In this document: positions 1 to 64,000 of the stretch, in pieces
How positions within the stretch are numbered: the stretch's first letter is position 1
Layout of the letters: every line of letters begins with the position of its first letter
Position numbers and translations under genes: made by a program
Assembly: GCF_030812295.1 (NCBI RefSeq)
Contig: NZ_JAUSSK010000001.1
Coordinates: 992,001 to 1,056,000 of the forward strand
Direction of reading: 5' to 3'
Source of the DNA: Luteibacter jiangsuensis
GTDB lineage: Bacteria > Pseudomonadota > Gammaproteobacteria > Xanthomonadales > Rhodanobacteraceae
DNA: 64,000 bases
The notes under the pieces: generated by a model
The model's input: only the letters and a program-made list of their open reading frames with translations
The model's database searches: none
What the model was told of the DNA's origin: nothing

Positions 1-1
1 G

Positions 2-559
2 TCACGCCTCGGCGCCACGGTCGCCGGCTTGATGGGCGAACTGGGCATGGCCGGTGGAAGGCTGGAAGTCTCGCTGGAGCGTGCCGAGGGCGACGAGCCC
101 GACCCACAGGGACGGGAGCGCTGCGAACTGCTGGTCAGCGCCAACCCGGGGCAGCCGCCGCGTCCGCTGCGCAAGGTCGCCTCCGGTGGCGAACTCGCCC
201 GCATCAGCCTCGCCATCGAGGTCGCCACGCTGGGCAACGACAACATCGGCTGCATGATCTTCGACGAAGTGGACACCGGCATCGGCGGCGCGGTCGCCGA
301 AGTGGTCGGCCAGAAGCTGCGCGCCCTCGGCGAGCGCGTGCAGGTGCTCTGCGTGACGCACCTGCCGCAGGTGGCGGCCCAGGGCCACTCGCATTTGCAG
401 GTGGCGAAAGAGAGCGATGGCGAGGCCACGCGTACCCGCATCCATGCGCTCGATGCCGCCGGTCGCCGCGACGAACTCAGCCGCATGCTTGGGGGGGTGG
501 AGATCACCAAGGAAACCCGCGCGCATGCGAAGAAGATGCTGGATCGCGCGCAGGGGTGA
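2..559 (+). CDS. recN: DNA repair protein RecN, C-terminal part (gene starts before the window)
   Basis: The open frame runs in from the left edge and ends at a TGA at 557-559, so only the last ~185 residues are present. RecN is an SMC-like ATPase acting in recombinational repair of double-strand breaks. The visible part is its C-terminal ATPase half: an ABC signature-like LRKVASGGELARISLA segment, the Walker B and catalytic stretch MIFDEVDTGIGG, the switch segment VLCVTHLPQVAAQ with its His, and the usual tail ending near KETRAHAKKMLD. Its stop codon directly abuts the stop of the convergent response-regulator gene, leaving no intergenic bases. Confidence 0.95.
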   Translation, partial: SRLGATVAGLMGELGMAGGRLEVSLERAEGDEPDPQGRERCELLVSANPGQPPRPLRKVASGGELARISLAIEVATLGNDNIGCMIFDEVDTGIGGAVAEVVGQKLRALGERVQVLCVTHLPQVAAQGHSHLQVAKESDGEATRTRIHALDAAGRRDELSRMLGGVEITKETRAHAKKMLDRAQG

Positions 560-1189
560 TCAGGTTCGGATCAGGCCGCGCTCCTGCGCCATCCGATAGA
601 GATCCAGTTCCGAGCCCGCGTTGAGCTTGTTCATCACCGCCGCGCGGTGGATGTAGATCGTCTTCTGCCCGATCCCGAGTTCCGCGGCCACCTGCTTCGG
701 TGCGCGTCCAGCGGCCAGCAACAGGAAGACCTCCCGTTCGCGGGCCGTCAGGCGATTGAACGGGTCCAGGTCGGTCGTGGGCCGGCCCGAACGGCGTTCG
801 CGCAGGTCGGAACTCAGGTACTGGTCGCCGCCGAGCACCGAACGCACCGCGGCCACCAGTTCCTCGGGCGCCACGCCCTTGGTCACGTAGCCACGCGCAC
901 CGCGGCGCAGTGCTTCGGATACGTAGGGTTCGCCATCGTGCATGCTCAGAACGATAATCTTCATGCCCGGCGCGATGCTGCCCAGGTGCTCGATCAGCGG
1001 CAGTCCGCTGCCGTCAGGCAGGGACAGGTCCACCGCCACCAGGTCTGGCCGATGCTGGGTGACGGCGTCCACCGCTTCGTCGGCGTTGCGGGCTTCGGCG
1101 ACGACGTCGAGGTCGGGTTCCAGCTCGATGAGGCGCTTGAAACCCTCACGAACGATGGCGTGGTCATCTACAAGGACGATTCTGGGCAT
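560..1189 (-). CDS. LuxR/NarL-family response regulator
   Basis: This 209-residue protein has an N-terminal receiver domain (DDH acidic pocket near residues 8-10, phospho-acceptor Asp54 in VAVDLSLPDG, conserved Lys in VTKG near 104) and a C-terminal LuxR-type helix-turn-helix (LTAREREVFLLLAAG from about 143). A longer open frame exists upstream, but the ATG at 1189 starts the canonical PRIVLVDDH receiver sequence. The gene is divergent from the histidine kinase gene starting at 1279, so the two probably form a two-component pair sharing a 90-bp promoter region. The input signal is unknown. Confidence 0.92.
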   Translation of the reverse strand: MPRIVLVDDHAIVREGFKRLIELEPDLDVVAEARNADEAVDAVTQHRPDLVAVDLSLPDGSGLPLIEHLGSIAPGMKIIVLSMHDGEPYVSEALRRGARGYVTKGVAPEELVAAVRSVLGGDQYLSSDLRERRSGRPTTDLDPFNRLTAREREVFLLLAAGRAPKQVAAELGIGQKTIYIHRAAVMNKLNAGSELDLYRMAQERGLIRT

Positions 1190-1278
1190 GGGCAGAATGT
1201 AGCAGGCTCTCCCGACGCGTGCGTATGGCCCGATCGCCGCCGTCGGCTCCGCGCATCCGCCGTGTAACATTGCCGCCA

Positions 1279-2898
1279 ATGCGACTACACGGTCTTTCAC
1301 GCTTCGCCGGCCCCTTGTTCGCGCTCGCGTACGCCGCGGCGTGGGTGATGCTGTGGCCGACCGAGCAGCCTTATTGGGTGCTGCCCTTCGGCCTGCGCTT
1401 CGGCGCACTGCTGTTGATGCGCACGCGCCACTGGTTCTGGATCCTCGGCGCCGAGATCGCCGCCAGCGCCTTTTGCGAATGGCGCAGTGGCCTGCCGATC
1501 GGGGGCGCGGGCTTCGTCCTTGGCGACGCTCCCGAGCCGCTGATGGTGGCCGCCTGCCTGTGGCTGCTGCGTCGCGCGCACCTGCACGCCAGCCTCAATA
1601 CGCCCGAGGACGTCGCCCGCCTGCTGCTCTCGGCCATGGTCACCGCCACGGTAGCCACCGCCGGCAACGCCGCGATGATGGCCTCCATGCATCCCGCCGC
1701 CCCGGTGGAGATGCTGGGTACCACCTTCGGCAGCGACCTGCTCGGCAACTACCTGGGCGTGCTGCTGGTGGTGCCGGTCATGATCCTCGCGTTCCGCGAG
1801 CGGCCCACGCAAGCGGCGATGGGCGAACTGTTGCTCGATGGCCTGCTGGTGATGCTGCCCTCGCTCGCCATCCTGATCACGCTCGCCGAATACTCGCCGC
1901 AACCGCAGTTCGCCCGGGTCCTCTCCCTGGCGCCGGTGTTGTTCTTCGCGTTCCGCCACGGCTGGCGCGGCGCCGGCCTGGCCATGCTGATCACCAGCGT
2001 GGGGCTGAACGTCACCGAGGACATGATCGGCCGCGGGGCACCCACGGCGGCCGCCCATCTGTTCCTGGCCGTGGCGGGCACGGGCACGTTGATGCTCGGT
2101 GCGGCGACCGATGCGCTGCGCCGCAGCAGCGAGCGCGTGGCCCAGCAGAACACCCACCTGGCCGCCGCCAACCAGCGCCTGGACCAGCTTGCGCGGCAGC
2201 TGCGGGATGCCGCGCGCGGCAACCTTCAGGCGGAGGAAAACCTGCGCCGTCACATGGCCGCGGAACTGCACGACGAACTCGGCCAGAACCTCACCGCGAT
2301 CCAGACCCACCTGAAACTGGCCCAGTCGCGCCTGGGCAGCGCGGGACTGGAAGACATCGGCATGTCGATCAACGGCATCCTCGGCCATATGCGCCGGGCC
2401 CTGCACAAGATGCTCGACAGCCTGCGTCCTTCCGTCCTGGATGAGTTCGGTCTGCTGCGCGCCCTGGACGAAGGCCCCGTGCGCGACATGCTCACCGCCG
2501 CGGGCATCCACTACGTAACCGACCTGCGCGGCGACCCCCGCCTGCTCGACGACGACACCCTGACGGCCATCTACCGTGTCGTCCAGGAGAGCGCGACCAA
2601 CGTGGTGCGGCACTCCGGCGCCCGTCAGATGAAGCTGCGCCTGCGTATCGGCCTGCGCGACAGCGGGCCGGTGGCGATCCTCGATATCCGTGACGACGGG
2701 GCCGGCCTGCCCTCCACCCCACGCCCCGTCCGCACCGATGGCGGTGGCCGTGGATTGCAGGGAATGAGCGACCGGATCACGGCCCTCGGTGGCCTCTTTC
2801 GCATCCGTCCCGAGCCTGTAGGGCTTCACCTCCGCGTGCTGCTTCGCAGCACAAGTATCGGAAGCAACATAGGAAATTTTCCGATACCGGGTGGATGA
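1279..2898 (+). CDS. MASE1-type membrane sensor histidine kinase (HisKA_3)
   Basis: The protein has 539 residues from the ATG at 1279 (MRLHGLSRF). The N-terminal ~270 residues form a multi-pass hydrophobic region resembling the MASE1 sensor domain. A coiled-coil-like linker follows, then a HisKA_3 dimerisation domain with the phospho-acceptor His331 in AAELHDELGQNL, and a HATPase_c domain with the N box ESATNVVRHSGA and the glycine boxes DDGAGL and GGGRGLQGM. HisKA_3 kinases of the NarX/UhpB/DegS kind pair with LuxR-type regulators, which fits the divergent neighbour. An upstream in-frame ATG at 1219 is less likely because it adds a non-conserved basic stretch. The ligand cannot be told from sequence. 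Confidence 0.9.
   Translation: MRLHGLSRFAGPLFALAYAAAWVMLWPTEQPYWVLPFGLRFGALLLMRTRHWFWILGAEIAASAFCEWRSGLPIGGAGFVLGDAPEPLMVAACLWLLRRAHLHASLNTPEDVARLLLSAMVTATVATAGNAAMMASMHPAAPVEMLGTTFGSDLLGNYLGVLLVVPVMILAFRERPTQAAMGELLLDGLLVMLPSLAILITLAEYSPQPQFARVLSLAPVLFFAFRHGWRGAGLAMLITSVGLNVTEDMIGRGAPTAAAHLFLAVAGTGTLMLGAATDALRRSSERVAQQNTHLAAANQRLDQLARQLRDAARGNLQAEENLRRHMAAELHDELGQNLTAIQTHLKLAQSRLGSAGLEDIGMSINGILGHMRRALHKMLDSLRPSVLDEFGLLRALDEGPVRDMLTAAGIHYVTDLRGDPRLLDDDTLTAIYRVVQESATNVVRHSGARQMKLRLRIGLRDSGPVAILDIRDDGAGLPSTPRPVRTDGGGRGLQGMSDRITALGGLFRIRPEPVGLHLRVLLRSTSIGSNIGNFPIPGG
2855..2887. promoter_or_regulatory. 9-bp perfect inverted repeat, possible regulator site
   Basis: GTATCGGAA (2855-2863) and TTCCGATAC (2879-2887) form an exact inverted repeat with a 15-bp spacer. 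It lies inside the last codons of the kinase gene and about 57 bp upstream of the predicted start of the structured RNA. It could be an operator for an activator such as the neighbouring LuxR-type regulator, or an RNA hairpin at the end of the kinase message. The assignment is an inference from position and symmetry only. Confidence 0.35.
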
Positions 2899-2927
2899 AC
2901 GCTTCGTTACGATCCCATTATCGATGT

Positions 2928-3119
2928 GGGGGAGCCGCCGTCGAGAGACGGTGAGCCCAGGTCGGTCGTGGGGACGATCGACCTGATGAGGCGACAGGAT
3001 GTCAGCCTCGCCGGTGCGACATGGAGATCGGGATCCAGCGAGCAACTCGCGATCCACGAACCTTGAAGACGCCGGATCAAGCCGTCGGTGGACAGGAGTC
3101 CGCCGGCGGCGTTTTTTTT
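2928..3119 (+). ncRNA. Candidate structured small RNA (Rsm/CsrB-like, GGA loops)
   Basis: This ~190-nt stretch has no credible gene but folds into consecutive strong hairpins. H1 is 2936-2953 with a GAGA loop. H2 is 2959-2984, 11 pairs with a GGGG loop. H3 is 2988-3009 with loop AGGAU and one bulged A. H4 is 3031-3055, with GGAUC and GCGAG arms around a CA bulge. The terminator hairpin is 3081-3110, 13 pairs with loop AGGA, followed by eight T. Unpaired GGA motifs recur in the 5' leader, in two loops (and GGGGA at the H2 loop edge) and in the 3021-3025 linker, as in RsmA/CsrA-sequestering RNAs; AGGAUGU in H3 matches the 3' part of the CsrA consensus. A weak -10 (CATTAT, 2916-2921) would start transcription near 2928. 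The downstream gene fur is on the other strand, so this is not a leader of it. Confidence 0.6.
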
Positions 3120-3150
3120 GGCCCTTCGAAATCCGGATGCTACCCAATAA

Positions 3151-3172
3151 AAAAGGCCCCGCAGGGCCTTTT
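3151..3172 (-). terminator. Rho-independent terminator of fur
   Basis: AAAAGGCCC (3151-3159) and GGGCCTTTT (3164-3172) form a 9-bp stem with a four-base loop. The A/T-rich arms make it able to act in both directions. It sits just after the fur stop and also backs up the terminator of the structured RNA on the other strand. Confidence 0.85.
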
Positions 3173-3191
3173 CTCGTTGCGGCAAGCGGGA

Positions 3192-3605
3192 TCAGCGCTT
3201 CTTCTTGGGCCGGACGTACAGCACCAGGCTGTGGTCCTCGATGACGTAGCCGTGGCGCTCGGCGATCTCGTGCTGGAGGCGTTCGATCTCCTCGCTAATG
3301 AACTCGATCACTTTTCCGCTGTCCACGTCGATCATGTGGTCGTGATGCTTGCCGCGGTCCAGCTCGTACACCGCCTGCCCGCCCTCGAAGTTGTGCTTCA
3401 TGACGATGCCGGCAGCTTCGAACTGGGTCAGGACGCGGTACACCGTGGCAAGCCCGATGTCCTCCTGGTGCGCAAGCAGGCGCTTGTAGATGTCTTCGGC
3501 CGTGAGGTGGCGTTCCTCTGCCTCTTCGAAGATCTGCAGGATCCGCATGCGCGGATGCGTGACTTTCAGGCCCGCCTTGCGGAGCTCTTTGGTTTCCTGG
3601 TCCAT
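3192..3605 (-). CDS. fur: Ferric uptake regulator Fur
   Basis: This 137-residue protein is colinear with Fur: a winged helix (KVTHPRMRILQIF to DIGLATVYRVLTQFEAAG), the metal-binding segment HHDHMIDVDSGKVIEF around residues 87-102, and the C-terminal dimerisation strand HSLVLYVR. Fur with Fe(II) represses iron-uptake genes. The protein contains no cysteine at all; the CxxC structural-zinc motif of E. coli Fur reads DVDS here. It is divergent from bamE across 72 bp, an arrangement known for omlA-fur in Xanthomonas, so the promoters probably overlap. Confidence 0.96.
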   Translation of the reverse strand: MDQETKELRKAGLKVTHPRMRILQIFEEAEERHLTAEDIYKRLLAHQEDIGLATVYRVLTQFEAAGIVMKHNFEGGQAVYELDRGKHHDHMIDVDSGKVIEFISEEIERLQHEIAERHGYVIEDHSLVLYVRPKKKR

Positions 3606-3677
3606 GTCAGACCCCTCGCGGTGCCGTAAGGCGCTTAGTGTATCATCACAGGCTTCACGATCCGGACGTTACTACGC

Positions 3678-4160
3678 ATGCATAAGCTCATCCGCACGCT
3701 GGGTTTGGCCATGATGGCGACCGCCATCGCGGGCTGTGGCCTGCTCTATACCCCCGACGTGCAGCAGGGCAACCTGCTCGACAAGAAGAACGTCGACCAG
3801 CTGCAGCCCGGCATGACCAAGCGCCAGGTCCTCGTCCTCCTGGGCACCCCCTCGGTCATCTCGCCGTTCGACCAGGACCGCTGGGACTACGTCTCGACCT
3901 TCTCGCACCGTGGCCGTCCGATGACGACCCGCACGCTGACCCTGTCCTTCAACAACGACACGCTCGTGCGTACCGAGGGTGACTTCTTCTCCCAGGATGC
4001 CCAGCAGTTGCTGAAGGACTCGGAGAAGTACAAGGCGAACCCGACCGGCGGCGCCGACGGCGACAAGAACACGGATGGCAAGAAGGAATCCAGCGACGGC
4101 GGCTTCGGTGTCGGCGTCAACGGCTCGTCCGACGACAGCCCGGCCAGCAAGCGCCAGTAA
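3678..4160 (+). CDS. bamE: Outer membrane assembly lipoprotein BamE (OmlA/SmpA)
   Basis: This 160-residue lipoprotein has a lipobox (AIAGC, Cys near residue 20) after a short hydrophobic signal. The BamE fold signature follows: LDKKNVDQLQPGMTKRQVL, LLGTPSV and DRWDYV, then a strand-rich core ending near residue 110. BamE is part of the BAM machine that inserts beta-barrel proteins into the outer membrane. The last ~50 residues are a low-complexity Gly/Ser/Asp/Lys tail that is longer than in E. coli BamE. The gene is divergent from fur. Confidence 0.95.
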   Translation: MHKLIRTLGLAMMATAIAGCGLLYTPDVQQGNLLDKKNVDQLQPGMTKRQVLVLLGTPSVISPFDQDRWDYVSTFSHRGRPMTTRTLTLSFNNDTLVRTEGDFFSQDAQQLLKDSEKYKANPTGGADGDKNTDGKKESSDGGFGVGVNGSSDDSPASKRQ

Positions 4161-4167
4161 TTCCGGG

Positions 4168-4446
4168 TCAGGTGCCGCGCATCGCGCGGCGCCTCCTGGC
4201 TTCCATGGGGTCGAGGGTCAGCGGCCGGTAGAGTTCCACGCGGTCGCCGTCCTCCAGCACCTGCCCGGCGGGCACCTTCTTCGCGTAGATGCCTAGCCGG
4301 GACGGGTCTGGCGTCACTCCCTCGGGCAGCTCCACCCTGGCCCGTTCCACGGCCTCCCAGGCGGTCGTCCCCGACGGCATCCGCAGGGCGATCACCACCT
4401 GCCCTTCGGGCCCGGCGTAGGCGACCTCGATGGCGATCTCAGCCAT
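4168..4446 (-). CDS. RnfH/RatB-family ubiquitin-like protein
   Basis: This 92-residue protein matches the RnfH (UPF0125, RatB/PasI) family, with IAIEVAYAGPEGQVV at the start, the segment RLGIYAKKVP, and LEDGDRVELYRPL near the C-terminus, a beta-grasp fold typical of the family. It overlaps the upstream ratA-like gene by 8 bp, the conserved ratA-ratB pairing next to smpB. Its role as an antitoxin has been disputed, so the name is kept at family level. Confidence 0.88.
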   Translation of the reverse strand: MAEIAIEVAYAGPEGQVVIALRMPSGTTAWEAVERARVELPEGVTPDPSRLGIYAKKVPAGQVLEDGDRVELYRPLTLDPMEARRRRAMRGT

Positions 4447-4867
4447 ACTGCCGGCGCGCCTCGTCGCAGAAGTCGTCGACCATCCGGTTGGCCAGTTGCT
4501 GGAAGCCCATCTTCAGTACCCCACCGCCCAGGCCGGCGTAGTCGAAATCCAGGGCGAGCGCGATCTTGCAGCCGGCGTCGCCCAGGGCCTGGAAGGTAAA
4601 GACACCATCGAGCGAGCGGAAGGGCCCCTCCACGAATTTCATGGACAGGCGTTCCGGCCGTTCCATGGTGTTTCGGGTGGTGAAATGCTGCTTCATGCCG
4701 GCGAACTTGAGATCCAGCCGGGCCACCAGCACATCGTCGTCCCGCTCCACCACCGTGGCGGCGTCACACCAGCCGAAGCGCTTTGGGTATGCTTCCACAT
4801 CGTTGACCAGGTCGAACATCTGCGCGGGCGTGAACGGCACGATCGCACTGCGGCGGATTTCAATCAC
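4439..4867 (-). CDS. ratA: RatA-family START/SRPBCC protein
   Basis: This 142-residue protein is a polyketide-cyclase/START-like member of the RatA (PasT, Coq10-like) family. It begins IEIRRSAIVPFTPAQMFDLVNDVEAYPKRFGWC and ends with the family's amphipathic helix VDDFCDEARRQYG. E. coli RatA was reported to block 70S assembly, while Coq10 relatives bind ubiquinone, so either role is possible. It is co-transcribed with the downstream RnfH-like gene (8-bp overlap) and divergent from smpB, as in many gammaproteobacteria. Confidence 0.9.
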   Translation of the reverse strand: MIEIRRSAIVPFTPAQMFDLVNDVEAYPKRFGWCDAATVVERDDDVLVARLDLKFAGMKQHFTTRNTMERPERLSMKFVEGPFRSLDGVFTFQALGDAGCKIALALDFDYAGLGGGVLKMGFQQLANRMVDDFCDEARRQYG

Positions 4868-4946
4868 GTGAAGACCTCGTCTTATTCACCGGCTCATGGA
4901 CCCGCCGGACTTGTATCAGGGATCCGATAGACCGATTTTAGCGGAC

Positions 4947-5447
4947 ATGGCAAAAGCGAAACCGAAGGACACGGAAAAGGAAGGCCGCGGCACGATCGCG
5001 CTGAACAAGCGCGCGCGTCACGAATATCACATCGACCAGCGCTTCGAAGCCGGGATGGAGCTGCAGGGCTGGGAACTGAAGTCCCTGCGTGCCGGCCGGA
5101 TCAACTTCGGCGAAGGCTGCTACGCGATCATCCAGCACGGCGAGGTCTTCCTCGTCGGCGCCCAGATCCCGCCGCTGATCAGCGCCTCCACCCACGTGGT
5201 GGCGAACGACCGGCGCACGCGCAAGCTGCTGCTCCACCGCGAGGAGATCGACCGCCTGATCGGCGCCGTCGAGCGCAAGGGCTACACCCTGGTCCCCACC
5301 GCGATGTACTGGAAGAACAACAAGGTGAAGTGCGAGATCGGCCTGGCCAAGGGCAAGCAGGAGCACGACAAGCGCAACACCGACAAGGAACGCGAATGGG
5401 CGATCGACAAGCAGCGCGTGATGCGCTCGCACAACAAGATGGGCTGA
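4947..5447 (+). CDS. smpB: SsrA-binding protein SmpB
   Basis: The protein has 166 residues from the ATG at 4947 ([11 protein letters not shown]), chosen over an upstream in-frame ATG because it gives the usual length. It contains the OB-fold core ([41 protein letters not shown]) and the basic C-terminal tail ([18 protein letters not shown]) that mimics the anticodon stem in the decoding centre. SmpB delivers tmRNA to stalled ribosomes. The tmRNA gene lies directly downstream, the usual arrangement. Confidence 0.97.
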
Positions 5448-5470
5448 CCTGAACAGCCGGGCGGCGCCCA

Positions 5471-5499
5471 TTGTGGGTGCCCCTCCCCGCCCATATACT
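5471..5499 (+). promoter_or_regulatory. Sigma-70 promoter of ssrA
   Basis: TTGTGG (5471-5476) and TATACT (5494-5499) are separated by 17 bp and sit about 30 bp before the mature tmRNA 5' end at 5529. This leaves a short 5' leader for RNase P to remove. Confidence 0.7.
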
Positions 5500-5528
5500 G
5501 CTGGGTGTAGTCACATTACGTTTTCCCC

Positions 5529-5921
<393 letters not shown>

Positions 5922-5931
5922 CTTCGGCAGC

Positions 5932-5960
5932 GGATCAGCAGTAACTTGCTGATCCGTTTT
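5932..5960 (+). terminator. Terminator of ssrA
   Basis: GGATCAGCA (5932-5940) pairs with TGCTGATCC (5947-5955) around a six-base loop, followed by GTTTTG. It lies 10 bp after the encoded tmRNA 3' end. Confidence 0.8.
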
Positions 5961-6224
5961 GCTTTGCGGGTGACGGAGACCTCTGATCAGTCCTTTCAAA
6001 GGTACTGCCGGAGGTACTGGTATGCCCAAAGCGTTCCTGCAAACCCGATAAGCCGCTGACCGAGGTTGACGCGCAGGACATGGATCTGTTTTTTGGACGC
6101 CATCGCGACACTGCCGCCTAACGCCACGAAGAGGTGGCCTACCTTGGCGTCCTCGAAAGAAGGGCTGTCGCCATATCGCCTGAATCAAGCCGCGTTGCGA
6201 AGCTACGTCGGCTTGAACGAATTG
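5961..6224. other. Non-coding or degenerate stretch after tmRNA
   Basis: No intact gene is seen here. Short open pieces in the plus direction, interrupted by stops near 6050 and 6119, could be scraps of lost coding sequence, but none is recognisable. The base composition is visibly less GC-rich than the flanks. An antisense frame over the tmRNA end gives the well-known spurious WRWRESNPRP peptide and is not a gene. Confidence 0.5.
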
Positions 6225-6674
6225 TCAGGCAGCACTCCGACGGGCTTCGCTCAAATGCAGCAGCGGAAATGGCAACCCTTGGGAATCCGTCGATGAGCGA
6301 CCAGTGACGACGAAGCCATTGGATAGATAAAAAGCTACTGCGCGCGGATTTTGCTCATTTACATCCACTTGCAGTTCACCTTTCAATACCCTCGCATGCT
6401 CAAGCATGGCCTTTCCTCCGCCTCGCCGAAAGCTGGTTGGAGAAATAAACAATGCCTCAAGCTTGTTGTTGTCCAGCCCCATAAAACCCATAGGTGCCGA
6501 TGCCTCATCACACAACACCCACACTTCAAGGCCCGGCAAGGCTTGATCGCGAACCATGGGTAGAAGCGTCTGGATATCTTGCTCCGATAGGAAGTCATGT
6601 GACGCGCGAACGGATTGCTCCCAGATGCCAAGGAGAGCTTGATGATCTTCTGGCTGTGCTTTTCGAATCTTCAT
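6225..6674 (-). CDS. GNAT-family N-acetyltransferase
   Basis: This 149-residue protein starts at the ATG at 6674 (MKIRKAQPEDHQALL), where homology-like sequence begins. It has the GNAT layout: WEQSVRASHDFL and the helix-rich N-terminal half, then FMGLDNNKLEALFISPTSF as the strand before the acetyl-CoA loop, RRGGGKAML as the pyrophosphate-binding loop, and QNPRAVAFYLSNGFVVTGRS as the C-terminal motif. It resembles the YjaB-type acetyltransferases; the substrate is unknown. Its codon use looks less GC-biased than its neighbours and it lies in the tmRNA-adjacent scar, so acquisition by transfer is plausible. Confidence 0.85.
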   Translation of the reverse strand: MKIRKAQPEDHQALLGIWEQSVRASHDFLSEQDIQTLLPMVRDQALPGLEVWVLCDEASAPMGFMGLDNNKLEALFISPTSFRRGGGKAMLEHARVLKGELQVDVNEQNPRAVAFYLSNGFVVTGRSSTDSQGLPFPLLHLSEARRSAA

Positions 6675-6693
6675 GTGTGCTGCCTGATGCGCA

Positions 6694-6858
6694 TTAGGAA
6701 GTAGCAGTCTTCCTTTGATTCTGCGAACGGTACTTCCCATGCGGGTCACGATCCGCCGGGGTGATCTTGCACAGGAAACCGGGGCCCACAGTATCCCGAA
6801 GTTCGATAGCCCTGTCTTGAGGCTGTGCCGCATCGACTGCGGACTTGGTGAGCCTGAT
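6694..6858 (-). pseudogene. Relic of a tyrosine integrase N-terminus
   Basis: In one minus-strand frame the sequence reads IRLTKSAVDAAQPQDRAIEL and then RDTVGPGFLCKITPA, closely resembling the Arm-DNA-binding start of phage or island integrases (LTK-x-VDA near the start, then ELRD-x-x-x-PGF and a KITPAGRK-like strand). It lacks a start codon (a stop immediately precedes an ATC), loses similarity after about 35 residues, and stops at 6694-6696. Only ~55 codons remain of a normal ~400. Its closeness to the tmRNA 3' end fits the relic of an element inserted there. Confidence 0.6.
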
Positions 6859-7019
6859 TTAAACCTGCTGTAGCTATCCGGAAACGTCTTTTGGCGAGTT
6901 GCGCGAATCCGCCGGTGGATTTAAGCCACCGCCGTGGGTGGACCGCATGCGGCGACCGCCGCCATATGCTGATCGTCGACCCGATCCGAGATATCAATGG
7001 GTCACCCTCAGCGACATTT

Positions 7020-7049
7020 AATCAGGAAAACTTGCAAGTTTTCCTGATT
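7020..7049. promoter_or_regulatory. Perfect 30-bp palindrome, probable MarR operator
   Basis: The half AATCAGGAAAACTTG is followed by its exact reverse complement, giving 15+15 bp with no mismatch. It ends 18 bp before the MarR-family start codon at 7068. MarR proteins bind such palindromes as dimers, so autoregulation is likely. Confidence 0.75.
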
Positions 7050-7067
7050 GATCGTACCGTTGTATCC

Positions 7068-7514
7068 ATGACTCCTCCCGTCGGCCCTTCCGCTTCCCTA
7101 GAAACCGCCGTTGCAGAGCTTTCTCTAGCAGTCGGCCAACTCCTGCGACGTCTGCGCGCCGAAACCAACCCGGAAGGACTGACCTGGTCGCAGACCATGG
7201 CGCTGGCCAGGCTTGAAAAAGCCGGGCCAGCGACGACCGCCGACCTCGCACGGGCGGAGGCGGTAAAGCCGCAGTCCATGGGCGCCACACTCACCGAACT
7301 GGAGCGCGAGGGCCTGGTCGAGCGTCGCCCGCATCCGACCGATGGTCGGCAGGTCCTGTTCGTCCTGACGCGGGAAGGTGTTCAGGCGCGGCGCAAACGC
7401 AGCGCCGCCAAGCAGAAATGGCTGTTGGACGCGATATCCAGGCTCGATGCCGACGAACGGAAAACGCTTATGTCCGCGGTCGAGCTAATCAAGCGTCTTG
7501 GCGAATCCGAATAG
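7068..7514 (+). CDS. MarR-family transcriptional regulator
   Basis: The protein has 148 residues from the ATG at 7068; the open frame extends further upstream, but through the operator palindrome and without conserved sequence. It shows the MarR winged-helix: LTWSQTMALARLEKAGPATTADLARAEAVKPQSMGATLTELE as the HTH, and GLVERRPHPTDGRQVLFVLT as the wing with the Asp-x-Arg motif. No cysteine-based sensor is evident. The isochorismatase-like gene and a small membrane protein follow in the same direction and are probably its targets. Confidence 0.9.
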   Translation: MTPPVGPSASLETAVAELSLAVGQLLRRLRAETNPEGLTWSQTMALARLEKAGPATTADLARAEAVKPQSMGATLTELEREGLVERRPHPTDGRQVLFVLTREGVQARRKRSAAKQKWLLDAISRLDADERKTLMSAVELIKRLGESE

Positions 7515-7594
7515 ACCACCGCCTTATCGAAGACTGCTCCCGAAATAACATCGGCGCGCGGTCGGCTGCGCCGGCTCTATGAAAGGAAACCACC

Positions 7595-8155
7595 GTGGCA
7601 GTGACTACCCTCGATCCGAACGTTGCGCTCATCGTCATCGACCTTCAGAAAGGCATCGTCGCACTCCCAACCGCCCATCCGGTGAACGGCGTTGTGGAGC
7701 GCGCCGCTGCGCTGGCTGACACCTTTCGCGCACGAGACTTGCCGGTCGTGCTGGTCAATGTTGCCGGTGCCGCGCCAGGTCGTACCGAGCAACCTCGCCG
7801 TCTGCGCGACCTCCCCGCCGATTGGACCGAAATCGTTCCTGAATTGAAGCGACAGCCGCAGGACCATGTGGTGACGAAGCATACGCCAGGCGCCTTCACC
7901 GACACCGGACTTCAAGCCCATTTGAAATCGTCGGGGGTGACGCAGGTGGTGATCGTTGGCGTGGCCACGAGCAACGGCGTGGAAGTCACGGCGCGCCAGG
8001 CCTATGAACTCGGCTTCAACGTCACCCTCGCGACGGACGCCATGACCGACATGCAGGAAGACGCCCATGCCTGGAGCACGACGCGCGTTTTCCCTCGGAT
8101 CGGCGAGACAGGTACGACGCAGGAAATCATCGATCTGCTGGAACGGGGCGTATAA
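7595..8155 (+). CDS. Isochorismatase-family hydrolase-like protein
   Basis: This 186-residue protein has a GTG start at 7595 preceded by an AAAGGAAA ribosome-binding site. The isochorismatase fold is clear: ALIVIDLQKGI with the catalytic Asp, HVVTKHTPGAFTDTGL with the Lys, and VVIVGVATSNGVEVTARQAYELGFNVTLATDAMTD. Where cysteine hydrolases of this family carry the nucleophilic Cys (ATNxCVExTA), this protein has Gly, so it cannot use the amidase mechanism; true isochorismatases also lack the Cys. The substrate is unknown. A membrane-protein gene begins 3 bp after its stop, so both are likely one transcript under the MarR regulator. Confidence 0.85.
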   Translation: MAVTTLDPNVALIVIDLQKGIVALPTAHPVNGVVERAAALADTFRARDLPVVLVNVAGAAPGRTEQPRRLRDLPADWTEIVPELKRQPQDHVVTKHTPGAFTDTGLQAHLKSSGVTQVVIVGVATSNGVEVTARQAYELGFNVTLATDAMTDMQEDAHAWSTTRVFPRIGETGTTQEIIDLLERGV

Positions 8156-8157
8156 CC

Positions 8158-8487
8158 GTGAGCTGGGCTCATGACATCTCTTATTTTTTTGGTGGCATGT
8201 TTCTCGCCAATGCCTTCCCGCACTTCGTCAGCGGCATGATGGGACGCGCTTTTCAGACTCCTTTCGCCAAACCACCAGGTCAAGGACTTTCCTCTTCGAC
8301 CGTCAATGTTCTTTGGGGGTTCGCGAACTTCGTCTTCGCATACATGCTGATCGCTCGCGTGGGAACTGTCGATCTTCACGCTATGGACCAGGCCATCTCG
8401 GCCGGTATGGGAGTCCTGTTGATGGCCTTATTTTCCGCGCGTAGTTTCGGGCGTTTCCATGGCGGAAATTCACCAACGAATCGCTGA
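8158..8487 (+). CDS. Small membrane protein, unknown function
   Basis: This 109-residue protein has a GTG start 2 bp after the previous stop codon. It has about three hydrophobic segments (FFGGMFLANAFPHFVSGMMG, TVNVLWGFANFVFAYMLIA and ISAGMGVLLMALFSA), so it is probably an inner-membrane protein. I do not recognise the family. The tight spacing says it is made with the isochorismatase-like protein. Confidence 0.7.
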   Translation: MSWAHDISYFFGGMFLANAFPHFVSGMMGRAFQTPFAKPPGQGLSSSTVNVLWGFANFVFAYMLIARVGTVDLHAMDQAISAGMGVLLMALFSARSFGRFHGGNSPTNR

Positions 8488-8617
8488 CATGTCTTCTTCT
8501 AAGACCACGCTGCCGGGCACAAGGCCCACTCACGCATGGGGGACAGTTGGTCCCGGAACACCGCCAGTGGCAGACGGCCAATAACATGCAGCTTCTCGAC
8601 TGACCTTCATCTGCCCG

Positions 8618-9430
8618 TCAGAGCACCCCCTCCTCGACAGCCTGATAGATCGTTCTGACGGAAGGCTGGAACCCCAGGCTACGGGCGAAACTCCCGTCCA
8701 CATGAAGATGCCAGGGATTCACGAGCGGCTCGGGAGATGGTGCCATGGATGCGCCGGCAAGCGTGACCAATTCATAGACCGACGTCGGGGCTTCGTCTGT
8801 GATGTTCACGATATGGCCGTCCATCACACCGGCCAAAGCCATCTTCACCGCCGTTGCAACGTCACGATGATGGACGGTGCTCATCCTCTGGGCGGGATGC
8901 CACTTGCCTACGACGTGCTTGGGAAAGTCTTCCAGGTGCCCGTCGCGATCGCCGTAGACGAATGGGAGCCGCAGAATCGACCAGTTGATCCCGCTGTTGC
9001 GCAGTTCGTTCTCTGCCGCCACTTTACTGGCCGGATACGCATGCTTTGGCTCGACGTCATCGTCTTCGCGGCCGGGACGAGGACTGTTCGTATCGTACAC
9101 GTGGGCGGTACTCGCCATGATGAAGCGCGCACCCATTGCATGTGCCATTGTTGCCGCGATCAGGTTACGCGTGCCTTCCAGGTTGACCTTCCAGATCAGG
9201 TCTTCGTCGGGCGTTCGGAACACCGCCGCCAGGTGCACGACGGCCGATATACCTTCCAGCGCAGCCGCAAGGGACGCCGGGTCCAGGATATCGCCCTCGA
9301 TGGCAGTTACGCCGGCTGGGAGCGTCCTGCCGGAGCGCACCAGCGCCCGGCATCGCACACCCGAATCCACCAGACGCCCTAGCAGACGTGAGCCGACGAG
9401 CCCGGTTCCCCCCGTCACAAGAACCGTCAT
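8618..9430 (-). CDS. NAD-dependent epimerase/dehydratase (extended SDR)
   Basis: This 270-residue protein begins MTVLVTGGTGLVGSRLLGRL, a TGxxGxxG dinucleotide-binding motif of extended or atypical SDRs. AVVHLAAV follows, then HAYPASKVAAEN as the YxxxK catalytic pair with an upstream Ser region (MASTAHVYDT). The substrate may be a sugar nucleotide, an aldehyde or a small ketone; it cannot be told. It overlaps the upstream SDR gene by 4 bp, so the two are translationally coupled. Confidence 0.85.
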   Translation of the reverse strand: MTVLVTGGTGLVGSRLLGRLVDSGVRCRALVRSGRTLPAGVTAIEGDILDPASLAAALEGISAVVHLAAVFRTPDEDLIWKVNLEGTRNLIAATMAHAMGARFIMASTAHVYDTNSPRPGREDDDVEPKHAYPASKVAAENELRNSGINWSILRLPFVYGDRDGHLEDFPKHVVGKWHPAQRMSTVHHRDVATAVKMALAGVMDGHIVNITDEAPTSVYELVTLAGASMAPSPEPLVNPWHLHVDGSFARSLGFQPSVRTIYQAVEEGVL

Positions 9431-10392
9431 GGATTCACTCCCTTCCCGGCCGCTTCTGGAAACTTCCGCCCTTCGCCGGCGGGATAGACCGTGCCGGTCA
9501 GCCGCTCCGATTCATCCCAGAGCCTGGCAGCGCTAGCCGTATCGAGGGCCTGCGGAGGGATCAGGGCCGGGACCGGATAGCCACGCGTCTCGCTCAGCTT
9601 GTCCGGACCGTAGTACGCACCCGCTCGCGCTTGCGGCGAAGTCGCGGCGAAGAGCGTCGGCAATGCTCCCTGATCTGCGGGTTGGAACAAAAACCACAAG
9701 TAACGGCGGACGATACCCGGCGCACTCCAGGTTCCGGCGCCATTGGGCAAGAGATCGGTGCGCGAAATACCGGGATGCGCGGCGATGCTCTGGATACCCC
9801 AGCCTGCGGTATCACTGCGGCGTTGTAGTTCAAGGGCGAACATCAGACAGGCGAGCTTCGATTGACCATAAGCTGGCATCGGTTTGTAGCTGCGCCGAGC
9901 TTGCAGATCATCGAAGTTGATCGCGGCGCTTCGAGCTGCAACGCTCGAAAGAGTGACCACGCGCGGCTTGTCGCCCTTTCGCAGCAGCGGCAGAAGCTGG
10001 CCGGTCAAGGCGAAGTGGCCCAGGTAGTTGGTGCCGAACTGCAACTCGAACCCGTCGGTAGTGGCCAGGCGCTTCGGTGGCGTCATCACCGCCGCGTTGT
10101 TGATGAGCAGATCCAGGCTGTCGCGCGATCGCCGCAGGTTCCCCGCGAACGACTTGATGGAGTCGAGGCTGGCGAGATCCAGCAACTCGAAAGCCACATT
10201 CGCGCCAGGCACGCTTTGGCGAATCCGATCGACTGCCGCGGTGCCCTTCAACGGATTTCGACCTGCAATGATGACGTCGGCCCCTGCCCGGGCCAATGCC
10301 AATGCGTCCTGGAACCCAAGACCGCCAGTACCGGTGACTACCGCCGCACGGCCGCGTTGGGAAGGGATGTCGGAAACGGTCCAAGCGGCCAT
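9427..10392 (-). CDS. Classical short-chain dehydrogenase/reductase
   Basis: This 321-residue protein has a GRAAVVTGTGGLGFQDALALA cofactor loop, LLINNAAVMTPP (the NNAG motif), LSSVAAR (catalytic Ser) and AYGQSKLACLMFA (YxxxK). The C-terminal part is extended, as in retinol-dehydrogenase/WW-oxidoreductase-like SDRs. The preceding VIIAGRNPLKG places an Arg after the second strand, suggesting NADP preference. It is first in a two-gene operon and divergent from a TetR regulator that probably controls it. Confidence 0.88.
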   Translation of the reverse strand: MAAWTVSDIPSQRGRAAVVTGTGGLGFQDALALARAGADVIIAGRNPLKGTAAVDRIRQSVPGANVAFELLDLASLDSIKSFAGNLRRSRDSLDLLINNAAVMTPPKRLATTDGFELQFGTNYLGHFALTGQLLPLLRKGDKPRVVTLSSVAARSAAINFDDLQARRSYKPMPAYGQSKLACLMFALELQRRSDTAGWGIQSIAAHPGISRTDLLPNGAGTWSAPGIVRRYLWFLFQPADQGALPTLFAATSPQARAGAYYGPDKLSETRGYPVPALIPPQALDTASAARLWDESERLTGTVYPAGEGRKFPEAAGKGVNP

Positions 10393-10427
10393 TGACCTTG
10401 CCTTGGTTGGGGATGAGAACGTAAGAT

Positions 10428-10476
10428 GAGTGCAACTAATTTAGCACTGAGTGCAATTTTTACTGCACTTGATGCA
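10428..10476. promoter_or_regulatory. Cluster of TGCA half-sites, probable TetR operator
   Basis: Between the divergent SDR and TetR genes two dyads are seen: AGTGC (10429-10433) with GCACT (10444-10448), and AGTGCA (10450-10455) with TGCACT (10464-10469). GAGTGCAA occurs twice as a direct repeat, 21 bp apart, which is two helical turns. The arrangement suits co-operative binding of the divergent TetR protein. Confidence 0.55.
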
Positions 10477-10497
10477 GCTTTGCAATAGGCCATCCGG

Positions 10498-11109
10498 ATG
10501 TCAGGAAATTCGTCTCCCGTGGGCGCAGCGGCCACAGAAGGTTTGCGGGAGCGCAAGCGCCGCGAAACGCGTCAGCGTATCGCCGAGGTCGGACAGCGCT
10601 TGTTCCTTGCCAATGGCTACGAAAATACGACGCTGGACGCCATCGCCACGGAAGCGGGCATCTCGCGCCGCACTTTTTTCTCGTATTTCAAATCCAAGGA
10701 CGACGTCATCCTGTTCTGGCAACAGGCCGGAGCTTCGAGTCTGTATGCCGAGTTACTCAAGACATCACCCGACGTATCGCCGCTCGATGCGGTTCGCGAT
10801 GTGATGGTGAAGCATATCGAGCGCTATACCACCGAACAGATGATCGCCGTCGACAACCTCATGCGGTCAAGCGAAGCGCTGCGTGCCCGCAAGCAGACGC
10901 ATTATGCGGAACAGGAGCAAGCGCTCTTCGAGACGTTGTGCGAGGTGTGGCGGCAACCCGAGCGCCGCACGTCGCTTCGAATGGTCGCCATGGTCTCCGT
11001 CGGGGCGATGAGATTGGCGCTTCAAGCATGGAGAGACCAGACTGGCCAACGAAAGCCGGTGGCCAAGTTCTTAAGGGATGCCTTCGACGGTTTACGTATG
11101 GAACTCTGA
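10498..11109 (+). CDS. TetR-family transcriptional regulator
   Basis: This 203-residue protein has an N-terminal TetR HTH: RETRQRIAEVGQRLFLANGYENTTLDAIATEAGISRRTFFSYFKSKDDV, roughly residues 22-72, followed by an all-helical ligand domain. Arg-rich residues precede the HTH. It is divergent from the two SDR genes, which are its probable targets, and the intergenic dyads support autoregulation. The ligand is unknown. Confidence 0.9.
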   Translation: MSGNSSPVGAAATEGLRERKRRETRQRIAEVGQRLFLANGYENTTLDAIATEAGISRRTFFSYFKSKDDVILFWQQAGASSLYAELLKTSPDVSPLDAVRDVMVKHIERYTTEQMIAVDNLMRSSEALRARKQTHYAEQEQALFETLCEVWRQPERRTSLRMVAMVSVGAMRLALQAWRDQTGQRKPVAKFLRDAFDGLRMEL

Positions 11110-11178
11110 TTGCATCGAGGGCCACTCGTCCCTGACAGTAGCCCCGCCCCATGTGCCCCACCGGGCTCGGCTATGAAC

Positions 11179-12117
11179 TCATCTGTCCCAATAAAACGCC
11201 TCGGTGGTCTCACGACGGCCGAGCAAGAACGCATCGGCCACCAGCCGCAGCGGCGCCGTATCCACATCGGAACGGCGCGAACGGATCAGCGAGGCGAAAC
11301 GCGAATACATCCCCGCATATTCCCGGTCTTCCCCGCCCACGTCCTGTCCAGGCAGGCTGAGCACGGCGCCACCTTTAGCTAGCATCAACCGACCTTGATC
11401 GGTCTCGACCACGATGTCCCAACTTTGCGGACCGGTCTGGCGCCAGTCGAGATCCATCGACATCGGGACATCGTCCCCGTCGATGAACCGCAGGTCGGCC
11501 GCGATGGGCGCCGCGCGGTTGGCGGGAATCGACAAGGTCGCGGACCGAAGGATGAACGTCCGGGGAAGTATGTGCGTGGCGATCGACAAGGCGTTGATAC
11601 CCGGATCGAAGACGCCCAGCCCGCCGGCTTCCCATATCCACTCTTGCCCCGGGTGCCACACGCGAACATCTTCCCGCCAACGGATGGAGACTTTCTCGAT
11701 CCGCCGCTCGGCGAGCCAGGCGCGCGCCGGCTCCACGCCAGCGGCATACCGGGAGTGCCAGCCCGCGAACAAGGTCAGGTCGCCAGCATCCGCCCGCTGT
11801 GAGAGTGCCGCGACTTCGGCCAATGTCGCGCCCGGCGGCTTCTCGAGGAAGACATGGATGTTGTTCTTCAGGGCCTTCCTGGCCAGCGTATAGCGAATCT
11901 GCGGCGGCGTGCAGAGGACGACCGCATCCACGGCGACGCCACCCTGGAACAACGCATCGAGGCTGTCGAAGCAAGGTACGTCTTCAAGGCCCGACACCAC
12001 GGGATCGACCACTGCCGCCAGCTGGAAGTCATCGTCGTTTGCGATCGCGGGGAGGTGCTGGTCGCGGGCGATCTTGCCCAGGCCGATCACCGCGACGCGG
12101 ATAGGGGCCACCGTCAA
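11179..12117 (-). CDS. Gfo/Idh/MocA-type sugar 1-dehydrogenase
   Basis: This 312-residue protein starts with a Rossmann motif (VAVIGLGKIARDQHLPAI), followed by FLEKPPGATLAEV, the conserved EKP segment of Gfo/Idh/MocA enzymes, and a C-terminal sheet domain (GLGVFDPGINALSIATHILP). This sequence style matches D-galactose / L-arabinose 1-dehydrogenases. It would oxidise the sugar to the lactone in step one of the pathway encoded here. It overlaps the upstream FAH gene by 4 bp and is last in the three-gene operon 14699-11179. The exact sugar (L-arabinose, D-xylose or D-galactose) is not decided by sequence. Confidence 0.8.
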   Translation of the reverse strand: MTVAPIRVAVIGLGKIARDQHLPAIANDDDFQLAAVVDPVVSGLEDVPCFDSLDALFQGGVAVDAVVLCTPPQIRYTLARKALKNNIHVFLEKPPGATLAEVAALSQRADAGDLTLFAGWHSRYAAGVEPARAWLAERRIEKVSIRWREDVRVWHPGQEWIWEAGGLGVFDPGINALSIATHILPRTFILRSATLSIPANRAAPIAADLRFIDGDDVPMSMDLDWRQTGPQSWDIVVETDQGRLMLAKGGAVLSLPGQDVGGEDREYAGMYSRFASLIRSRRSDVDTAPLRLVADAFLLGRRETTEAFYWDR

Positions 12118-13106
12118 AGTGCCTTGACCGTGACGGCCTGCGCGGGTGCCTGCGCGAGTGCGTTACGCAGCGGCAAGGCGAACGGCGCGGCTTCTATCTC
12201 GAACACGTCGCCAAGCTGGGTAGCCACGCCATCGGAGAACGACAACGTGGCCGTACCGAAGAAATGCACGTGGATATCGCCCGGCTGCCGGAACAGCTCG
12301 TACTTGAAATGATGCGCCTCGAGATTCGCGAAGCTATGCGACATGTTCTCTTGCCCGGAGAGGAATGGCTTTTCCCACACGACCGCACCGTTCCGATGGA
12401 TGCGGCTCTTGCCTTCGATTTCAGCAGGAAGTGGCCCGACGAGCAATTCGGCACCCAGGGCCGCCTGGCGCAATTTCGAGTGCGCGAGCCATAGGTAGTT
12501 ATGCCGTTCCGTGATGTGGTCACTGAACTCGTTCGCGAGGCAAACGCCGAGACGAAACGGCGTGCCATCGTCACCGATGAGGTAGATGCCCGCGAGTTCG
12601 GGCTCCTCTCCACCATCCTTTGCGAACGCGGGCGACGTGAGCGGTGCGCCCGGCCCGACCAGGCCGTGGCCGTTGCCCTTATAGAACCATTCCGGCTGGC
12701 TGCCGACCGCCCCTTCCGCGGGTTTGCCGCCCGCGACACCTTCGAGGAAGATCCGCATCGAATCCGTCTGCTTCTCGGCGGCGGCCGCCTCACGGTGCAT
12801 CTTGTCCCGCCCTTCCGCGGAACCCAGGTGGGTGAGCCCCGTGCCAGTCATGAACAGATGCGCCGGGTCCGGGTGATCGACCGGAGCGAGCAAGCGGCCC
12901 GCGGCCAATTCCTCGACGATATCCACCGGCGCCCCGGCACCGCATGCGGCGATCGCGCCCGCGAGGTCGGTGCCCATCGCGATGGCCTTGCCCGCGAGTG
13001 CCCGAACGCTGTCGACGCCGGGCACGAAGGCGGCGGTGTCGCCCCGCGCGGCGATCACCGACCGTACGCCGTCCGCGGCACGATGTTGCAGGAGACGCAA
13101 AGTCAT
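12114..13106 (-). CDS. FAH-superfamily AraD1/GguC-like protein
   Basis: This 330-residue protein belongs to the fumarylacetoacetate hydrolase superfamily and resembles the AraD1/GguC group. The region LTHLGSAEGRDKMH, then GGEEPELAGIYLIGDDGTPFRLGVCLANEFSDH with acidic metal ligands, and DIHVHFFGTATLSF are visible. FAH-type enzymes such as XylX dehydrate 2-keto-3-deoxypentonates to 2-oxoglutarate semialdehyde, the step expected between the dehydratase and the aldehyde dehydrogenase encoded nearby. GguC is the neighbour of the ChvE-GguAB sugar importer in Agrobacterium, a parallel to the importer here. Confidence 0.8.
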   Translation of the reverse strand: MTLRLLQHRAADGVRSVIAARGDTAAFVPGVDSVRALAGKAIAMGTDLAGAIAACGAGAPVDIVEELAAGRLLAPVDHPDPAHLFMTGTGLTHLGSAEGRDKMHREAAAAEKQTDSMRIFLEGVAGGKPAEGAVGSQPEWFYKGNGHGLVGPGAPLTSPAFAKDGGEEPELAGIYLIGDDGTPFRLGVCLANEFSDHITERHNYLWLAHSKLRQAALGAELLVGPLPAEIEGKSRIHRNGAVVWEKPFLSGQENMSHSFANLEAHHFKYELFRQPGDIHVHFFGTATLSFSDGVATQLGDVFEIEAAPFALPLRNALAQAPAQAVTVKAL

Positions 13107-13136
13107 GAAGTCTCTCTCTTCTCGGTAGACGGGAAA

Positions 13137-14699
13137 TCAGGCGGCCGGGATACCGTTGACGAGCCGCGGCAAGCCTGCGTCGTCGCGCAACACGGCGGGC
13201 AACAAGGCAGGCGGGAAGTTCTGATACGACACGGGGCGCAGGAACCGATCGATGGCGAGGCTGCCGACCGATGTCGAACGCCCATCGGACGTCGCGGGGA
13301 ACGGTCCACCGTGCACCATGGCGTGGGTGACTTCGACACCGGTCGGCCAACCGTTGACGACGATGCGTCCGCACTTCCGCTCCAGTAGCGGGACCAGCCG
13401 GGCCGCCAATGCGGTATCGCCATCGTCCATCTGCAGCGTCATCGTCAGCTGCCCCTCGCATGCCGCGACGACTGCGCGAAGTTCGGCTTCGTCGGCACAG
13501 CGAACCAACAGGGACGACGCACCGAAGACTTCGTGCGCGAGCGCCTTGTCAGCCAGGAACGCCTTGCCGCTGGTGGAGAAGAACGCCGCGCGCCCGGCGC
13601 TCGCGCTTTCGGCGGCAGGCCCCTGCGCCAAGGCCGTCACCTCGCCGTGTTTCCGGAGCGCCTCGACCGAGGCCTCGTAGGCATGGTGGATCGCAGGGGT
13701 CAACATGGTTTGCGGGCTCGCCTCGGATACCACGCGGCTGGCGGCGGAGACGAAGGCGTCGAGGCCGTCCCCTTCGATCGCCAGGAGCAAGCCGGGATTG
13801 GTACAGAACTGTCCGGCGCCCATCGTCAGCGAACCGACGAAGGTGGCGCCGATGGCTTCCCCGCGTGCACGCAGCGCCCCCGGCAATAGCAGGACCGGAT
13901 TGACGCTCGACATCTCCGCGAACACAGGGATGGGGATCTCTCGTGCTTGTGCCAGTTTGACGAGCGCCAGGCCGCCGGCACGCGAGCCCGTGAATCCCAC
14001 CGCGGCGATCGCCGGATCGGTGACCAGGGACGCTCCCAGTTCGATCCCCGGGCCGGTGAGGTTCGCGAATACGCCGGACGGCAGGCCGCTCGCCCTCACC
14101 GCCTTGCGGATGGCGTCCGCGACCATGGCCCCCGTGGCGGGATGCGCGGGATGGCCCTTGACGACGACGGGGCACCCGGCGGCGAGCGCCGATGCCGTAT
14201 CGCCACCGGCCGTGGAAAACGCCAACGGGAAATTCGACGCCCCGAACACGGCGACCGGTCCCAGGGGAATCCTGCGCAGCCGCAAATCGGCGCGCGCGGA
14301 CGGTGTCTCGCCAGCCGGGACGGGGTCGACGCGCAGCCCCATCCAGTCGCCGCGCCTGAGCACGCCGGCGAACAACCTCAGCTGGCCGACCGTACGGCCG
14401 CGCTCGCCCTCGAGGCGCGCGCGGGGCAGTCCGCTTTCGCGCATGGCGGTGACGATGAGTTCGTCGCCCAGGGCAAGGATTTCCTCGCCGATGCGTTCCA
14501 GGAACGCCGCCCGGTCGCCGGTATCTGTCGTACGATAAACATCGAAGGCCGCCTCGGCGGCCGCACAGGCGGACCTGACCTCAGCCATACCGTCCGATGT
14601 GAACGCAGGGCCGAAAGGCTGCCCGGTCGCCGCCTCCACCGAGCGGAAAGTACTGTGCATCCCGCCTGTCTTCTCATCGTTCGACATGTGCTGCGCCAC
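13137..14699 (-). CDS. Alpha-ketoglutaric semialdehyde-type aldehyde dehydrogenase
   Basis: This protein of about 520 residues is of the NADP-type aldehyde dehydrogenase class used for 2-oxoglutarate semialdehyde. It shows the oxyanion segment VFGASNFPLAFSTAGGDTASALAAGCPVVVKGHPAHP, the catalytic Glu in VFAEMSSVNPV and the nucleophilic Cys in GAGQFCTNPG. The start is uncertain: GTG at 14699, ATG at 14687, or ATG at 14660 (MHSTF), none with a strong Shine-Dalgarno. It would catalyse the last step, to 2-oxoglutarate. It is first in its operon and divergent from the GntR gene, with a shared 13-bp motif at its start. Confidence 0.88.
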   Translation of the reverse strand: MAQHMSNDEKTGGMHSTFRSVEAATGQPFGPAFTSDGMAEVRSACAAAEAAFDVYRTTDTGDRAAFLERIGEEILALGDELIVTAMRESGLPRARLEGERGRTVGQLRLFAGVLRRGDWMGLRVDPVPAGETPSARADLRLRRIPLGPVAVFGASNFPLAFSTAGGDTASALAAGCPVVVKGHPAHPATGAMVADAIRKAVRASGLPSGVFANLTGPGIELGASLVTDPAIAAVGFTGSRAGGLALVKLAQAREIPIPVFAEMSSVNPVLLLPGALRARGEAIGATFVGSLTMGAGQFCTNPGLLLAIEGDGLDAFVSAASRVVSEASPQTMLTPAIHHAYEASVEALRKHGEVTALAQGPAAESASAGRAAFFSTSGKAFLADKALAHEVFGASSLLVRCADEAELRAVVAACEGQLTMTLQMDDGDTALAARLVPLLERKCGRIVVNGWPTGVEVTHAMVHGGPFPATSDGRSTSVGSLAIDRFLRPVSYQNFPPALLPAVLRDDAGLPRLVNGIPAA

Positions 14700-14703
14700 G
14701 ATA

Positions 14704-14716
14704 ATTACTCAGACAA
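14704..14716 (-). promoter_or_regulatory. Probable GntR/FadR-type operator, copy 1
   Basis: On the minus strand the 13-mer TTGTCTGAGTAAT lies between the aldehyde dehydrogenase and GntR genes. It fits the FadR-family consensus TNGTNNNACNA except at one base. An identical 13-mer occurs at 19538-19550 in the other divergent promoter region of the same pathway. Confidence 0.65.
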
Positions 14717-14782
14717 TTAGGTTAAGGCGGTTATGCTGGTTTTGCAATGCCAAGCGGTCGATGGTCAGGAAGGAATGAGCAC

Positions 14783-15532
14783 GTGAGCAAGACGAAGTCG
14801 CCGGCGGTACCGATCGAACGCGAACGCCAGGCGCGCGGTACCGGTCGACGCCTGTACGGCGCCATCGCGAACAAGCTGGGTGCCGCGATCCTCTCGGGTG
14901 AATACCAGCCGGGCGACGTACTCTCCGGCGAAGTGGTTTTCTCCGAGCAGTTGGACGTTTCGCGAACGGCCTACCGCGAGGCGATCCAGGCACTGGCTGC
15001 CAAAGGCCTCGTCGAAAGCCGGCCAAAGGCCGGCACGCGTGTGTTACCCCGGAGCCGCTGGAACCTGCTCGATCCCGAGGTATTGGGTTGGGCATTCGCC
15101 GGGCAGCCCGACATTGGTTTCATTCGCAGCCTGTTCGAACTTCGCGCCATCGTGGAACCCGCCGCCGCGGCACTGGCTGCCGAGCGCCGCGACAACGCCG
15201 CCCTCGATACCATGCGTGATGCCCTGGCCCGCATGACCCGCCACACCCTCGCCACCGAGGCCGGCCGCACGGCCGACCGTGATTTCCACAGTGCGATCCT
15301 GCATGCCACCGGCAACGACGCGCTCATCGTGTTGAATGCGAGCATTTGCGCCGCCGTCAATTGGACGACGCAGTTCAAACAACGCCAGCGCACCCTGCCC
15401 CGCAATCCCATCCCGGACCATCGCCGGGTGTTCGTCGCCATCGCCGATCGCGACCCGGCTGCCGCCAGCGAGGCGATGCGCGTGCTCGTGGAACTGGCGT
15501 TGGAAGACACGCGGCAGGCGATGCAACCGTAA
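14783..15532 (+). CDS. FadR-subfamily GntR regulator
   Basis: The protein has 249 residues from the GTG at 14783, chosen because AGGAAGGA (14767-14774) precedes it; an upstream ATG at 14747 would place that site inside the gene. The GntR winged HTH covers about residues 25-90 (YGAIANKLGAAILSGEYQPGDVLSGEVVFSEQLDVSRTAYREAIQALAAKGLVESRPKAGTRV). The C-terminal FCD domain has the metal-binding pattern DRDFHSAILHATGN and a later DHRRVFVAI His. It probably senses a sugar acid of the pathway and represses both flanking operons. Confidence 0.9.
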   Translation: MSKTKSPAVPIERERQARGTGRRLYGAIANKLGAAILSGEYQPGDVLSGEVVFSEQLDVSRTAYREAIQALAAKGLVESRPKAGTRVLPRSRWNLLDPEVLGWAFAGQPDIGFIRSLFELRAIVEPAAAALAAERRDNAALDTMRDALARMTRHTLATEAGRTADRDFHSAILHATGNDALIVLNASICAAVNWTTQFKQRQRTLPRNPIPDHRRVFVAIADRDPAAASEAMRVLVELALEDTRQAMQP

Positions 15533-15565
15533 GCCGCATCGCTGACCGCCCTCCCTCCGCGGGAC

Positions 15566-16771
15566 CTAGCGACCTCCGACGCGACGCTTGTTATAGACGT
15601 CGAACGCGACGGCCGCCAACAGCACCAGTCCCTTGATCAGCGACTGGTATTCGGTGCCGACGCCAAGGATCGACATACCGTTGTTGAGCAGGCCGATGAT
15701 GAGGCCACCGATGATCGCGCCGGTAACCGTGCCGATACCGCCGGTCACGGCGGCGCCACCGATGAACACGGCGGCGATCGCATCGAGTTCGAAACCCGTG
15801 CCGGCGCTCGGGCTCGCCAGGTTCAACTGGGCGGTGAAAACCAGCCCGGCGAGCGCGGAGATGACCCCCATGTTCACGAACAGCAGGAAGGTGACGCGCT
15901 TGGTCTTCACGCCCGAGAGGGCCGCGGCGTTGAGGTTGCCGCCGATCGCGTAGACGTGGCGGCCAAAGACCGACCGCGCCATGATCGCCGCATACGCGAC
16001 GATCAGCACACCGAGGATCACCAGCACGATGGGTGTGCCGTTGTAGCTGGCCAGCAGGAACGCCATGCAACCGATCAGGAAGACCGAGAAGACCAGCTTG
16101 AGGATGAAGTACCACAGCGGCTCGGATTCCAGCCCGTAGGTATGCCGCACCATACGTTGACGCAACGAGCCATAGAGCAACACGATGGCGGCGAACGCCC
16201 CCAGGACGAGCGTGAGCGGCTCGTACCCGCTCGTGCCGAACGCTGGGAGAAACCCGGAACCCATCCGGCGGAACGCTTCCGGGAACGGCGAAATCTGCTG
16301 GTTTTGCAGCGCGATCTGCGCAGCCCCACGAAACAGCAACATGCCCGCCAACGTGACGATGAACGCGGGGATCCTGAAATAGGCGATCCAGAAGCCCTGC
16401 CACGCCCCGACGATGCCACCGATGACCAGGCAAAGCACGATCGCCGCCGGCCAGGGAATCTGCCACTGCGTGATCATGACGCCGGCCATCGCCCCCACGA
16501 ACGCCACGAGCGAACCGACCGACAGGTCGATATGGCCCGCGATGATTACCATGACCATGCCGATCGCGAGAATCAGGATGTAACTGTTCTGGATGACCAG
16601 GTTCGATACGTTGATCGGCCGAAGCGTGATGCCACCGGTCGCGAACTGGAAAAACAGCACGATCACGATCAGCGCACTGAACAGGCCGACCTGGCGAAGC
16701 TGTCCCGCCAGGTACTTCAGCGCCGTCGTCGTCGCGCTGGCCGGTGGCGTCGATTCATTGGAGGTTGTCAC
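15566..16771 (-). CDS. Sugar ABC transporter permease (XylH/GguB type)
   Basis: This 401-residue, multi-pass inner-membrane permease is of the BPD_transp_2 family. The conserved stretch [21 protein letters not shown] is present, along with [20 protein letters not shown] and the C-terminal [22 protein letters not shown]. The length is that of XylH/GguB-type permeases. It overlaps the ATPase gene by 17 bp and is last in the importer operon 19456-15566. With the neighbouring binding protein it should import a monosaccharide such as arabinose, xylose, galactose or glucose. Confidence 0.92.
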
Positions 16772-18311
16772 TGGCGCCCCGCTCCCGTTCTCTTGTCATG
16801 TGCTGCATAAGGACCTCGGCGGTCGCCTCGGATCGAGGGATATCCGCCGTGATACGTCCCTCGGCGAGGGTGTAGATACGATCGCAGACGCCCAGGAGCT
16901 CCGGGAGTTCCGACGAAATCATGATGATGCCTTTGCCCTCGTCGGCGAGCCGGTTGATGATGGCGTAGATCTCGTACTTGGCGCCCACGTCGATGCCGCG
17001 GGTCGGCTCATCGAGGATCAGCACATCCGGGTCGGCGTACATCCACTTGGACAACACGACCTTTTGCTGGTTTCCACCCGACAGTTTCCCGGTGATCGAA
17101 GACACGCCGGGCGCCTTGATCTTGAGGGACTTGAGATACTCGCCCGCCACGGTGGCTTCTTTATGCCCGTCGACGAAACCGAACAGCCCCGCGAGCTTGC
17201 CCAGGGCCGAACCCGATGTGTTGCGGGTGATGTCGTCGATGAGGTTCAACCCATAGCGTTTGCGATCTTCGGTGGCGTACGCCACGCCGTTCCTGATCGC
17301 CTTCGGCACGGTGCTCATGTCGACCTCGACCCCGCGCTTCAACACCCTGCCGCTGATCTTCACGCCATAGCTCTTCCCGAACACGCTCATCGCGAGTTCG
17401 GTTCGCCCAGCACCCATCAACCCGGCAATGCCGACGATTTCACCAGCCCGTACGTGGATGCTGGCATTGGTGACGATCTGCCGGGTGACGTCGACCGGAT
17501 GAAACACATTCCAGTTCTCGACGCGCAAGAGTTCTTCGCCGATGCTCGGCGTGTGCTCCGGGTATCGGCTTTCGAGTTCGCGCCCGACCATGCCCTTGAT
17601 GATCCGCTCTTCGGAGACGTGGTCCGCCTGCATGTCGAGCGTCTCGATCGTCCGGCCGTCGCGGATGATCGTCACTTCGTTGGCGATCGCCTCGATCTCG
17701 TTGAGCTTGTGGCTGATGATGATCGAGGTGATGCCCTGCGCCTGGAGCTGCTTGATCAACCCGAGCAGGTGCGCTGAATCGGCGTCGTTCAGGGCCGCCG
17801 TGGGCTCATCGAGAATGAGCAGCTTCACGCGCTTGGACAAGGCCTTCGCGATTTCCACCAACTGTTGCTGGCCGACGCCCAGGTCGGTGATCTTGGTGAC
17901 CGGGTTGTTTTTCAGCCCCACCCGCTCCAGCAGCTTGGCGGCTTCCAGGTTGGTCCGGTTCCAGTCGATCCATCCGCGTGTCTGCCGCTCATTGCCGAGG
18001 AAGATGTTCTCGGCGATGGAAAGATACGGACTGAGCGCAAGCTCCTGGTGGATGATCACGACACCGGCGGCCTCGGAGTCGTTGATGCTCCTGAAATCGA
18101 CCGGCTGGCCCTCGAAAACGATCTGCCCGTCGAACGTCCCAGCGGGATAGACCCCGCTGAGAACCTTCATGAGCGTCGACTTGCCGGCACCGTTCTCGCC
18201 ACAGATGGCGTGGACATGGCCGCGTTTGACCCCGAGCGAAACATCCTGCAACGCCTTGACACCGGGAAACGTCTTCGTGATGCCCCGCATCTCGAGAATA
18301 TGATCGGTCAC
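16755..18311 (-). CDS. Sugar ABC transporter ATPase, duplicated domains (XylG/GguA/MmsA type)
   Basis: This 518-residue protein carries two ABC domains. The first has Walker [13 protein letters not shown] (residues 38-49), the signature-like [16 protein letters not shown] and Walker [12 protein letters not shown]. The second has the degenerate Walker [13 protein letters not shown], signature [15 protein letters not shown] and Walker [13 protein letters not shown]. This is the pattern of monosaccharide importers (MglA/XylG). It is the middle gene of the binding-protein, ATPase, permease operon, 17 bp after the binding-protein stop. Confidence 0.94.
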
Positions 18312-18328
18312 GTGCCCTCCAGCGCGGC

Positions 18329-19456
18329 TTACTGCAGCTGCGCCGGGGTGTAATAGCCACTATCGACGAGCACTTCCTTGTAGTTCGCCTTGGTGACCAC
18401 GGTCGGCTGGAACAGGTACGTCGGAACGACCACGACCTTGTTGTTGTAGGTCTTGTCGTCGTTCGTTTCCGGCTTCTTGCCGGTCAGCAGGTCGTTGGTC
18501 ATCACGGCCGCCTGGTCGGCGAGCTTGCGCGTGTCCTTGTAGATCGTGGAGTACTGCTGGCCCGCGATGATCGACTTGACCGACGCCGCCTCCGCATCCT
18601 GCCCGGTGATGATGGGCAGCGGCTTGGCGGCGCCGCCATAGCCTGCGCCCTGCAGGGCGGAGACGATGCCGATCGACATGCCATCGTACGGCGAGAGCAC
18701 GCCATCGACGTTGGCACCGTCCGAGTAGGACTTGGCGACCAGATTCTGCATGCGGGCCTTCGCCGTCGCCGGGTCCCACTGCAGGGTGGCCACCTGGGTG
18801 AACCCTGTCTGGCCGCTCTTGATGACGATGGAGCCGTCGTCGATGTAGGGCTTGAGCGTATCCATCGCCCCGTTGAAGAAGAACGTGGCGTTGTTGTCAT
18901 CCGGGCTGCCCGCGAACAACTCGACGTTCAACGGCCCCTTCTTGTCGGTCTTCTTGCCGTTCGCATCGAGGAAGCCCAGGCCGGTGAGCAGGCTGTTGGC
19001 CTGGTCGACGCCCACCTTATAGTTGTCGAACGACACGTAATAATCGACGTTCTTGCTTCCGGTAAGCAGGCGATCGTAGGAGATCACCTTGATGCCGGCC
19101 TTGGCCGCCGCATCGAGCTGGTCGCTGAGCGAACCGCCGTCGATCGAAGCGATGACCAGCACCTTGGCACCCTTGGTGATCATGTTGCTGACCTGGAGCA
19201 CCTGCTGCGGGATCTTGTTGTCGGCGTACTCGAGATCGACCTTGTACCCGAGTTTCTCCAGATCCTCCTTGACGGCGTTGCCGTCCTTGATCCAGCGCTC
19301 GGATACCTTGGTGGGCATGGCGACACCGACCAGGGCGCCCTTGTTGTCCGATGAGGAAGCGGCGGTGTCGCCGTTGCCGCGCCCGCCGGAACAGGCCGCG
19401 AGCGAGAAGGCGAAGCCGACGGCTGCGAGGCCGATATACAGGTTGCGTGCGTTCAC
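18329..19456 (-). CDS. Periplasmic sugar-binding protein (ChvE/XylF type)
   Basis: This 375-residue protein has a lipoprotein-type signal (FSLAACSGG, Cys near residue 22) and a type I periplasmic binding fold: [18 protein letters not shown], then [34 protein letters not shown], and [16 protein letters not shown] near the second lobe. This is the pattern of ChvE/MmsE, which binds aldoses including arabinose, galactose, glucose and xylose. It is first in the importer operon, divergent from the dehydratase at 19650, with the shared operator motif between them. Confidence 0.92.
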
Positions 19457-19530
19457 TTGGAATACCTTTCGGTTGAGTGCTGGAAGTTGCCCGTCTTTCC
19501 GAAAACGTCTTTACCGCCGCGTCTCTCATC

Positions 19531-19558
19531 GACTATCTTGTCTGAGTAATAGACTATC
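19531..19558. promoter_or_regulatory. Probable GntR/FadR-type operator, copy 2
   Basis: TTGTCTGAGTAAT (19538-19550) is identical to the motif at 14704-14716. It is flanked by two direct GACTATC repeats (19531-19537 and 19552-19558) spaced 21 bp apart. It lies between the sugar-binding protein gene and the dehydratase gene, so one regulator could control the whole pathway. Confidence 0.65.
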
Positions 19559-19649
19559 GGCGCACAGATCGCGCGTCAACGACCGCCGCTCGACTGTACC
19601 CCTGCTGCTGAGCCGCTCCCTGCCTGCCTTCAGAGAACTCCCGCTCGCC

Positions 19650-21443
19650 ATGACACAGACCACCTTCCCGCTTCGTTCGCGCGCCTGGTTCGACAATCTC
19701 GAAAACATCGACATGACCGCGTTGTACCTGGAGCGGTATCTCAACTTCGGCCTGTCGCTGGAAGAGCTACGCTCGGGCAAACCGATCATCGGCATCGCGC
19801 AGACGGGCAGCGATCTCTCGCCGTGCAACCGCCATCACGTCGTGCTTGCCGAACGCGTGCGCGAGGGCATTCGTGAAGCGGGTGGCATCGCGCTGGAGTT
19901 CCCGGTGCATCCGATCCAGGAAACGGGAAAGCGCCCTACCGCGGGCCTCGACCGCAACCTGGCGTACCTGTCCCTGGTCGAAGTGCTGCATGGTTATCCG
20001 ATCGACGGCGTGGTGTTGACGATCGGTTGCGACAAGACCACGCCAGCCTGCCTGATGGCGGCCGCTACGGTGAACATCCCGGCCATCGCGCTTTCGGTAG
20101 GCCCCATGCTCAATGGCTGGCACAAGGGCGAGCGCACGGGCTCGGGAACGATCGTCTGGAAAGCGCGCGAGCTGTTGGCCACCGGCGCCATCGACGAAGA
20201 AGGCTTCATCAAGCTGGTTGCCTCATCCGCGCCATCGACGGGCTATTGCAACACGATGGGAACGGCGACGACGATGAACAGCCTGGCCGAAGCCCTCGGC
20301 ATGCAGCTGCCGGGCGCCGCCGCGATTCCCGCGCCCTACCGCGATCGGCAGGAAGTCGCTTATTTCACCGGCAAGCGCATCGTCGGGATGGTCGCGGAAG
20401 ACCTCAAACCCTCCGACATCCTCACCCGCGAAGCGTTCCTCAATGCCATCGTGGTCAACTCGGCCATCGGCGGATCGACCAACGCCCCCATCCACCTGGC
20501 AGCCATCGCCCGTCACATGGGCGTGGAGCTGACGATCGACGACTGGCAGACGCACGGCCACAAGGTACCTTTGATGGTCAACCTGCAGCCGGCGGGGGAA
20601 TACCTCGGCGAGGACTTCTATCACGCCGGCGGCGTACCGGCGGTGGTCGGTGAGCTGCTGAGGCAGGGCTTGATCCACGAGGGCGCGATGACGGCAAACG
20701 GCAAGTCGATCGGTGAGAATTGCCGGGGTGCGACCATCGAGGACGAACGCGTCATCCGTCGGTTCGCCAATCCGCTGAAGGAAGATGCGGGATTCATCGT
20801 GTTGCGCGGCAACCTGTTCGACAGCGCCATCATGAAAACCAGCGTCATCAGTCCCGAGTTTCGCGAGCGCTATCTCAGCAGCCCCGACGATCCCGACGCG
20901 TTCGAAGGGCCAGCCGTCGTCTTCGACGGTCCGGAGGACTATCACCACCGCATCGACGACCCCTCGCTCGGCATCACCACCGACACGTTGCTCTTCATGC
21001 GCGGCGCGGGGCCGGTGGGCTACCCGGGTTCGGCGGAAGTGGTAAATATGCGGCCGCCGGCTTATCTCATCCGCGAAGGCGTGCACGCGCTGCCTTGCAT
21101 CGGCGATGGACGCCAATCGGGCACCTCGGGCTCGCCCTCCATTCTCAACGCGAGCCCCGAGGCCGCGGTGATGGGTGGACTGGCGCTGATCCGAACCGGC
21201 GATCGTGTCCGCATCGACCTTGGCAGGGGTACCGCCAACGTGCTGATCAGCGACGAGGAATTGGCCGAGCGCCGCCGCGCGCTGGCCGAGGCGGGAGGCT
21301 ACCGCTACCCGGCATCGCAAACGCCGTGGCAGGAGATCCAGCGCAGCATCGTCGGACAGATGGAAACGGGTGCCATTCTCGAAGGTGCCGAGAAGTACCA
21401 GCAGATCGCGCAGACGAAGGGGCTTCCGCGCGATAGCCATTGA
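19650..21443 (+). CDS. IlvD/Edd-family sugar-acid dehydratase (L-arabonate/D-xylonate type)
   Basis: The protein has 597 residues from the ATG at 19650; the frame is open far upstream through the divergent binding-protein gene, but similarity begins here. IlvD/Edd features include [27 protein letters not shown], the Fe-S cysteines in [15 protein letters not shown] and [16 protein letters not shown], and [16 protein letters not shown]. These enzymes dehydrate aldonates to 2-keto-3-deoxy acids with an Fe-S cluster and Mg. The length and motifs match pentonate dehydratases rather than IlvD itself. It supplies the step between the lactone/aldonate and the FAH-type enzyme. Confidence 0.88.
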
Positions 21444-21503
21444 AGGGCATCAAGGTATCGACCGCCGCGTCAGCCACGACACCCACCACGGCTATGCGAC
21501 GAC

Positions 21504-21917
21504 CTAGCCAGCTGTGGAAGGTTCCATGGACGCTCGATGAATACCGTCGTCAAGGACAATGTTCGTTCCGATCCGCCACAGCACCCCGCTGGGATCGGTA
21601 AGCGTGAAATCACGGATAGCCCATGGCTGGTCTTCCGGAACGCTACAGCGCACGCCGTAACGCCGAACCAGCTGCTGCGCCTGGATATGGTTCCACCAGG
21701 CGTCCACGTCGGCCACCAGCAAATGCATCATGAAGTTCGAAGCGTGGTCGGAGACATGGAACTTCTGCAGAAGAAAACTGCAATTTCCTGCCCGCATGTA
21801 GGCAAGCGAACCATCGGTGAAAGCCACTTCGAACCCGAGTTCGACGTAGAAACGTGTCGATAGTTCGAAATCCTTCGCGGGAACGAAGGCCTTTATCTCG
21901 ACGGTCTCCAATGTCAT
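21504..21917 (-). CDS. VOC-superfamily (glyoxalase/bleomycin-resistance-like) protein
   Basis: This 137-residue protein has the two beta-alpha-beta-beta-beta repeats of the VOC fold: IKAFVPAKDFELSTRFYVELGFEVAFTDGSLAYMRAGNCSFLLQ, then MMHLLVADVDAWWNHI with the closing DFTLTDPSGVLWRIG. Such proteins include metal-dependent dioxygenases, isomerases and drug-binding proteins; the role cannot be assigned. It lies 49 bp after the alcohol dehydrogenase gene in the same direction and may end that operon. Confidence 0.8.
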   Translation of the reverse strand: MTLETVEIKAFVPAKDFELSTRFYVELGFEVAFTDGSLAYMRAGNCSFLLQKFHVSDHASNFMMHLLVADVDAWWNHIQAQQLVRRYGVRCSVPEDQPWAIRDFTLTDPSGVLWRIGTNIVLDDGIHRASMEPSTAG

Positions 21918-21966
21918 GGGATGTCCTTCTGCAATAACGCCACGTCTACGATCTCACCGGGTGGAA

Positions 21967-22995
21967 CTAGGCATTCATGTCCATGACCACGCGCCCCTCG
22001 ATCTGGCCGGCCCGCATCCGGTCGAAGATACCATTAATGTTCTCAAGGCGATCGGTGCTGACGGTTGCCTTGACCTTCCCTGCCCCCGCGAACGCCAAGG
22101 ACTCCTGCAGGTCAAGACGGGTGCCGACGATGGAACCGCGCACCGTGATCCCTTCCAGGACCATGTCGAAGATCGACAGTTCGAACTTCCCGGGCGGAAG
22201 CCCATTGAGCGCTACCGTGCCACCCCGGCGCACCATGCCCAATGCCTGCGAGAAAGCCTTGGGCGATACCGCCGTCACCAGCGCGCCGTGTGCGCCTCCG
22301 ATTTCCTTTTTCAGGTACGCCACGGGGTCCATCTTCAAAGCGTTGACCGTCACGGTGGCACCGAGTTGGGAGGCAAGCGAAAGCTTGGCATCGTCGATGT
22401 CCACGGCCGCCACGTTCAGGCCCATCGCGCGCGCATACTGCACCGCCATGTGGCCAAGCCCACCCACCCCGGAGATGACCACCCAATCGCCAGGGTGGGT
22501 GTCGGTCATCTTCAAGCCCTTGTAGACCGTGACACCCGCGCAAAGCACCGGCGCCACCTCGATGAATCCAAGGTTGGCCGGCAAGTGGCCCACAAAGCGG
22601 GCATCAGCCAGTGCGTACTCGGCGAAACCACCGTTGACCGAATAGCCCGCGTTCTGCTGCGACTCGCACAGGGTCTCCCAACCACCCAGGCAGTGTTCGC
22701 AATAGCCGCACGCCGAATAGAGCCAGGGAATGCCTACCCGATCCCCTTCCTTGACATGGGTTACCCCGGCACCGACCGCGACGACGTGCCCAACGCCTTC
22801 GTGACCGGGAATGAAGGGCGGCTTCGGCTTGACGGGCCAGTCGCCTTCCGCCGCATGAAGGTCCGTGTGGCATACACCACAGGCCTCGATCTTCACCAGC
22901 AGGTCGCCCGGGCCCGGCCGTGGAATCGGAACCTCCTGGATCTCCAGGGGTTTGCCGAAGGCAGTCACCACCGCCGCTTTCATCGTCTTGTTCAT
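21967..22995 (-). CDS. adhP: Zinc-dependent alcohol dehydrogenase (AdhP type)
   Basis: This 342-residue medium-chain dehydrogenase has catalytic zinc ligands in GVCHTDLH and GHEGVGHV. The structural-zinc cysteines are in [20 protein letters not shown], and the NAD-binding [20 protein letters not shown] follows. The sequence is close to AdhP/AdhA-type ethanol- and propanol-active enzymes. It follows the aldehyde dehydrogenase gene by 43 bp, so the pair could interconvert an alcohol, aldehyde and acid. Confidence 0.92.
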
Positions 22996-23038
22996 GGGTT
23001 CGAGTCCTCAGGGAATGTAGTAGTCGGATGTCGCTGTA

Positions 23039-24430
23039 TCAGAACGGAGCGTCGATGCTGACGATGTCGATCAATTTGTGATTCACGAATTCCTTGATCC
23101 CGAGACCGAGCAACTCGCGGCCATAGCCGGAATGCCGGATGCCGCCAAAGGGAAGGTCCGCCTTGACCATCGTGGGATGGTTCACGAACACCATCCCCGT
23201 GGAGATCTGACGAGCCACGCGGGCGCCATGCGCCGGATCCGCCGAGAACACCGACCCACCCAGGCCGAAGGGCGAATCGTTCGCGATGGCGATCGCCTCG
23301 TTATCGTCCTTGGCCCGGAACAGCATGGACACCGGCCCGAAGAACTCCCAGTTCCGTGCCGGATTGTCCGGCGCGATGTCGGTAAGGATGGTCGGTTGAA
23401 CGAAGGCTCCCGTCGTCGGTACCGGTGGCCCGACTTCGGTGGCGGTCGCGCCATGGGCCACCGCTTCCTTGATCCGCGCCTTGATGTCGTCCGCAGCCTG
23501 CTGCGAGGAAAGCGGAGCCAAGGTCGTCTCCGGCAACGTGGGGTTGCCCGCTTTCAGCGCCCCAACCCCTTTCTTGTATCGCTCCAGGAAGGATTCGTAG
23601 AGTCCATCCACGACGATCATCCGCTTGGACGAGACACACACCTGGCCACCGTTCCAATGCCGGCCGAAGACGGCCCAATTCACGGTCTTGTCGAGGTCCG
23701 CGTCGGCCAACACCACGAATGCATCGGCGCCGCCCAGTTCCATCGTCGACTTCTTGAGCGCCTTGCCCGCTTGAGCGGCGACACTGGAGCCGGCCGCCTC
23801 CGAACCGGTGAGTGCAACGCCGCAAACCCGCGGATCGCCGAGGATCAATTCGATCTGGCTACGTGTCGCGAACACATTCTGGAATGCGCCAGAAGGCAGG
23901 CCTGCTTCCTTCATCAGCTTCTCGAACGCTTGCGCGCACTGGGGTACGTTGGATGCGTGTTTCAGCAGTATCGTGTTACCCGCCGAGAGCTGGGGGGCGA
24001 TGATGCGGGCGACCTGGTAGTAGGGAAAGTTCCACGGCTCGATAGCCAGGAGCACACCCAGAGGTTCGTGGGTAAGCACGGCCTGGCCTTCCGTGAGGTT
24101 GGCCACCGGCAGGCTCTCGGGTGCCAGAAGACGCTTCGCATGCACCGCGTAGTATTCGAAAATGTTCGCCGAAAGCTCGACCTCCGCGCGAGCCTCGCCG
24201 ATCAGCTTGCCCATCTCCAATGTCAGCAGCGATGCGTATGCGTCGATGTCCTTGCGCAGCAGGTTCGCCGCGTTCTGCATGATGCTCGCGCGTTCGGCGA
24301 AGGATGTATCGCGCCACGATTCGAACGCCGCTTGCGCCTTTCCGATCGCACGCGTGACCTCCTCATCGGTCGCGTCCTTGAAACGGGTTACGGTTTCCCC
24401 CGTGAAGGGATTGACGGTCGCATAGGTCAT
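23039..24430 (-). CDS. NAD(P)-dependent succinate-semialdehyde-type aldehyde dehydrogenase
   Basis: This 463-residue aldehyde dehydrogenase of the GabD/YneI class shows the segment IEPWNFPYYQVARIIAPQLSAGNTILLKHASNVP, then ELGGADAFVVL with the catalytic Glu, and GGQVCVSSKRMIV with the nucleophilic Cys. It is of usual length and complete. The substrate could be succinate semialdehyde or another short aldehyde. It lies 56 bp downstream of pntB and upstream of adhP in the same direction, hinting at an operon concerned with aldehydes and nicotinamide redox balance. Confidence 0.9.
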   Translation of the reverse strand: MTYATVNPFTGETVTRFKDATDEEVTRAIGKAQAAFESWRDTSFAERASIMQNAANLLRKDIDAYASLLTLEMGKLIGEARAEVELSANIFEYYAVHAKRLLAPESLPVANLTEGQAVLTHEPLGVLLAIEPWNFPYYQVARIIAPQLSAGNTILLKHASNVPQCAQAFEKLMKEAGLPSGAFQNVFATRSQIELILGDPRVCGVALTGSEAAGSSVAAQAGKALKKSTMELGGADAFVVLADADLDKTVNWAVFGRHWNGGQVCVSSKRMIVVDGLYESFLERYKKGVGALKAGNPTLPETTLAPLSSQQAADDIKARIKEAVAHGATATEVGPPVPTTGAFVQPTILTDIAPDNPARNWEFFGPVSMLFRAKDDNEAIAIANDSPFGLGGSVFSADPAHGARVARQISTGMVFVNHPTMVKADLPFGGIRHSGYGRELLGLGIKEFVNHKLIDIVSIDAPF

Positions 24431-24486
24431 GCCATGTCTCCTGCAAATGATGGGATGGGAGTGAGGATGGAATCGGGGCGCCGGAT

Positions 24487-25899
24487 CTAGGCAGCCTGTT
24501 CCTTGATCGCCTGGACCATGGCGTTGAGCACCGCGAGGGCGTCTCCGTAAACCATGGCGCAGTTGTCCTGGTAGAAAAGAAGGTTCTCGACGCCCGCGTA
24601 GCCTTTTCCCTGCCCTCGCTTCACCACGTAGACCTGGCGGGCCTGGTCCGCATTGAGAATGGGCATCCCATAGATCGGCGACGCCTTGTCGGTTCGCGCC
24701 GCGGGATTGACCACGTCGTTGGCGCCAATGACGATGGCCACATCGGTCGACTTGAAGCTGTCGTTGATGTCTTCCATATCGTCGATCAGGTCGTAGGGAA
24801 CACCGGCCTCGGCGAGCAGCACATTCATGTGGCCAGGCATCCGTCCCGCCACCGGATGGATGGCGAATCGCACCGCTACCCCGGCCGTCTGAAGCAGTTT
24901 GACCAACTCGTAGAGCTTGGCCTGAGCCTGCGCCACGGCCAATCCGTAGCCGGGCACAACGATCACGGTGGTGGCGTAACGCATGGTCAAGGCGGCGTCC
25001 CGTGCGTCGACGCTCTTCATATGACCGGCCACGCCCGCGGTCGAGCCGGCCACGGGATCGCCAAATCGACTGAACAGCACGTTGGCCAGCGACCGGTTCA
25101 TCGCCTTCGCCATCAACAGGGTAAGGAGCGTGCCGGCGGAGCCGACCATCATGCCCGCCACCATCAGGGCGGGATTGGACAGGGCGTAGCCTTCCAGGGC
25201 GACGGCGAGGCCTGTGAACGCGTTATAGAGCGAGATGACCACCGGCATGTCCGCGCCGCCGATGGGCACCGTCATGAGCACGCCAAGCAGAAGCGCGACG
25301 GCGAAGAAGATCGCCAGGGAAAGCTGCGATGGATCGGCCAATGCCCACGCTGCGGCGCCTAGCGCGAGCAGCAATACGCTCCCGTTGACGGCGCTTTGTC
25401 CACGAAACCGGAAGGTTCGTTCCAACCGGCCATCCAGCTTTGCCCACGCCACGATGGAACCCGAGAGCGAGATCGAGCCAATGAGCGCCCCCAGCGCCGT
25501 GACGACCAGGAGCAACACCCCCACGCTGGCTTCGCCACCATCCCGGGCCATCAGTTCGACCGCGGCGACCGCCGCCGCCGCGCCACCGCCCATGCCGTTA
25601 TAAAGGGCCACCATCTGTGGCATCGCCGTTACCGCGACCCGCCTTCCCCGCCACCAGGCCCACCCGCCACCCAATGCCAGCGCGGTAAGCGCCAGTGCGA
25701 CATTGGTCAGTGTATGGGGGCGGGCTTCAACGGGAATGGCGCTCAAGTAACCGAAGCTGGCGACCACCGCCGCGACCATGCCGATTCCGGTAAGCCAGAT
25801 GCCATGGACCGCCGTGGCCGGCGATGCCATGCGCTTCATGCCCAGGATAAACAACAGGGCGGCCGCGAAGCCGCTCACGTCGACAAGAATAGAAATCAT
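24487..25899 (-). CDS. pntB: NAD(P) transhydrogenase subunit beta
   Basis: The protein has 470 residues from the ATG at 25899 (MISILVDVSG). The N-terminal half is multi-pass membrane sequence with GGADMPVVISLYNAFTGLA. The C-terminal half is the NADP(H)-binding domain III, with VPGYGLAVAQAQAKLYEL, IHPVAGRMPGHMNVLLAEA and VIGANDVVNPAAR. With the two PntA parts it forms the proton-pumping transhydrogenase that makes NADPH at the inner membrane. It begins 1 bp before the stop of the preceding gene. Confidence 0.96.
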   Translation of the reverse strand: MISILVDVSGFAAALLFILGMKRMASPATAVHGIWLTGIGMVAAVVASFGYLSAIPVEARPHTLTNVALALTALALGGGWAWWRGRRVAVTAMPQMVALYNGMGGGAAAAVAAVELMARDGGEASVGVLLLVVTALGALIGSISLSGSIVAWAKLDGRLERTFRFRGQSAVNGSVLLLALGAAAWALADPSQLSLAIFFAVALLLGVLMTVPIGGADMPVVISLYNAFTGLAVALEGYALSNPALMVAGMMVGSAGTLLTLLMAKAMNRSLANVLFSRFGDPVAGSTAGVAGHMKSVDARDAALTMRYATTVIVVPGYGLAVAQAQAKLYELVKLLQTAGVAVRFAIHPVAGRMPGHMNVLLAEAGVPYDLIDDMEDINDSFKSTDVAIVIGANDVVNPAARTDKASPIYGMPILNADQARQVYVVKRGQGKGYAGVENLLFYQDNCAMVYGDALAVLNAMVQAIKEQAA

Positions 25900-25900
25900 C

Positions 25901-26212
25901 CTACGGTTCCTTCCGGCCGGCGCTCGGCTTGAACATGGCGAGCATTCGCTCGGTGACGACATAGCCACCCGCGGCGTTCGCGGCACCCAGCGCGACACCA
26001 AGGAAACCCACCACTTGCATGGCGAGCGTCGTGGCATGGAAGAGCGCGTGAAGCGCACCCACCACGACGATCCCGTGAATGAAGTTGGAACCCGACATCA
26101 GCGGCGTATGCAGAATCGAGGGAACGCGACTGATGACTTCATACCCGGTGAACGCGGCCAGCATGAACAGATACACGGCCACCAACCATCCCATGTCCAA
26201 TGCGTCGTTCAT
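25901..26212 (-). CDS. NAD(P) transhydrogenase alpha subunit, C-terminal membrane part (PntAB/PntA2)
   Basis: This 103-residue membrane protein corresponds to the C-terminal transmembrane part of E. coli PntA. It contains VISRVPSILHTPLMSGSNFIHGIVVVGAL, a highly conserved stretch of the proton channel domain. The alpha subunit is split into two genes here, as in Rhodospirillum and many other bacteria. It overlaps the upstream pntAA-like gene by 4 bp. Confidence 0.95.
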   Translation of the reverse strand: MNDALDMGWLVAVYLFMLAAFTGYEVISRVPSILHTPLMSGSNFIHGIVVVGALHALFHATTLAMQVVGFLGVALGAANAAGGYVVTERMLAMFKPSAGRKEP

Positions 26213-27357
26213 GCGTACGCTTCCTTGCTCGACGTACCGGCGGGTGCTGGTCCATGAGGTGGGCTTACGATGTTCCCGTCATGGGTGACCACGGCGCCGG
26301 CGATAAGCTCGTCGGCGAAGTCGAGCTTTACCGCACCGTCCACAAGCACCAGATCCAGGATGGCCGCGAGATTCTTGGCATAAAGTTCGCTGGCATGCTG
26401 TGCGAGTCGGGAAATCAGATCCATCGGCGCGACGATCTTCGCGGGGCCCACCTGGATGGTCTGGCCCGGTACCGTGCCTTCGCAGTTGCCGCCGCTTTCC
26501 GCCGCGAGATCCACGATCACCGATCCCACCTTCATTCGGTCGATTTGCGACCGGTCGATCAATCTCGGCGCTGCCCGCCCGGGGACGTTCGCCGTCGTGA
26601 TGATCAGGTCCGCCTGGGCGATGTGTTCCGTCAAGGCGGCATGGGTCGCGGCCTGTTCTTCGGCGGTCAGTGCCCGCGCATATCCCCCCTCGCCGCGCGC
26701 ATCCACGCCGGTTTCGATGAATCGCGCACCCACCGACTGCGCCTGCTCCTTCGTTTCGGGACGAACGTCGTAACCTTCGGTCACCGCACCAAGGCGACGG
26801 GCCGTGGCGAGGGCCTGCAAGCCCGCCACTCCCAGCCCCATGACCAGGACACGCGCCGCCCGGAGGGATCCGACCGCGGTGGTCATCATGGGCAGGATGC
26901 GCGGCAGTTCCAGCGCCCCCAGCAACGGAGCCAGGTAGCCCACGAGGGTGGCTTGGCTGGATAACGCGTCCATCGCCTGCGCACGGCTGACCCGGGGAAT
27001 CCTTTCGACGGCATAGGCCGTGATCCGTCGCTGGCATAGCTGCTCCAGCAACTCCGGCGTCTGTTCCAGGTAGAGCAGGCCGATCAGCAAGGAACCCGGC
27101 TGCATCGAGGCGACGATCTCCGCGGAGGGCGCATGGACGGCCAGGACCACCTGGGCGTTGGCCAGCAGCTCGGCATCGGACGAAGCGATATCGGCCGCCT
27201 CGTAACTGGTGTCGGAAAACCCGGCTTCGAGCCCCGCACCGGACCGCAGGGACAGACGGGCGCCAAGCTTTGCGATGCGCGCCTGGAGCGAGGGGATCAT
27301 CGCCACCCGTCGCTCACCGGCAAGATGTTCTTTCAGGACAGCGATCTTGATCGCCAT
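26209..27357 (-). CDS. NAD(P) transhydrogenase alpha subunit, soluble NAD-binding part (PntAA/PntA1)
   Basis: The protein has 382 residues from the ATG at 27357, preceded by GAGGAAAC as a ribosome-binding site. It resembles alanine dehydrogenase/PntA domain I: KIAVLKEHLAGERRVAMIPS, the NAD-binding VLVMGLGVAGLQALATARRLGAVTEGYDVRPETKEQ, and the loop LTAEEQAATHAALTEHIAQADLIITTANVPGRAAP. It is first in the transhydrogenase operon, and the dehydrogenase genes downstream may be in the same transcript. Confidence 0.95.
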   Translation of the reverse strand: MAIKIAVLKEHLAGERRVAMIPSLQARIAKLGARLSLRSGAGLEAGFSDTSYEAADIASSDAELLANAQVVLAVHAPSAEIVASMQPGSLLIGLLYLEQTPELLEQLCQRRITAYAVERIPRVSRAQAMDALSSQATLVGYLAPLLGALELPRILPMMTTAVGSLRAARVLVMGLGVAGLQALATARRLGAVTEGYDVRPETKEQAQSVGARFIETGVDARGEGGYARALTAEEQAATHAALTEHIAQADLIITTANVPGRAAPRLIDRSQIDRMKVGSVIVDLAAESGGNCEGTVPGQTIQVGPAKIVAPMDLISRLAQHASELYAKNLAAILDLVLVDGAVKLDFADELIAGAVVTHDGNIVSPPHGPAPAGTSSKEAYA

Positions 27358-27375
27358 TGAGTTTCCTCGAGACAA

Positions 27376-27905
27376 AGCCAGAGTGTTGGCCGTCCCGCGC
27401 GTAGATCACTTGACCTCGGTCAACAGAGAACGAGGTTTCCGGATACCGCGTGCTGGCGACGTGTCGTGGACGCTCCGGACTTCCCCTAATAAATGAAGCG
27501 ACTTCGCATGATCCGAAAACACAGTCGAAGCCAACGCCCGGGGCCATTCCTCATATCATTCAACCGCAGAATACTTCGATAGGCGGAGTGAATGGCCGCA
27601 TTATCATGCGGCGTGAAAACGAGATGAAATTCTCACTAATTTCAGAGACGTAAGCGTTTTTCGGCGCATTATCCGCAATTGCATGCACCTCTTCACATCG
27701 TAAGTATTGACGACTTCTAAACGATAGTTTTATGTTCGGGCTGCCGTTGACGGGCGACCGAGCGGCATTTTCTTGTTTTCCATCGTTTGCAACATTCGGA
27801 AAGATTTTCGAATAGCGCGTGGAAATGCTTTCCGATTGGGATCTTCGGCAACCGCCGATGCGCTACTTGTGGCCCGCTGGGGGCCAACTCTGGGGAGAGC
27901 AGTAA
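27376..27905. other. 530-bp gene-free region upstream of a TonB receptor
   Basis: No gene is supported here, and the sequence is noticeably AT-richer than its neighbours. A GCCGCAT/ATGCGGC hairpin with a TATC loop is at 27595-27612. A promoter-like pair TTGACG (27707-27712) and TATGTT (27731-27736) has an 18-bp spacer and would give a ~160-nt leader to the receptor gene. The left part must hold the pntAA promoter on the other strand, which I cannot pin down. Confidence 0.55.
27707..27736 (+). promoter_or_regulatory. Putative sigma-70 promoter of the TonB receptor gene
   Basis: TTGACG and TATGTT are spaced by 18 bp in an AT-rich stretch about 170 bp before the receptor start codon. This is a fair consensus match without supporting data. 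Confidence 0.45.
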
Positions 27906-30900
27906 ATGAATTCACGTGACTTACGGCAGGCGCAAGTCCTGCGTCGTTCCGCACTGGCTTTGGCCCTTGCGGTTGGCCTCGGCGGCACGGGTGCCGTCCT
28001 CGCCCAGGCCACCACGGGCGCGATCTTCGGTCAGGCCAGTCCCGGCAGCACGATCCAGGTATCCGGTACGACCGGCGTGACCCGCGAGATCACGGTCGGT
28101 ACCGACGGCCGGTACCGTATCGGTAATCTTCCACTCGGCAGCTACACAGTCAACGTCATGCAGAATGGCCAGGTGGTCGATTCCCGCAAGAACGTCGGCC
28201 TGACCGTGGGTGCGGGATCGGAAGTCTCGTTCACCGGCACCACCGCCACCAGCGCTCAGGCGTTGGAATCGGTCACCGTGACAGCGAATGCGCTACCGCC
28301 GATCGACGTGTCGGCGGTGGACTCGCGCACGGTGGTCACCTCCGAGCAACTCGCTCGCCTGCCGCTCGGCCGCAACGCCGAATCCATCGCCCTGCTCGCA
28401 CCGGGCGTGAATCCTGGCGCCGGCTTCTTCGGCCGCACCGTCTCGTTCGGTGGCTCGGGCGTGTCCGAGAACGCCTACTACATCAACGGCTACAACACCG
28501 CCGATCCGCTGCGCAACCTGGGCGGCGTGGGCCTGCCGTATGGCGCCATCGACCAGCAGGAAATCTATACCGGCGGTTACAGCGCGATGTATGGCCGCTC
28601 GGAGGGCGGCGTCATCAGCCAGGTCGGCAAGCGCGGTACGAACGAATGGCACTTCGGCGCGCAGATCCTGTGGGAGCCGAAGTTCGCCCGCTCGCAGCTG
28701 GGCAATCAGTACTTCGCCAACGCGAACCTGCCCGCGGGCTACGCATACTCCGACCCGTCGCTCGCCGGCCAGCTCTACCGTAACCGTTCGGGCGACACCC
28801 AATGGACGCGCACGGTCAGCGCGTACGCCGGCGGCCCGCTGATCAAGGACAAGCTGTACCTGTTCGTCGCCGCGGAGACGGAGAAGACGGAAGGCACCGA
28901 CACCAACCCGTTCACCACATCGCCAAACGCGACCAACCACTACAAGTGGGACTTGCCGAAGTACTACGCGAAACTGGACTGGAACATCAACGACAGCAAC
29001 ATCCTCGAACTGACCGGGATCAACTCGGCCGACGAGCGCAGCGGCAAGTACTCCACGTTCGACTACGACACGCGCGAACACCTCGGATTCCAGGGACGCT
29101 ACCCCGACAGCACGAAGACCTCATCGACCTACGGTATCGCCAAGTACACCAGCTACATCACCGACGACCTGACGTTCTCGGCCACGTACGGCAAGAGCAA
29201 GACCACCGACGTCCGGCGCAATCCGGGCGACCTGGGCCTGCCCTTCATCAGCCGTCCCGACCTCCAGGACCCGGCGATCACCGGCGGACAGTCGTTCACC
29301 AACACCACGGCCACCACGCAGAAGATCGCGCCAGGCGCGAACAGCAAGACCCACGGCCTGCGCGCGGACCTCGAGTGGCAGGTCGGCGATCATCGCGTGA
29401 CCGGCGGTATCGACAACATGAAGTACACCGCGCAGGACGAAGGCGTGACGACCACCGGCCCGGGCTACTTCTGGACCTACGGCCACGTGAACGATCCGAC
29501 CGTTCCCCTCGTCCCTGGCCTGGGCGTCGGTCCGACAGGCGGTGACGGTTACTACACCCGCCGCACGATCTTCATCACGACCACGAGCATGGAAGTCGAT
29601 CAGAAGGCTTACTACCTCGAAGACAAGTGGCAGATCACCGACAAGTTCCTGTTCACCATCGGCGTCCGCAACGACCGGTTCAAGAACTACAACGACCAGG
29701 GCCGCACCTACGTCAACAGCGGTAACCAGTGGGCGCCGCGAATCGGCGCTTCATGGGACGTCTTCGGCGACTCTTCGCTGAAGATCTACGGCAACCTCGG
29801 CCGTTATTACCTCGCGTTACCGAACAGCGTTGCCATTCGCGGCGCGTCGGCCTCGACCTTCACCAACGAGTACTTCACGTATACCGGCGTCGATCCGAAC
29901 GGCGAGCCGACCGGACTGAGTCCGATCGGCCCCGGCCCGGTGTCCTCGAACGGCGAGTATGGCCAGCCCAACGATCCGAAGTCGATCACCGCGACCGACC
30001 TCAAGTCGCAATACCAGGACGAAGCCATCCTAGGCTTCGACAAGACACTGGGCCCCGACTGGGTCACCGGCGCCAAGGTCATGGTCCGCAAGCTGCGTGC
30101 GGCGATCGACGATGTCTGCGACACCGCACGCATCGCCGACAAGCTGGCCGCGACCGGCATCGATCCGGACAGCGTCACCATCCCGGGCTGCGTGATCTTC
30201 AACCCGGGCCGCTCGAACGAGTTCAGCCTGGCCAACGTCGACGGCAGTGGCCGTACCAAGGTGAAGATGTCCAAGGACGACTGGGGCTTCACCACCGGTG
30301 CCAAGCGCAAGTACTACTCACTGGACCTTTACCTGGAGCATCCGTTCGACGGCAAGTGGTTCGGCCGCGCTGTCTACACTTTCTCCAAGAGCTACGGCAA
30401 CACGGAAGGCCAGGTGAAGTCGGATATCGGCCAGAACGACATTTCCAAGACGCAGGACTGGGATGCCGCGGAACTCATGGTGCACAGCAACGGCCTGCTG
30501 GCCAACGATCGCAAGCACCAATTCAAGGCCTACGGTTCCTACCAGATGACCCCGGAATGGATGTTCTCCGGTTCGATGCGCCTCACCTCCGGTGCGCCGA
30601 AGTCCTGCCTGGGCTTCTTCGGCCCGAACGACGACGATCCGATCAGCTATGGCTCGTCGTACCACTCCTGCGCCGGCAAGCTCTATGCACCGGGCGAGCA
30701 ACGCATGCCTTGGTTCAAGCAGCTCGATCTGTCGGTCGAATACCGCCCGGCGTTCGCCGACCACAAGCTGGCTTTCGGCCTGCAGGTCTTCAATGTCACC
30801 AACGAGCGCAAGGCGCTCCTCAATGACTATGTCTACGAGGACGACCGCTTCACCGTGTCGAACACCTACGGTGCGGGGCTGTACTACCAGACGCCTCGTT

Positions 30901-30932
30901 ATGCCCGCCTGACCGCGAGCTACGATTTCTGA
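27906..30932 (+). CDS. TonB-dependent receptor with N-terminal carboxypeptidase-like regulatory domain
   Basis: This 1008-residue outer-membrane receptor has a signal peptide (to about ...GAVLAQA, residue 37). Residues about 38-115 form a CarboxypepD_reg-like beta-sandwich (GSTIQVSGTTGVTREITVGTDGRYRIGNLPLGSYTVNV). A plug domain follows (LGRNAESIALLAPGVNPG, SFGGSGVSENAYYINGYN), then the beta barrel ending in a C-terminal Phe (YARLTASYDF). The start follows a GGGGAGAG ribosome-binding site. Oar-like receptors of this layout are abundant in Xanthomonadales and import large substrates; the following secreted hydrolase hints at peptide uptake. Confidence 0.93.
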   Translation: MNSRDLRQAQVLRRSALALALAVGLGGTGAVLAQATTGAIFGQASPGSTIQVSGTTGVTREITVGTDGRYRIGNLPLGSYTVNVMQNGQVVDSRKNVGLTVGAGSEVSFTGTTATSAQALESVTVTANALPPIDVSAVDSRTVVTSEQLARLPLGRNAESIALLAPGVNPGAGFFGRTVSFGGSGVSENAYYINGYNTADPLRNLGGVGLPYGAIDQQEIYTGGYSAMYGRSEGGVISQVGKRGTNEWHFGAQILWEPKFARSQLGNQYFANANLPAGYAYSDPSLAGQLYRNRSGDTQWTRTVSAYAGGPLIKDKLYLFVAAETEKTEGTDTNPFTTSPNATNHYKWDLPKYYAKLDWNINDSNILELTGINSADERSGKYSTFDYDTREHLGFQGRYPDSTKTSSTYGIAKYTSYITDDLTFSATYGKSKTTDVRRNPGDLGLPFISRPDLQDPAITGGQSFTNTTATTQKIAPGANSKTHGLRADLEWQVGDHRVTGGIDNMKYTAQDEGVTTTGPGYFWTYGHVNDPTVPLVPGLGVGPTGGDGYYTRRTIFITTTSMEVDQKAYYLEDKWQITDKFLFTIGVRNDRFKNYNDQGRTYVNSGNQWAPRIGASWDVFGDSSLKIYGNLGRYYLALPNSVAIRGASASTFTNEYFTYTGVDPNGEPTGLSPIGPGPVSSNGEYGQPNDPKSITATDLKSQYQDEAILGFDKTLGPDWVTGAKVMVRKLRAAIDDVCDTARIADKLAATGIDPDSVTIPGCVIFNPGRSNEFSLANVDGSGRTKVKMSKDDWGFTTGAKRKYYSLDLYLEHPFDGKWFGRAVYTFSKSYGNTEGQVKSDIGQNDISKTQDWDAAELMVHSNGLLANDRKHQFKAYGSYQMTPEWMFSGSMRLTSGAPKSCLGFFGPNDDDPISYGSSYHSCAGKLYAPGEQRMPWFKQLDLSVEYRPAFADHKLAFGLQVFNVTNERKALLNDYVYEDDRFTVSNTYGAGLYYQTPRYARLTASYDF

Positions 30933-31000
30933 GCTGGAGAATCATCGCGGCATCACAACAATAACCGGGCCAGGGAGGGCCCCTCATTGCAAACTCCCCT

Positions 31001-31031
31001 CGCCGCCGTGCACAACGGTGGCGTTTTTTTT
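31001..31031 (+). terminator. Terminator after the TonB receptor gene
   Basis: CGCCGCCGT (31001-31009) pairs with ACGGTGGCG (31015-31023) around a five-base loop, followed by eight T. It ends 13 bp before the next start codon, so read-through may be limited and the hydrolase may rely on escape or its own promoter. Confidence 0.8.
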
Positions 31032-31044
31032 AAAGGATCCAGAT

Positions 31045-32583
31045 ATGCGTTCGTTCGGCAAAGCGTACGGCCCCCGTTTCGCCGTGACGCTCTTCCTCTT
31101 TCTGCCCCTGTGCGCATCCGCGCAACACAAGGCGGGCGACATCGTCGTCGAAAGGCACACGGCACATGATGACAAGGGTCAGCCCGTGGAATACGAAATC
31201 GGCACGCTTTACGTACCGGAGAACAGGCACAAGCCGGACAGCCGGCTCATCGGCGTCGGCTTCGCCCGAATCAAGGGACCGAGGTCGACGCGTTCCGGCA
31301 CGCCTCCGGTCTTCTGGCTCCCCGGCGGACCGGGGCTGACCGTGCTCGGCGCCTTTACCGATACAGACGCATCGTCGAAAGCACGGCTGCGCTCATGGCT
31401 CACCTTCGGCCAGGTCGGTGACCTCGTCGTCATCGAGCAGCGTGGCTACACCATCCGCGGCGAGATGCTGACCATTCCCTCGAAGCCCCTGCCCGACGAT
31501 CACCCTGGTTCCGTGCGCGACGACGTGGCCGTCATGCGGGCGGATGCCAAGGCCGCCATCGCGGCCTACCCCGGTAAGGATCTCTCCGGCTACGACATCG
31601 GCGAGTTCGCGGGCGATATCGACGACCTCCGCGGCGCGCTCGGTTATGAAAAGATCAGCCTCTTCGGCGGCAGCTTCGGCTCGCAATGGGCATTGGCGGT
31701 CATGCGGCTGCACCCGGGCATCGTCAGCCGCGCCGTGATCTCCAGCGTGGAGCCACTGGACAACGGCTACGACATGCCTTCGCACGTGTACGCCGCGCTG
31801 CAACGCATCGCCTACGATGCCGACCGTGCACCGTCGCTGGCGCCCTATCTACCGCAGGGTGGGCTCATGGCGGCCGTGAAGGCGCTCCACGAGCGCTTCG
31901 CCGGCAGCCCCGTCACCGTCACGTTCAAGGAAGACAACGGAACGTCACGGCGCATCGTGCTCGGTGCGCAGGATCTCCAGCAGGCCCTCCTGTCGCACAC
32001 ACAGGAAAGCGCGGAATGGCCGGCCTTCATCCTCTCGCTCTACCACCGGCACTACGAGGCCTGGGCCCGCGAGGTCGCCAGCGACCGCAAGCCAGGGCCG
32101 AGGACCCTGATAGGTCCGCTGGCGGATAGCAGTCTGGGGGTCAGCGCGGAACGCGAACACCTCCTGCGCACCGACCCCGCGCTGGACATGCTGGGAGCTT
32201 GGAACTTCGAAGGAAATATCGCTTCGGCCGCCGACTGGCCAACGGTGGACATGGGCGACAAGGTACGCAAGCCCGTCGTGTCCGACATACCCGTAGTCTT
32301 CATCCACGGCGACTGGGACACCTCGACGCCTGTCGAGAACACCCTGGGCCTGCTTCCCTATTTCCCGAAGGGTCATGCCATCCTGGTTCATCGCGGCTCG
32401 CACGACGGCGCGTTCTATCAGCTGCGGAACGAACCAACGGCCAAGCAAGCCGTGTATGGGTTCCTCGCCACCGGGGAAACATCGGGACTGCCCGTCGAGG
32501 TCACCCTTCCGGTTCCGGACTTCGAGGTACCTTCCTTCGTTCCGCCGACATCGACCTCGGCGCCGCCTGCCCGGTCTTCCTGA
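31045..32583 (+). CDS. Exported alpha/beta hydrolase (S33 peptidase-like)
   Basis: The protein has 512 residues from the ATG at 31045, preceded by AAAGGA. A signal peptide ends near CASAQ. The alpha/beta-hydrolase parts include the oxyanion segment VFWLPGGPGLTVLG, the nucleophile elbow LFGGSFGSQWAL, and a C-terminal lobe with VVFIHGDWDTSTPVENTLGLL (acid) and LVHRGSHDGAF (His). The layout resembles secreted tripeptidyl/prolyl aminopeptidases with a TAP-like C-terminus. Its position after a large TonB receptor suggests joint use in peptide or ester degradation. Confidence 0.85.
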   Translation: MRSFGKAYGPRFAVTLFLFLPLCASAQHKAGDIVVERHTAHDDKGQPVEYEIGTLYVPENRHKPDSRLIGVGFARIKGPRSTRSGTPPVFWLPGGPGLTVLGAFTDTDASSKARLRSWLTFGQVGDLVVIEQRGYTIRGEMLTIPSKPLPDDHPGSVRDDVAVMRADAKAAIAAYPGKDLSGYDIGEFAGDIDDLRGALGYEKISLFGGSFGSQWALAVMRLHPGIVSRAVISSVEPLDNGYDMPSHVYAALQRIAYDADRAPSLAPYLPQGGLMAAVKALHERFAGSPVTVTFKEDNGTSRRIVLGAQDLQQALLSHTQESAEWPAFILSLYHRHYEAWAREVASDRKPGPRTLIGPLADSSLGVSAEREHLLRTDPALDMLGAWNFEGNIASAADWPTVDMGDKVRKPVVSDIPVVFIHGDWDTSTPVENTLGLLPYFPKGHAILVHRGSHDGAFYQLRNEPTAKQAVYGFLATGETSGLPVEVTLPVPDFEVPSFVPPTSTSAPPARSS

Positions 32584-32615
32584 ACGCGGCCTCCGGCTTC
32601 AGCGGCCCGGCCCGA

Positions 32616-34211
32616 TCAAGTCGGGCTCTGCCGGTCGTTCTCGGCTTCGATCTGCTGCAGGTCGAGGTCGCGCTCCATGTAGTGCAGCAACTCGTCGTGG
32701 ATCTGTCCGGAACGATGCAGGCGCAGCAGCTCGCTGCGACCCGCGGCGATGGCCGCGAGCACCACGTCGTAATGCGCCGCGCGGCCCCCTTCGTTCGCAT
32801 GCGGGGCCTTGCTGTAGCGTTCGGCGACCGTCACGCGATAGGTGTATTGCTCCAGCAGGCGGGGATGGATCAAACGCCCTTCGTCATCGTAGGCACGCGC
32901 TTTTACGGCAGCGAGCTGGGCGTTATCGATGAACACGGAAGCCTGCGCTTCCGTCAGGTGCGTGCGTTCCGCCCCCTCGCCGGCATCCAGCCGAAGCCAA
33001 CGGATGACCGGGGCGATCGTCCCGCCCTGCACCACCACCGTGACCAGGATCACGGCGAAGGCCGCCGCGATGGTCAGGTCGCGGCCAGGCATGGCCTCAG
33101 GCAGCGACAAGGCGATCGCCAGCGTCACCACGCCCCGCATGCCCGCCCAGCTGAGCAGGAACGAGGCCTTCGCCGAGGCCGGCACGGGTTTGCGCCCCAC
33201 CATGCGCGCCAGCGGCACGCGCAAGTACTCGGTAACGTAGATCCAGAGAAAGCGCGACAGGATGACGGCGGCGAGCACGGCGAGAATGGGCATTCCCAAC
33301 GTCGACAACGCCTCGCCGACACCCCCCATGCGCTCGACGACACCGCGCAGCGAGAAACCGATCAGGATGAAGACCAGCGCCTCGAGCAGGAAGATCATCA
33401 CTTCCCAGAAAGCGAAGCTGTTGACCCGCACGCGCGCCGAGAAGACATCGTGCTGGTACCACCCGAAAATGATGCCGCAGCTGACCACCGACATCACGCC
33501 GGACACATGCAAGGATTCGCCACCGATGTACGCGGCCCAGGGCGAAAGACAGGCAGCCGTGATGGCGAGGAAGAGGTGGTCGATCCGGCGCAGCACGAAG
33601 ATCAGGGCGAAGCCCAGCACCACACCCACGACGATGCCACCCAGCGCCAGGGCGGCGAAACTGAGCACCGCTTCATGCGTGCTGAAAGCCCCGGTGAGCG
33701 CGGCCGCCGTCGCGAAGCGGAACAGCACCAGGCCCGTCGCATCGTTGAGCAGGCTCTCCCCTTCGAGAAGAACCATCAGCCTGCGCGGCAGGCGTACCTT
33801 GCCCAGCACCGCCTTCGCCGCCACGGCGTCGGGCGGCGACACGACGGCACCGAGCGCGAAGCATGCCGCCCACGGCAAGGAAGGCAGCACCCAGTGAACG
33901 GTGACTCCCACCGCGAACGTGGTGAACACCACGGCGCCAATCGCCAGCCAGAGGATGCCGCCGAGGTATTTGCGGAACTCCGACCACACCGTATAGAAGG
34001 CGCCATCCATGAGTAGCGGGGGCAGGAAGATCGTCAGCACCAGCTCCGGATCGAAGCTCACCTCCGGGATACCAGGCAGGAAGGCGATGCCGATACCGCC
34101 GGCCAGCAAAGCCGCCGCGGAAGGCAGGCGCAGGCGGCGCGCGATCAACTCCAGCACGAGGATCGCGACAAGAAGGATCAGTATGAACTTGAATGTTTCG
34201 GTCGAGGCCAT
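32616..34211 (-). CDS. Na+/H+ antiporter (CPA1/NhaP type)
   Basis: This inner-membrane protein of about 531 residues has roughly 12 membrane spans followed by a ~120-residue cytoplasmic tail. CPA1 motifs include FLPPLLMDGAFYTVW, ALGAVVSPPDAVAAKAVL (the Asp pair region), LEGESLLNDATGLVLFRFA and LLSWAGMRGVVTLAIALSLP. It exchanges Na+ or K+ for protons. The ATG at 34211 is used; an ATG five codons upstream (34226) is also possible because GGAGGG lies only 3 bp before 34211. It converges with the hydrolase gene. Confidence 0.9.
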   Translation of the reverse strand: MASTETFKFILILLVAILVLELIARRLRLPSAAALLAGGIGIAFLPGIPEVSFDPELVLTIFLPPLLMDGAFYTVWSEFRKYLGGILWLAIGAVVFTTFAVGVTVHWVLPSLPWAACFALGAVVSPPDAVAAKAVLGKVRLPRRLMVLLEGESLLNDATGLVLFRFATAAALTGAFSTHEAVLSFAALALGGIVVGVVLGFALIFVLRRIDHLFLAITAACLSPWAAYIGGESLHVSGVMSVVSCGIIFGWYQHDVFSARVRVNSFAFWEVMIFLLEALVFILIGFSLRGVVERMGGVGEALSTLGMPILAVLAAVILSRFLWIYVTEYLRVPLARMVGRKPVPASAKASFLLSWAGMRGVVTLAIALSLPEAMPGRDLTIAAAFAVILVTVVVQGGTIAPVIRWLRLDAGEGAERTHLTEAQASVFIDNAQLAAVKARAYDDEGRLIHPRLLEQYTYRVTVAERYSKAPHANEGGRAAHYDVVLAAIAAGRSELLRLHRSGQIHDELLHYMERDLDLQQIEAENDRQSPT

Positions 34212-34365
34212 GCGCCCTCCAGGCATATCGGAGGCATCTTATCCGTATCGCGTGGCCCGCCGATTGGACCGGTTGTACGCCTACCCCTGCCGGAAGTCAT
34301 GCATTTACCTGCCGGGGACATTTTGCCAGACTCGATGAACCGTCCCTGAAAAACAGGCCCGCCTG

Positions 34366-36360
34366 ATGCGACCGATGCGCCCTGCCCTCTACCATGCCAG
34401 GACCGCGTTGTCGGTCGGCGTGGCTTCCGTTTGCCTCGCCCTCGTGGCGGGCCCCGTCGCCGCACAGCAGACCGTGCTGACGCCCGAGCAGAAGGCGACC
34501 ATCGCCAAGCGCAACGACATCGAGCGGCAACTCGAGGCCATCGCGGTGGTCGACCGCAAGGTGATGGTGAAGATGCGCGATGGCAAGCGCATGGCCGCCG
34601 ACGTGTACCGCCCGAAGAATGCCTCGGGCAAGGTGCCGACCATCTTCGTGCGCACGCCGTACAACTTCAATTTCTGGGACGTGAAGCTCGGTGCGCCACG
34701 TGACATGAGCCGCCAGCTCGCGGCGGTGAAGCACGGCTACGCCTATGTCGACATGAACGAGCGTGGCCATTACTTCTCCGAAGGCAACTACGAGATCCTC
34801 GGCGCGCCGCTCAGCGATGGCGTCGATGCCATTCGCTGGATGACCTCGCAGCCCTGGTCGAACGGCAAGGTGGGCACCACCGGATGCTCGTCAACCGCCG
34901 AGTGGCAAATGGCCGTCGTCGCGCAGAACGAGCCGGGCCTCGCCACGTTCAACGTGCAGGGCTTCGGCGCCGGCGTGGGCCGCGTCGGCCCCTACTACGA
35001 GCAGGGCAACTGGTATCGCGGCGGCGCCGTGCAGATGCTCTTCATCGACTGGCTCTACAAGGAACAGAACCAGGTGCGCCCCACGTTCCCGGCGAACCTG
35101 TCGCAGGCCGACCTCATCCGCGCCTCGAAGATGTTCGACCTCGATTCGCAGCCGCCGGAACCCGACTGGGACAAGGCCTTCTGGGTGCTCCCCGAGAAGG
35201 ACATCATGAAGTCCGTCGACGGCCCCAAGGGCATCTTCGCCGATGCGATGGACGTGCCGACGGGCGGCAACATGATCGCGCGCACGCCCAACAGCCCCGC
35301 CTGGTACAAGGGCGGCCTGTGGCACGACGACATGAAGATCGACAAACCCGGCCTGTGGTTCATGAGCTGGTTCGACGTGTCGGTTTCGCCCAACCTCGCG
35401 GCCTACAACCACGTGCGCGCCACGGCGTCCAAGGACGTCGCGGACCAGCAGTACGCGATCATCGCGCCGGTGCTGCATTGCGCCTATACGCGCGCGACCG
35501 AGCACACCGTCATCGGTGACCTCGACGTGGGTGACGCACGCTTCGACTATGAAGCCCTGGTCTTCGGCTGGTTCGACAAGTTCCTCAAGGGCGTGGATAG
35601 CCCCGTCGTCGACAAGCAGCCCAAGGTCATGTACTACGTGATGGGCGAGAACAAGTGGCGCAACTCGTCGACGTGGCCTCCCGCCGGCGCCGCCACGCGC
35701 GAGCTCTTCCTCACCAGCGGCGGCAAAGCCAACACACTGTACGGCGACGGCAAGCTGGTCGGCACGACGGATGGCACGGACCATCCCGACCACTTCCTCT
35801 ACGATCCGGCCAATCCGGTCACCACGCTCGGTGGCGGCGGGTGCTGCCAGGGCACGGCGGTGAAATTCGGCTCGTTCGACCAGAACCCGCAGCTCACCCG
35901 CAACGATATCCTCGTCTACGATTCGGAGCCCTTCAAGGAAGGCACCGAAGTGAGCGGGCCGATCACGGTCACGCTGTACGTATCGTCGGACGCCAAGGAC
36001 ACCGATTTCACCTTCAAGGTGATGGACGTCTATCCGGACGGCCGCGCTTTCAACCTCACCGAAAATATCCAGCGCATGCGTTACCGCGAGGGATACGACA
36101 AGCCGCCGGTGTGGATGAAGGACGGCGAGGTCTACAAGGTGACCTTCCAGCCGATCGACACGAGCAACTTCTTCTTCGCCGGCCACAAGCTCCGGATAGC
36201 GGTATCGAGCAGCAACTTCCCACGCTTCGACCGCAACCTCAACACAGGGGGCAACAACTACGACGAGGCCAAGGGCGTGATCGCGCACAATGCCGTGCAC
36301 CACGACGCTGCCCACCCGTCGAAGATCACCTTCACGGTGGTGCCGCGAAGCAACCCGTAA
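34366..36360 (+). CDS. CocE/NonD-family exported hydrolase (S15-like)
   Basis: This 664-residue protein has a signal peptide ending near PVAAQQ. The alpha/beta-hydrolase domain includes [46 protein letters not shown] and [29 protein letters not shown], where the nucleophile elbow of cocaine esterase/glutaryl acylase normally reads GxSYxG. A C-terminal jelly-roll ([37 protein letters not shown]) completes the family layout. It probably hydrolyses acyl esters, amides or X-Pro peptides in the periplasm. Confidence 0.9.
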
Positions 36361-36366
36361 CCCGGA

Positions 36367-36696
36367 TCAGACCGGCTTGCACCCGGCGGAGACTTTCTCC
36401 GCCGTGGTCGTCACGCACTGCGCGAAACCCGCGGGCAGCCGGTCGACCAGTCGTTCTTCCGATACCGCAAGCGAGAAGGCCTTCACCTCGGCCGCGCCAT
36501 CGAACACGGTGTAGTAGCAGCGCCCCGCGCTGCTCGCCTGGCAGGCGAAGCGCGCGCGGCCCATGCGCACTTCCGTGCGGCTGTCCAGGGTGACCGCGCC
36601 GTTTTCCCGGGATGTGGCCACGATCGTGCGGTTCTGCGCGTCGGTGCAACCGGCGAGGCTCATGAAGCAATAGACGATGGCAAGGAACAGGCGCAT
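36367..36696 (-). CDS. Small lipoprotein of unknown function
   Basis: The protein has 109 residues from the ATG at 36696, which has GAAGGAGA before it. The signal peptide ends in a lipobox (SLAGC). The mature part contains four further cysteines, so disulfides in the periplasm are likely. I do not recognise the family. It starts 14 bp after the stop of the LytTR regulator gene and so probably belongs to that transcript. Confidence 0.7.
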   Translation of the reverse strand: MRLFLAIVYCFMSLAGCTDAQNRTIVATSRENGAVTLDSRTEVRMGRARFACQASSAGRCYYTVFDGAAEVKAFSLAVSEERLVDRLPAGFAQCVTTTAEKVSAGCKPV

Positions 36697-36710
36697 GGAA
36701 GTCTCCTTCG

Positions 36711-37478
36711 TCACATGGCGCGGAAAATGGCCATGAACGGCTGGCTCACGCTCAGGGTTTCGGGACGGCCGCGTAGCCGCAGGCAACCCTTGCCGGTATC
36801 CTCGCGTTCCACCGAGGCGACCTGGCGCAGGTTGACGATCGTCGAACGGTGGATCTGCCGGAAGATCTTCGGGTCGAGCTGCCGGAGCAGGTCCCGGATC
36901 GGCCTCGTCAGCAGGGCGTCGCCCTCGGCGGTCGCCACCAGCGTGTATTTGTTGTCCGCGCGGAAGTAGATCACGTCATCGACGAGGATCAGGCGTGTCG
37001 CGCGTCCCGTGCTGGCGGTGAGCCACGTCAGCGGCTCGTCGGGTGGACGATCGAAATGCGCGCCGATATCGCGCGCGACCCGCGCCGCGCGCCCCACGTG
37101 CCGTGCCGCGTCGGCGAGGCGGCCGCGCAAGCGAGCCACCGTCTGCGCGAGCCGGTCCGGCGTAACCGGCTTGAGCAGGTAGTCCACGGCGCCTCGTTCG
37201 AAGGCATCGACGGCGTACTGATCGTACGCGGTGATGAAGACGACCAGGGTGTCCGGGCTTGCCTCGGCGGCCGCCGCGGCCACTTCCATCCCGGTGAGTC
37301 CGGGCATGCGGATGTCGAGGAAGGCGACCTCGGGACGGTGCGACGCGATGGCTTCCAGCGCGGCGCCCCCATCCTCTGCGACTTCCAGCACGTCCAGTTC
37401 TGGCCAGGCGATGGCGAGCTCGCGCTGCAAGGCGGCGGCGAGCAGCTTCTCGTCTTCGGCGACGATGCACCTAGGCAT
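36711..37478 (-). CDS. LytTR-type response regulator
   Basis: This 255-residue protein has an N-terminal receiver domain (IVAEDEKLL acidic pair, phospho-acceptor Asp in VAFLDIRMPGLTGMEV, Lys in YLLKPV). The C-terminal LytTR DNA-binding domain reads ILVDDVIYFRADNKYTLVATAEGDALLTRPIRDLLRQLDPKIFRQIHRSTIVNL. It overlaps the upstream sensor kinase gene by 8 bp, the normal coupling for LytS/LytR-type pairs. Targets are not visible from sequence. Confidence 0.94.
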   Translation of the reverse strand: MPRCIVAEDEKLLAAALQRELAIAWPELDVLEVAEDGGAALEAIASHRPEVAFLDIRMPGLTGMEVAAAAAEASPDTLVVFITAYDQYAVDAFERGAVDYLLKPVTPDRLAQTVARLRGRLADAARHVGRAARVARDIGAHFDRPPDEPLTWLTASTGRATRLILVDDVIYFRADNKYTLVATAEGDALLTRPIRDLLRQLDPKIFRQIHRSTIVNLRQVASVEREDTGKGCLRLRGRPETLSVSQPFMAIFRAM

Positions 37479-38715
37479 GTTCGACCACTCCCGTCACCGG
37501 CAACGTGATGGTCGCGGCGACTCCATGGGGGAAATTGTTGCCGATGGAGAATGCCGCGGCGCTGCCATACATGAGGCGAAGGCGCTCGCGCAGGTTCTTC
37601 AAGCCGATACCCGTGCCCGCACCGTCGCTACGGAAGCCCATGCCATCGTCAGCGACCGTAAGGGACAGGCCCGACCCGTCCACGCCCGCGCGGATCCAGA
37701 TGCCGCCACCGCCCGGCTTGGGTTCGAGCCCGTGCTTGATCGCATTCTCGACCAGGGTCTGCAACATCATCGAAGGCATGGGCACCTTCAGCGCATCCGC
37801 CGGTACGTCCGTGTGCACGGTGAGGCGGTCGCCCATGCGCAAGCGCATGATCTCCAGCCACGCGGTGGAACGCTCCAGTTCCTCCCCCAGGGTGGACAGC
37901 GAACCGTCCGTGCGCGGCAGCGAGCGGCGCAGGTAATCGATGAGGTGCCCGAGCATCCGGTCGGCACGCGCGGGGTCCGTACGAACCAGTTCCTGCGCAC
38001 TGGCCAGGGTGTTGTAGAGAAAGTGCGGTTCCACTTGCGCTTGCAGGAGACCGAGCTGCGCGGCGGTCAGTTCCTTTTCCATCGCGGTCTGGCGTACATC
38101 GGCACGCTCGCGGTTGCGGCGTTCGGACAGGCGCTGCGTGGTGGCCCGTACCAGCGTTTCCACGCATTCCAGCGACGCGCCACCATCGGGATTGAACCAG
38201 TCGGTCCATGCGCCGCTGTCCGGCTCGCAAACGAACATCACGCTGCTGGACCCATCCGTCGGCGTGATCGTGGCGGATATCTTCGTGTGACGGTCGAGCG
38301 ATGCCTGCCACTGTGGCCGTGCACGGCGGCGTGGTTGATCGCTGGCCTGCTGGCGAATGATCGCGCGCAGCTGGAGCCCACCGCGTGTTCCGCTCACATC
38401 GTGCACATTCGGCAGTTCCCGGATCACCTCGTCGACGATGGCGAAAGCCTCGTCGGCAAGATAAGGCACTTCCACGCGGCGGCGTTGCCGGTTGGACACG
38501 GTCTCCGCATCGACGCGGCCCGCGATCACCCGGACACGGTAAAGATGGGTGACGCCACGAGCCAGCGCCACGAGCAGGCCAACGAACCACGCCAGCGTGA
38601 ATATCCACGGAAATTCGCCGCGATTCCAGCCGGTTCCGGACCATACGACCACTAGCACGCATAGCGCCGCCACCCACGCCACGATGATGCGTCCAAGGAA
38701 CTTCAGGCTTGCCAT
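37471..38715 (-). CDS. LytS-type sensor histidine kinase (His_kinase family)
   Basis: The protein has 414 residues from the ATG at 38715; the frame is open upstream but without similarity. Two membrane helices lie near the N-terminus (IIVAWVAALCVLVVVW, WIFTLAWFVGLLVALA), followed by a sensor-like region. The His_kinase core reads LLQAQVEPHFLYNTLASAQELV with the phospho-acceptor His in EPHFLYN, and the ATPase domain has LVENAIKHGLEP and DDGMGF. It is the partner of the LytTR regulator, whose gene overlaps its 3' end. Confidence 0.93.
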   Translation of the reverse strand: MASLKFLGRIIVAWVAALCVLVVVWSGTGWNRGEFPWIFTLAWFVGLLVALARGVTHLYRVRVIAGRVDAETVSNRQRRRVEVPYLADEAFAIVDEVIRELPNVHDVSGTRGGLQLRAIIRQQASDQPRRRARPQWQASLDRHTKISATITPTDGSSSVMFVCEPDSGAWTDWFNPDGGASLECVETLVRATTQRLSERRNRERADVRQTAMEKELTAAQLGLLQAQVEPHFLYNTLASAQELVRTDPARADRMLGHLIDYLRRSLPRTDGSLSTLGEELERSTAWLEIMRLRMGDRLTVHTDVPADALKVPMPSMMLQTLVENAIKHGLEPKPGGGGIWIRAGVDGSGLSLTVADDGMGFRSDGAGTGIGLKNLRERLRLMYGSAAAFSIGNNFPHGVAATITLPVTGVVEHA

Positions 38716-38914
38716 CACATGTACTCCCACCCTGCATTGGCGTGGAGCATACGACGCGCTTCGCGCTGCCTGGCAGTTGTTCCGACGAAACGCCGCATGC
38801 GCCGACGAAACGCCCGCCTTGCGCGGCGCAGCATGACCTGGGCCGCCCGATGGGCCATCCTCGGGAAACGGCTTTCGCGGTGGGGACCGCAAGCCACGAC
38901 AAAGGGGTTACTGC

Positions 38915-39256
38915 ATGGCCTTGTTGCTCGTCGTTTTCGCTGTCGTCGTACTTGCGATCTTCCTCGGCATCCGCACCTTGCCGAAGCATCATCCCGCCAA
39001 CTGGCTGCTGGGCATCGTCGGTGGGGCCTGCCTGGTCCTTGCCTGGTATGCGATCTTCCGCCCCATGTTGCTGGCCTCGGGCGGTGGCGACCCGTCGCTT
39101 GTCACGCTCGGCCTCACCGCCGCCGGCATCGTGTCGTGCGTGCTGGGGGTGGTCTGCCTCGGTGTCTGCGTGTGGCGCGACCCTGCCCGCTTCTGGATGC
39201 TCTCCATCGTCTTCATCGGCGTGATCGGCGCGACGCAGTACACCGCCCTGGGCTGA
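38915..39256 (+). CDS. Small membrane protein, unknown function
   Basis: This 113-residue protein has AAAGGGG upstream as a ribosome-binding site. Four hydrophobic segments (LLLVVFAVVVLAIFLGI, WLLGIVGGACLVLAWYAIF, SLVTLGLTAAGIVSCVLGVV and FWMLSIVFIGVIGATQ) indicate an inner-membrane protein. The family is not recognised. It is divergent from the sensor kinase and converges on the chloride channel gene with a 4-bp gap. Confidence 0.65.
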   Translation: MALLLVVFAVVVLAIFLGIRTLPKHHPANWLLGIVGGACLVLAWYAIFRPMLLASGGGDPSLVTLGLTAAGIVSCVLGVVCLGVCVWRDPARFWMLSIVFIGVIGATQYTALG

Positions 39257-39260
39257 CGAT

Positions 39261-40664
39261 CTACGGAACCACCCCGAAATCGGTGGGTACATGCACACCG
39301 CGCCGCGCGATCTTCTCGGTCATGATCGTGTGTCGCATCATCAGCCCGGATACCAGATAAGCGGTGGTGCAGGCGGCGAGCAAGGGCAACAAGGCGTGCG
39401 GCTGCATCGTGGTCTCGAAGACGAACACCGCCGACGTCATCAGCGCACGCGAGGCACCGGCGAACAATGCCGCCATGCCGATCAAGGCGGCCATGTGTGG
39501 ATCCACCTGCAGCGGCGGCCACGTGGCCAGTGCCCATCCACAGACGCCGCCCAGCGCTCCACCGATGGTGAACAGTGGCGCCAGCGTGCCACCCGACGTG
39601 CCGCTGCCCAGCGCCACGGACCATGAAAGGAGTTTGGCCACGGCCAGCAACGCCATCGCCATGATGCCGAGGTGGCCGGAAATGACCGCGGTGATGTTCT
39701 CGTAGCCCACGCCGAGCGTCTCGGGCATCACGTACCCGACCGCGCCGACGACCAGCCCGCCCAGCGCCGGCCACCACATCCAGTGGATGGGCAGCCTCTC
39801 GAACGCGTCTTCGATACCGTAGGCGAGGCGCGTGACGAAGACGCCGGCAATACCCATCACTATCCCGAGCAACGCATAGACCAGCAGCGCTTGCGGTGCG
39901 ACGGCGGCGAGCGCGGGCATGGGAAAGACCGGCCCCGGACCTTCCAGTGCGAAGCGCACGCCGGTACCGGTCGCCGCCGCCAGTGCGACGGGCAGCAGCG
40001 AACGCGCGCGGCGTTCGAACAGCAGCAACTCGATGCTCAACAGGACGGCCGACACCGGCGCGCTGAAGATCGCCGCCATGCCCGCCGCGGCACCGGCTGC
40101 CAGCAGCGTCTTGCGTTCGTCCGCCGTCACGGGAAGGCGCTGGCCCAGCAACGAGCCCAGCGCTCCGCCCGTGGCGATGATCGGCCCCTCCGCACCGAAC
40201 GGTCCGCCGGTCCCGATCGCGACCGCCGACGACAGCGGCTTCAGCCAGGTCATGCGCGCGGGAATGCGGCTCTCGTTCGTAAGCACTTGCTCCATGGCCT
40301 CGGGAATGCCGTGTCCGCGGATGGCACGCGATCCCCAGCGGGCCATCGCACCGACCACCAGGCCGCCAACGGCGGGCACCACGATCACCCATGCGCCGAG
40401 ATGATGGCCCGCCGGCCGGCCGAACGCGGTGCTCCATGTCTGGTGGAACGCGAGGTTCGTGATCAATCCGATCAGCATGGTCAACAACTTCGCGACAACG
40501 CCCACCGCCAGCCCTAGCAGGATGGCGAGGGCACCGATGTGCAGTACGCGCGTGCCAAGCAACGGAAGACGCGCCGGCATGTGGGCGTCGACCAGCGACT
40601 GCTCCAGCGACGGGGCGAGCGGAATCGCCGCACGATCGTGCGGTGTGTGAAGAGGATCGGTCAT
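39261..40664 (-). CDS. ClC-family chloride channel or Cl-/H+ antiporter
   Basis: This 467-residue membrane protein has the ATG at 40664. The selectivity-filter segments are present: RGHGIPEAME (the GSGIP region, with His instead of Ser), GTGGPFGAEGPIIATGG with the gating Glu of GREGP, and GSGTSGGTLAPLFTIGGALGG (the GxFxP-like segment). The His at the central-Ser position occurs in a subset of prokaryotic ClC proteins, and its effect on anion choice is uncertain. Whether this is a channel or an exchanger is not decided. Confidence 0.9.
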   Translation of the reverse strand: MTDPLHTPHDRAAIPLAPSLEQSLVDAHMPARLPLLGTRVLHIGALAILLGLAVGVVAKLLTMLIGLITNLAFHQTWSTAFGRPAGHHLGAWVIVVPAVGGLVVGAMARWGSRAIRGHGIPEAMEQVLTNESRIPARMTWLKPLSSAVAIGTGGPFGAEGPIIATGGALGSLLGQRLPVTADERKTLLAAGAAAGMAAIFSAPVSAVLLSIELLLFERRARSLLPVALAAATGTGVRFALEGPGPVFPMPALAAVAPQALLVYALLGIVMGIAGVFVTRLAYGIEDAFERLPIHWMWWPALGGLVVGAVGYVMPETLGVGYENITAVISGHLGIMAMALLAVAKLLSWSVALGSGTSGGTLAPLFTIGGALGGVCGWALATWPPLQVDPHMAALIGMAALFAGASRALMTSAVFVFETTMQPHALLPLLAACTTAYLVSGLMMRHTIMTEKIARRGVHVPTDFGVVP

Positions 40665-40743
40665 GGGGACTACGCGGTGGGAAGCGGCGTGCAAAGACTA
40701 ACGGGATCCAGGCGCAGTGGCTGGCTGGCAGATGAACGGCTAC

Positions 40744-41703
40744 TCAGGCCGATGTGGTCGATCCGTCGAGGGGTGCCCTCGCGTAGCGGTAGTCGAACAC
40801 CGCCAACCTCGCGGTGCCCGCGACCACTTCCAACGCCGCGTGGCCGCCGAACGGCAGCGTCCACTTGTCCTGACCGTGTCCGAAAGCAAGGCCGCGCAAC
40901 ATCGGCAGGCCACACGCGCGGACGAAGCGCTCCAGCGCATGGTCGATGTCATAGCCGTTGTCGTACTCGCTCGTACGCTGGCCGCCGAGCCCGCCGACGA
41001 GGATCGCACGCTGGCGGTCGAGCACTCCCGCCAACTTCAGTTCGTACAGCATGCGTTCGACACGGTACGCCTGCTCGCCGGTTTCCTCCACGTAGAGGAT
41101 GCCGCCGTCGATCCTGGGCAGGTAAGGCGTGCCGATCAGGCTGCACAACGCGGAGAGGTTGCCACCCCAGAGCGTGCCTTCCACGAGCATGTCGTGTTGC
41201 CCTTCACCACAGGCCCAGCTCATTTCTGTTCGTGGCGACAGCGCCGTATGCCAGAAATGCCGCCAGGTATTCTCTCGCAGGTAACCCTGGCCGAAATCGC
41301 GCACGAGCATGGGCCCGTGCAAGGTACCGATTGCACTGCGGGCATAGAGCGCGCACTGGAGCACGGTGAAATCGCCGTGCCCCACCAGCACGCAGGATTC
41401 ATCGAGGAAACGGGCGGCAAGGCCGTCATAATCGAGCCGTTCGAGCAAGGCGATCGCGCCATAGCCACCGCAGACGGCCATGACGAGATCGGGCAACGGC
41501 CGGTCGGTTCGCGCCAGCTGGTTGATGTCCGCGGCGCGCTCGGCGTCACCGCCGGCGAAACGCAGCATCACGCGATCGACCACGTCGCCGCCATGGACGG
41601 TGTGTCCGGCGGCTTGCAGCCGTTCGATGCCCCGCGCGCAGGCGGCACGGTCGTCCGCGTATCCGGAGGGGGCAATGAGCCGTATATCGAGTCGTGTCGG
41701 CAT
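40744..41703 (-). CDS. LD-carboxypeptidase (LdcA)-like protein lacking the catalytic Ser
   Basis: The protein has 319 residues from the ATG at 41703. Family S66 features include LIAPSGYADD near the start, MAVCGGYGAIALLERLDY, the segment CVLVGHGDFTVLQ, GGNLSALCSLIGTPYLPRIDGGILYVEET with the catalytic Glu, and GLAFGHGQDKWTLPFG with the His. The nucleophile motif is normally G-Y/H-S-D-x-T, but here residue 110 is Gly (GGC, one base from AGC). The rest is intact. S66 enzymes trim the terminal D-Ala from murein tetrapeptides in recycling; this copy may be inactive or altered. Confidence 0.85.
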   Translation of the reverse strand: MPTRLDIRLIAPSGYADDRAACARGIERLQAAGHTVHGGDVVDRVMLRFAGGDAERAADINQLARTDRPLPDLVMAVCGGYGAIALLERLDYDGLAARFLDESCVLVGHGDFTVLQCALYARSAIGTLHGPMLVRDFGQGYLRENTWRHFWHTALSPRTEMSWACGEGQHDMLVEGTLWGGNLSALCSLIGTPYLPRIDGGILYVEETGEQAYRVERMLYELKLAGVLDRQRAILVGGLGGQRTSEYDNGYDIDHALERFVRACGLPMLRGLAFGHGQDKWTLPFGGHAALEVVAGTARLAVFDYRYARAPLDGSTTSA

Positions 41704-41844
41704 GTCTGGCAGTGAGTGATTCGGCCTAGCAATACCTCGACCGCCCCGAGAAGGCAATCGAAACGTGGCCGGCACGTCCTGCCGAGGTCCCGCATCTCCT
41801 GTTCCATCCTTCCGCGCCAGCTTACGCCGTCATGTGGAAGAGCC

Positions 41845-42825
41845 TCACCAGCCGTCGTATTCCTCGGCCGTTGTAAGGTCATCCATCGGCGAGCTGCGAG
41901 TGAGCGTCTCACGAGGCTGTTCGCCGAACACGCTGCGGTACTTTTCCGCGAAACGCGACAGGTCCCACATGCCGCAACTGAGCGCGACCGATTTCACCGA
42001 ACGGCGGCCGGCTTCCGCCGTCACCAGGCTGCGATGCGCCGTGCACAGGCGAAGCATCGCCAGGTAACGGTTGGGCGGAATGCCCAGCAGGTCGTCGAAG
42101 GCATAACGCAATCCGCGCTCGCTCGCTCCAGCCGCCTGGCAAAGCTCCTGCGAATAGATATCGCGACGCAGGTTGGCCCGCATGAAGCGTTCGGCCCTGC
42201 GCACCACCTGGTAATGCGCGCGCCTGCCGCGCGATGCCACCGGCCGCTCTTCGGGCGACGAGGCCAGGGCGACGCGGATGTGCTCGTCCAGCAGATCCTC
42301 GATCGGACCCATGACCGGATCCCCCGCCTCCTTCAACTGGTTCGCGATCTGCCGGTACGCGCGTTTGAGATGACCGGAGTGCACCGAGAAGAGTCGCAGG
42401 CGTTGCGCGGCCATGTCGACATCGGCGTGGTCCGATGCCAGGAAACGCGAGCGGAAGCGCGCGTACGGAGCCACCACCATGGTAAAGCGCGTACCGCGTT
42501 CGAACATGAAGTCGGTGGGAGTTCCCCGCAGCAAGGTAACCGCCATGTCCGACTCCACGCTGATGCCCTGGCACCAGCTACGCTCGCCCGCCTCGTGCAG
42601 GTATACGAGCATGCAGGCGTCTTCGGGAACCGTCAGCGAACCGCGAACGTCGAAGTCGATATGCGCCGTGAGATAAGTCACGCCATCGTGCATCTTCGAT
42701 GCGATGGATGCGCGAGGTCGCACAGGGCTCAATGTCAACAAGTCCACTTCGCAAAGGCCCAGCGAAGCACCTAGTGTCACCAGATCGTAGTCTTCCAGAC
42801 CAAGCACATCGGAAGGACGGCTCAT
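41845..42825 (-). CDS. AraC-family transcriptional regulator
   Basis: The protein has 326 residues from the ATG at 42825, preceded by GGGAGG. The C-terminal two-helix-turn-helix AraC domain covers about residues 210-310 (RRAERFMRANLRRDIYSQELCQAAGASERGLRYAFDDLLGIPPNRYLAMLRL and SVKSVALSCGMWDLSRFAEKYRSVFGEQPRETL). The N-terminal part resembles the ligand/dimerisation domain of AraC-like regulators (AraC_binding_2 type). It is not adjacent to an obvious target; the divergent gene is the M28 peptidase 414 bp away. Confidence 0.88.
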   Translation of the reverse strand: MSRPSDVLGLEDYDLVTLGASLGLCEVDLLTLSPVRPRASIASKMHDGVTYLTAHIDFDVRGSLTVPEDACMLVYLHEAGERSWCQGISVESDMAVTLLRGTPTDFMFERGTRFTMVVAPYARFRSRFLASDHADVDMAAQRLRLFSVHSGHLKRAYRQIANQLKEAGDPVMGPIEDLLDEHIRVALASSPEERPVASRGRRAHYQVVRRAERFMRANLRRDIYSQELCQAAGASERGLRYAFDDLLGIPPNRYLAMLRLCTAHRSLVTAEAGRRSVKSVALSCGMWDLSRFAEKYRSVFGEQPRETLTRSSPMDDLTTAEEYDGW

Positions 42826-43239
42826 GCGATTACCTCCCTGCGAATTGACCTTGTTGTCCTCGCCTGCATCGGCGGGAACGGACTCCATTGCGGATGCCGT
42901 TTCCCGGCAACGCCCCTGTCGTTGCCCGTACTTTTCCGGACACACCCCAAGACACACATCACCCACCCCCCCGCGTCATACCGCAGGCACTGGACCTGCG
43001 GTCTTGCTCTCCATGCGCCGAAGCCACTCCCTTCCAAATGAAGCCATCGACGCTGCCTATAACTAACGGTGTATGGGAGCAAATGCCAGTACTTTGTGAA
43101 TTTGCCGATTCAGCGTATCGACCTTACAAACCCTTGGAAGACTTGGCAGAACTAGTGCTTGGGACAGGGCGGGCAGCCGGGGCTCCGCTGCGGCTACACT
43201 CGGTGCCGTGTTTCCAGTCCATAAGGGATAGCCCCGACG
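42826..43239. other. 414-bp intergenic region between araC-like and M28 peptidase genes
   Basis: The two flanking genes are divergent, so the promoters of both must lie here. A TACACT hexamer about 45 bp before the peptidase start is a possible -10. I see no RNA gene, strong hairpin or repeat, and no credible small gene. Confidence 0.5.
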
Positions 43240-44982
43240 ATGCGACGCCTCGTTCTCGCCTGCCTGACCGTCCTCACCCTGGCCGCCTGCCAGTCCCACG
43301 ATGAAGACAAGACCGCCCAGGTGCCCGCGCCCGCGCCGGCCGGCCCTTCCACCGCGCCACCGCCACCGTTGCCCGCCGTGGCCAACGAGCATCACGAGTT
43401 CAGCCCCGAGATCACCGGTGGGGACTTCGCCGCACACTTGCGCATCATCTCCTCGGACGAGTACGAAGGACGCAAACCCGGCACCTTGGGCGAGCGTCTC
43501 ACTACGAACTATCTCATCGAGCAGTTCAAGCGGATGGGGCTGGAGCCGGGCAACAAGGGGGAGTGGATACAGAGCGTACCCGCGGTCTCCACCGCGCTGA
43601 ACGGGCAGGATTCGCTCATGCTCGATGTCGCCGAAGGCGGCGGCAACGAAGACTTCGCTTTCGGCAAGGACATGGTCGCAGGCACGCTTCAGGCGAAGGC
43701 CGATGTCGACCTGAAGGATTCGGACATCGTCTTCGTGGGTTATGGCGTGGACGCGCCCGAAGCGCAGTGGAATGACTTCGACGGCATCGATGTGAAGGGC
43801 AAGACGCTGGTGATCCTGGTCAACGACCCGGGCTGGAACGGCAAGGATCCGAGCCTGTTCAAGGGCCGTGAGATGACCTACTACGGCCGCTGGACCTACA
43901 AGTACGAGGAAGCCGCCCGGCAGGGTGCCGCCGCGGCCTTCATCGTCCACCAGACCGAGCCAGCCGCCTACGGCTGGAACGTGGTGCAGAGCGGCTGGAC
44001 CATGCCCCGGCTGGATCTCCCCGAAAGCGAAGATCCGGCGCCACGCCTGCCCGTCGCGGGCTGGCTTACCCACGAGGCGGCCCAGCGGCTGTTCGCCAAG
44101 GCCGGCAAGGATTTCGACGAGCTGGCGAAGCAGGCGGATATACGCGGCTTCAAGGCCGTGCCGCTGGACGCCAAGGCCTCGATCCATCTGCAAAGCACCA
44201 TCTCCCATTCGCTCAGCAACAACGTCATCGCCATGGTCAAGGGCAGCGAGAAGCCCGACGAGGCGATCGTCTACAGCGCGCATTGGGACCACCTCGGCCG
44301 CGACCCCGCGCTCAAGGGCCACCAGATCTACAACGGTGCGATCGACAACGGGACCGGCATCGCCGCCCTGCTCGAAATCGCCGGCAAGTTCGCTCAGGAC
44401 AAGCCGAAGCGCTCGGTGATCTTCGCCGCGGTGACGATGGAGGAGTCGGGGCTGCTCGGTTCGAAATACTACGTGGCGCACCCGCCCTTCCCGCTGGCGA
44501 AGACCGTCGCGGACATCAACATGGACGCCCTGCCGATCACTGGCCCGACCAGGGACATGGAAGTGGTGGGGCTAGGCCAGAGCGATCTCGAAGATGCCTT
44601 CGCCGAGGTTCTCAAGGCCGACGGCCGCGTCGTCAGCGGCGACGCCTCACCCGAAAAAGGCCACTATTTCCGCTCCGATCATTTCAATTTCGCCAAGGCC
44701 GGCGTGCCCGCGCTTTCCGCCGGTGGCGGCATCGACATGGTGAACGGCGGGAAGGCTGCCGGCGAGGCGGCCGAGGCCGACTACGTGAAGAACCACTACC
44801 ACCAGCCCACCGACGTCTACGACATGCGCTGGAACTTCGATGGCGTGACGCAAAACGTGAAGGCGTTCTACGCACTGGGCGAGAAGCTGGCCAACAGCGA
44901 CATGTGGCCAGCTTGGAAGGACGGCAGCGAGTTCAAGGCGGTACGCGAGAAGTCGCTGGCGGCCGGCTCGAAGAAGAAATAA
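43240..44982 (+). CDS. M28-family zinc aminopeptidase lipoprotein
   Basis: This 580-residue protein begins with a lipoprotein signal (VLTLAAC, Cys at about residue 17) and a Pro/Ala-rich linker. An inserted PA-like domain covers about residues 150-320. The M28 catalytic domain shows zinc ligands in VYSAHWDHLG, GAIDNGTGIA, TMEESGLLGS, DINMDALP and NHYHQPTD. It is complete. It probably removes N-terminal residues from peptides in the periplasm, in keeping with the other hydrolases in the region. Confidence 0.94.
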   Translation: MRRLVLACLTVLTLAACQSHDEDKTAQVPAPAPAGPSTAPPPPLPAVANEHHEFSPEITGGDFAAHLRIISSDEYEGRKPGTLGERLTTNYLIEQFKRMGLEPGNKGEWIQSVPAVSTALNGQDSLMLDVAEGGGNEDFAFGKDMVAGTLQAKADVDLKDSDIVFVGYGVDAPEAQWNDFDGIDVKGKTLVILVNDPGWNGKDPSLFKGREMTYYGRWTYKYEEAARQGAAAAFIVHQTEPAAYGWNVVQSGWTMPRLDLPESEDPAPRLPVAGWLTHEAAQRLFAKAGKDFDELAKQADIRGFKAVPLDAKASIHLQSTISHSLSNNVIAMVKGSEKPDEAIVYSAHWDHLGRDPALKGHQIYNGAIDNGTGIAALLEIAGKFAQDKPKRSVIFAAVTMEESGLLGSKYYVAHPPFPLAKTVADINMDALPITGPTRDMEVVGLGQSDLEDAFAEVLKADGRVVSGDASPEKGHYFRSDHFNFAKAGVPALSAGGGIDMVNGGKAAGEAAEADYVKNHYHQPTDVYDMRWNFDGVTQNVKAFYALGEKLANSDMWPAWKDGSEFKAVREKSLAAGSKKK

Positions 44983-45000
44983 TCCGTGTAGCCGCCCCAT

Positions 45001-45046
45001 GGTGGGAGCCGCTTCTTCGTGGGAGCGGGGTCGGCTCACACCGGAT
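45001..45046. repeat. Degenerate REP-like element
   Basis: GGTGGGAGCC followed by GTGGGAGC and GGTCGGCTC resembles a decayed copy of the GTGGGAGCCGACC repeat found at 49147, 57759 and 63166. It lies between the converging M28 peptidase and porin genes. Confidence 0.5.
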
Positions 45047-45067
45047 TCGGTCTTTCTCTTTCCGTCG

Positions 45068-46498
45068 TCAGTAATTGACCTGCAGCTGGACTCGCAACAA
45101 CTGCCCGTCGATCTTGCGGTGCGGTGCCGTACTCACGTCCGTGCGCCGCATGTTCGCGTAGGCCACCGCGAGTTCGATCGCGTTCGACGGTTGCCACTCG
45201 ACGCCGGCCTCGAGTTCGTCGACTTCCATCCGCGGCGTGTTCGTATCGAACTTGGATGCGCCGCGATAGGTCTGCCATTTCGCATACGGAATCAGCGAAC
45301 CGAATCCGCCGTCGAATTTATACATCACCTGAGCATAACCGCCACGCAAGGACCTGGTGCGGATCGTTCGCCGGGCGAGGTCGAGTTCGGGCCCCTTGCC
45401 CACGGTCCACTCGGCCTGGAACCCGAATGGCTGCGGGTAATACACGACATGCGCGCCCACGCGGCGATCCGTCGATCCCGCCTCCGGCGCATCCACACCC
45501 GGCGTGAACGTGCGGCCGCCGATCGTCGTGGAGGCCGTGCTCACCTTGTAACGGCCTGAGTACGCATCCGCGCCGACCTCGAGATACTGCCCGTTGGCGA
45601 ACTTGAACGGATACGAGAAGTGGACGACGGAATGCAGCTGGTCGTTGCGATCCGGGCGGTTCGCGCCCTGCCCGTTGTACACGCCGAAGCCGATCACGCC
45701 ATAGTCGCCCGAACCCTTGAGGCCGGACTTCTGCAGATAGGCGAAGCGCTCCTTCGCCACCTTCGGCGACCAGTAGGCGAACACGCCCAGGTCGCGCTCG
45801 TCGCGGACGCCGGAATTCAAGGCATCGGCACGATCGAGCGCGATACGGTTCTGGCTCGACTGCAGGTCTTCCCAACCGTAGGGAATCTTCGACTGGCCCG
45901 CGCGGATGCGCCAGGTCTTGTCCTTGGTGAGCCAGATATCGGCGTACGCGTCGCGCAGCTGGGCGAAGTGGGTGGTGCTCGACCCCGATGGAGTACTGGC
46001 GAGGTCGGGCTGGATGTAGATCGACATGTTGTCGGTGACATCGCCGCTGATGACGACGCGCGCACGGCGTACCCCGAATCCTTGCTCGCGGCCGATGAAG
46101 CGATCGCCCGGCGACTTGAGGTCCTTGGCGTCCTCGCCGAGTTCCTGGTTGTAGCGCATCTGCACATAACCGCGGATGCCGATCTTCTCGTACCAGGCCT
46201 TGGCCGACGACGACGCGGGTCTGGCTGCGGCGATGGCGGGAGACGAGGAAGCTGCGGTGCCGGCCGTGCCGGAGGCTGCCGGGGTGGCCGTTCCCGTCGT
46301 CGCCACGCTCGCCGCTGGGGCCGTCTCGTCGCTCGCCGGCACGAACCGGCCCAGGCGCTGACGGCCCGGGCCCGGCTCCGCGAAGATCTGCCGCGTGTTC
46401 GTGTCGACATACAACTCCACGGCCGCCTGGGGGGCACCCTCGGCCGCCGCGGTACCCCACATCGTCCAGAAGGCGGCAGCCAGGGGAAGTCTTTTCAT
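45068..46498 (-). CDS. Phosphate-selective porin O/P-type outer membrane protein
   Basis: This 476-residue protein has a signal peptide ending near GTAAAEG, then a long Ala/Ser/Thr/Pro linker to about residue 105, then a beta barrel starting YEKIGIRGYVQMRYN. Porin_O_P features include RRARVVISGDVTDNMSIYIQPDLA, RIRAGQSKIPYGWEDLQSSQNRIALDRADALN and the C-terminal RVQLQVNY ending in an aromatic residue. OprP-type porins admit phosphate or other anions; the specific solute is not known. It is divergent from the second TonB receptor. Confidence 0.9.
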   Translation of the reverse strand: MKRLPLAAAFWTMWGTAAAEGAPQAAVELYVDTNTRQIFAEPGPGRQRLGRFVPASDETAPAASVATTGTATPAASGTAGTAASSSPAIAAARPASSSAKAWYEKIGIRGYVQMRYNQELGEDAKDLKSPGDRFIGREQGFGVRRARVVISGDVTDNMSIYIQPDLASTPSGSSTTHFAQLRDAYADIWLTKDKTWRIRAGQSKIPYGWEDLQSSQNRIALDRADALNSGVRDERDLGVFAYWSPKVAKERFAYLQKSGLKGSGDYGVIGFGVYNGQGANRPDRNDQLHSVVHFSYPFKFANGQYLEVGADAYSGRYKVSTASTTIGGRTFTPGVDAPEAGSTDRRVGAHVVYYPQPFGFQAEWTVGKGPELDLARRTIRTRSLRGGYAQVMYKFDGGFGSLIPYAKWQTYRGASKFDTNTPRMEVDELEAGVEWQPSNAIELAVAYANMRRTDVSTAPHRKIDGQLLRVQLQVNY

Positions 46499-46539
46499 TG
46501 CGCGCTTGCTCCGAATGGATTGAGAAAATACTCAAACGT

Positions 46540-46581
46540 CGTCGATCATGCGATTAAAATCAGGAAATAGCGTGATCGACG
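46540..46581. repeat. 9-bp inverted repeat in the porin/TonB-receptor divergent region
   Basis: CGTCGATCA (46540-46548) and TGATCGACG (46573-46581) are exact inverse copies separated by 24 bp of AT-rich sequence. They lie 42 bp upstream of the porin start on its strand. This could be a regulator site or chance; no family assignment is possible. Confidence 0.35.
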
Positions 46582-46792
46582 CCAACCCGGCGCAAGGTAG
46601 CCATCGCGCATTTCACTTACGTGACACCGGCCGCCTCACGTTGCAAACGCGTGTTACCGCAGCGCAACACTTTCGTCATGACGGTGACACGGGGGATAAT
46701 TCCATCCAGACGCGCCCTCGCCAGGGGACGACGGCCCTGCCGTCGTCGGCGAGGCACTCTCACCCAGTCCCATCCAGGCGGAAAACCACAAC

Positions 46793-49063
46793 ATGTCTCT
46801 CGCAAGCTCGCGCCGCATGCCGCGACGTCTCGTCATTGCCTTGTCCATCGCCACGGCGCTTACCGCCGGCGCGGCCATCGGCCAGGACGCCTCGTCCAAC
46901 ACGCAGCCATCCAGCGCCCCGACCCGGACGGCCACCCTGCAGACCATCAACGTGACCGCGGAAAAGCGCACCGAAGACCTGCAGAAGGTACCCATCTCGA
47001 TGACGGTGGTGACGGCCGAAAAGCTCGAGGCCTTCGGACAGGCGGGCGACGGCGTGCTGCAACTGGCTTCCCGCGCACCCAGCGTGTACGCCGAGACGTC
47101 CTATGGCCGCGAGTTTCCGCGCTTCTACATCCGCGGCCTCGGCAACAGCGATTTCGACCTCAACGCGTCACAGCCGGTGTCGATGGTCTACGACGACATC
47201 GTCCAGGAAAATCCGATCCTCAAGGGCTTTCCCCTGTTCGACCTGGAGCAGGTCGAGGTGCTGCGCGGTCCGCAGGGCACCCTGTTCGGCCGCAACTCCC
47301 CGGCCGGCGTGATCAAGTTCGAATCGCGCAAGCCCACGCAGGAAACGGAAGGCTATGCCCGCGTTTCCTATGGCTCATACGGTACGGCCAATGCCGAAGC
47401 CGCGATCGGCGGCAAGATCAGCTCGAGCTGGTCGGGCCGCATTTCCGCCCTCGCACAGCATCGCGACGGCTGGATCGACAACGATTACACCGGCAAGAAG
47501 GACGATCTCGGCGGCTACAACGATCGCGCCATCCGCCTGCAGGCGCTCTATAAGGCCACGGAAGACTTCGACGCGCTGATCAACGTGCACGGCCGCTGGC
47601 TCGATGGCAGCGCGATGGTCAACCGCGCCAACTCGATCACCCTGGGTGGCGACCAGTTCGTTCCCGGCTTCGACCGCGATTCCGTTTCGCAGGACGGCCG
47701 CAACAAGCAGCACCTGTTCACCTGGGGCAGCAACCTGCACCTGAACTGGCATTTCGGCGACCTCAACTTCGCCTCGATCACGGGCCTGGAACGCGCGACC
47801 ACGTACAGCCTCGGCGACGTCGACGGCGGCTATGACGCATCGGGCACGCCGGCCAAGGCCAGCTTCACCAACCGCGTCACGCCGTTCTACTCCGAGACCG
47901 CCGATGCGCTGCCGAAGGATCGGCAGATCACCCAGGAATTCCGCCTGTCCAACGACAGCGCCGAGCGCCTGAAGTGGCAGGTGGGCACGTACTATTTCGA
48001 CGAAGACATCGCGATCACGAATTTCTCGTACGACACCCTGAACAACCATGTCCTCAATGGCTGGGTCGATCAGAGCCAGCGCACGAAAGCCTGGGCGGTG
48101 TTCGGCTCGGCCGATTTCCAGTTCACCGACGAGTTCGACGTGCGCGCCGGTGCGCGCTGGTCGCACGACAAGCGTGACTTCAAGGCGGAGCGCTTCCTCG
48201 GTTTCACCGGACCGGTGGGCCCGCTCACCTCGGATCCGACCGACGCCCGCTGGAGCGGCGACCTGACCGGCACCTGGCAGCTGTCGAAGAACGCGAACGT
48301 CTACGCCCGCATCGCCAACGGTTTCCGCGCACCGAGCGTGCAGGGCCGCATCAACTTCGCCAACAGCATCTCCACGGCGAAGCCGGAGACCATCACCTCG
48401 TACGAGATCGGCTTCAAGTCGACCACCGACGACAACAAGCTGCGTTTCAACGCCGACATCTACAAGTACAACATGCACAACCAGCAGCTCACCGCCGTGG
48501 GTGGTGCGACCAACGTCACGCAGTTGATCAACGCGAAGAAGACCGAAGGCTACGGCGCCGAATTCGACCTCGAGGCCTACCTGACGCCGCAGTTCTACAT
48601 GACCGCCGGCGGCAGCTACAACCATACGGAACTGAAGGACCGCAACCTCGCTGTGGCACCGTGCGGCGGTGGCTGCACCGTGCTCGATCCGCTCAACGCC
48701 ACGGGCAATGCGCTGATCGACGGCAATGTACTGCCCAACGCGCCGAAGTGGATCGGCACCTGGACCGCGCGCTACGGCATCCCCTATGGCGAAAGCGGCG
48801 AGTTCTTCGTGTACACCGACTGGAACTACCGTAGCGAAGTGAACTTCTTCCTGTACGACTCGCAGGAGTTCCGCAGCAAGCCGTTCCTCGAAGGCGGCGT
48901 CCGCATCGGCTACAACTGGGAGTTCGGCAAGCGCGAGATCGCCCTGTACGGCCGCAACATCACCAACAAGAAGGTGATCACCGGCGGCATCGACTTCAAC
49001 AACCGCACCGCGTTCGTCAACGATCCGCGCGTGGTGGGCGTGGAGTTCCGCGCGGAGTTGTAA
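46793..49063 (+). CDS. TonB-dependent receptor
   Basis: This 756-residue outer-membrane receptor has a signal peptide ending near AAIGQDA. A TonB-box-like INVTAEKR is followed by the plug (DLQKVPISMTVVTAEKL, FYIRGLGNSDFDLNASQPVSMVYDDIV, LEQVEVLRGPQGTLFGRNSPAGVIKF) and a barrel with late SYEIGFKSTTDDNKLRFNADIY and an end in VEFRAEL. It resembles the receptors for carbohydrates, phenolics or siderophores common in Xanthomonadales and Caulobacter. The substrate is not deducible; no Fur box was seen upstream. Confidence 0.93.
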   Translation: MSLASSRRMPRRLVIALSIATALTAGAAIGQDASSNTQPSSAPTRTATLQTINVTAEKRTEDLQKVPISMTVVTAEKLEAFGQAGDGVLQLASRAPSVYAETSYGREFPRFYIRGLGNSDFDLNASQPVSMVYDDIVQENPILKGFPLFDLEQVEVLRGPQGTLFGRNSPAGVIKFESRKPTQETEGYARVSYGSYGTANAEAAIGGKISSSWSGRISALAQHRDGWIDNDYTGKKDDLGGYNDRAIRLQALYKATEDFDALINVHGRWLDGSAMVNRANSITLGGDQFVPGFDRDSVSQDGRNKQHLFTWGSNLHLNWHFGDLNFASITGLERATTYSLGDVDGGYDASGTPAKASFTNRVTPFYSETADALPKDRQITQEFRLSNDSAERLKWQVGTYYFDEDIAITNFSYDTLNNHVLNGWVDQSQRTKAWAVFGSADFQFTDEFDVRAGARWSHDKRDFKAERFLGFTGPVGPLTSDPTDARWSGDLTGTWQLSKNANVYARIANGFRAPSVQGRINFANSISTAKPETITSYEIGFKSTTDDNKLRFNADIYKYNMHNQQLTAVGGATNVTQLINAKKTEGYGAEFDLEAYLTPQFYMTAGGSYNHTELKDRNLAVAPCGGGCTVLDPLNATGNALIDGNVLPNAPKWIGTWTARYGIPYGESGEFFVYTDWNYRSEVNFFLYDSQEFRSKPFLEGGVRIGYNWEFGKREIALYGRNITNKKVITGGIDFNNRTAFVNDPRVVGVEFRAEL

Positions 49064-49089
49064 GCGGCCTCACGGTAGATGGGTAGGTC

Positions 49090-49120
49090 ACGGCCGGCTC
49101 CTTCGGGGGCCGGCCGTTTT
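49090..49120 (+). terminator. Terminator after the second TonB receptor
   Basis: CGGCCGGCTCC and GGGGCCGGCCG pair over 11 bp around a UUCG tetraloop (49102-49105) and are followed by TTTT. It begins 27 bp after the receptor stop codon. Confidence 0.9.
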
Positions 49121-49146
49121 CGTTTCTGGCCGCGCTGCCGCGCGGA

Positions 49147-49207
49147 TCGCCGACAAGGTCGGCTCCCACCGGGTTATCGCGGCTGGTGGGAGCCGACCTG
49201 TCGGCGA
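49147..49207. repeat. REP inverted pair
   Basis: A left arm TCGCCGACAAGGTCGGCTCC (extending to 49170) and a right arm GGTGGGAGCCGACCTGTCGG (49185-49207) are near-perfect inverse copies, 14 bp apart. The same element, with the same GCGCTGCCGCGCGGA flank, is found at 57759-57841. It is a bacterial REP/BIME-type extragenic palindrome. Confidence 0.85.
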
Positions 49208-49343
49208 CAGGCTCCTCCCGAAGCGATGCCGCCTAAACCTTTCCCGCCAAACCCGCATCAGAACGGGTGCCACAGACGCACCCCACCAGCACAGCGCCTC
49301 ACGGCATAGGCCATAAGTCATAGGGGATTTAACGAAATTCCCG

Positions 49344-49383
49344 TTGACGACCGAAAATCTGGTGTTATAGTTCACTACAACAC
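49344..49383 (+). promoter_or_regulatory. Promoter with overlapping palindromic YtrA-type operator
   Basis: TTGACG (49344-49349) and TATAGT (49366-49371) are separated by 16 bp. The palindrome GTGTTATAGT-TC-ACTACAACAC (49362-49383) matches in 9 of 10 positions and covers the -10 box. Binding there would block RNA polymerase, as expected for the GntR/YtrA-type repressor encoded as the third gene of this operon. Confidence 0.75.
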
Positions 49384-49415
49384 CGGTCACCCAGACCACT
49401 ACTGGAGAGAGCACC

Positions 49416-49598
49416 ATGAAAAGCCCCAACTACATCGCCCTGGCCGCCTCCTTCGCCATCGCCACCGCCGCCCTGGCCGTTTTCAGCAGCACCTCGACCA
49501 CCGCCGCGCCCCTGACCGAGATCAACGGCGCCAAGGTCACCGACCTCGCCCCCATCGTCGTCTACGCCGATGCCGGCGCGAATGTCGCCTCCCTCTAA
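49416..49598 (+). CDS. Small exported protein A of the YtrA-ABC operon
   Basis: This 60-residue protein starts at an ATG preceded by GGAGAG. Residues about 1-30 form a signal sequence (MKSPNYIALAASFAIATAAL, then a Ser/Thr/Ala run to TTAAP), leaving a mature peptide of about 30 residues with INGAKVTDLAPIVVYAD. The next gene encodes a longer relative sharing the MK-x-PN-x-IAL start and an NG-x-x-V-x-DL motif. The family is not recognised. It is the first gene of the operon, directly under the palindromic operator. Confidence 0.75.
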   Translation: MKSPNYIALAASFAIATAALAVFSSTSTTAAPLTEINGAKVTDLAPIVVYADAGANVASL

Positions 49599-49632
49599 CC
49601 CGAGTCCCGCAACAAGTCATCGGAGTCGTCCC

Positions 49633-49968
49633 ATGAAAGCGCCGAACCTCATCGCCTTGACCGCTTCCATCCTGATTGCCGGCACCAGCGTGTTCGCCCT
49701 GCGCTCCTTCGATGACCGCGCCGCCGCGATGCTCGCCGCGCCGCACTTCGTCAACGGCATCCATGTCGTCGACCTGCCCTCGCTCGAAGTGCGGCCCACC
49801 GACGCCGATGTGCGCGAGGCCATGCTCCTGGGCGAGGCCACTCTCGATTCGGCCGCGGCCGCACTGAAGCGCAGCGCCGAAGATCGTGCCGCCGCGCTCA
49901 TCGGTGCGCAGCTGGCCATGCCCTACTATTCGTTCGGTAACGCACTGCGCCACACGGCGAAGGAATGA
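49633..49968 (+). CDS. Small exported protein B of the YtrA-ABC operon
   Basis: The protein has 111 residues from the ATG at 49633 (CGGAG upstream). The signal-like start MKAPNLIALTASILIAGTSV and the motif FVNGIHVVDLPSLEVRP make it a relative of the preceding protein, with an added helical C-terminal part rich in Ala (DSAAAALKRSAEDRAAALIGAQLA). It has no cysteine and no recognised domain. The stop overlaps the start of the GntR gene (ATGA), so the two are translationally coupled. The function is unknown; a substrate or partner of the ABC transporter is a guess. Confidence 0.72.
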   Translation: MKAPNLIALTASILIAGTSVFALRSFDDRAAAMLAAPHFVNGIHVVDLPSLEVRPTDADVREAMLLGEATLDSAAAALKRSAEDRAAALIGAQLAMPYYSFGNALRHTAKE

Positions 49969-50348
49969 CATACATGTCCATCACCTGGAACGACAGCGTC
50001 CCGATCTACCGCCAGCTCCGCGAACGCGTGGTGGCGATGATCCTGGATGGCGCCTTGAACGAAGGCGATCCGCTGCCGTCGGTACGCCAGGTCGCGGGGG
50101 ATTTTCAGATCAATCCGCTGACCGTATCCAAGGCGTACCAGGAGCTGGTCGACGAACAACTGGTTGAGAAACGGAGGGGTCTTGGCATGTTCGTGATCGA
50201 TGGGGCGCGCGAAGCGCTGCTCAAGAGTGAAAGGGAGCGCTTCCTGCGCGAGGAATGGCCGGCCTTGTTCGCCCGCCTGCAGCGCATGGGCCTCGATCTG
50301 AAAACCCTGATGCGTGAAGCCACAGGCTCCACGGAGGACCCGTCATGA
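49965..50348 (+). CDS. GntR-family repressor, YtrA subfamily
   Basis: This 127-residue protein is a short GntR protein. The winged HTH (PIYRQLRERVVAMILDGALNEGDPLPSVRQVAGDFQINPLTVSKAYQELVDEQLVEKRRGLGMFV) covers most of it, followed by a ~45-residue dimerisation tail without an FCD or UTRA domain, which is the YtrA layout. YtrA regulators control adjacent ABC transporter operons. It overlaps protein B by 4 bp, and the ATPase gene overlaps its end by 4 bp. An alternative ATG lies at 49974. Confidence 0.92.
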   Translation: MTYMSITWNDSVPIYRQLRERVVAMILDGALNEGDPLPSVRQVAGDFQINPLTVSKAYQELVDEQLVEKRRGLGMFVIDGAREALLKSERERFLREEWPALFARLQRMGLDLKTLMREATGSTEDPS

Positions 50349-51202
50349 CCGCGGTCGTTACCGCCACTGGCCTGACCAAGCGCTACAAGTCGTCGCTGGC
50401 CCTGGACGGCGCCACGTTCCAGATCGGCTCGGGCCGCATCGTCGGCCTGATCGGACCGAACGGCGCCGGCAAGACCACGGCGCTGAAGGCCATCCTGGGC
50501 TTGACCACCTTCGATGGCCAGCTCAACGTCCTCGGCCTCGACCCGCGCAAGGATCGCGACAAGCTGATGGAGCAGGTGTGCTTCATTGCCGACGTGGCCG
50601 TTCTGCCGCGCTGGCTGAAGGTACGCGACGCGGTGGACTTCGTCGCCCACATCCATCCACGCTTCGACCGCGCCAGGTGCGACGCCTTTCTGGCCCGCAC
50701 GAAGCTGCAGCCGGAACAGAAGGTGAAGCAGCTTTCGAAGGGCATGATCGTGCAGTTGCACCTCGCCCTGGTGATGTCGATCGACGCGAAGCTGCTGGTA
50801 CTGGACGAACCGACGCTGGGCCTGGACATCCTCTACCGCAAGCAGTTCTACCAGTCCCTGCTGGAAGACTACTTCGACGAGGAAAAGACCATCCTGGTCA
50901 CGACCCACCAGGTGGAGGAGATCGAGCACATCCTCACCGACCTCATGTTCATCCGCGATGGCAAGATCGTGCTCGACACCGACATGGACAGCCTGGGCGA
51001 ACGTTTCGCCGAGGTGCTGGTAGGCGCCGAATTCGCCGCGGCGGCACGCGAACTGAAGCCGCTGGATGAACGTCAGGTCTTCGGCAAGAGCGTTTTCCTC
51101 TTCGACAACGTCAGCCGCCCACAGCTGGAGCAGCTGGGCGAAGTACGGCGACCGTCGATCGGCGACCTCTTCGTCGCCACCATGAAGGGCACCTACGCAT
51201 GA
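50345..51202 (+). CDS. ABC transporter ATP-binding protein
   Basis: This 285-residue protein has Walker A IGPNGAGKTTALKAIL, a Q-loop region, a degenerate signature (KQLSKGMIVQLHLALVM instead of LSGGQ), Walker B LLVLDEPTLGLDI and the switch His in VTTHQVEE. It resembles the YtrB/CcmA-like exporters found with YtrA regulators. It overlaps both neighbours by 4 bp and works with the following permease, probably in export or in cell-envelope stress. Confidence 0.93.
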   Translation: MTAVVTATGLTKRYKSSLALDGATFQIGSGRIVGLIGPNGAGKTTALKAILGLTTFDGQLNVLGLDPRKDRDKLMEQVCFIADVAVLPRWLKVRDAVDFVAHIHPRFDRARCDAFLARTKLQPEQKVKQLSKGMIVQLHLALVMSIDAKLLVLDEPTLGLDILYRKQFYQSLLEDYFDEEKTILVTTHQVEEIEHILTDLMFIRDGKIVLDTDMDSLGERFAEVLVGAEFAAAARELKPLDERQVFGKSVFLFDNVSRPQLEQLGEVRRPSIGDLFVATMKGTYA

Positions 51203-52167
51203 AAACCTTCTACTGGCTGGTCAAGCGCGAGTTCTGGGAACACAAGGGCGGCTTCTTCTGGGCACCCGTGGTCACCGGCATCGTCTTCCTGGTGCTCAAC
51301 ACCATGGGCATCATCCTCGGCGAGGTGTTCGGCCGCCGATCCAACTGGGGCGGCTTCAAGTACAACGGCGACCTGCACTTCCAGGGCAGCAACATCACAC
51401 CGGAAGACCTGCACAATGCGGGGGCCGGTATCGACATCATGCTCTACGCCATCGCCGGCATCGTCTTGGCCGTGACCGCGATCGTCGTGTTCTTCTACTG
51501 CCTTGGTGCCCTGTACGACGACCGCCGCGACCGCAGCGTCCTGTTCTGGAAATCCCTGCCGCTGTCCGATACCTCGACGGTGTTGTCCAAGGTCGTCAGC
51601 GCCATCCTGCTCGCTCCCGCTATCGCGGTGGTGGTCGGCGTGATCGTCGGGTTGGCCCTGGCCATCCTGGTGGCCATCGTGGCGACGATGCACGGCATCG
51701 GGGTGTGGAGCCTGCTGATCGAGGCGCATCCGTTCCGGGTGGTGCTGAACCTGGTGCTGCTGATCCCGCTGTACGCCATCTGGGCGCTACCCACGATCGG
51801 TTGGCTCCTGCTCTGTTCTTCGTGGGCCCGTGGCAAGCCCTTCCTCTGGGCGATCGCCCTGCCCGTCGGCGCCGGTGTCATCGTCTCCTGGTTCGGCCTC
51901 ATGGGTATCGCGGGACTGTCGAGCGGCTGGTTCTGGAAGAACGTGGTCGGACGCATGCTGGGCAGCCTGATTCCGGGCGGCTGGGTGGGTAACGCATCGC
52001 CCCTGGTGATGCCGAGCCGCGACGATCCGGCGGCGGTGCTCGAGGCCCTGGACCTGTCCTACCACTACAGCGCGCTGGCCAGCCCGTCCCTCTGGATCGG
52101 TGCCGCGGCAGGCGTGGCGATGATCGCCGGCGCCATCTGGTTCCGCCGCTGGCGCGACGACAGCTGA
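51199..52167 (+). CDS. ABC transporter permease
   Basis: This 322-residue membrane protein has about six hydrophobic segments, including FWAPVVTGIVFLVLNTMGIILG, AIAGIVLAVTAIVVFFYCLGALYDDRRDRSVLFWKSLPLSD and a C-terminal SLWIGAAAGVAMIAGAIWF. The DRSVLFWKSLPLSD stretch after the second helix is the coupling region often seen in ABC-2-type permeases. The gene overlaps the ATPase gene by 4 bp and ends the operon before a terminator. Confidence 0.9.
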   Translation: MKTFYWLVKREFWEHKGGFFWAPVVTGIVFLVLNTMGIILGEVFGRRSNWGGFKYNGDLHFQGSNITPEDLHNAGAGIDIMLYAIAGIVLAVTAIVVFFYCLGALYDDRRDRSVLFWKSLPLSDTSTVLSKVVSAILLAPAIAVVVGVIVGLALAILVAIVATMHGIGVWSLLIEAHPFRVVLNLVLLIPLYAIWALPTIGWLLLCSSWARGKPFLWAIALPVGAGVIVSWFGLMGIAGLSSGWFWKNVVGRMLGSLIPGGWVGNASPLVMPSRDDPAAVLEALDLSYHYSALASPSLWIGAAAGVAMIAGAIWFRRWRDDS

Positions 52168-52182
52168 TGAGATAACCATCGC

Positions 52183-52210
52183 GACGGCTCCTTCGGGAGC
52201 CGTCTTCTTA
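52183..52210 (+). terminator. Terminator of the YtrA-ABC operon
   Basis: GACGGCTCC (52183-52191) and GGAGCCGTC (52196-52204) pair around a TTCG tetraloop and are followed by TTCTTATT, 15 bp after the permease stop. Confidence 0.88.
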
Positions 52211-52230
52211 TTGAACGGGGAGAAGTCGCC

Positions 52231-53439
52231 ATGTTTCGTACCGGTCTTCTGTTTTCCTGTCTGTTGCTCGCCCTGCCCGCCGCGGCCGCCGACAAGCCGC
52301 TTCGCGGCGCGGCGCTCGATCAGCGCATCACCTTCCTCATGAAGGAGGCGAAGGTACCGGGGCTGGCGGTGGCCATCGTCGAGGATGGCAAGGTCGTCTC
52401 GGTGAAGGCCTACGGCCAGCGCGATGTCGAGCAGGGGCTCCCGCTGACCACCGACACGGTCATGTACGCCGCATCGCTCACCAAGGCAGCGTTCGCCTAC
52501 GCGACCATGTCGCTGGTCGACGCGGGCACGCTGAAACTGGACGCCAGCATCGCCGGCGACCTGCCCAAGCCCCTCCCGGACTTTCCGAAGTACGCCGACC
52601 TTGCCGGCGACGAGCGTTGGCGCCGGCTCACACCGTCCATCCTGCTCAGCCATCGCACGGGCTTTCCCAACTTCCGCTTCTGGCAACCGGGCAAGGACTA
52701 CGATCCGAACGGGAAGCTTTCCTTCTATTTCGATCCCGGCACCCGCTTCGGTTACTCAGGCGAAGGCATCAACCTGATGCAGTTCGTGCTGGAGAACGGC
52801 AAGTCGATCGACGTCGACACCTTGATGAAGAACCGCCTGTTCCAGCGCTACGGAATGACCCGAACCAGCATGACCTGGCGCGACGACTTCGCGGAAAACG
52901 TCGCCATCGGCTACGACGAAGAGGGCAAGCCACTCGGGCACAAAAAGCGCGAATCGGTCCGCGCCGCCGGCTCGATGGACACGACCATCACCGACTACGC
53001 ACACCTGCTCGCGGCCATGTCACGCGGCGACGGCCTGAAGGCCGCCACGTACCGCACGTGGTTGAAGCCGGTGGTGCGTATCCGTTCCGTGCGGCAGTTC
53101 CCCACCATCGGGCTGGCGGACAGCCACGACAACGATTCGATTTCGCTGGGTTACGCCATCGGCGTGGGGACGTTCGAGTCACCGCGTGGCCCGGCGTTCT
53201 TCAAGGAAGGCCACGACGACGGCACCAACAACCTGTTCGTCTGCCTGGAACGGTCGAAGACCTGCGTGCTCTTGATGAGCAACAGCTCGCGCGGTGAATC
53301 GATCTTCGCCTACCTGCTGGACGATGTCCTGGGAAAGACCTGCTTCCCCTGGTACTGGAACAGCTATATCCCCTACGACCGGCCGGAGCTCCGCTCGGAA
53401 CCGGTCGTGCCGGATCGGCATCCGGCGTGCGCGATATGA
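52231..53439 (+). CDS. Exported serine hydrolase, class C beta-lactamase fold
   Basis: This 402-residue protein has a signal peptide ending near PAAAA (residue 20). The Ser-x-x-Lys motif is SLTK (Ser82, Lys85). A Tyr-containing YSGEGINLMQ segment follows where the YxN motif lies, and FFKEGHDDGTNN is the late HxG-like motif. The family includes AmpC, D-amino peptidases and esterases such as EstB; true antibiotic hydrolysis is not implied. It follows the ABC operon terminator but has no clear promoter of its own in the short gap. Confidence 0.88.
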   Translation: MFRTGLLFSCLLLALPAAAADKPLRGAALDQRITFLMKEAKVPGLAVAIVEDGKVVSVKAYGQRDVEQGLPLTTDTVMYAASLTKAAFAYATMSLVDAGTLKLDASIAGDLPKPLPDFPKYADLAGDERWRRLTPSILLSHRTGFPNFRFWQPGKDYDPNGKLSFYFDPGTRFGYSGEGINLMQFVLENGKSIDVDTLMKNRLFQRYGMTRTSMTWRDDFAENVAIGYDEEGKPLGHKKRESVRAAGSMDTTITDYAHLLAAMSRGDGLKAATYRTWLKPVVRIRSVRQFPTIGLADSHDNDSISLGYAIGVGTFESPRGPAFFKEGHDDGTNNLFVCLERSKTCVLLMSNSSRGESIFAYLLDDVLGKTCFPWYWNSYIPYDRPELRSEPVVPDRHPACAI

Positions 53440-53504
53440 AGCGGAGGCGCTGCTATCCTCTTCGCCGCCCGGCAGGAGCCGGATGACACCAAGGGGATAG
53501 AGCA

Positions 53505-55694
53505 ATGATTGCCCGCCGTACCGTCCTGCTGTCCGCCGCCATCGTCGCGGCGCTCGGCCTCGCCGCCTGCCACAAGAAAGACGAAGCACCGGCCGCCGAT
53601 CCGAAAGCCGTCGCCGCCGCCCAGGCGGCCATCGCCTCGCCGGCCTGGCTGCGCCAGCACCTGCCCGCACAGACCGTCGCCTACCTGCGCATCCCGTCGC
53701 CCTGGGCGGCGATCGGGGGCGTACCGAACGGACGCCCCCTCGACGCGGCCCTTTCGTCCAAGGCCCACCTCGATACCGTGGCGCGCATTCGCGAAAGCAT
53801 GGCCAAGGACAAGGTGCTCGCGGATCTCAAGCTTGCACCGGTCGTGAACCTCCTGCTGGGCGACCTGCGCTCGCCGGTGGAAGCCGTGTTGATCGATCCA
53901 CTCGGCATTCCGGCGCCCACCTCCCGCGTGGTCCTCACCGCCGTACTCGATGTCCCGTCGATCGAGGCGTTCAACGCGCGCATCGCCTCGCTGGACACGA
54001 CCTCGCCACTGCTCGCCGCGCCGCTGGACGCGCAAGGCAATGGTCAACTCACCGGTGGCGGCGCCATCCGTTACGTCGTCGCCGAACACCGCCTGTGGGC
54101 GACCCAGTCGGCGCAGGAGCCGAGCGACAAGACCAAGCTTGACGAAGTGATCGCCACCATCGGCAAGTCCGCACCGGCCACGGCACCCGTCACCCTGGGC
54201 ACGCTGGAACAGCGTATCGATACCTCCGGCGAAGGCCTGTTCGGCTGGGTCAGCGTGCGCGGTGTCGGCGGTGTCGCCGCCGCGCAGGCCGGCGATTCCC
54301 CGCTCGGCAAGCTCCCCGCCGACTTCGCCTCGAAGGCGGACGCCATCGCATTCGGCGGCGGCACGGTCGATGGACGGGCGCAATTTCGCGTCATCGTGCA
54401 CGCGCCACAGGCTCGCCTGCTGCAATACCTCGCCCCACACGCCTTCGCGCCGGACCTGAAAGCGGCCGGCGAACCTCGTTGGGCGATGACGCTGTCGCTA
54501 CCCGATGCCAAGGCGTACAAGACCTTCGAGGACAATCTCAACCTCGACTTCGGCCAGGACGCCGCGAAGAGCTACCGGGCTGGCGTTGCGAAGATAAAGA
54601 CCCGCTACGGCGCCGAGCCGGCCGACTGGTTCCGCTGGTTCGGCCCGGAGTTCCTCGTGTTCTCCGACGATGCCGGCCTGTTCTTCGCCCTGCGCACGCC
54701 CGATCGCAAGGACTGGTACGCGCGGATCGACTCCCTCGCCGCGAAGGGATGGAAGACCGGCGTGTCGACGGTCGACGGCACCGAGGTGCACTGGCTGTAC
54801 ATGCCAGGACCGGGCACGGAAGACATGCCGGCCGACGCCGATCCGACGCTGAAACCGCTGATGGCCCTCACCGGGCGCCTCGGTGGTCGCTCGTACTGGG
54901 TGGAGGACGGCGACTGGATCGTCATGGCGAAGGTGCCCCAGGCACTGTCCGACCGCGCCGCGGCCAAACCGGACACCTCGCTCGACGACTGGTTCAAGGC
55001 GCGCGCCTATCCCGGCAACCGGACCCTCGTCGGCTATACCGCCACCAGCCGCGATGCTCAGCGCGAGGCTTATTACAGCTACCTGCAGATCCTGCAGTTC
55101 CTCGGTGCCGCCTCGGGCGCGGATGTGGACATCAGCCGCCTGCCCTCCGCGCATACCCTGAACCTCCCGGAGAAGGGCGTGATCGGCGCGGCGGTGGAGG
55201 TCGATCCGGAAACGCTTGCGATCTCGTTCACCTACGAGCAAAGCCCCGTCGAGCTGGTCGGCTCGGTGGGCGGCATGGGAATCGTGGCCGGCACGGCCAT
55301 CGTGGCGGCTATCGCCGTGCCGCAGTACCAGAACTACATGCTGCGCAGCCAGGTCAGTGGGGCGCTTGCCGCGGCGGATGCCGTGAAAGTCGCGGTGGCG
55401 GAGCACCGGCAGAGCACGGGCAAGTTCCCGGCCAGCAACAAGGCCGCCGGCCTGGGTGCGCCGGAAAGCCTCGGCAACGAGTACGCCGGCTCGGTCGAAG
55501 TGGGACCCGGTGGCGAGATCGTCGTCACCATGGACGCCACGCCGCCGCACAAGACCGACGCGCGGCTGGATTCCGCCACGCTGGTGCTTACGCCTCGGGT
55601 CGAGGGGAACGCGGTCTCGTGGGGCTGCTCCGGCGAGGGCGTGGATGCCAAATACCTGCCGGCGAACTGCCGGGACGAGCCATTGCTGCCCTGA
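53505..55694 (+). CDS. Lipoprotein with a C-terminal type IV pilin-like module
   Basis: This 729-residue protein starts with a lipoprotein signal (GLAACHKK, Cys near residue 22). Residues ~45-580 form a large domain of unknown family (WLRQHLPAQTVAYLRIPSPWAAI at its start). From about residue 585 the sequence is a whole type IV pilin body. The helix MGIVAGTAIVAAIAVPQYQN begins at residue 591 and aligns with pilin FTLIELMIVVAIIGILAAIAIPQYQN. RSQVSGALAAADAVKVAVAEH follows, and the C-terminal WGCSGEG...YLPANCR has the pilin disulfide pair (Cys708, Cys722). The prepilin-peptidase Gly-Phe and Glu5 are absent, so it should not be processed like a pilin. The function is unknown. Confidence 0.85.
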   Translation: MIARRTVLLSAAIVAALGLAACHKKDEAPAADPKAVAAAQAAIASPAWLRQHLPAQTVAYLRIPSPWAAIGGVPNGRPLDAALSSKAHLDTVARIRESMAKDKVLADLKLAPVVNLLLGDLRSPVEAVLIDPLGIPAPTSRVVLTAVLDVPSIEAFNARIASLDTTSPLLAAPLDAQGNGQLTGGGAIRYVVAEHRLWATQSAQEPSDKTKLDEVIATIGKSAPATAPVTLGTLEQRIDTSGEGLFGWVSVRGVGGVAAAQAGDSPLGKLPADFASKADAIAFGGGTVDGRAQFRVIVHAPQARLLQYLAPHAFAPDLKAAGEPRWAMTLSLPDAKAYKTFEDNLNLDFGQDAAKSYRAGVAKIKTRYGAEPADWFRWFGPEFLVFSDDAGLFFALRTPDRKDWYARIDSLAAKGWKTGVSTVDGTEVHWLYMPGPGTEDMPADADPTLKPLMALTGRLGGRSYWVEDGDWIVMAKVPQALSDRAAAKPDTSLDDWFKARAYPGNRTLVGYTATSRDAQREAYYSYLQILQFLGAASGADVDISRLPSAHTLNLPEKGVIGAAVEVDPETLAISFTYEQSPVELVGSVGGMGIVAGTAIVAAIAVPQYQNYMLRSQVSGALAAADAVKVAVAEHRQSTGKFPASNKAAGLGAPESLGNEYAGSVEVGPGGEIVVTMDATPPHKTDARLDSATLVLTPRVEGNAVSWGCSGEGVDAKYLPANCRDEPLLP

Positions 55695-55772
55695 CGGCAT
55701 GGGCGGCCGCTGACGGCGGCCGCGTCCCGCGGGGGCATGCTCACAAGTCATGCGGACGCCACGCTTTTCCTT

Positions 55773-55778
55773 TATAAT
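55773..55778 (+). promoter_or_regulatory. -10 box of typA
   Basis: A perfect TATAAT lies 54 bp before the typA start codon. No clear -35 hexamer is seen at the right distance. Confidence 0.55.
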
Positions 55779-55831
55779 CGGCGGCTTCCCAAACCAAAGA
55801 GGCGATCCGGCCCACTGCCGGCGCATAACGC

Positions 55832-57679
<1,848 letters not shown>

Positions 57680-57702
57680 GCGCTGTTCCTCGTGCGTTGA
57701 AG

Positions 57703-57731
57703 AGAAGGCCCGGCGAATAGCCGGGCCTTCT
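57703..57731 (+). terminator. Terminator of typA
   Basis: AGAAGGCCCGGC (57703-57714) pairs with GCCGGGCCTTCT (57720-57731) over 12 bp around a five-base loop. It starts 23 bp after the typA stop. The T-run is short. Confidence 0.8.
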
Positions 57732-57758
57732 CGTTGATGGGCTGCGCTGCCGCGCGGA

Positions 57759-57841
57759 TCGCCGACAGGGTCGGCTCCCACCCCACTCCTCCCTGCCCGG
57801 CGACCTTGCCGCTGCCTGGTGGGAGCCGACCTTGTCGGCGA
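57759..57841. repeat. REP inverted pair
   Basis: The left arm (57759-57782) contains GCCGACAGGGTCGGCTCCCA. The right arm (57818-57841) contains GTGGGAGCCGACCTTGTCGG. They are inverse copies separated by 35 bp and are the same repeat, with the same left flank, as at 49147-49207. Confidence 0.88.
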
Positions 57842-57853
57842 TGGGTGCTCGCC

Positions 57854-58408
57854 TCACCCTGGCGCTCTGCCGACCAGCTTCAACAAAAGGTCGATCTGTT
57901 CCTGCTGCTTCGCCAGCATGCGTTCGAGCTGGTCGCTGCGCATCTGGTCGAGCTTGTCGTGCAAGCCCATGATCTCGATCTCGGCCCGCAGGTTCACCTT
58001 GTAGTCGTTCGCTGCATCGAGGCGGTCCTTCGCGGCCTGGCGGTTCTGGCTCATCATGATGACCGGTGCCTGGATGGCGGCGAGCATCGACAGCAGCAGG
58101 TTGAGGAAGATGTACGGGTAAGGGTCGAAGGGCCGGTGCAGAAGATAGGAATTCAGGCCAGTCCACAGGGCCAGCACGATCGCGAAAATGATGATGAAGG
58201 TCCACGAGCCGCCGAAACGCGAGACCTTGTCCGCCAACCGCTGGCCGTAGGTCAGGTCCGAACTGAAGACCTCGTTGACATCCTCGGCCAACAACTTGCG
58301 CTGGACCAGACGGTCGAGTATCCGTTGTTCGGCGTGGCCGAGATCCGACAGGCTCTTGGCGAACCAGCGGCGCGCCGCGTGCTCGCTGGGGTGTTCATTC
58401 TCTGACAT
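57854..58408 (-). CDS. DUF1003-family membrane protein
   Basis: The protein has 184 residues from the ATG at 58408. It carries the DUF1003 core: ADKVSRFGGSWTFIIIFAIVLALWTGLN, then DPYPYIFLNLLLSMLAAIQAPVIMMSQNRQAAKDR, two helices with a conserved cytoplasmic loop, and a C-terminal coiled-coil-like tail (LRAEIEIMGLHDKLDQMRSDQLERMLAKQQEQIDLLLKL). The function is unknown. It begins 44 bp before the channel remnant that lies upstream. Confidence 0.9.
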   Translation of the reverse strand: MSENEHPSEHAARRWFAKSLSDLGHAEQRILDRLVQRKLLAEDVNEVFSSDLTYGQRLADKVSRFGGSWTFIIIFAIVLALWTGLNSYLLHRPFDPYPYIFLNLLLSMLAAIQAPVIMMSQNRQAAKDRLDAANDYKVNLRAEIEIMGLHDKLDQMRSDQLERMLAKQQEQIDLLLKLVGRAPG

Positions 58409-58451
58409 GGGGCTATCCTCTCGAAGACAGGGATCGGTTTCCGGCATGACG

Positions 58452-58805
58452 CTAGCACGCCCCGAGAGGACATCGCTTGTCGCGATATCCCATAGGCATC
58501 CAGCGTCGCGTGGACGTCATCCGATGTCCGAGGACAGGCGTGCCGGCGTCGGCCATGCGGACATCGCTCACCACCTCCCCGCGGACACGCGGAAGGAAGT
58601 CCGGGAACTCCCGCCTTACATAGTCGATCAATCCTTCGCGAACCTTGCAGCGCAAGTCCCACGACTTGCCGGAGTTCGGCGAACTCACCAACGCGCGTCG
58701 CTGCATCGCCTTGTCGTTGGCATCCACCACCTGCAGGGCACAGACCCGCCCGTCCCATTCCGGGGACGCCTTGCACAGGCGCTCCAATTCCGCACGGAGG
58801 GACAT
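58452..58805 (-). pseudogene. Truncated C-terminus of an MscS-type mechanosensitive channel
   Basis: The frame from 58805 encodes SLRAELERLCKASPEWDGRV, then QVVDANDKAMQRRALVSS and SGKSWDLRCKVREGLIDYVRREFPDFLPR. This closely matches the cytoplasmic end of a class of ~380-residue MscS-like channels. No membrane or pore domain precedes it in this frame; a separate hydrophobic stretch (MVVIVVLGIGVAL) lies just upstream in another frame, consistent with decay and a frameshift. Only about 117 codons remain, so the gene is probably non-functional. Confidence 0.65.
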
Positions 58806-58984
58806 GCCATCAGGGCCACGCCGATGCCTAGCACCACGATCACCACCATCGCGGGCGAACGCGAAACGCGTCCACGGATGCGCAAGATCAGGCATCCACT
58901 CGGAAGGGTTCATGGGCCCCTACCCTGGAACGGACGATGTCCACGTTTTGTTGTGACGCAGCAGGGGCGAGGTAAAGTGAGGCC

Positions 58985-59518
58985 ATGGCCACCCGCCTCA
59001 CCACCGAAGCCTTCGTCCTGCCAGACCTGCTGCAACCAGGGCTGCGTCTGGTCATCTGCGGTACCGCCGCCGGGACACGTTCGGCACGGGAGCGCACCTA
59101 CTACGCCCATCCCGGCAACATGTTCTGGCGCACGCTCTTCACCGTGGGCCTGACGCCCCGCCTGCTCGCTCCGGCGGAATATCCCTCGCTACCGGAATTC
59201 GGCATCGGTCTGACCGATCTTTCGAAGTTCCACTACGGCAACGACGCCGAGCTTCCGATCGATGCCTTCGATGTCGCCGCCCTGCGCAGCAAGATCGAAC
59301 ATTACGCGCCGCAGGTGATCGCATTCACCAGCAAGCACGCGGGGCTATCGGCGCTCGGCAAGGGCGCCACCTATGGGTTGCAGCCGGTACCGTTCGCAGG
59401 CATTCCCGCCTTCGTGCTGCCCTCGCCTTCCGGCCAGGCAAGGCGATCATGGGACATCCGCGTATGGCAGGCGCTGGCGGATTTCGTCGCCGCTCAGCCG
59501 CCCGGGACCGAACGATAG
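58985..59518 (+). CDS. Mug-like uracil/mismatch-specific DNA glycosylase
   Basis: This 177-residue protein resembles the Mug/TDG and UDG-like family. LVICGTAAGTRSARERTYYAHPGNMFWRTL corresponds to the catalytic loop (GINPG in Mug, altered here to GTAAG). LTDLSKFHYGND follows, and PSPSGQARRSWD corresponds to the NPSGL substrate loop. It would remove uracil or mismatched bases from DNA. The altered first motif means the base specificity is uncertain. Its 3' end overlaps the convergent cytochrome gene by 25 bp. Confidence 0.82.
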   Translation: MATRLTTEAFVLPDLLQPGLRLVICGTAAGTRSARERTYYAHPGNMFWRTLFTVGLTPRLLAPAEYPSLPEFGIGLTDLSKFHYGNDAELPIDAFDVAALRSKIEHYAPQVIAFTSKHAGLSALGKGATYGLQPVPFAGIPAFVLPSPSGQARRSWDIRVWQALADFVAAQPPGTER

Positions 59519-60714
59519 GCACGGACATCGTTTGGCGACACCGAGGGAGCCTTGTTCGACCAGGCCTGCCGGATATAGGTCACCACCGCGGCCGCGTCGT
59601 CATCGCTGAGTTTCTGCGAGAACGGCGGCATCGAGTACGGTCGCGGATTCGCCGCCGTGGCCGGGGCGAATCCGCCCGTGAGCACGATGCGTATCGCGTT
59701 GATGCCGGTGGGGTCGGTCACCGAGCCATTGCCATCGAGTGGCGGATACGCCTCACCCTTGCCGCGTCCGTCGGCGGCGTGACAATCCGCGCACTGTTCC
59801 GCGTAGACCGTGCGTCCCTTCAGGGCGAGATCGCGCGCGTCGGCGCCCGATTCACGCATGCGCGGCGGATCGCGCGCGGGCAACGACTTGAGGTAGGTGG
59901 CCATGGCAGCGAGGTCGCCATCGCTCAGGTGCTGCGTGCTGCGCATCACCACCTCGGCCATGGGGCCGATGGCCGCGCCCTTGAGCGAGCGCCCGGTCTT
60001 CAACAAGGCGACGACGTCGGCTTCGGTCCATCCTGCGAGGCCACCGCCGGCACCCATCGACAGGTCGGGCGCGTACCAGTTCTGCACGGGCACGATGCCT
60101 CCGGCGAGGAAGGGATCGTCGACCATCGCGCCGAAGCTGTTGCGGCGCGCGTGGCATTCATTGCAATGGCCGAGCCCCTGGACGAGGTACGCCCCCCTGT
60201 TCCATGCCGCGGAACGCCCGGCGTCCGGCTGGAACTCGCCTTCACTGAAGTACAGGGTGCGCCACGGGCCCATCAACGAACGCATGCTGTAGGGCCAGCG
60301 CAGCGTGTCGTCCGTGTTCGCACGCCTCACGGCGGGCAGGGTCTTGAGATAGGCGAAGATCGCGTCCGTATCGGCTCGCGTGACTTTCGTATACGAGGTG
60401 AAGGGAAACGCCGGATACAGCGAGGTCCCATCGTGGCCCTCGCCCGAGTGCATGGCACGGTAGAAGTCGTCGGCGCTCCACGCACCGAGTCCGGTATCGC
60501 GATCGGGCGTCAGGTTCGGGGCGGGAATGGCGCCGAACGGCGTGGGTACCACGCGGCCGCCCGCGAAAGGCTGGCCGTTGCGCGCGGTGTGGCAGGCGGC
60601 GCAATCGCCGGCCGTGGCGAGGTATTGGCCGCGCTGCACGACGTCGTCGGCGAAGGTGACGGTACTGGCCAGGACCAGCGAGAACAGCACGAGGAGGCGG
60701 GATATCGTCGTCAT
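59494..60714 (-). CDS. Triheme cytochrome c (alcohol/sugar dehydrogenase-type subunit)
   Basis: This 406-residue periplasmic protein has a signal peptide ending near TVTFADD. Three heme sites are CAACH (residues 38-42), CNECH and CADCH, each with downstream Met regions, the layout of the membrane-bound dehydrogenase cytochrome subunits such as those of gluconate or alcohol dehydrogenases. No flavin or quinoprotein dehydrogenase gene is adjacent. It starts 3 bp after the stop of the diheme cytochrome gene, so both are one operon feeding electrons toward a quinone pool or oxidase. Confidence 0.9.
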   Translation of the reverse strand: MTTISRLLVLFSLVLASTVTFADDVVQRGQYLATAGDCAACHTARNGQPFAGGRVVPTPFGAIPAPNLTPDRDTGLGAWSADDFYRAMHSGEGHDGTSLYPAFPFTSYTKVTRADTDAIFAYLKTLPAVRRANTDDTLRWPYSMRSLMGPWRTLYFSEGEFQPDAGRSAAWNRGAYLVQGLGHCNECHARRNSFGAMVDDPFLAGGIVPVQNWYAPDLSMGAGGGLAGWTEADVVALLKTGRSLKGAAIGPMAEVVMRSTQHLSDGDLAAMATYLKSLPARDPPRMRESGADARDLALKGRTVYAEQCADCHAADGRGKGEAYPPLDGNGSVTDPTGINAIRIVLTGGFAPATAANPRPYSMPPFSQKLSDDDAAAVVTYIRQAWSNKAPSVSPNDVRAYRSVPGG

Positions 60715-60717
60715 GGA

Positions 60718-61422
60718 TCAGCCTCCCAGTACGCCGCAACGCAGCGGAGGCTTCACGCTTCCGGCGGGCTCCGCATGCGCATCGGCGGGAACAGGACGCT
60801 GTGCCAGCCAGGCGGATACCGCACTGATGTCGGCGTCGCTCAAGCGGCTGACGATGGTCGCCATGCAATCGGGTTCGACGGTACGGCGCGTATTGGTTCG
60901 CCATGATCCCAACTGCGCGCTGATGTAGTCGTAAGGCAAGCCGACCAGCCCGGGAATGTCTGGCTGCACGCCGGTCAGGTTCGGTCCGTGGCAAGCCATG
61001 CAGGCAGGAACACCACGGGACGGGTCGCCCTTCGTGGTCAGCTGCTCACCGCGCGCCATCGCCGCGGCCGTCGTCGCCGGCACCGGGTGCCGCGCGTAAG
61101 GCACCTCCTGCATGGCGAAGTACTCGGCGATCTCGCGCATGTATCCGTCGGTCAGCGGTGCGACCGTGTATTCCATGATGTCGTAATGGCGCAGGCCACG
61201 CTGGAAGTCCTGCATCTGGCGGTGCAGGTAGCCTGCGGGCTTGCCTGCCAGGCGTGGATTGAAGCCGTTGTCACCACCTTCGCCATGTTCACCGTGGCAA
61301 CTCGTGCAGGCGGCGATGCGCTGAACCAGGGTGTCGGGTACGACCGGCGGGTCGCTGGCCATCACCGGTGCGGCGCAGAGCACGGCAGCCATGATGGCGA
61401 GCCGGCGTACGAGACAGCGCAT
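60718..61422 (-). CDS. Diheme cytochrome c
   Basis: The protein has 234 residues from the ATG at 61422; the frame is open further upstream without similarity. The signal peptide ends near PVMASD. Two CxxCH sites (CTSCH and CMACH) lie in two cytochrome c4-like domains, each with a later Met region (IMEYTVAPLTDGYM, PDCMATIVSRLSDADI). It is likely a periplasmic electron carrier working with the triheme protein that follows by 3 bp. Confidence 0.9.
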   Translation of the reverse strand: MRCLVRRLAIMAAVLCAAPVMASDPPVVPDTLVQRIAACTSCHGEHGEGGDNGFNPRLAGKPAGYLHRQMQDFQRGLRHYDIMEYTVAPLTDGYMREIAEYFAMQEVPYARHPVPATTAAAMARGEQLTTKGDPSRGVPACMACHGPNLTGVQPDIPGLVGLPYDYISAQLGSWRTNTRRTVEPDCMATIVSRLSDADISAVSAWLAQRPVPADAHAEPAGSVKPPLRCGVLGG

Positions 61423-61553
61423 ATGACACTCCCTGGTAAACGTGGACCATACCCGTCGGCTGGCAGGCGGGTATGGCATCCGCACAGTATAGCGGTGCGT
61501 CGCCCGGGTAAGATTGAGGCGACCCGCCGTCCCACCGCCAAGGGAAACACCAC

Positions 61554-63137
61554 ATGCAGCATGTATGGTCAAAACCGGCCGCCCTCGCCGCCGCCCTCGC
61601 ATTGATGCTTGCCGGTGGCGCGGCCCTCGCCCGCGATGCGGGCGAAGACGACGCCTTCGCCTCGATCGCCACCGTACGCCAGGCCTACGCTTCAGGGGCC
61701 CTCACGCCCGAGGGTCTCACCCGGCTCTTCATCGAGCGCATCGCGACGATCGACCAGGCCGGCCCGACCGTCAATTCGATACTCGAGACCAATCCCGACG
61801 CGCTCGCCATCGCCCGCAAGAGCGGCAAGAGCGGGCCGCTGGCGGGTATCCCGATATTGCTGAAGGACAACATCGACACGGGCGACCGCATGATGACGAC
61901 CGCGGGCTCGCTGGCGCTCGTGGGCAAGCCCGCGCCGCGCGACTCGGGCGTCGCCGCTCGCTTGCGCAAGGCGGGTGCCGTGATCCTGGGCAAGACCAAC
62001 CTCAGCGAATGGGCGAACATGCGCTCCAACCACGCCACCAGCGGCTGGACCGGACGTGGCGGCCTCACGGTCAATCCCTATGTGCTCGACCGCAATGCCT
62101 GTGGCTCCAGTGCCGGTTCGGGCGCCGCCGTGGCCGCGGGCCTCGCCACCGTGGCGATCGGCAGCGAAACCGATGGCTCGATCATCTGCCCCGCCGCCAT
62201 GACCGGCCTGGTCGGCATCAAGCCGACGGTAGGGCTGGTGAGCCGTGCCGGCATCATTCCCATCTCGCACAGCCAGGACACGGCGGGCCCGATGGCGCGC
62301 AGCGTGGCGGACGCGGCGACCGTGCTTGGCGCCATCGCGGGCAGCGACCCCCGCGATCCAGCCACGGCCGAGGCGGACAAGCACGCCACCGACTACACGA
62401 AATTCCTCGACCCGGACGCGCTGCGCGGCAAGCGCATCGGCGTGGTGCGCCAGTTGGCGGGCATCGAACCGAACGCGGACCATGCATTGGAAACCACCAT
62501 CGCCCTGCTGAAGGCACAAGGCGCGACGGTGATCGACCCGGTGGAGATTCCGCACCTTAAGGAGTTGAGCGACAACGAACTGAACGTGCTGCTGTTCGAG
62601 TTCAAGCACGACATCCAGGCCTACCTTGCCACGCGGCCGGACCAGCCGATGAAGACGCTGGCCGACCTCATCGCCTTCAACCAGCGCGAGGCGGCGAGGG
62701 AAATGCCTTGGTTCGGCCAGGAACTGTTCCTTGCCGCGCAGGCCAAGGGTGGCCTGGACGACCCGAAATACATCGAAATGCGCGACACCAACAAGCGGTT
62801 GGCGGGCCCGGAAGGCATCGACGCGGCGCTGGCGAAAGACCATCTCGACGCCTTGCTCGCGCCGAGTTGGGGTCCCGCCTTCGTCAATGACCTGGTGCTG
62901 GGCGACCACGTGGTGAGCGGCGACCCGACCGTCGGCGGCGTGTCCGCCCCGGCCGCGATCGCCGGTTACCCCTCGATCACGCTCCCGGTGGAATTCGCGC
63001 ACGAACTGCCGGTCGGGGTGGTGTTCTTCGGTGCGAAATGGAGCGAGCCGACCTTGATCGCGATCGCCTACGGCGTGGAGCGGAAGGCCAACGCCTTCCG
63101 TCGCCCGAAGTTCCTGCCGACCTTGCCGACAAGGTAA
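61554..63137 (+). CDS. Exported amidase (amidase signature family)
   Basis: This 527-residue protein has a signal peptide ending near GGAALARD. The Ser-cisSer-Lys triad is visible: Lys in PILLKDNIDTGD, cis-Ser in CGSSAGSGAAVAAG and the nucleophile region in AIGSETDGSIICPAAMTGLVGIKPTVGLVS. The family includes GatA, peptide amidases and secreted enantioselective amidases; export rules out GatA. It is divergent from the cytochrome operon, 131 bp away. A REP-like element overlaps its 3' end. Confidence 0.92.
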   Translation: MQHVWSKPAALAAALALMLAGGAALARDAGEDDAFASIATVRQAYASGALTPEGLTRLFIERIATIDQAGPTVNSILETNPDALAIARKSGKSGPLAGIPILLKDNIDTGDRMMTTAGSLALVGKPAPRDSGVAARLRKAGAVILGKTNLSEWANMRSNHATSGWTGRGGLTVNPYVLDRNACGSSAGSGAAVAAGLATVAIGSETDGSIICPAAMTGLVGIKPTVGLVSRAGIIPISHSQDTAGPMARSVADAATVLGAIAGSDPRDPATAEADKHATDYTKFLDPDALRGKRIGVVRQLAGIEPNADHALETTIALLKAQGATVIDPVEIPHLKELSDNELNVLLFEFKHDIQAYLATRPDQPMKTLADLIAFNQREAAREMPWFGQELFLAAQAKGGLDDPKYIEMRDTNKRLAGPEGIDAALAKDHLDALLAPSWGPAFVNDLVLGDHVVSGDPTVGGVSAPAAIAGYPSITLPVEFAHELPVGVVFFGAKWSEPTLIAIAYGVERKANAFRRPKFLPTLPTR

Positions 63138-63188
63138 CGGTACTCACACGGGAGCCACTTCCGTTGTGGGAACCGCCCCTGTCGGCGA
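63123..63188. repeat. Degenerate REP-like inverted pair
   Basis: TTGCCGACAAGG (63123-63134) lies inside the last codons of the amidase gene. The right arm at 63166-63188 (GTGGGAACCGCCCCTGTCGG and CGA) matches the REP consensus in most positions. The element therefore reaches into coding sequence. Confidence 0.6.
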
Positions 63189-63194
63189 TAGCGA

Positions 63195-64000
63195 CTACGC
63201 CTTGTTGGCGAACTCGCGCACGATCGGTGCGAGCTTCGGATCTTCCAGCGCCATCGCCATGGTGGCGCGGACCAGGCCAGCCTTGTTGCCGCAATCGAAG
63301 CGCGTGCCCTCGAAACGGTAGGCCAGCACCTTGCCCTTGTCCTTGAGCAGGTTCTCGATGGCATCGGTGAGCTGGATCTCGCCGCCGGCGCCTTCCTTGG
63401 TATTGCGCAGGTATTCGAAGATCTCGCTGGGCAGCACGTAGCGGCCGACGACGGCGAGGTTCGACGGCGCATCCGCGGGCTTCGGCTTCTCCACCATGTG
63501 GGTGATCACCGATGCGCGATCGCTGAGCTGTTCGCTGGTATCGACGATGCCGTACTTGTCGGTGTCGTTCTCAGGCACTTCCTCGACGGCGATGACACCG
63601 GCGTCGTTGGCGTCGGCCACTTCGGCCATCTGGCGCAACGCGCCCTTGCCCTTGGTCCAGATCAGGTCGTCCGGCAGCATCACGCCGAAGCGCTCGTTGC
63701 CTACCACGGGTGCGGCGCGCAGCACGGCATCGCCGAGGCCGAGGGCTTCCGGCTGGGTGACGAACACGCAGCGAACGTGACGCGGCAGGATGCCGCGCAG
63801 GATCGACAGCAGTTCTTCCTTGTTCTTCTCCGCGAGCTTCTCTTCCAGCTCGTAGGCCTTGTCGAAATAATCGGCGATCGCATGCTTGTAGCGGTTGGTG
63901 ACGAACACCAGCGTATCGGCACCCGCGTCGACGGCTTCATCCACTGCGTACTGGATCAGCGGACGGTCGAGCACGGGAAGCATTTCCTTGGCCACCACCT
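63195..64000 (-). CDS. galU: UTP-glucose-1-phosphate uridylyltransferase GalU, 3' part (gene continues past the window)
   Basis: The last ~268 residues are present. They begin at VVAKEMLPVLDRPLIQYAVDEAVDAG, which follows the missing N-terminal GLGTRFLP loop. FGVMLPDDLIWTKGKGALRQM carries the metal-binding Asp region, and GGEIQLTDAIENLL and FEGTRFDCGNKAGLV are typical GalU sequences. It makes UDP-glucose for exopolysaccharide and LPS. The start lies beyond position 64000, so its promoter cannot be seen. Confidence 0.95.
   Translation of the reverse strand, partial: VVAKEMLPVLDRPLIQYAVDEAVDAGADTLVFVTNRYKHAIADYFDKAYELEEKLAEKNKEELLSILRGILPRHVRCVFVTQPEALGLGDAVLRAAPVVGNERFGVMLPDDLIWTKGKGALRQMAEVADANDAGVIAVEEVPENDTDKYGIVDTSEQLSDRASVITHMVEKPKPADAPSNLAVVGRYVLPSEIFEYLRNTKEGAGGEIQLTDAIENLLKDKGKVLAYRFEGTRFDCGNKAGLVRATMAMALEDPKLAPIVREFANKA

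Follow-up and report, generated by a model that had tools for sequence, protein, structure and literature searches.

A conserved RNA family with CsrA-type GGA loops beside a UhpBA-like two-component pair in Rhodanobacteraceae: a candidate Csr/Rsm sponge

The locus between the kinase gene and fur

The window, by which we mean the whole stretch of 64,000 nucleotides of Luteibacter jiangsuensis that was analysed, contains a non-coding RNA of about 200 nt between two protein genes, one for a UhpB-like sensor kinase, which ends directly upstream on the same strand, and the other fur, which is transcribed towards the RNA. The gene of a NarL/UhpA-type response regulator is divergent from the kinase and the RNA (Table 1). 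The searches with the regulator used positions 560-1213 or 560-1216, and the family searches with the kinase used 1276-2895. A tmRNA gene (RF00023, 5529-5921) lies beyond the fur-bamE-ratA-smpB block and is the only Rfam match in the whole window at gathering scores.

Table 1. Coordinates of the RNA, its parts and its neighbours (positions in the window)
Feature	Position	Strand	Remarks
NarL/UhpA-type response regulator (Response_reg + GerE)	560..1189	-	would activate the RNA; start codon set by eye
UhpB-like sensor kinase (MASE1 + HisKA_3 + HATPase_c)	1279..2898	+	presumably paired with the regulator; start codon set by eye
Promoter box TAGGAAATTTTCCGATA	2870..2886	+	imperfect inverted repeat centred at about -42; proposed site of the adjacent response regulator
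-10-like element TACGAT	2908..2913	+	TAGGAT and TAGCAT in relatives; spans -12 to -7, counted from 2920, where the spacing is the commonest one
sRNA gene	2920..3119	+	start inferred, 3' end at U8; fold, relatives, covariance model
Leader AUCGAUGUGGGGGAGC	2920..2935	+	GGA at 2931-2933; may also pair with CGCCGG after H3
H1	2936..2953	+	7 bp, no GGA; 5 of 7 pairs with changes on both sides
H2	2958..2985	+	12 bp, loop region CGUGGGGACG; 9 of 12 pairs with changes on both sides
H3	2990..3007	+	CAGGAUG loop (CsrB-type repeat); 4 of 6 pairs with changes on both sides
H4 GCGAGCAACUCGC	3038..3050	+	no GGA; 1 of 5 pairs with changes on both sides
Linker GGA before the terminator	3074..3076	+	by eye present in many, not all, alignment rows
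H5, intrinsic terminator	3081..3119	+	loop AGGA 3094-3097, U8; 6 of 12 pairs with changes on both sides
fur	3192..3605	-	convergent neighbour; usually, not always, beside the RNA

Positions 2900-3125 fold at -121 kcal/mol, compared with -89.5 ± 4.6 kcal/mol for 200 dinucleotide shuffles (z -6.8), none of which folds as low, and one intrinsic terminator is found at the end of the RNA, against 0.5 ± 0.8 in shuffles. The first-pass annotation of this DNA had placed five hairpins and a U8 terminator here, and the sequence, the fold and the terminator scan all agree with it. Its stems, described as perfect over 7-13 bp, are so except in H3, which has a bulged A, and in H4, where the conserved core is only 5 bp; of the extent that it gave (2928-3119) the end stands, whereas the start more probably lies slightly upstream. 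Transcription most likely begins near 2920, a position to which the conserved leader AUCGAUGUGGGGGAG and the conserved -10-like hexamer both point, the latter having its canonical placement relative to such a start. A consensus scan scored no sigma-70 promoter on the + strand at the RNA, so that the placing of the start depends on the conservation of these elements; an activated promoter whose -35 element is poor might be passed over by such a scan.

The same annotation had seen no gene in this stretch. Among 115 distinct copies we found no conserved reading frame from the AUG of the leader: in 46 copies the frame runs through the whole of the 195 nt read, and in 69 it meets a stop after 13-53 codons. 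A protein-coding reading of the locus was rejected for this reason. The RNA is a real, conserved RNA family and apparently an undescribed one. Our searches of the open-access literature turned up no description of an RNA at the kinase-fur locus. No Rfam Csr/Rsm family (CsrB, CsrC, RsmX, RsmY, RsmZ) matched positions 2700-3300 at an E limit of 10, or any of 12 related loci at an E limit of 1; the six matches that Rfam gives around the RNA at the former limit all lie far below their gathering scores.

Covarying stems and GGA loops

To describe the variation of the RNA we used an alignment, made without structural information, of 38 RNAs less than 93% alike, taken from 50 of the loci that blastn had found in Rhodanobacteraceae (the 30 best and 20 picked for spread). 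RNAalifold proposes 47 pairs for this alignment, 25 of them with changes on both sides, and none of the local hairpins is without a compensatory change. The paired cells amount to 97.5%, compared with 88.4% in the shuffled and 35-51% in the slid controls, and cells with double changes number 194, compared with 58 and 7-35, respectively. H4, which is without GGA, is well conserved nonetheless and was found in 100 of the 115 copies by a loose expression. RNAalifold also proposes a possible long-range helix between the leader and the CGCCGG downstream of H3, which shows no compensatory change.

GGA occurs in the leader (2931-2933), in the loop of H2 as GGGGA (2970-2974, its A being paired in the model), in the loop of H3 (2997-2999), in the linker (3074-3076) and in the loop of H5 (3095-3097), the five places where the first-pass annotation had put it; an additional GGA near 3023 is not retained in the other genera of the alignment. 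If the A of GGA is allowed as the closing base, the 38 RNAs, which are related and not independent, carry on average 3.0 hairpin loops with GGA, compared with 0.51 in dinucleotide shuffles (60 for each RNA). In 102 of the 115 distinct copies a stem of three or more pairs closes an H3 loop of the form CAGGA(U/A/C)G, and of the remaining 13 eleven keep GGA in another form and two (L018 and L109) are without it. H5 has CAGGAG, closed by a stem and with a T run behind it, in 114 of the 115, and CATGGAG in L042. The annotation had taken a lack of conserved stems or GGA loops in relatives as what would speak against its reading; we find instead stems that covary and GGA loops in nearly all copies.

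According to PMC7652899, CAGGA(U/A/C)G is the repeat of CsrB, lying either in hairpin loops or in single-stranded parts, and RUACARGGAUGU is the CsrA ligand obtained by selection. The loops of H3 and H5, as CsrA-like sites, match this repeat. The genome has one copy of csrA, and residues 1-57 of its product show few differences from CsrA homologues of solved structure (E 3.8e-28). Among the genomes searched, G020 has three CsrA-like genes (C18:1698144-1698299 and 1872351-1872473), one with an in-frame stop, and the other 17 have a single copy.

Several GGA motifs in hairpin loops, a feature of CsrA/RsmA-sequestering RNAs, are present in the aligned RNAs, but not in the divergent copy of genome G006 (L193, 59 bits). 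This copy has lost GGA from the loops of H3 and H5, and as many GGA-bearing loops are found in 69 of 200 shuffles, in a genome that does contain csrA; it is the best case against reading the RNA as a CsrA sponge. The same copy keeps the promoter box described below, as well as a G-rich leader and a G-rich H2 loop. GGA motifs by themselves prove little, because RsmU of Xanthomonas with all four GGA changed is reported still to bind RsmA, in a smaller complex, and to keep its effect on overexpression (PMC7694677).

The most constant parts of the RNA are the leader and the loop region of H2. The 12 nt GATGTGGGGGAG from position 2923 (2923-2934, alignment columns 4-15) are identical in all 38 aligned RNAs, with slight alterations in four divergent copies (L193-L196), and the 10 nt of CGUGGGGACG (2967-2976) are likewise invariant in 38 of 38. 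Such strict conservation exceeds the need of a CsrA site, so something else may act there; it points to a further contact at the leader and H2 loop region, whether with a second protein, by RNA-RNA pairing or at the start of transcription.

Distribution, promoter box and two-component pair

By blastn, the RNA is present in 107 of 197 genomes of Rhodanobacteraceae. A covariance model (E 0.01) matches 101 of 398 genomes of the order, 97 of them in Rhodanobacteraceae by the named matches, and four weak matches outside the family (20-25 bits) were rejected, with no match to the response regulator, the kinase or Fur in about 6 kb around them. At the level of the class (E 0.001), one of 369 genomes matches, namely the window's own. 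The runs on order and class used stricter filters, by which weak matches can be lost. The first-pass annotation had spoken of an Rsm-like RNA of Xanthomonadales; the Rsm-like part of this gains support from the features of the sequence, while the order proves too wide, the model finding the RNA in one family only.

An exact pattern scan of the genome_contigs collection (84,980 species) returned 106 stretches, 97 with the promoter box; the other nine have neither box nor a match to the model (E 0.01) and were rejected. The genera among the 80 pattern matches listed are Dyella, Rhodanobacter, Luteibacter, Frateuria, Fulvimonas, Pinirhizobacter and Oleiagrimonas, and thus belong to Rhodanobacteraceae. 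Leader and H2 loop region were set by the search pattern, which by itself makes them the same throughout the pattern-match set; H3, H5, the box and the synteny were outside the pattern. A few carriers are metagenome bins with other titles (Thiobacillaceae for L120, Eremiobacteraeota for L159, Proteobacteria for L116 and L153). In L120, L153 and L159, Fur, BamE or the kinase is as close to that of the window as are those of Dyella and Rhodanobacter, and we therefore take the odd titles as probable mis-binning, L120 and L159 probably being mis-binned contigs.

Among the named loci, all 65 testable for the regulator have it in place, all 75 testable for the MASE1/HisKA_3 kinase have that, and 81 of 83 have fur within range. 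In L109 and L180 the RNA and the kinase are present with fur out of range downstream, so that the locus is separable from fur; these two cases suggest that the RNA accompanies the two-component pair and not fur. Among 52 genomes of Rhodanobacteraceae, 46 have the regulator at an identity of at least 66%, and 44 of these match the RNA model, while in the other two (G001 and G025) the box precedes a hairpin RNA with GGA that has diverged and that the model misses, with two GGA loops in G001 (reached by 7 of 200 shuffles) and three in G025 (0 of 200). The six genomes without such a regulator have no RNA match. Four relatives of the regulator in other families (44-51% identity) were tried and have no box; in three of them inspection by eye of the 500 nt that follow the kinase showed no comparable RNA, and the fourth (L205) has no kinase match. 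A relative at 41% identity (L210) was inspected for the box and the neighbours only.

The palindromic box TAGGAAWTTTTCCRATA precedes the RNA by 50 ± 1 nt, and the RNA-bearing genomes have few other copies of it. The Luteibacter genome has it without mismatch at the RNA only, its other sites having two and three mismatches. With at most one mismatch, the consensus is found in 102 of the 398 genomes of the order, including 95 of the 97 that bear the RNA; the remaining seven have no match to the RNA model, one of them being G001 with its diverged RNA, and a reversed control pattern gives two matches in all 398. A second site is present in G009 alone among the RNA-bearing genomes with the box, and no comparable RNA was seen by eye at that site (L208) or in the partial stretch inspected at the two-mismatch site of the Luteibacter genome (L053). 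The box is found 49-51 nt from the RNA, with at most three mismatches, in 114 of 123 distinct promoter stretches, the other nine being the rejected chance matches. The two half-sites of L183 show matching changes (TAAGAA...TTCTTA), which is what one would expect where a dimeric protein binds. The centre of the box is at the classical position of an activator. A link to the adjacent LuxR-type regulator, which the first-pass annotation had offered as possible, is strengthened by this rare box at fixed spacing and by the co-occurrence.

The regulator falls short of the UvrY/SirA/GacA family, the model of which gives it 131.7 bits at a cut-off of 280; the MctR and UhpA models score it higher, also below their own cut-offs.

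A candidate Csr circuit and its alternatives

Our preferred reading, to which we give a probability of roughly three in four, is that the RNA is a CsrB/RsmZ-like small RNA that would sequester CsrA/RsmA and would be transcribed under the adjacent regulator. Considered separately, its being a Csr/Rsm-type sponge is very probable on the features described above. The MASE1/UhpB-type kinase would sense a signal and phosphorylate the NarL-type regulator beside it, the regulator would bind the palindrome and switch on the RNA, and the RNA would bind several copies of the single CsrA/RsmA of the genome, so that the mRNA targets of CsrA would be set free. The RNA is probably the main direct target of the regulator, and perhaps its sole one. 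It counts against a sponge that the loop sites number only three, compared with approximately 18 repeats in CsrB.

The RNA resembles known Csr systems in part. With CsrB and CsrC of Escherichia coli, which are controlled by BarA-UvrY, it shares the CAGGA(U/A/C)G loop repeats (PMC7652899) and, as proposed here, control by a response regulator of the FixJ/NarL class, csrB and csrC being described as the strongest targets of UvrY (PMC4682653). It differs from them in adjoining its presumed regulator, and in the position of the palindrome, which is given as about -183 for csrB (PMC4682653). RsmX, RsmY and RsmZ of Pseudomonas, under GacS-GacA, are also small RNAs with GGA hairpins and are comparable in size to the Luteibacter RNA, and their systems have a hybrid kinase of the GacS type, unlike the UhpB-like MASE1 kinase here. 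GacA of P. aeruginosa is reported to bind sRNA genes only (PMC4682653); the activator box of the Luteibacter RNA is a different one. RsmU (sRX061) of Xanthomonas campestris, from the same order, is an RsmA-binding RNA with GGA that is stated to be absent from Rfam 13 and to be processed from the 3'-UTR of comEA (PMC7694677), whereas the Luteibacter RNA has the kinase and fur as neighbours and a conserved promoter region of its own; we set the two apart by this description. Xanthomonas genomes are reported to be without homologues of CsrB and CsrC (PMC7286519). The class that the first-pass annotation assigned, CsrB/Rsm-type, is upheld by the GGA sites in loops and qualified by the lack of an Rfam Csr/Rsm match and by the one divergent copy without two of its GGA loops.

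The alternatives differ in how much of this they would replace. Chance hairpins in GC-rich intergenic DNA have a negligible probability, being refuted by the covariation and disfavoured also by the fold z of -6.8 and by the distribution of covariance-model matches. It is very improbable that the RNA is the 3'-UTR or terminator of the kinase mRNA, perhaps processed as RsmU is: its position immediately after the kinase gene, with the same orientation, would suit this, as would the lack of a scored sigma-70 promoter, but a conserved box and a -10-like hexamer at fixed spacing in 114 distinct promoters speak against it. A more serious alternative, though still an unlikely one, is a regulator-controlled RNA that acts mainly by base-pairing of its G-rich leader and H2 loop region with C-rich mRNA, CsrA binding being incidental. 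The invariance of these two segments beyond the need of CsrA favours it, and so does G006, where G-rich forms of both are kept and the GGA loops of H3 and H5 are lost; yet in the family at large GGA is kept in precisely these two loops while the stems change, and the base after GGA in H3 varies between U, A and C, as it does in CsrB.

The identity of the activator is a separate question. GacA/UvrY is the known activator of Csr RNAs (PMC4682653), and the Luteibacter genome encodes a GacA-like response regulator of its own (L212, C3:634115-634768; 224.9 bits at the cut-off of 280), next to an RNase E-like (rne-like) C-terminal frame named by eye. One might hence suppose a CsrA sponge that is activated mainly by this GacA-like protein, with the adjacent pair as a conserved bystander. 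The GacA-like gene is, however, present in all 23 genomes compared, the Luteibacter genome and 22 chosen others (49-85% identical), whether or not they have the RNA; these include six members of the family that have no RNA match, that are also without a close orthologue of the adjacent regulator and, in the listed cases, without the box at one mismatch or fewer. Moreover, the promoter box differs from the GacA palindrome, TGTAAGN6CTTACA, the canonical one, which we assume to be right for this GacA-like regulator and which has no match at the RNA promoter with up to two mismatches. With this evidence the GacA alternative is quite improbable, and the neighbour, not GacA, is the likely activator, as judged from co-occurrence and position.

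The RNA and the adjacent pair form an unusual arrangement, and the chances are about even that it is a self-contained Csr cassette, in which a UhpBA-like pair would have the neighbouring sponge RNA as essentially its sole direct target and would have taken over the GacA input into Csr in Rhodanobacteraceae, though a GacA-like regulator is still present. Were this so, a testable Csr circuit would be at hand for a whole family (Dyella, Rhodanobacter, Luteibacter, Frateuria), with a candidate dedicated two-component input, and a regulator outside the GacA family could be said to take over a Csr control point. The small number of genomic box sites makes the prediction of the regulon easy to test.

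The GacA palindrome itself, at up to two mismatches, is no commoner in the Luteibacter genome than a reversed control (24 per strand compared with 40). No recognisable GGA-hairpin RNA was seen by eye, and no relevant Rfam match found, after its only perfect copy. This copy (L214:1501-1518, C2:627976-627993) has a speE-like gene on one side and, downstream, a speA-like gene, both named by eye; a link of the GacA-type palindrome to polyamines is possible.
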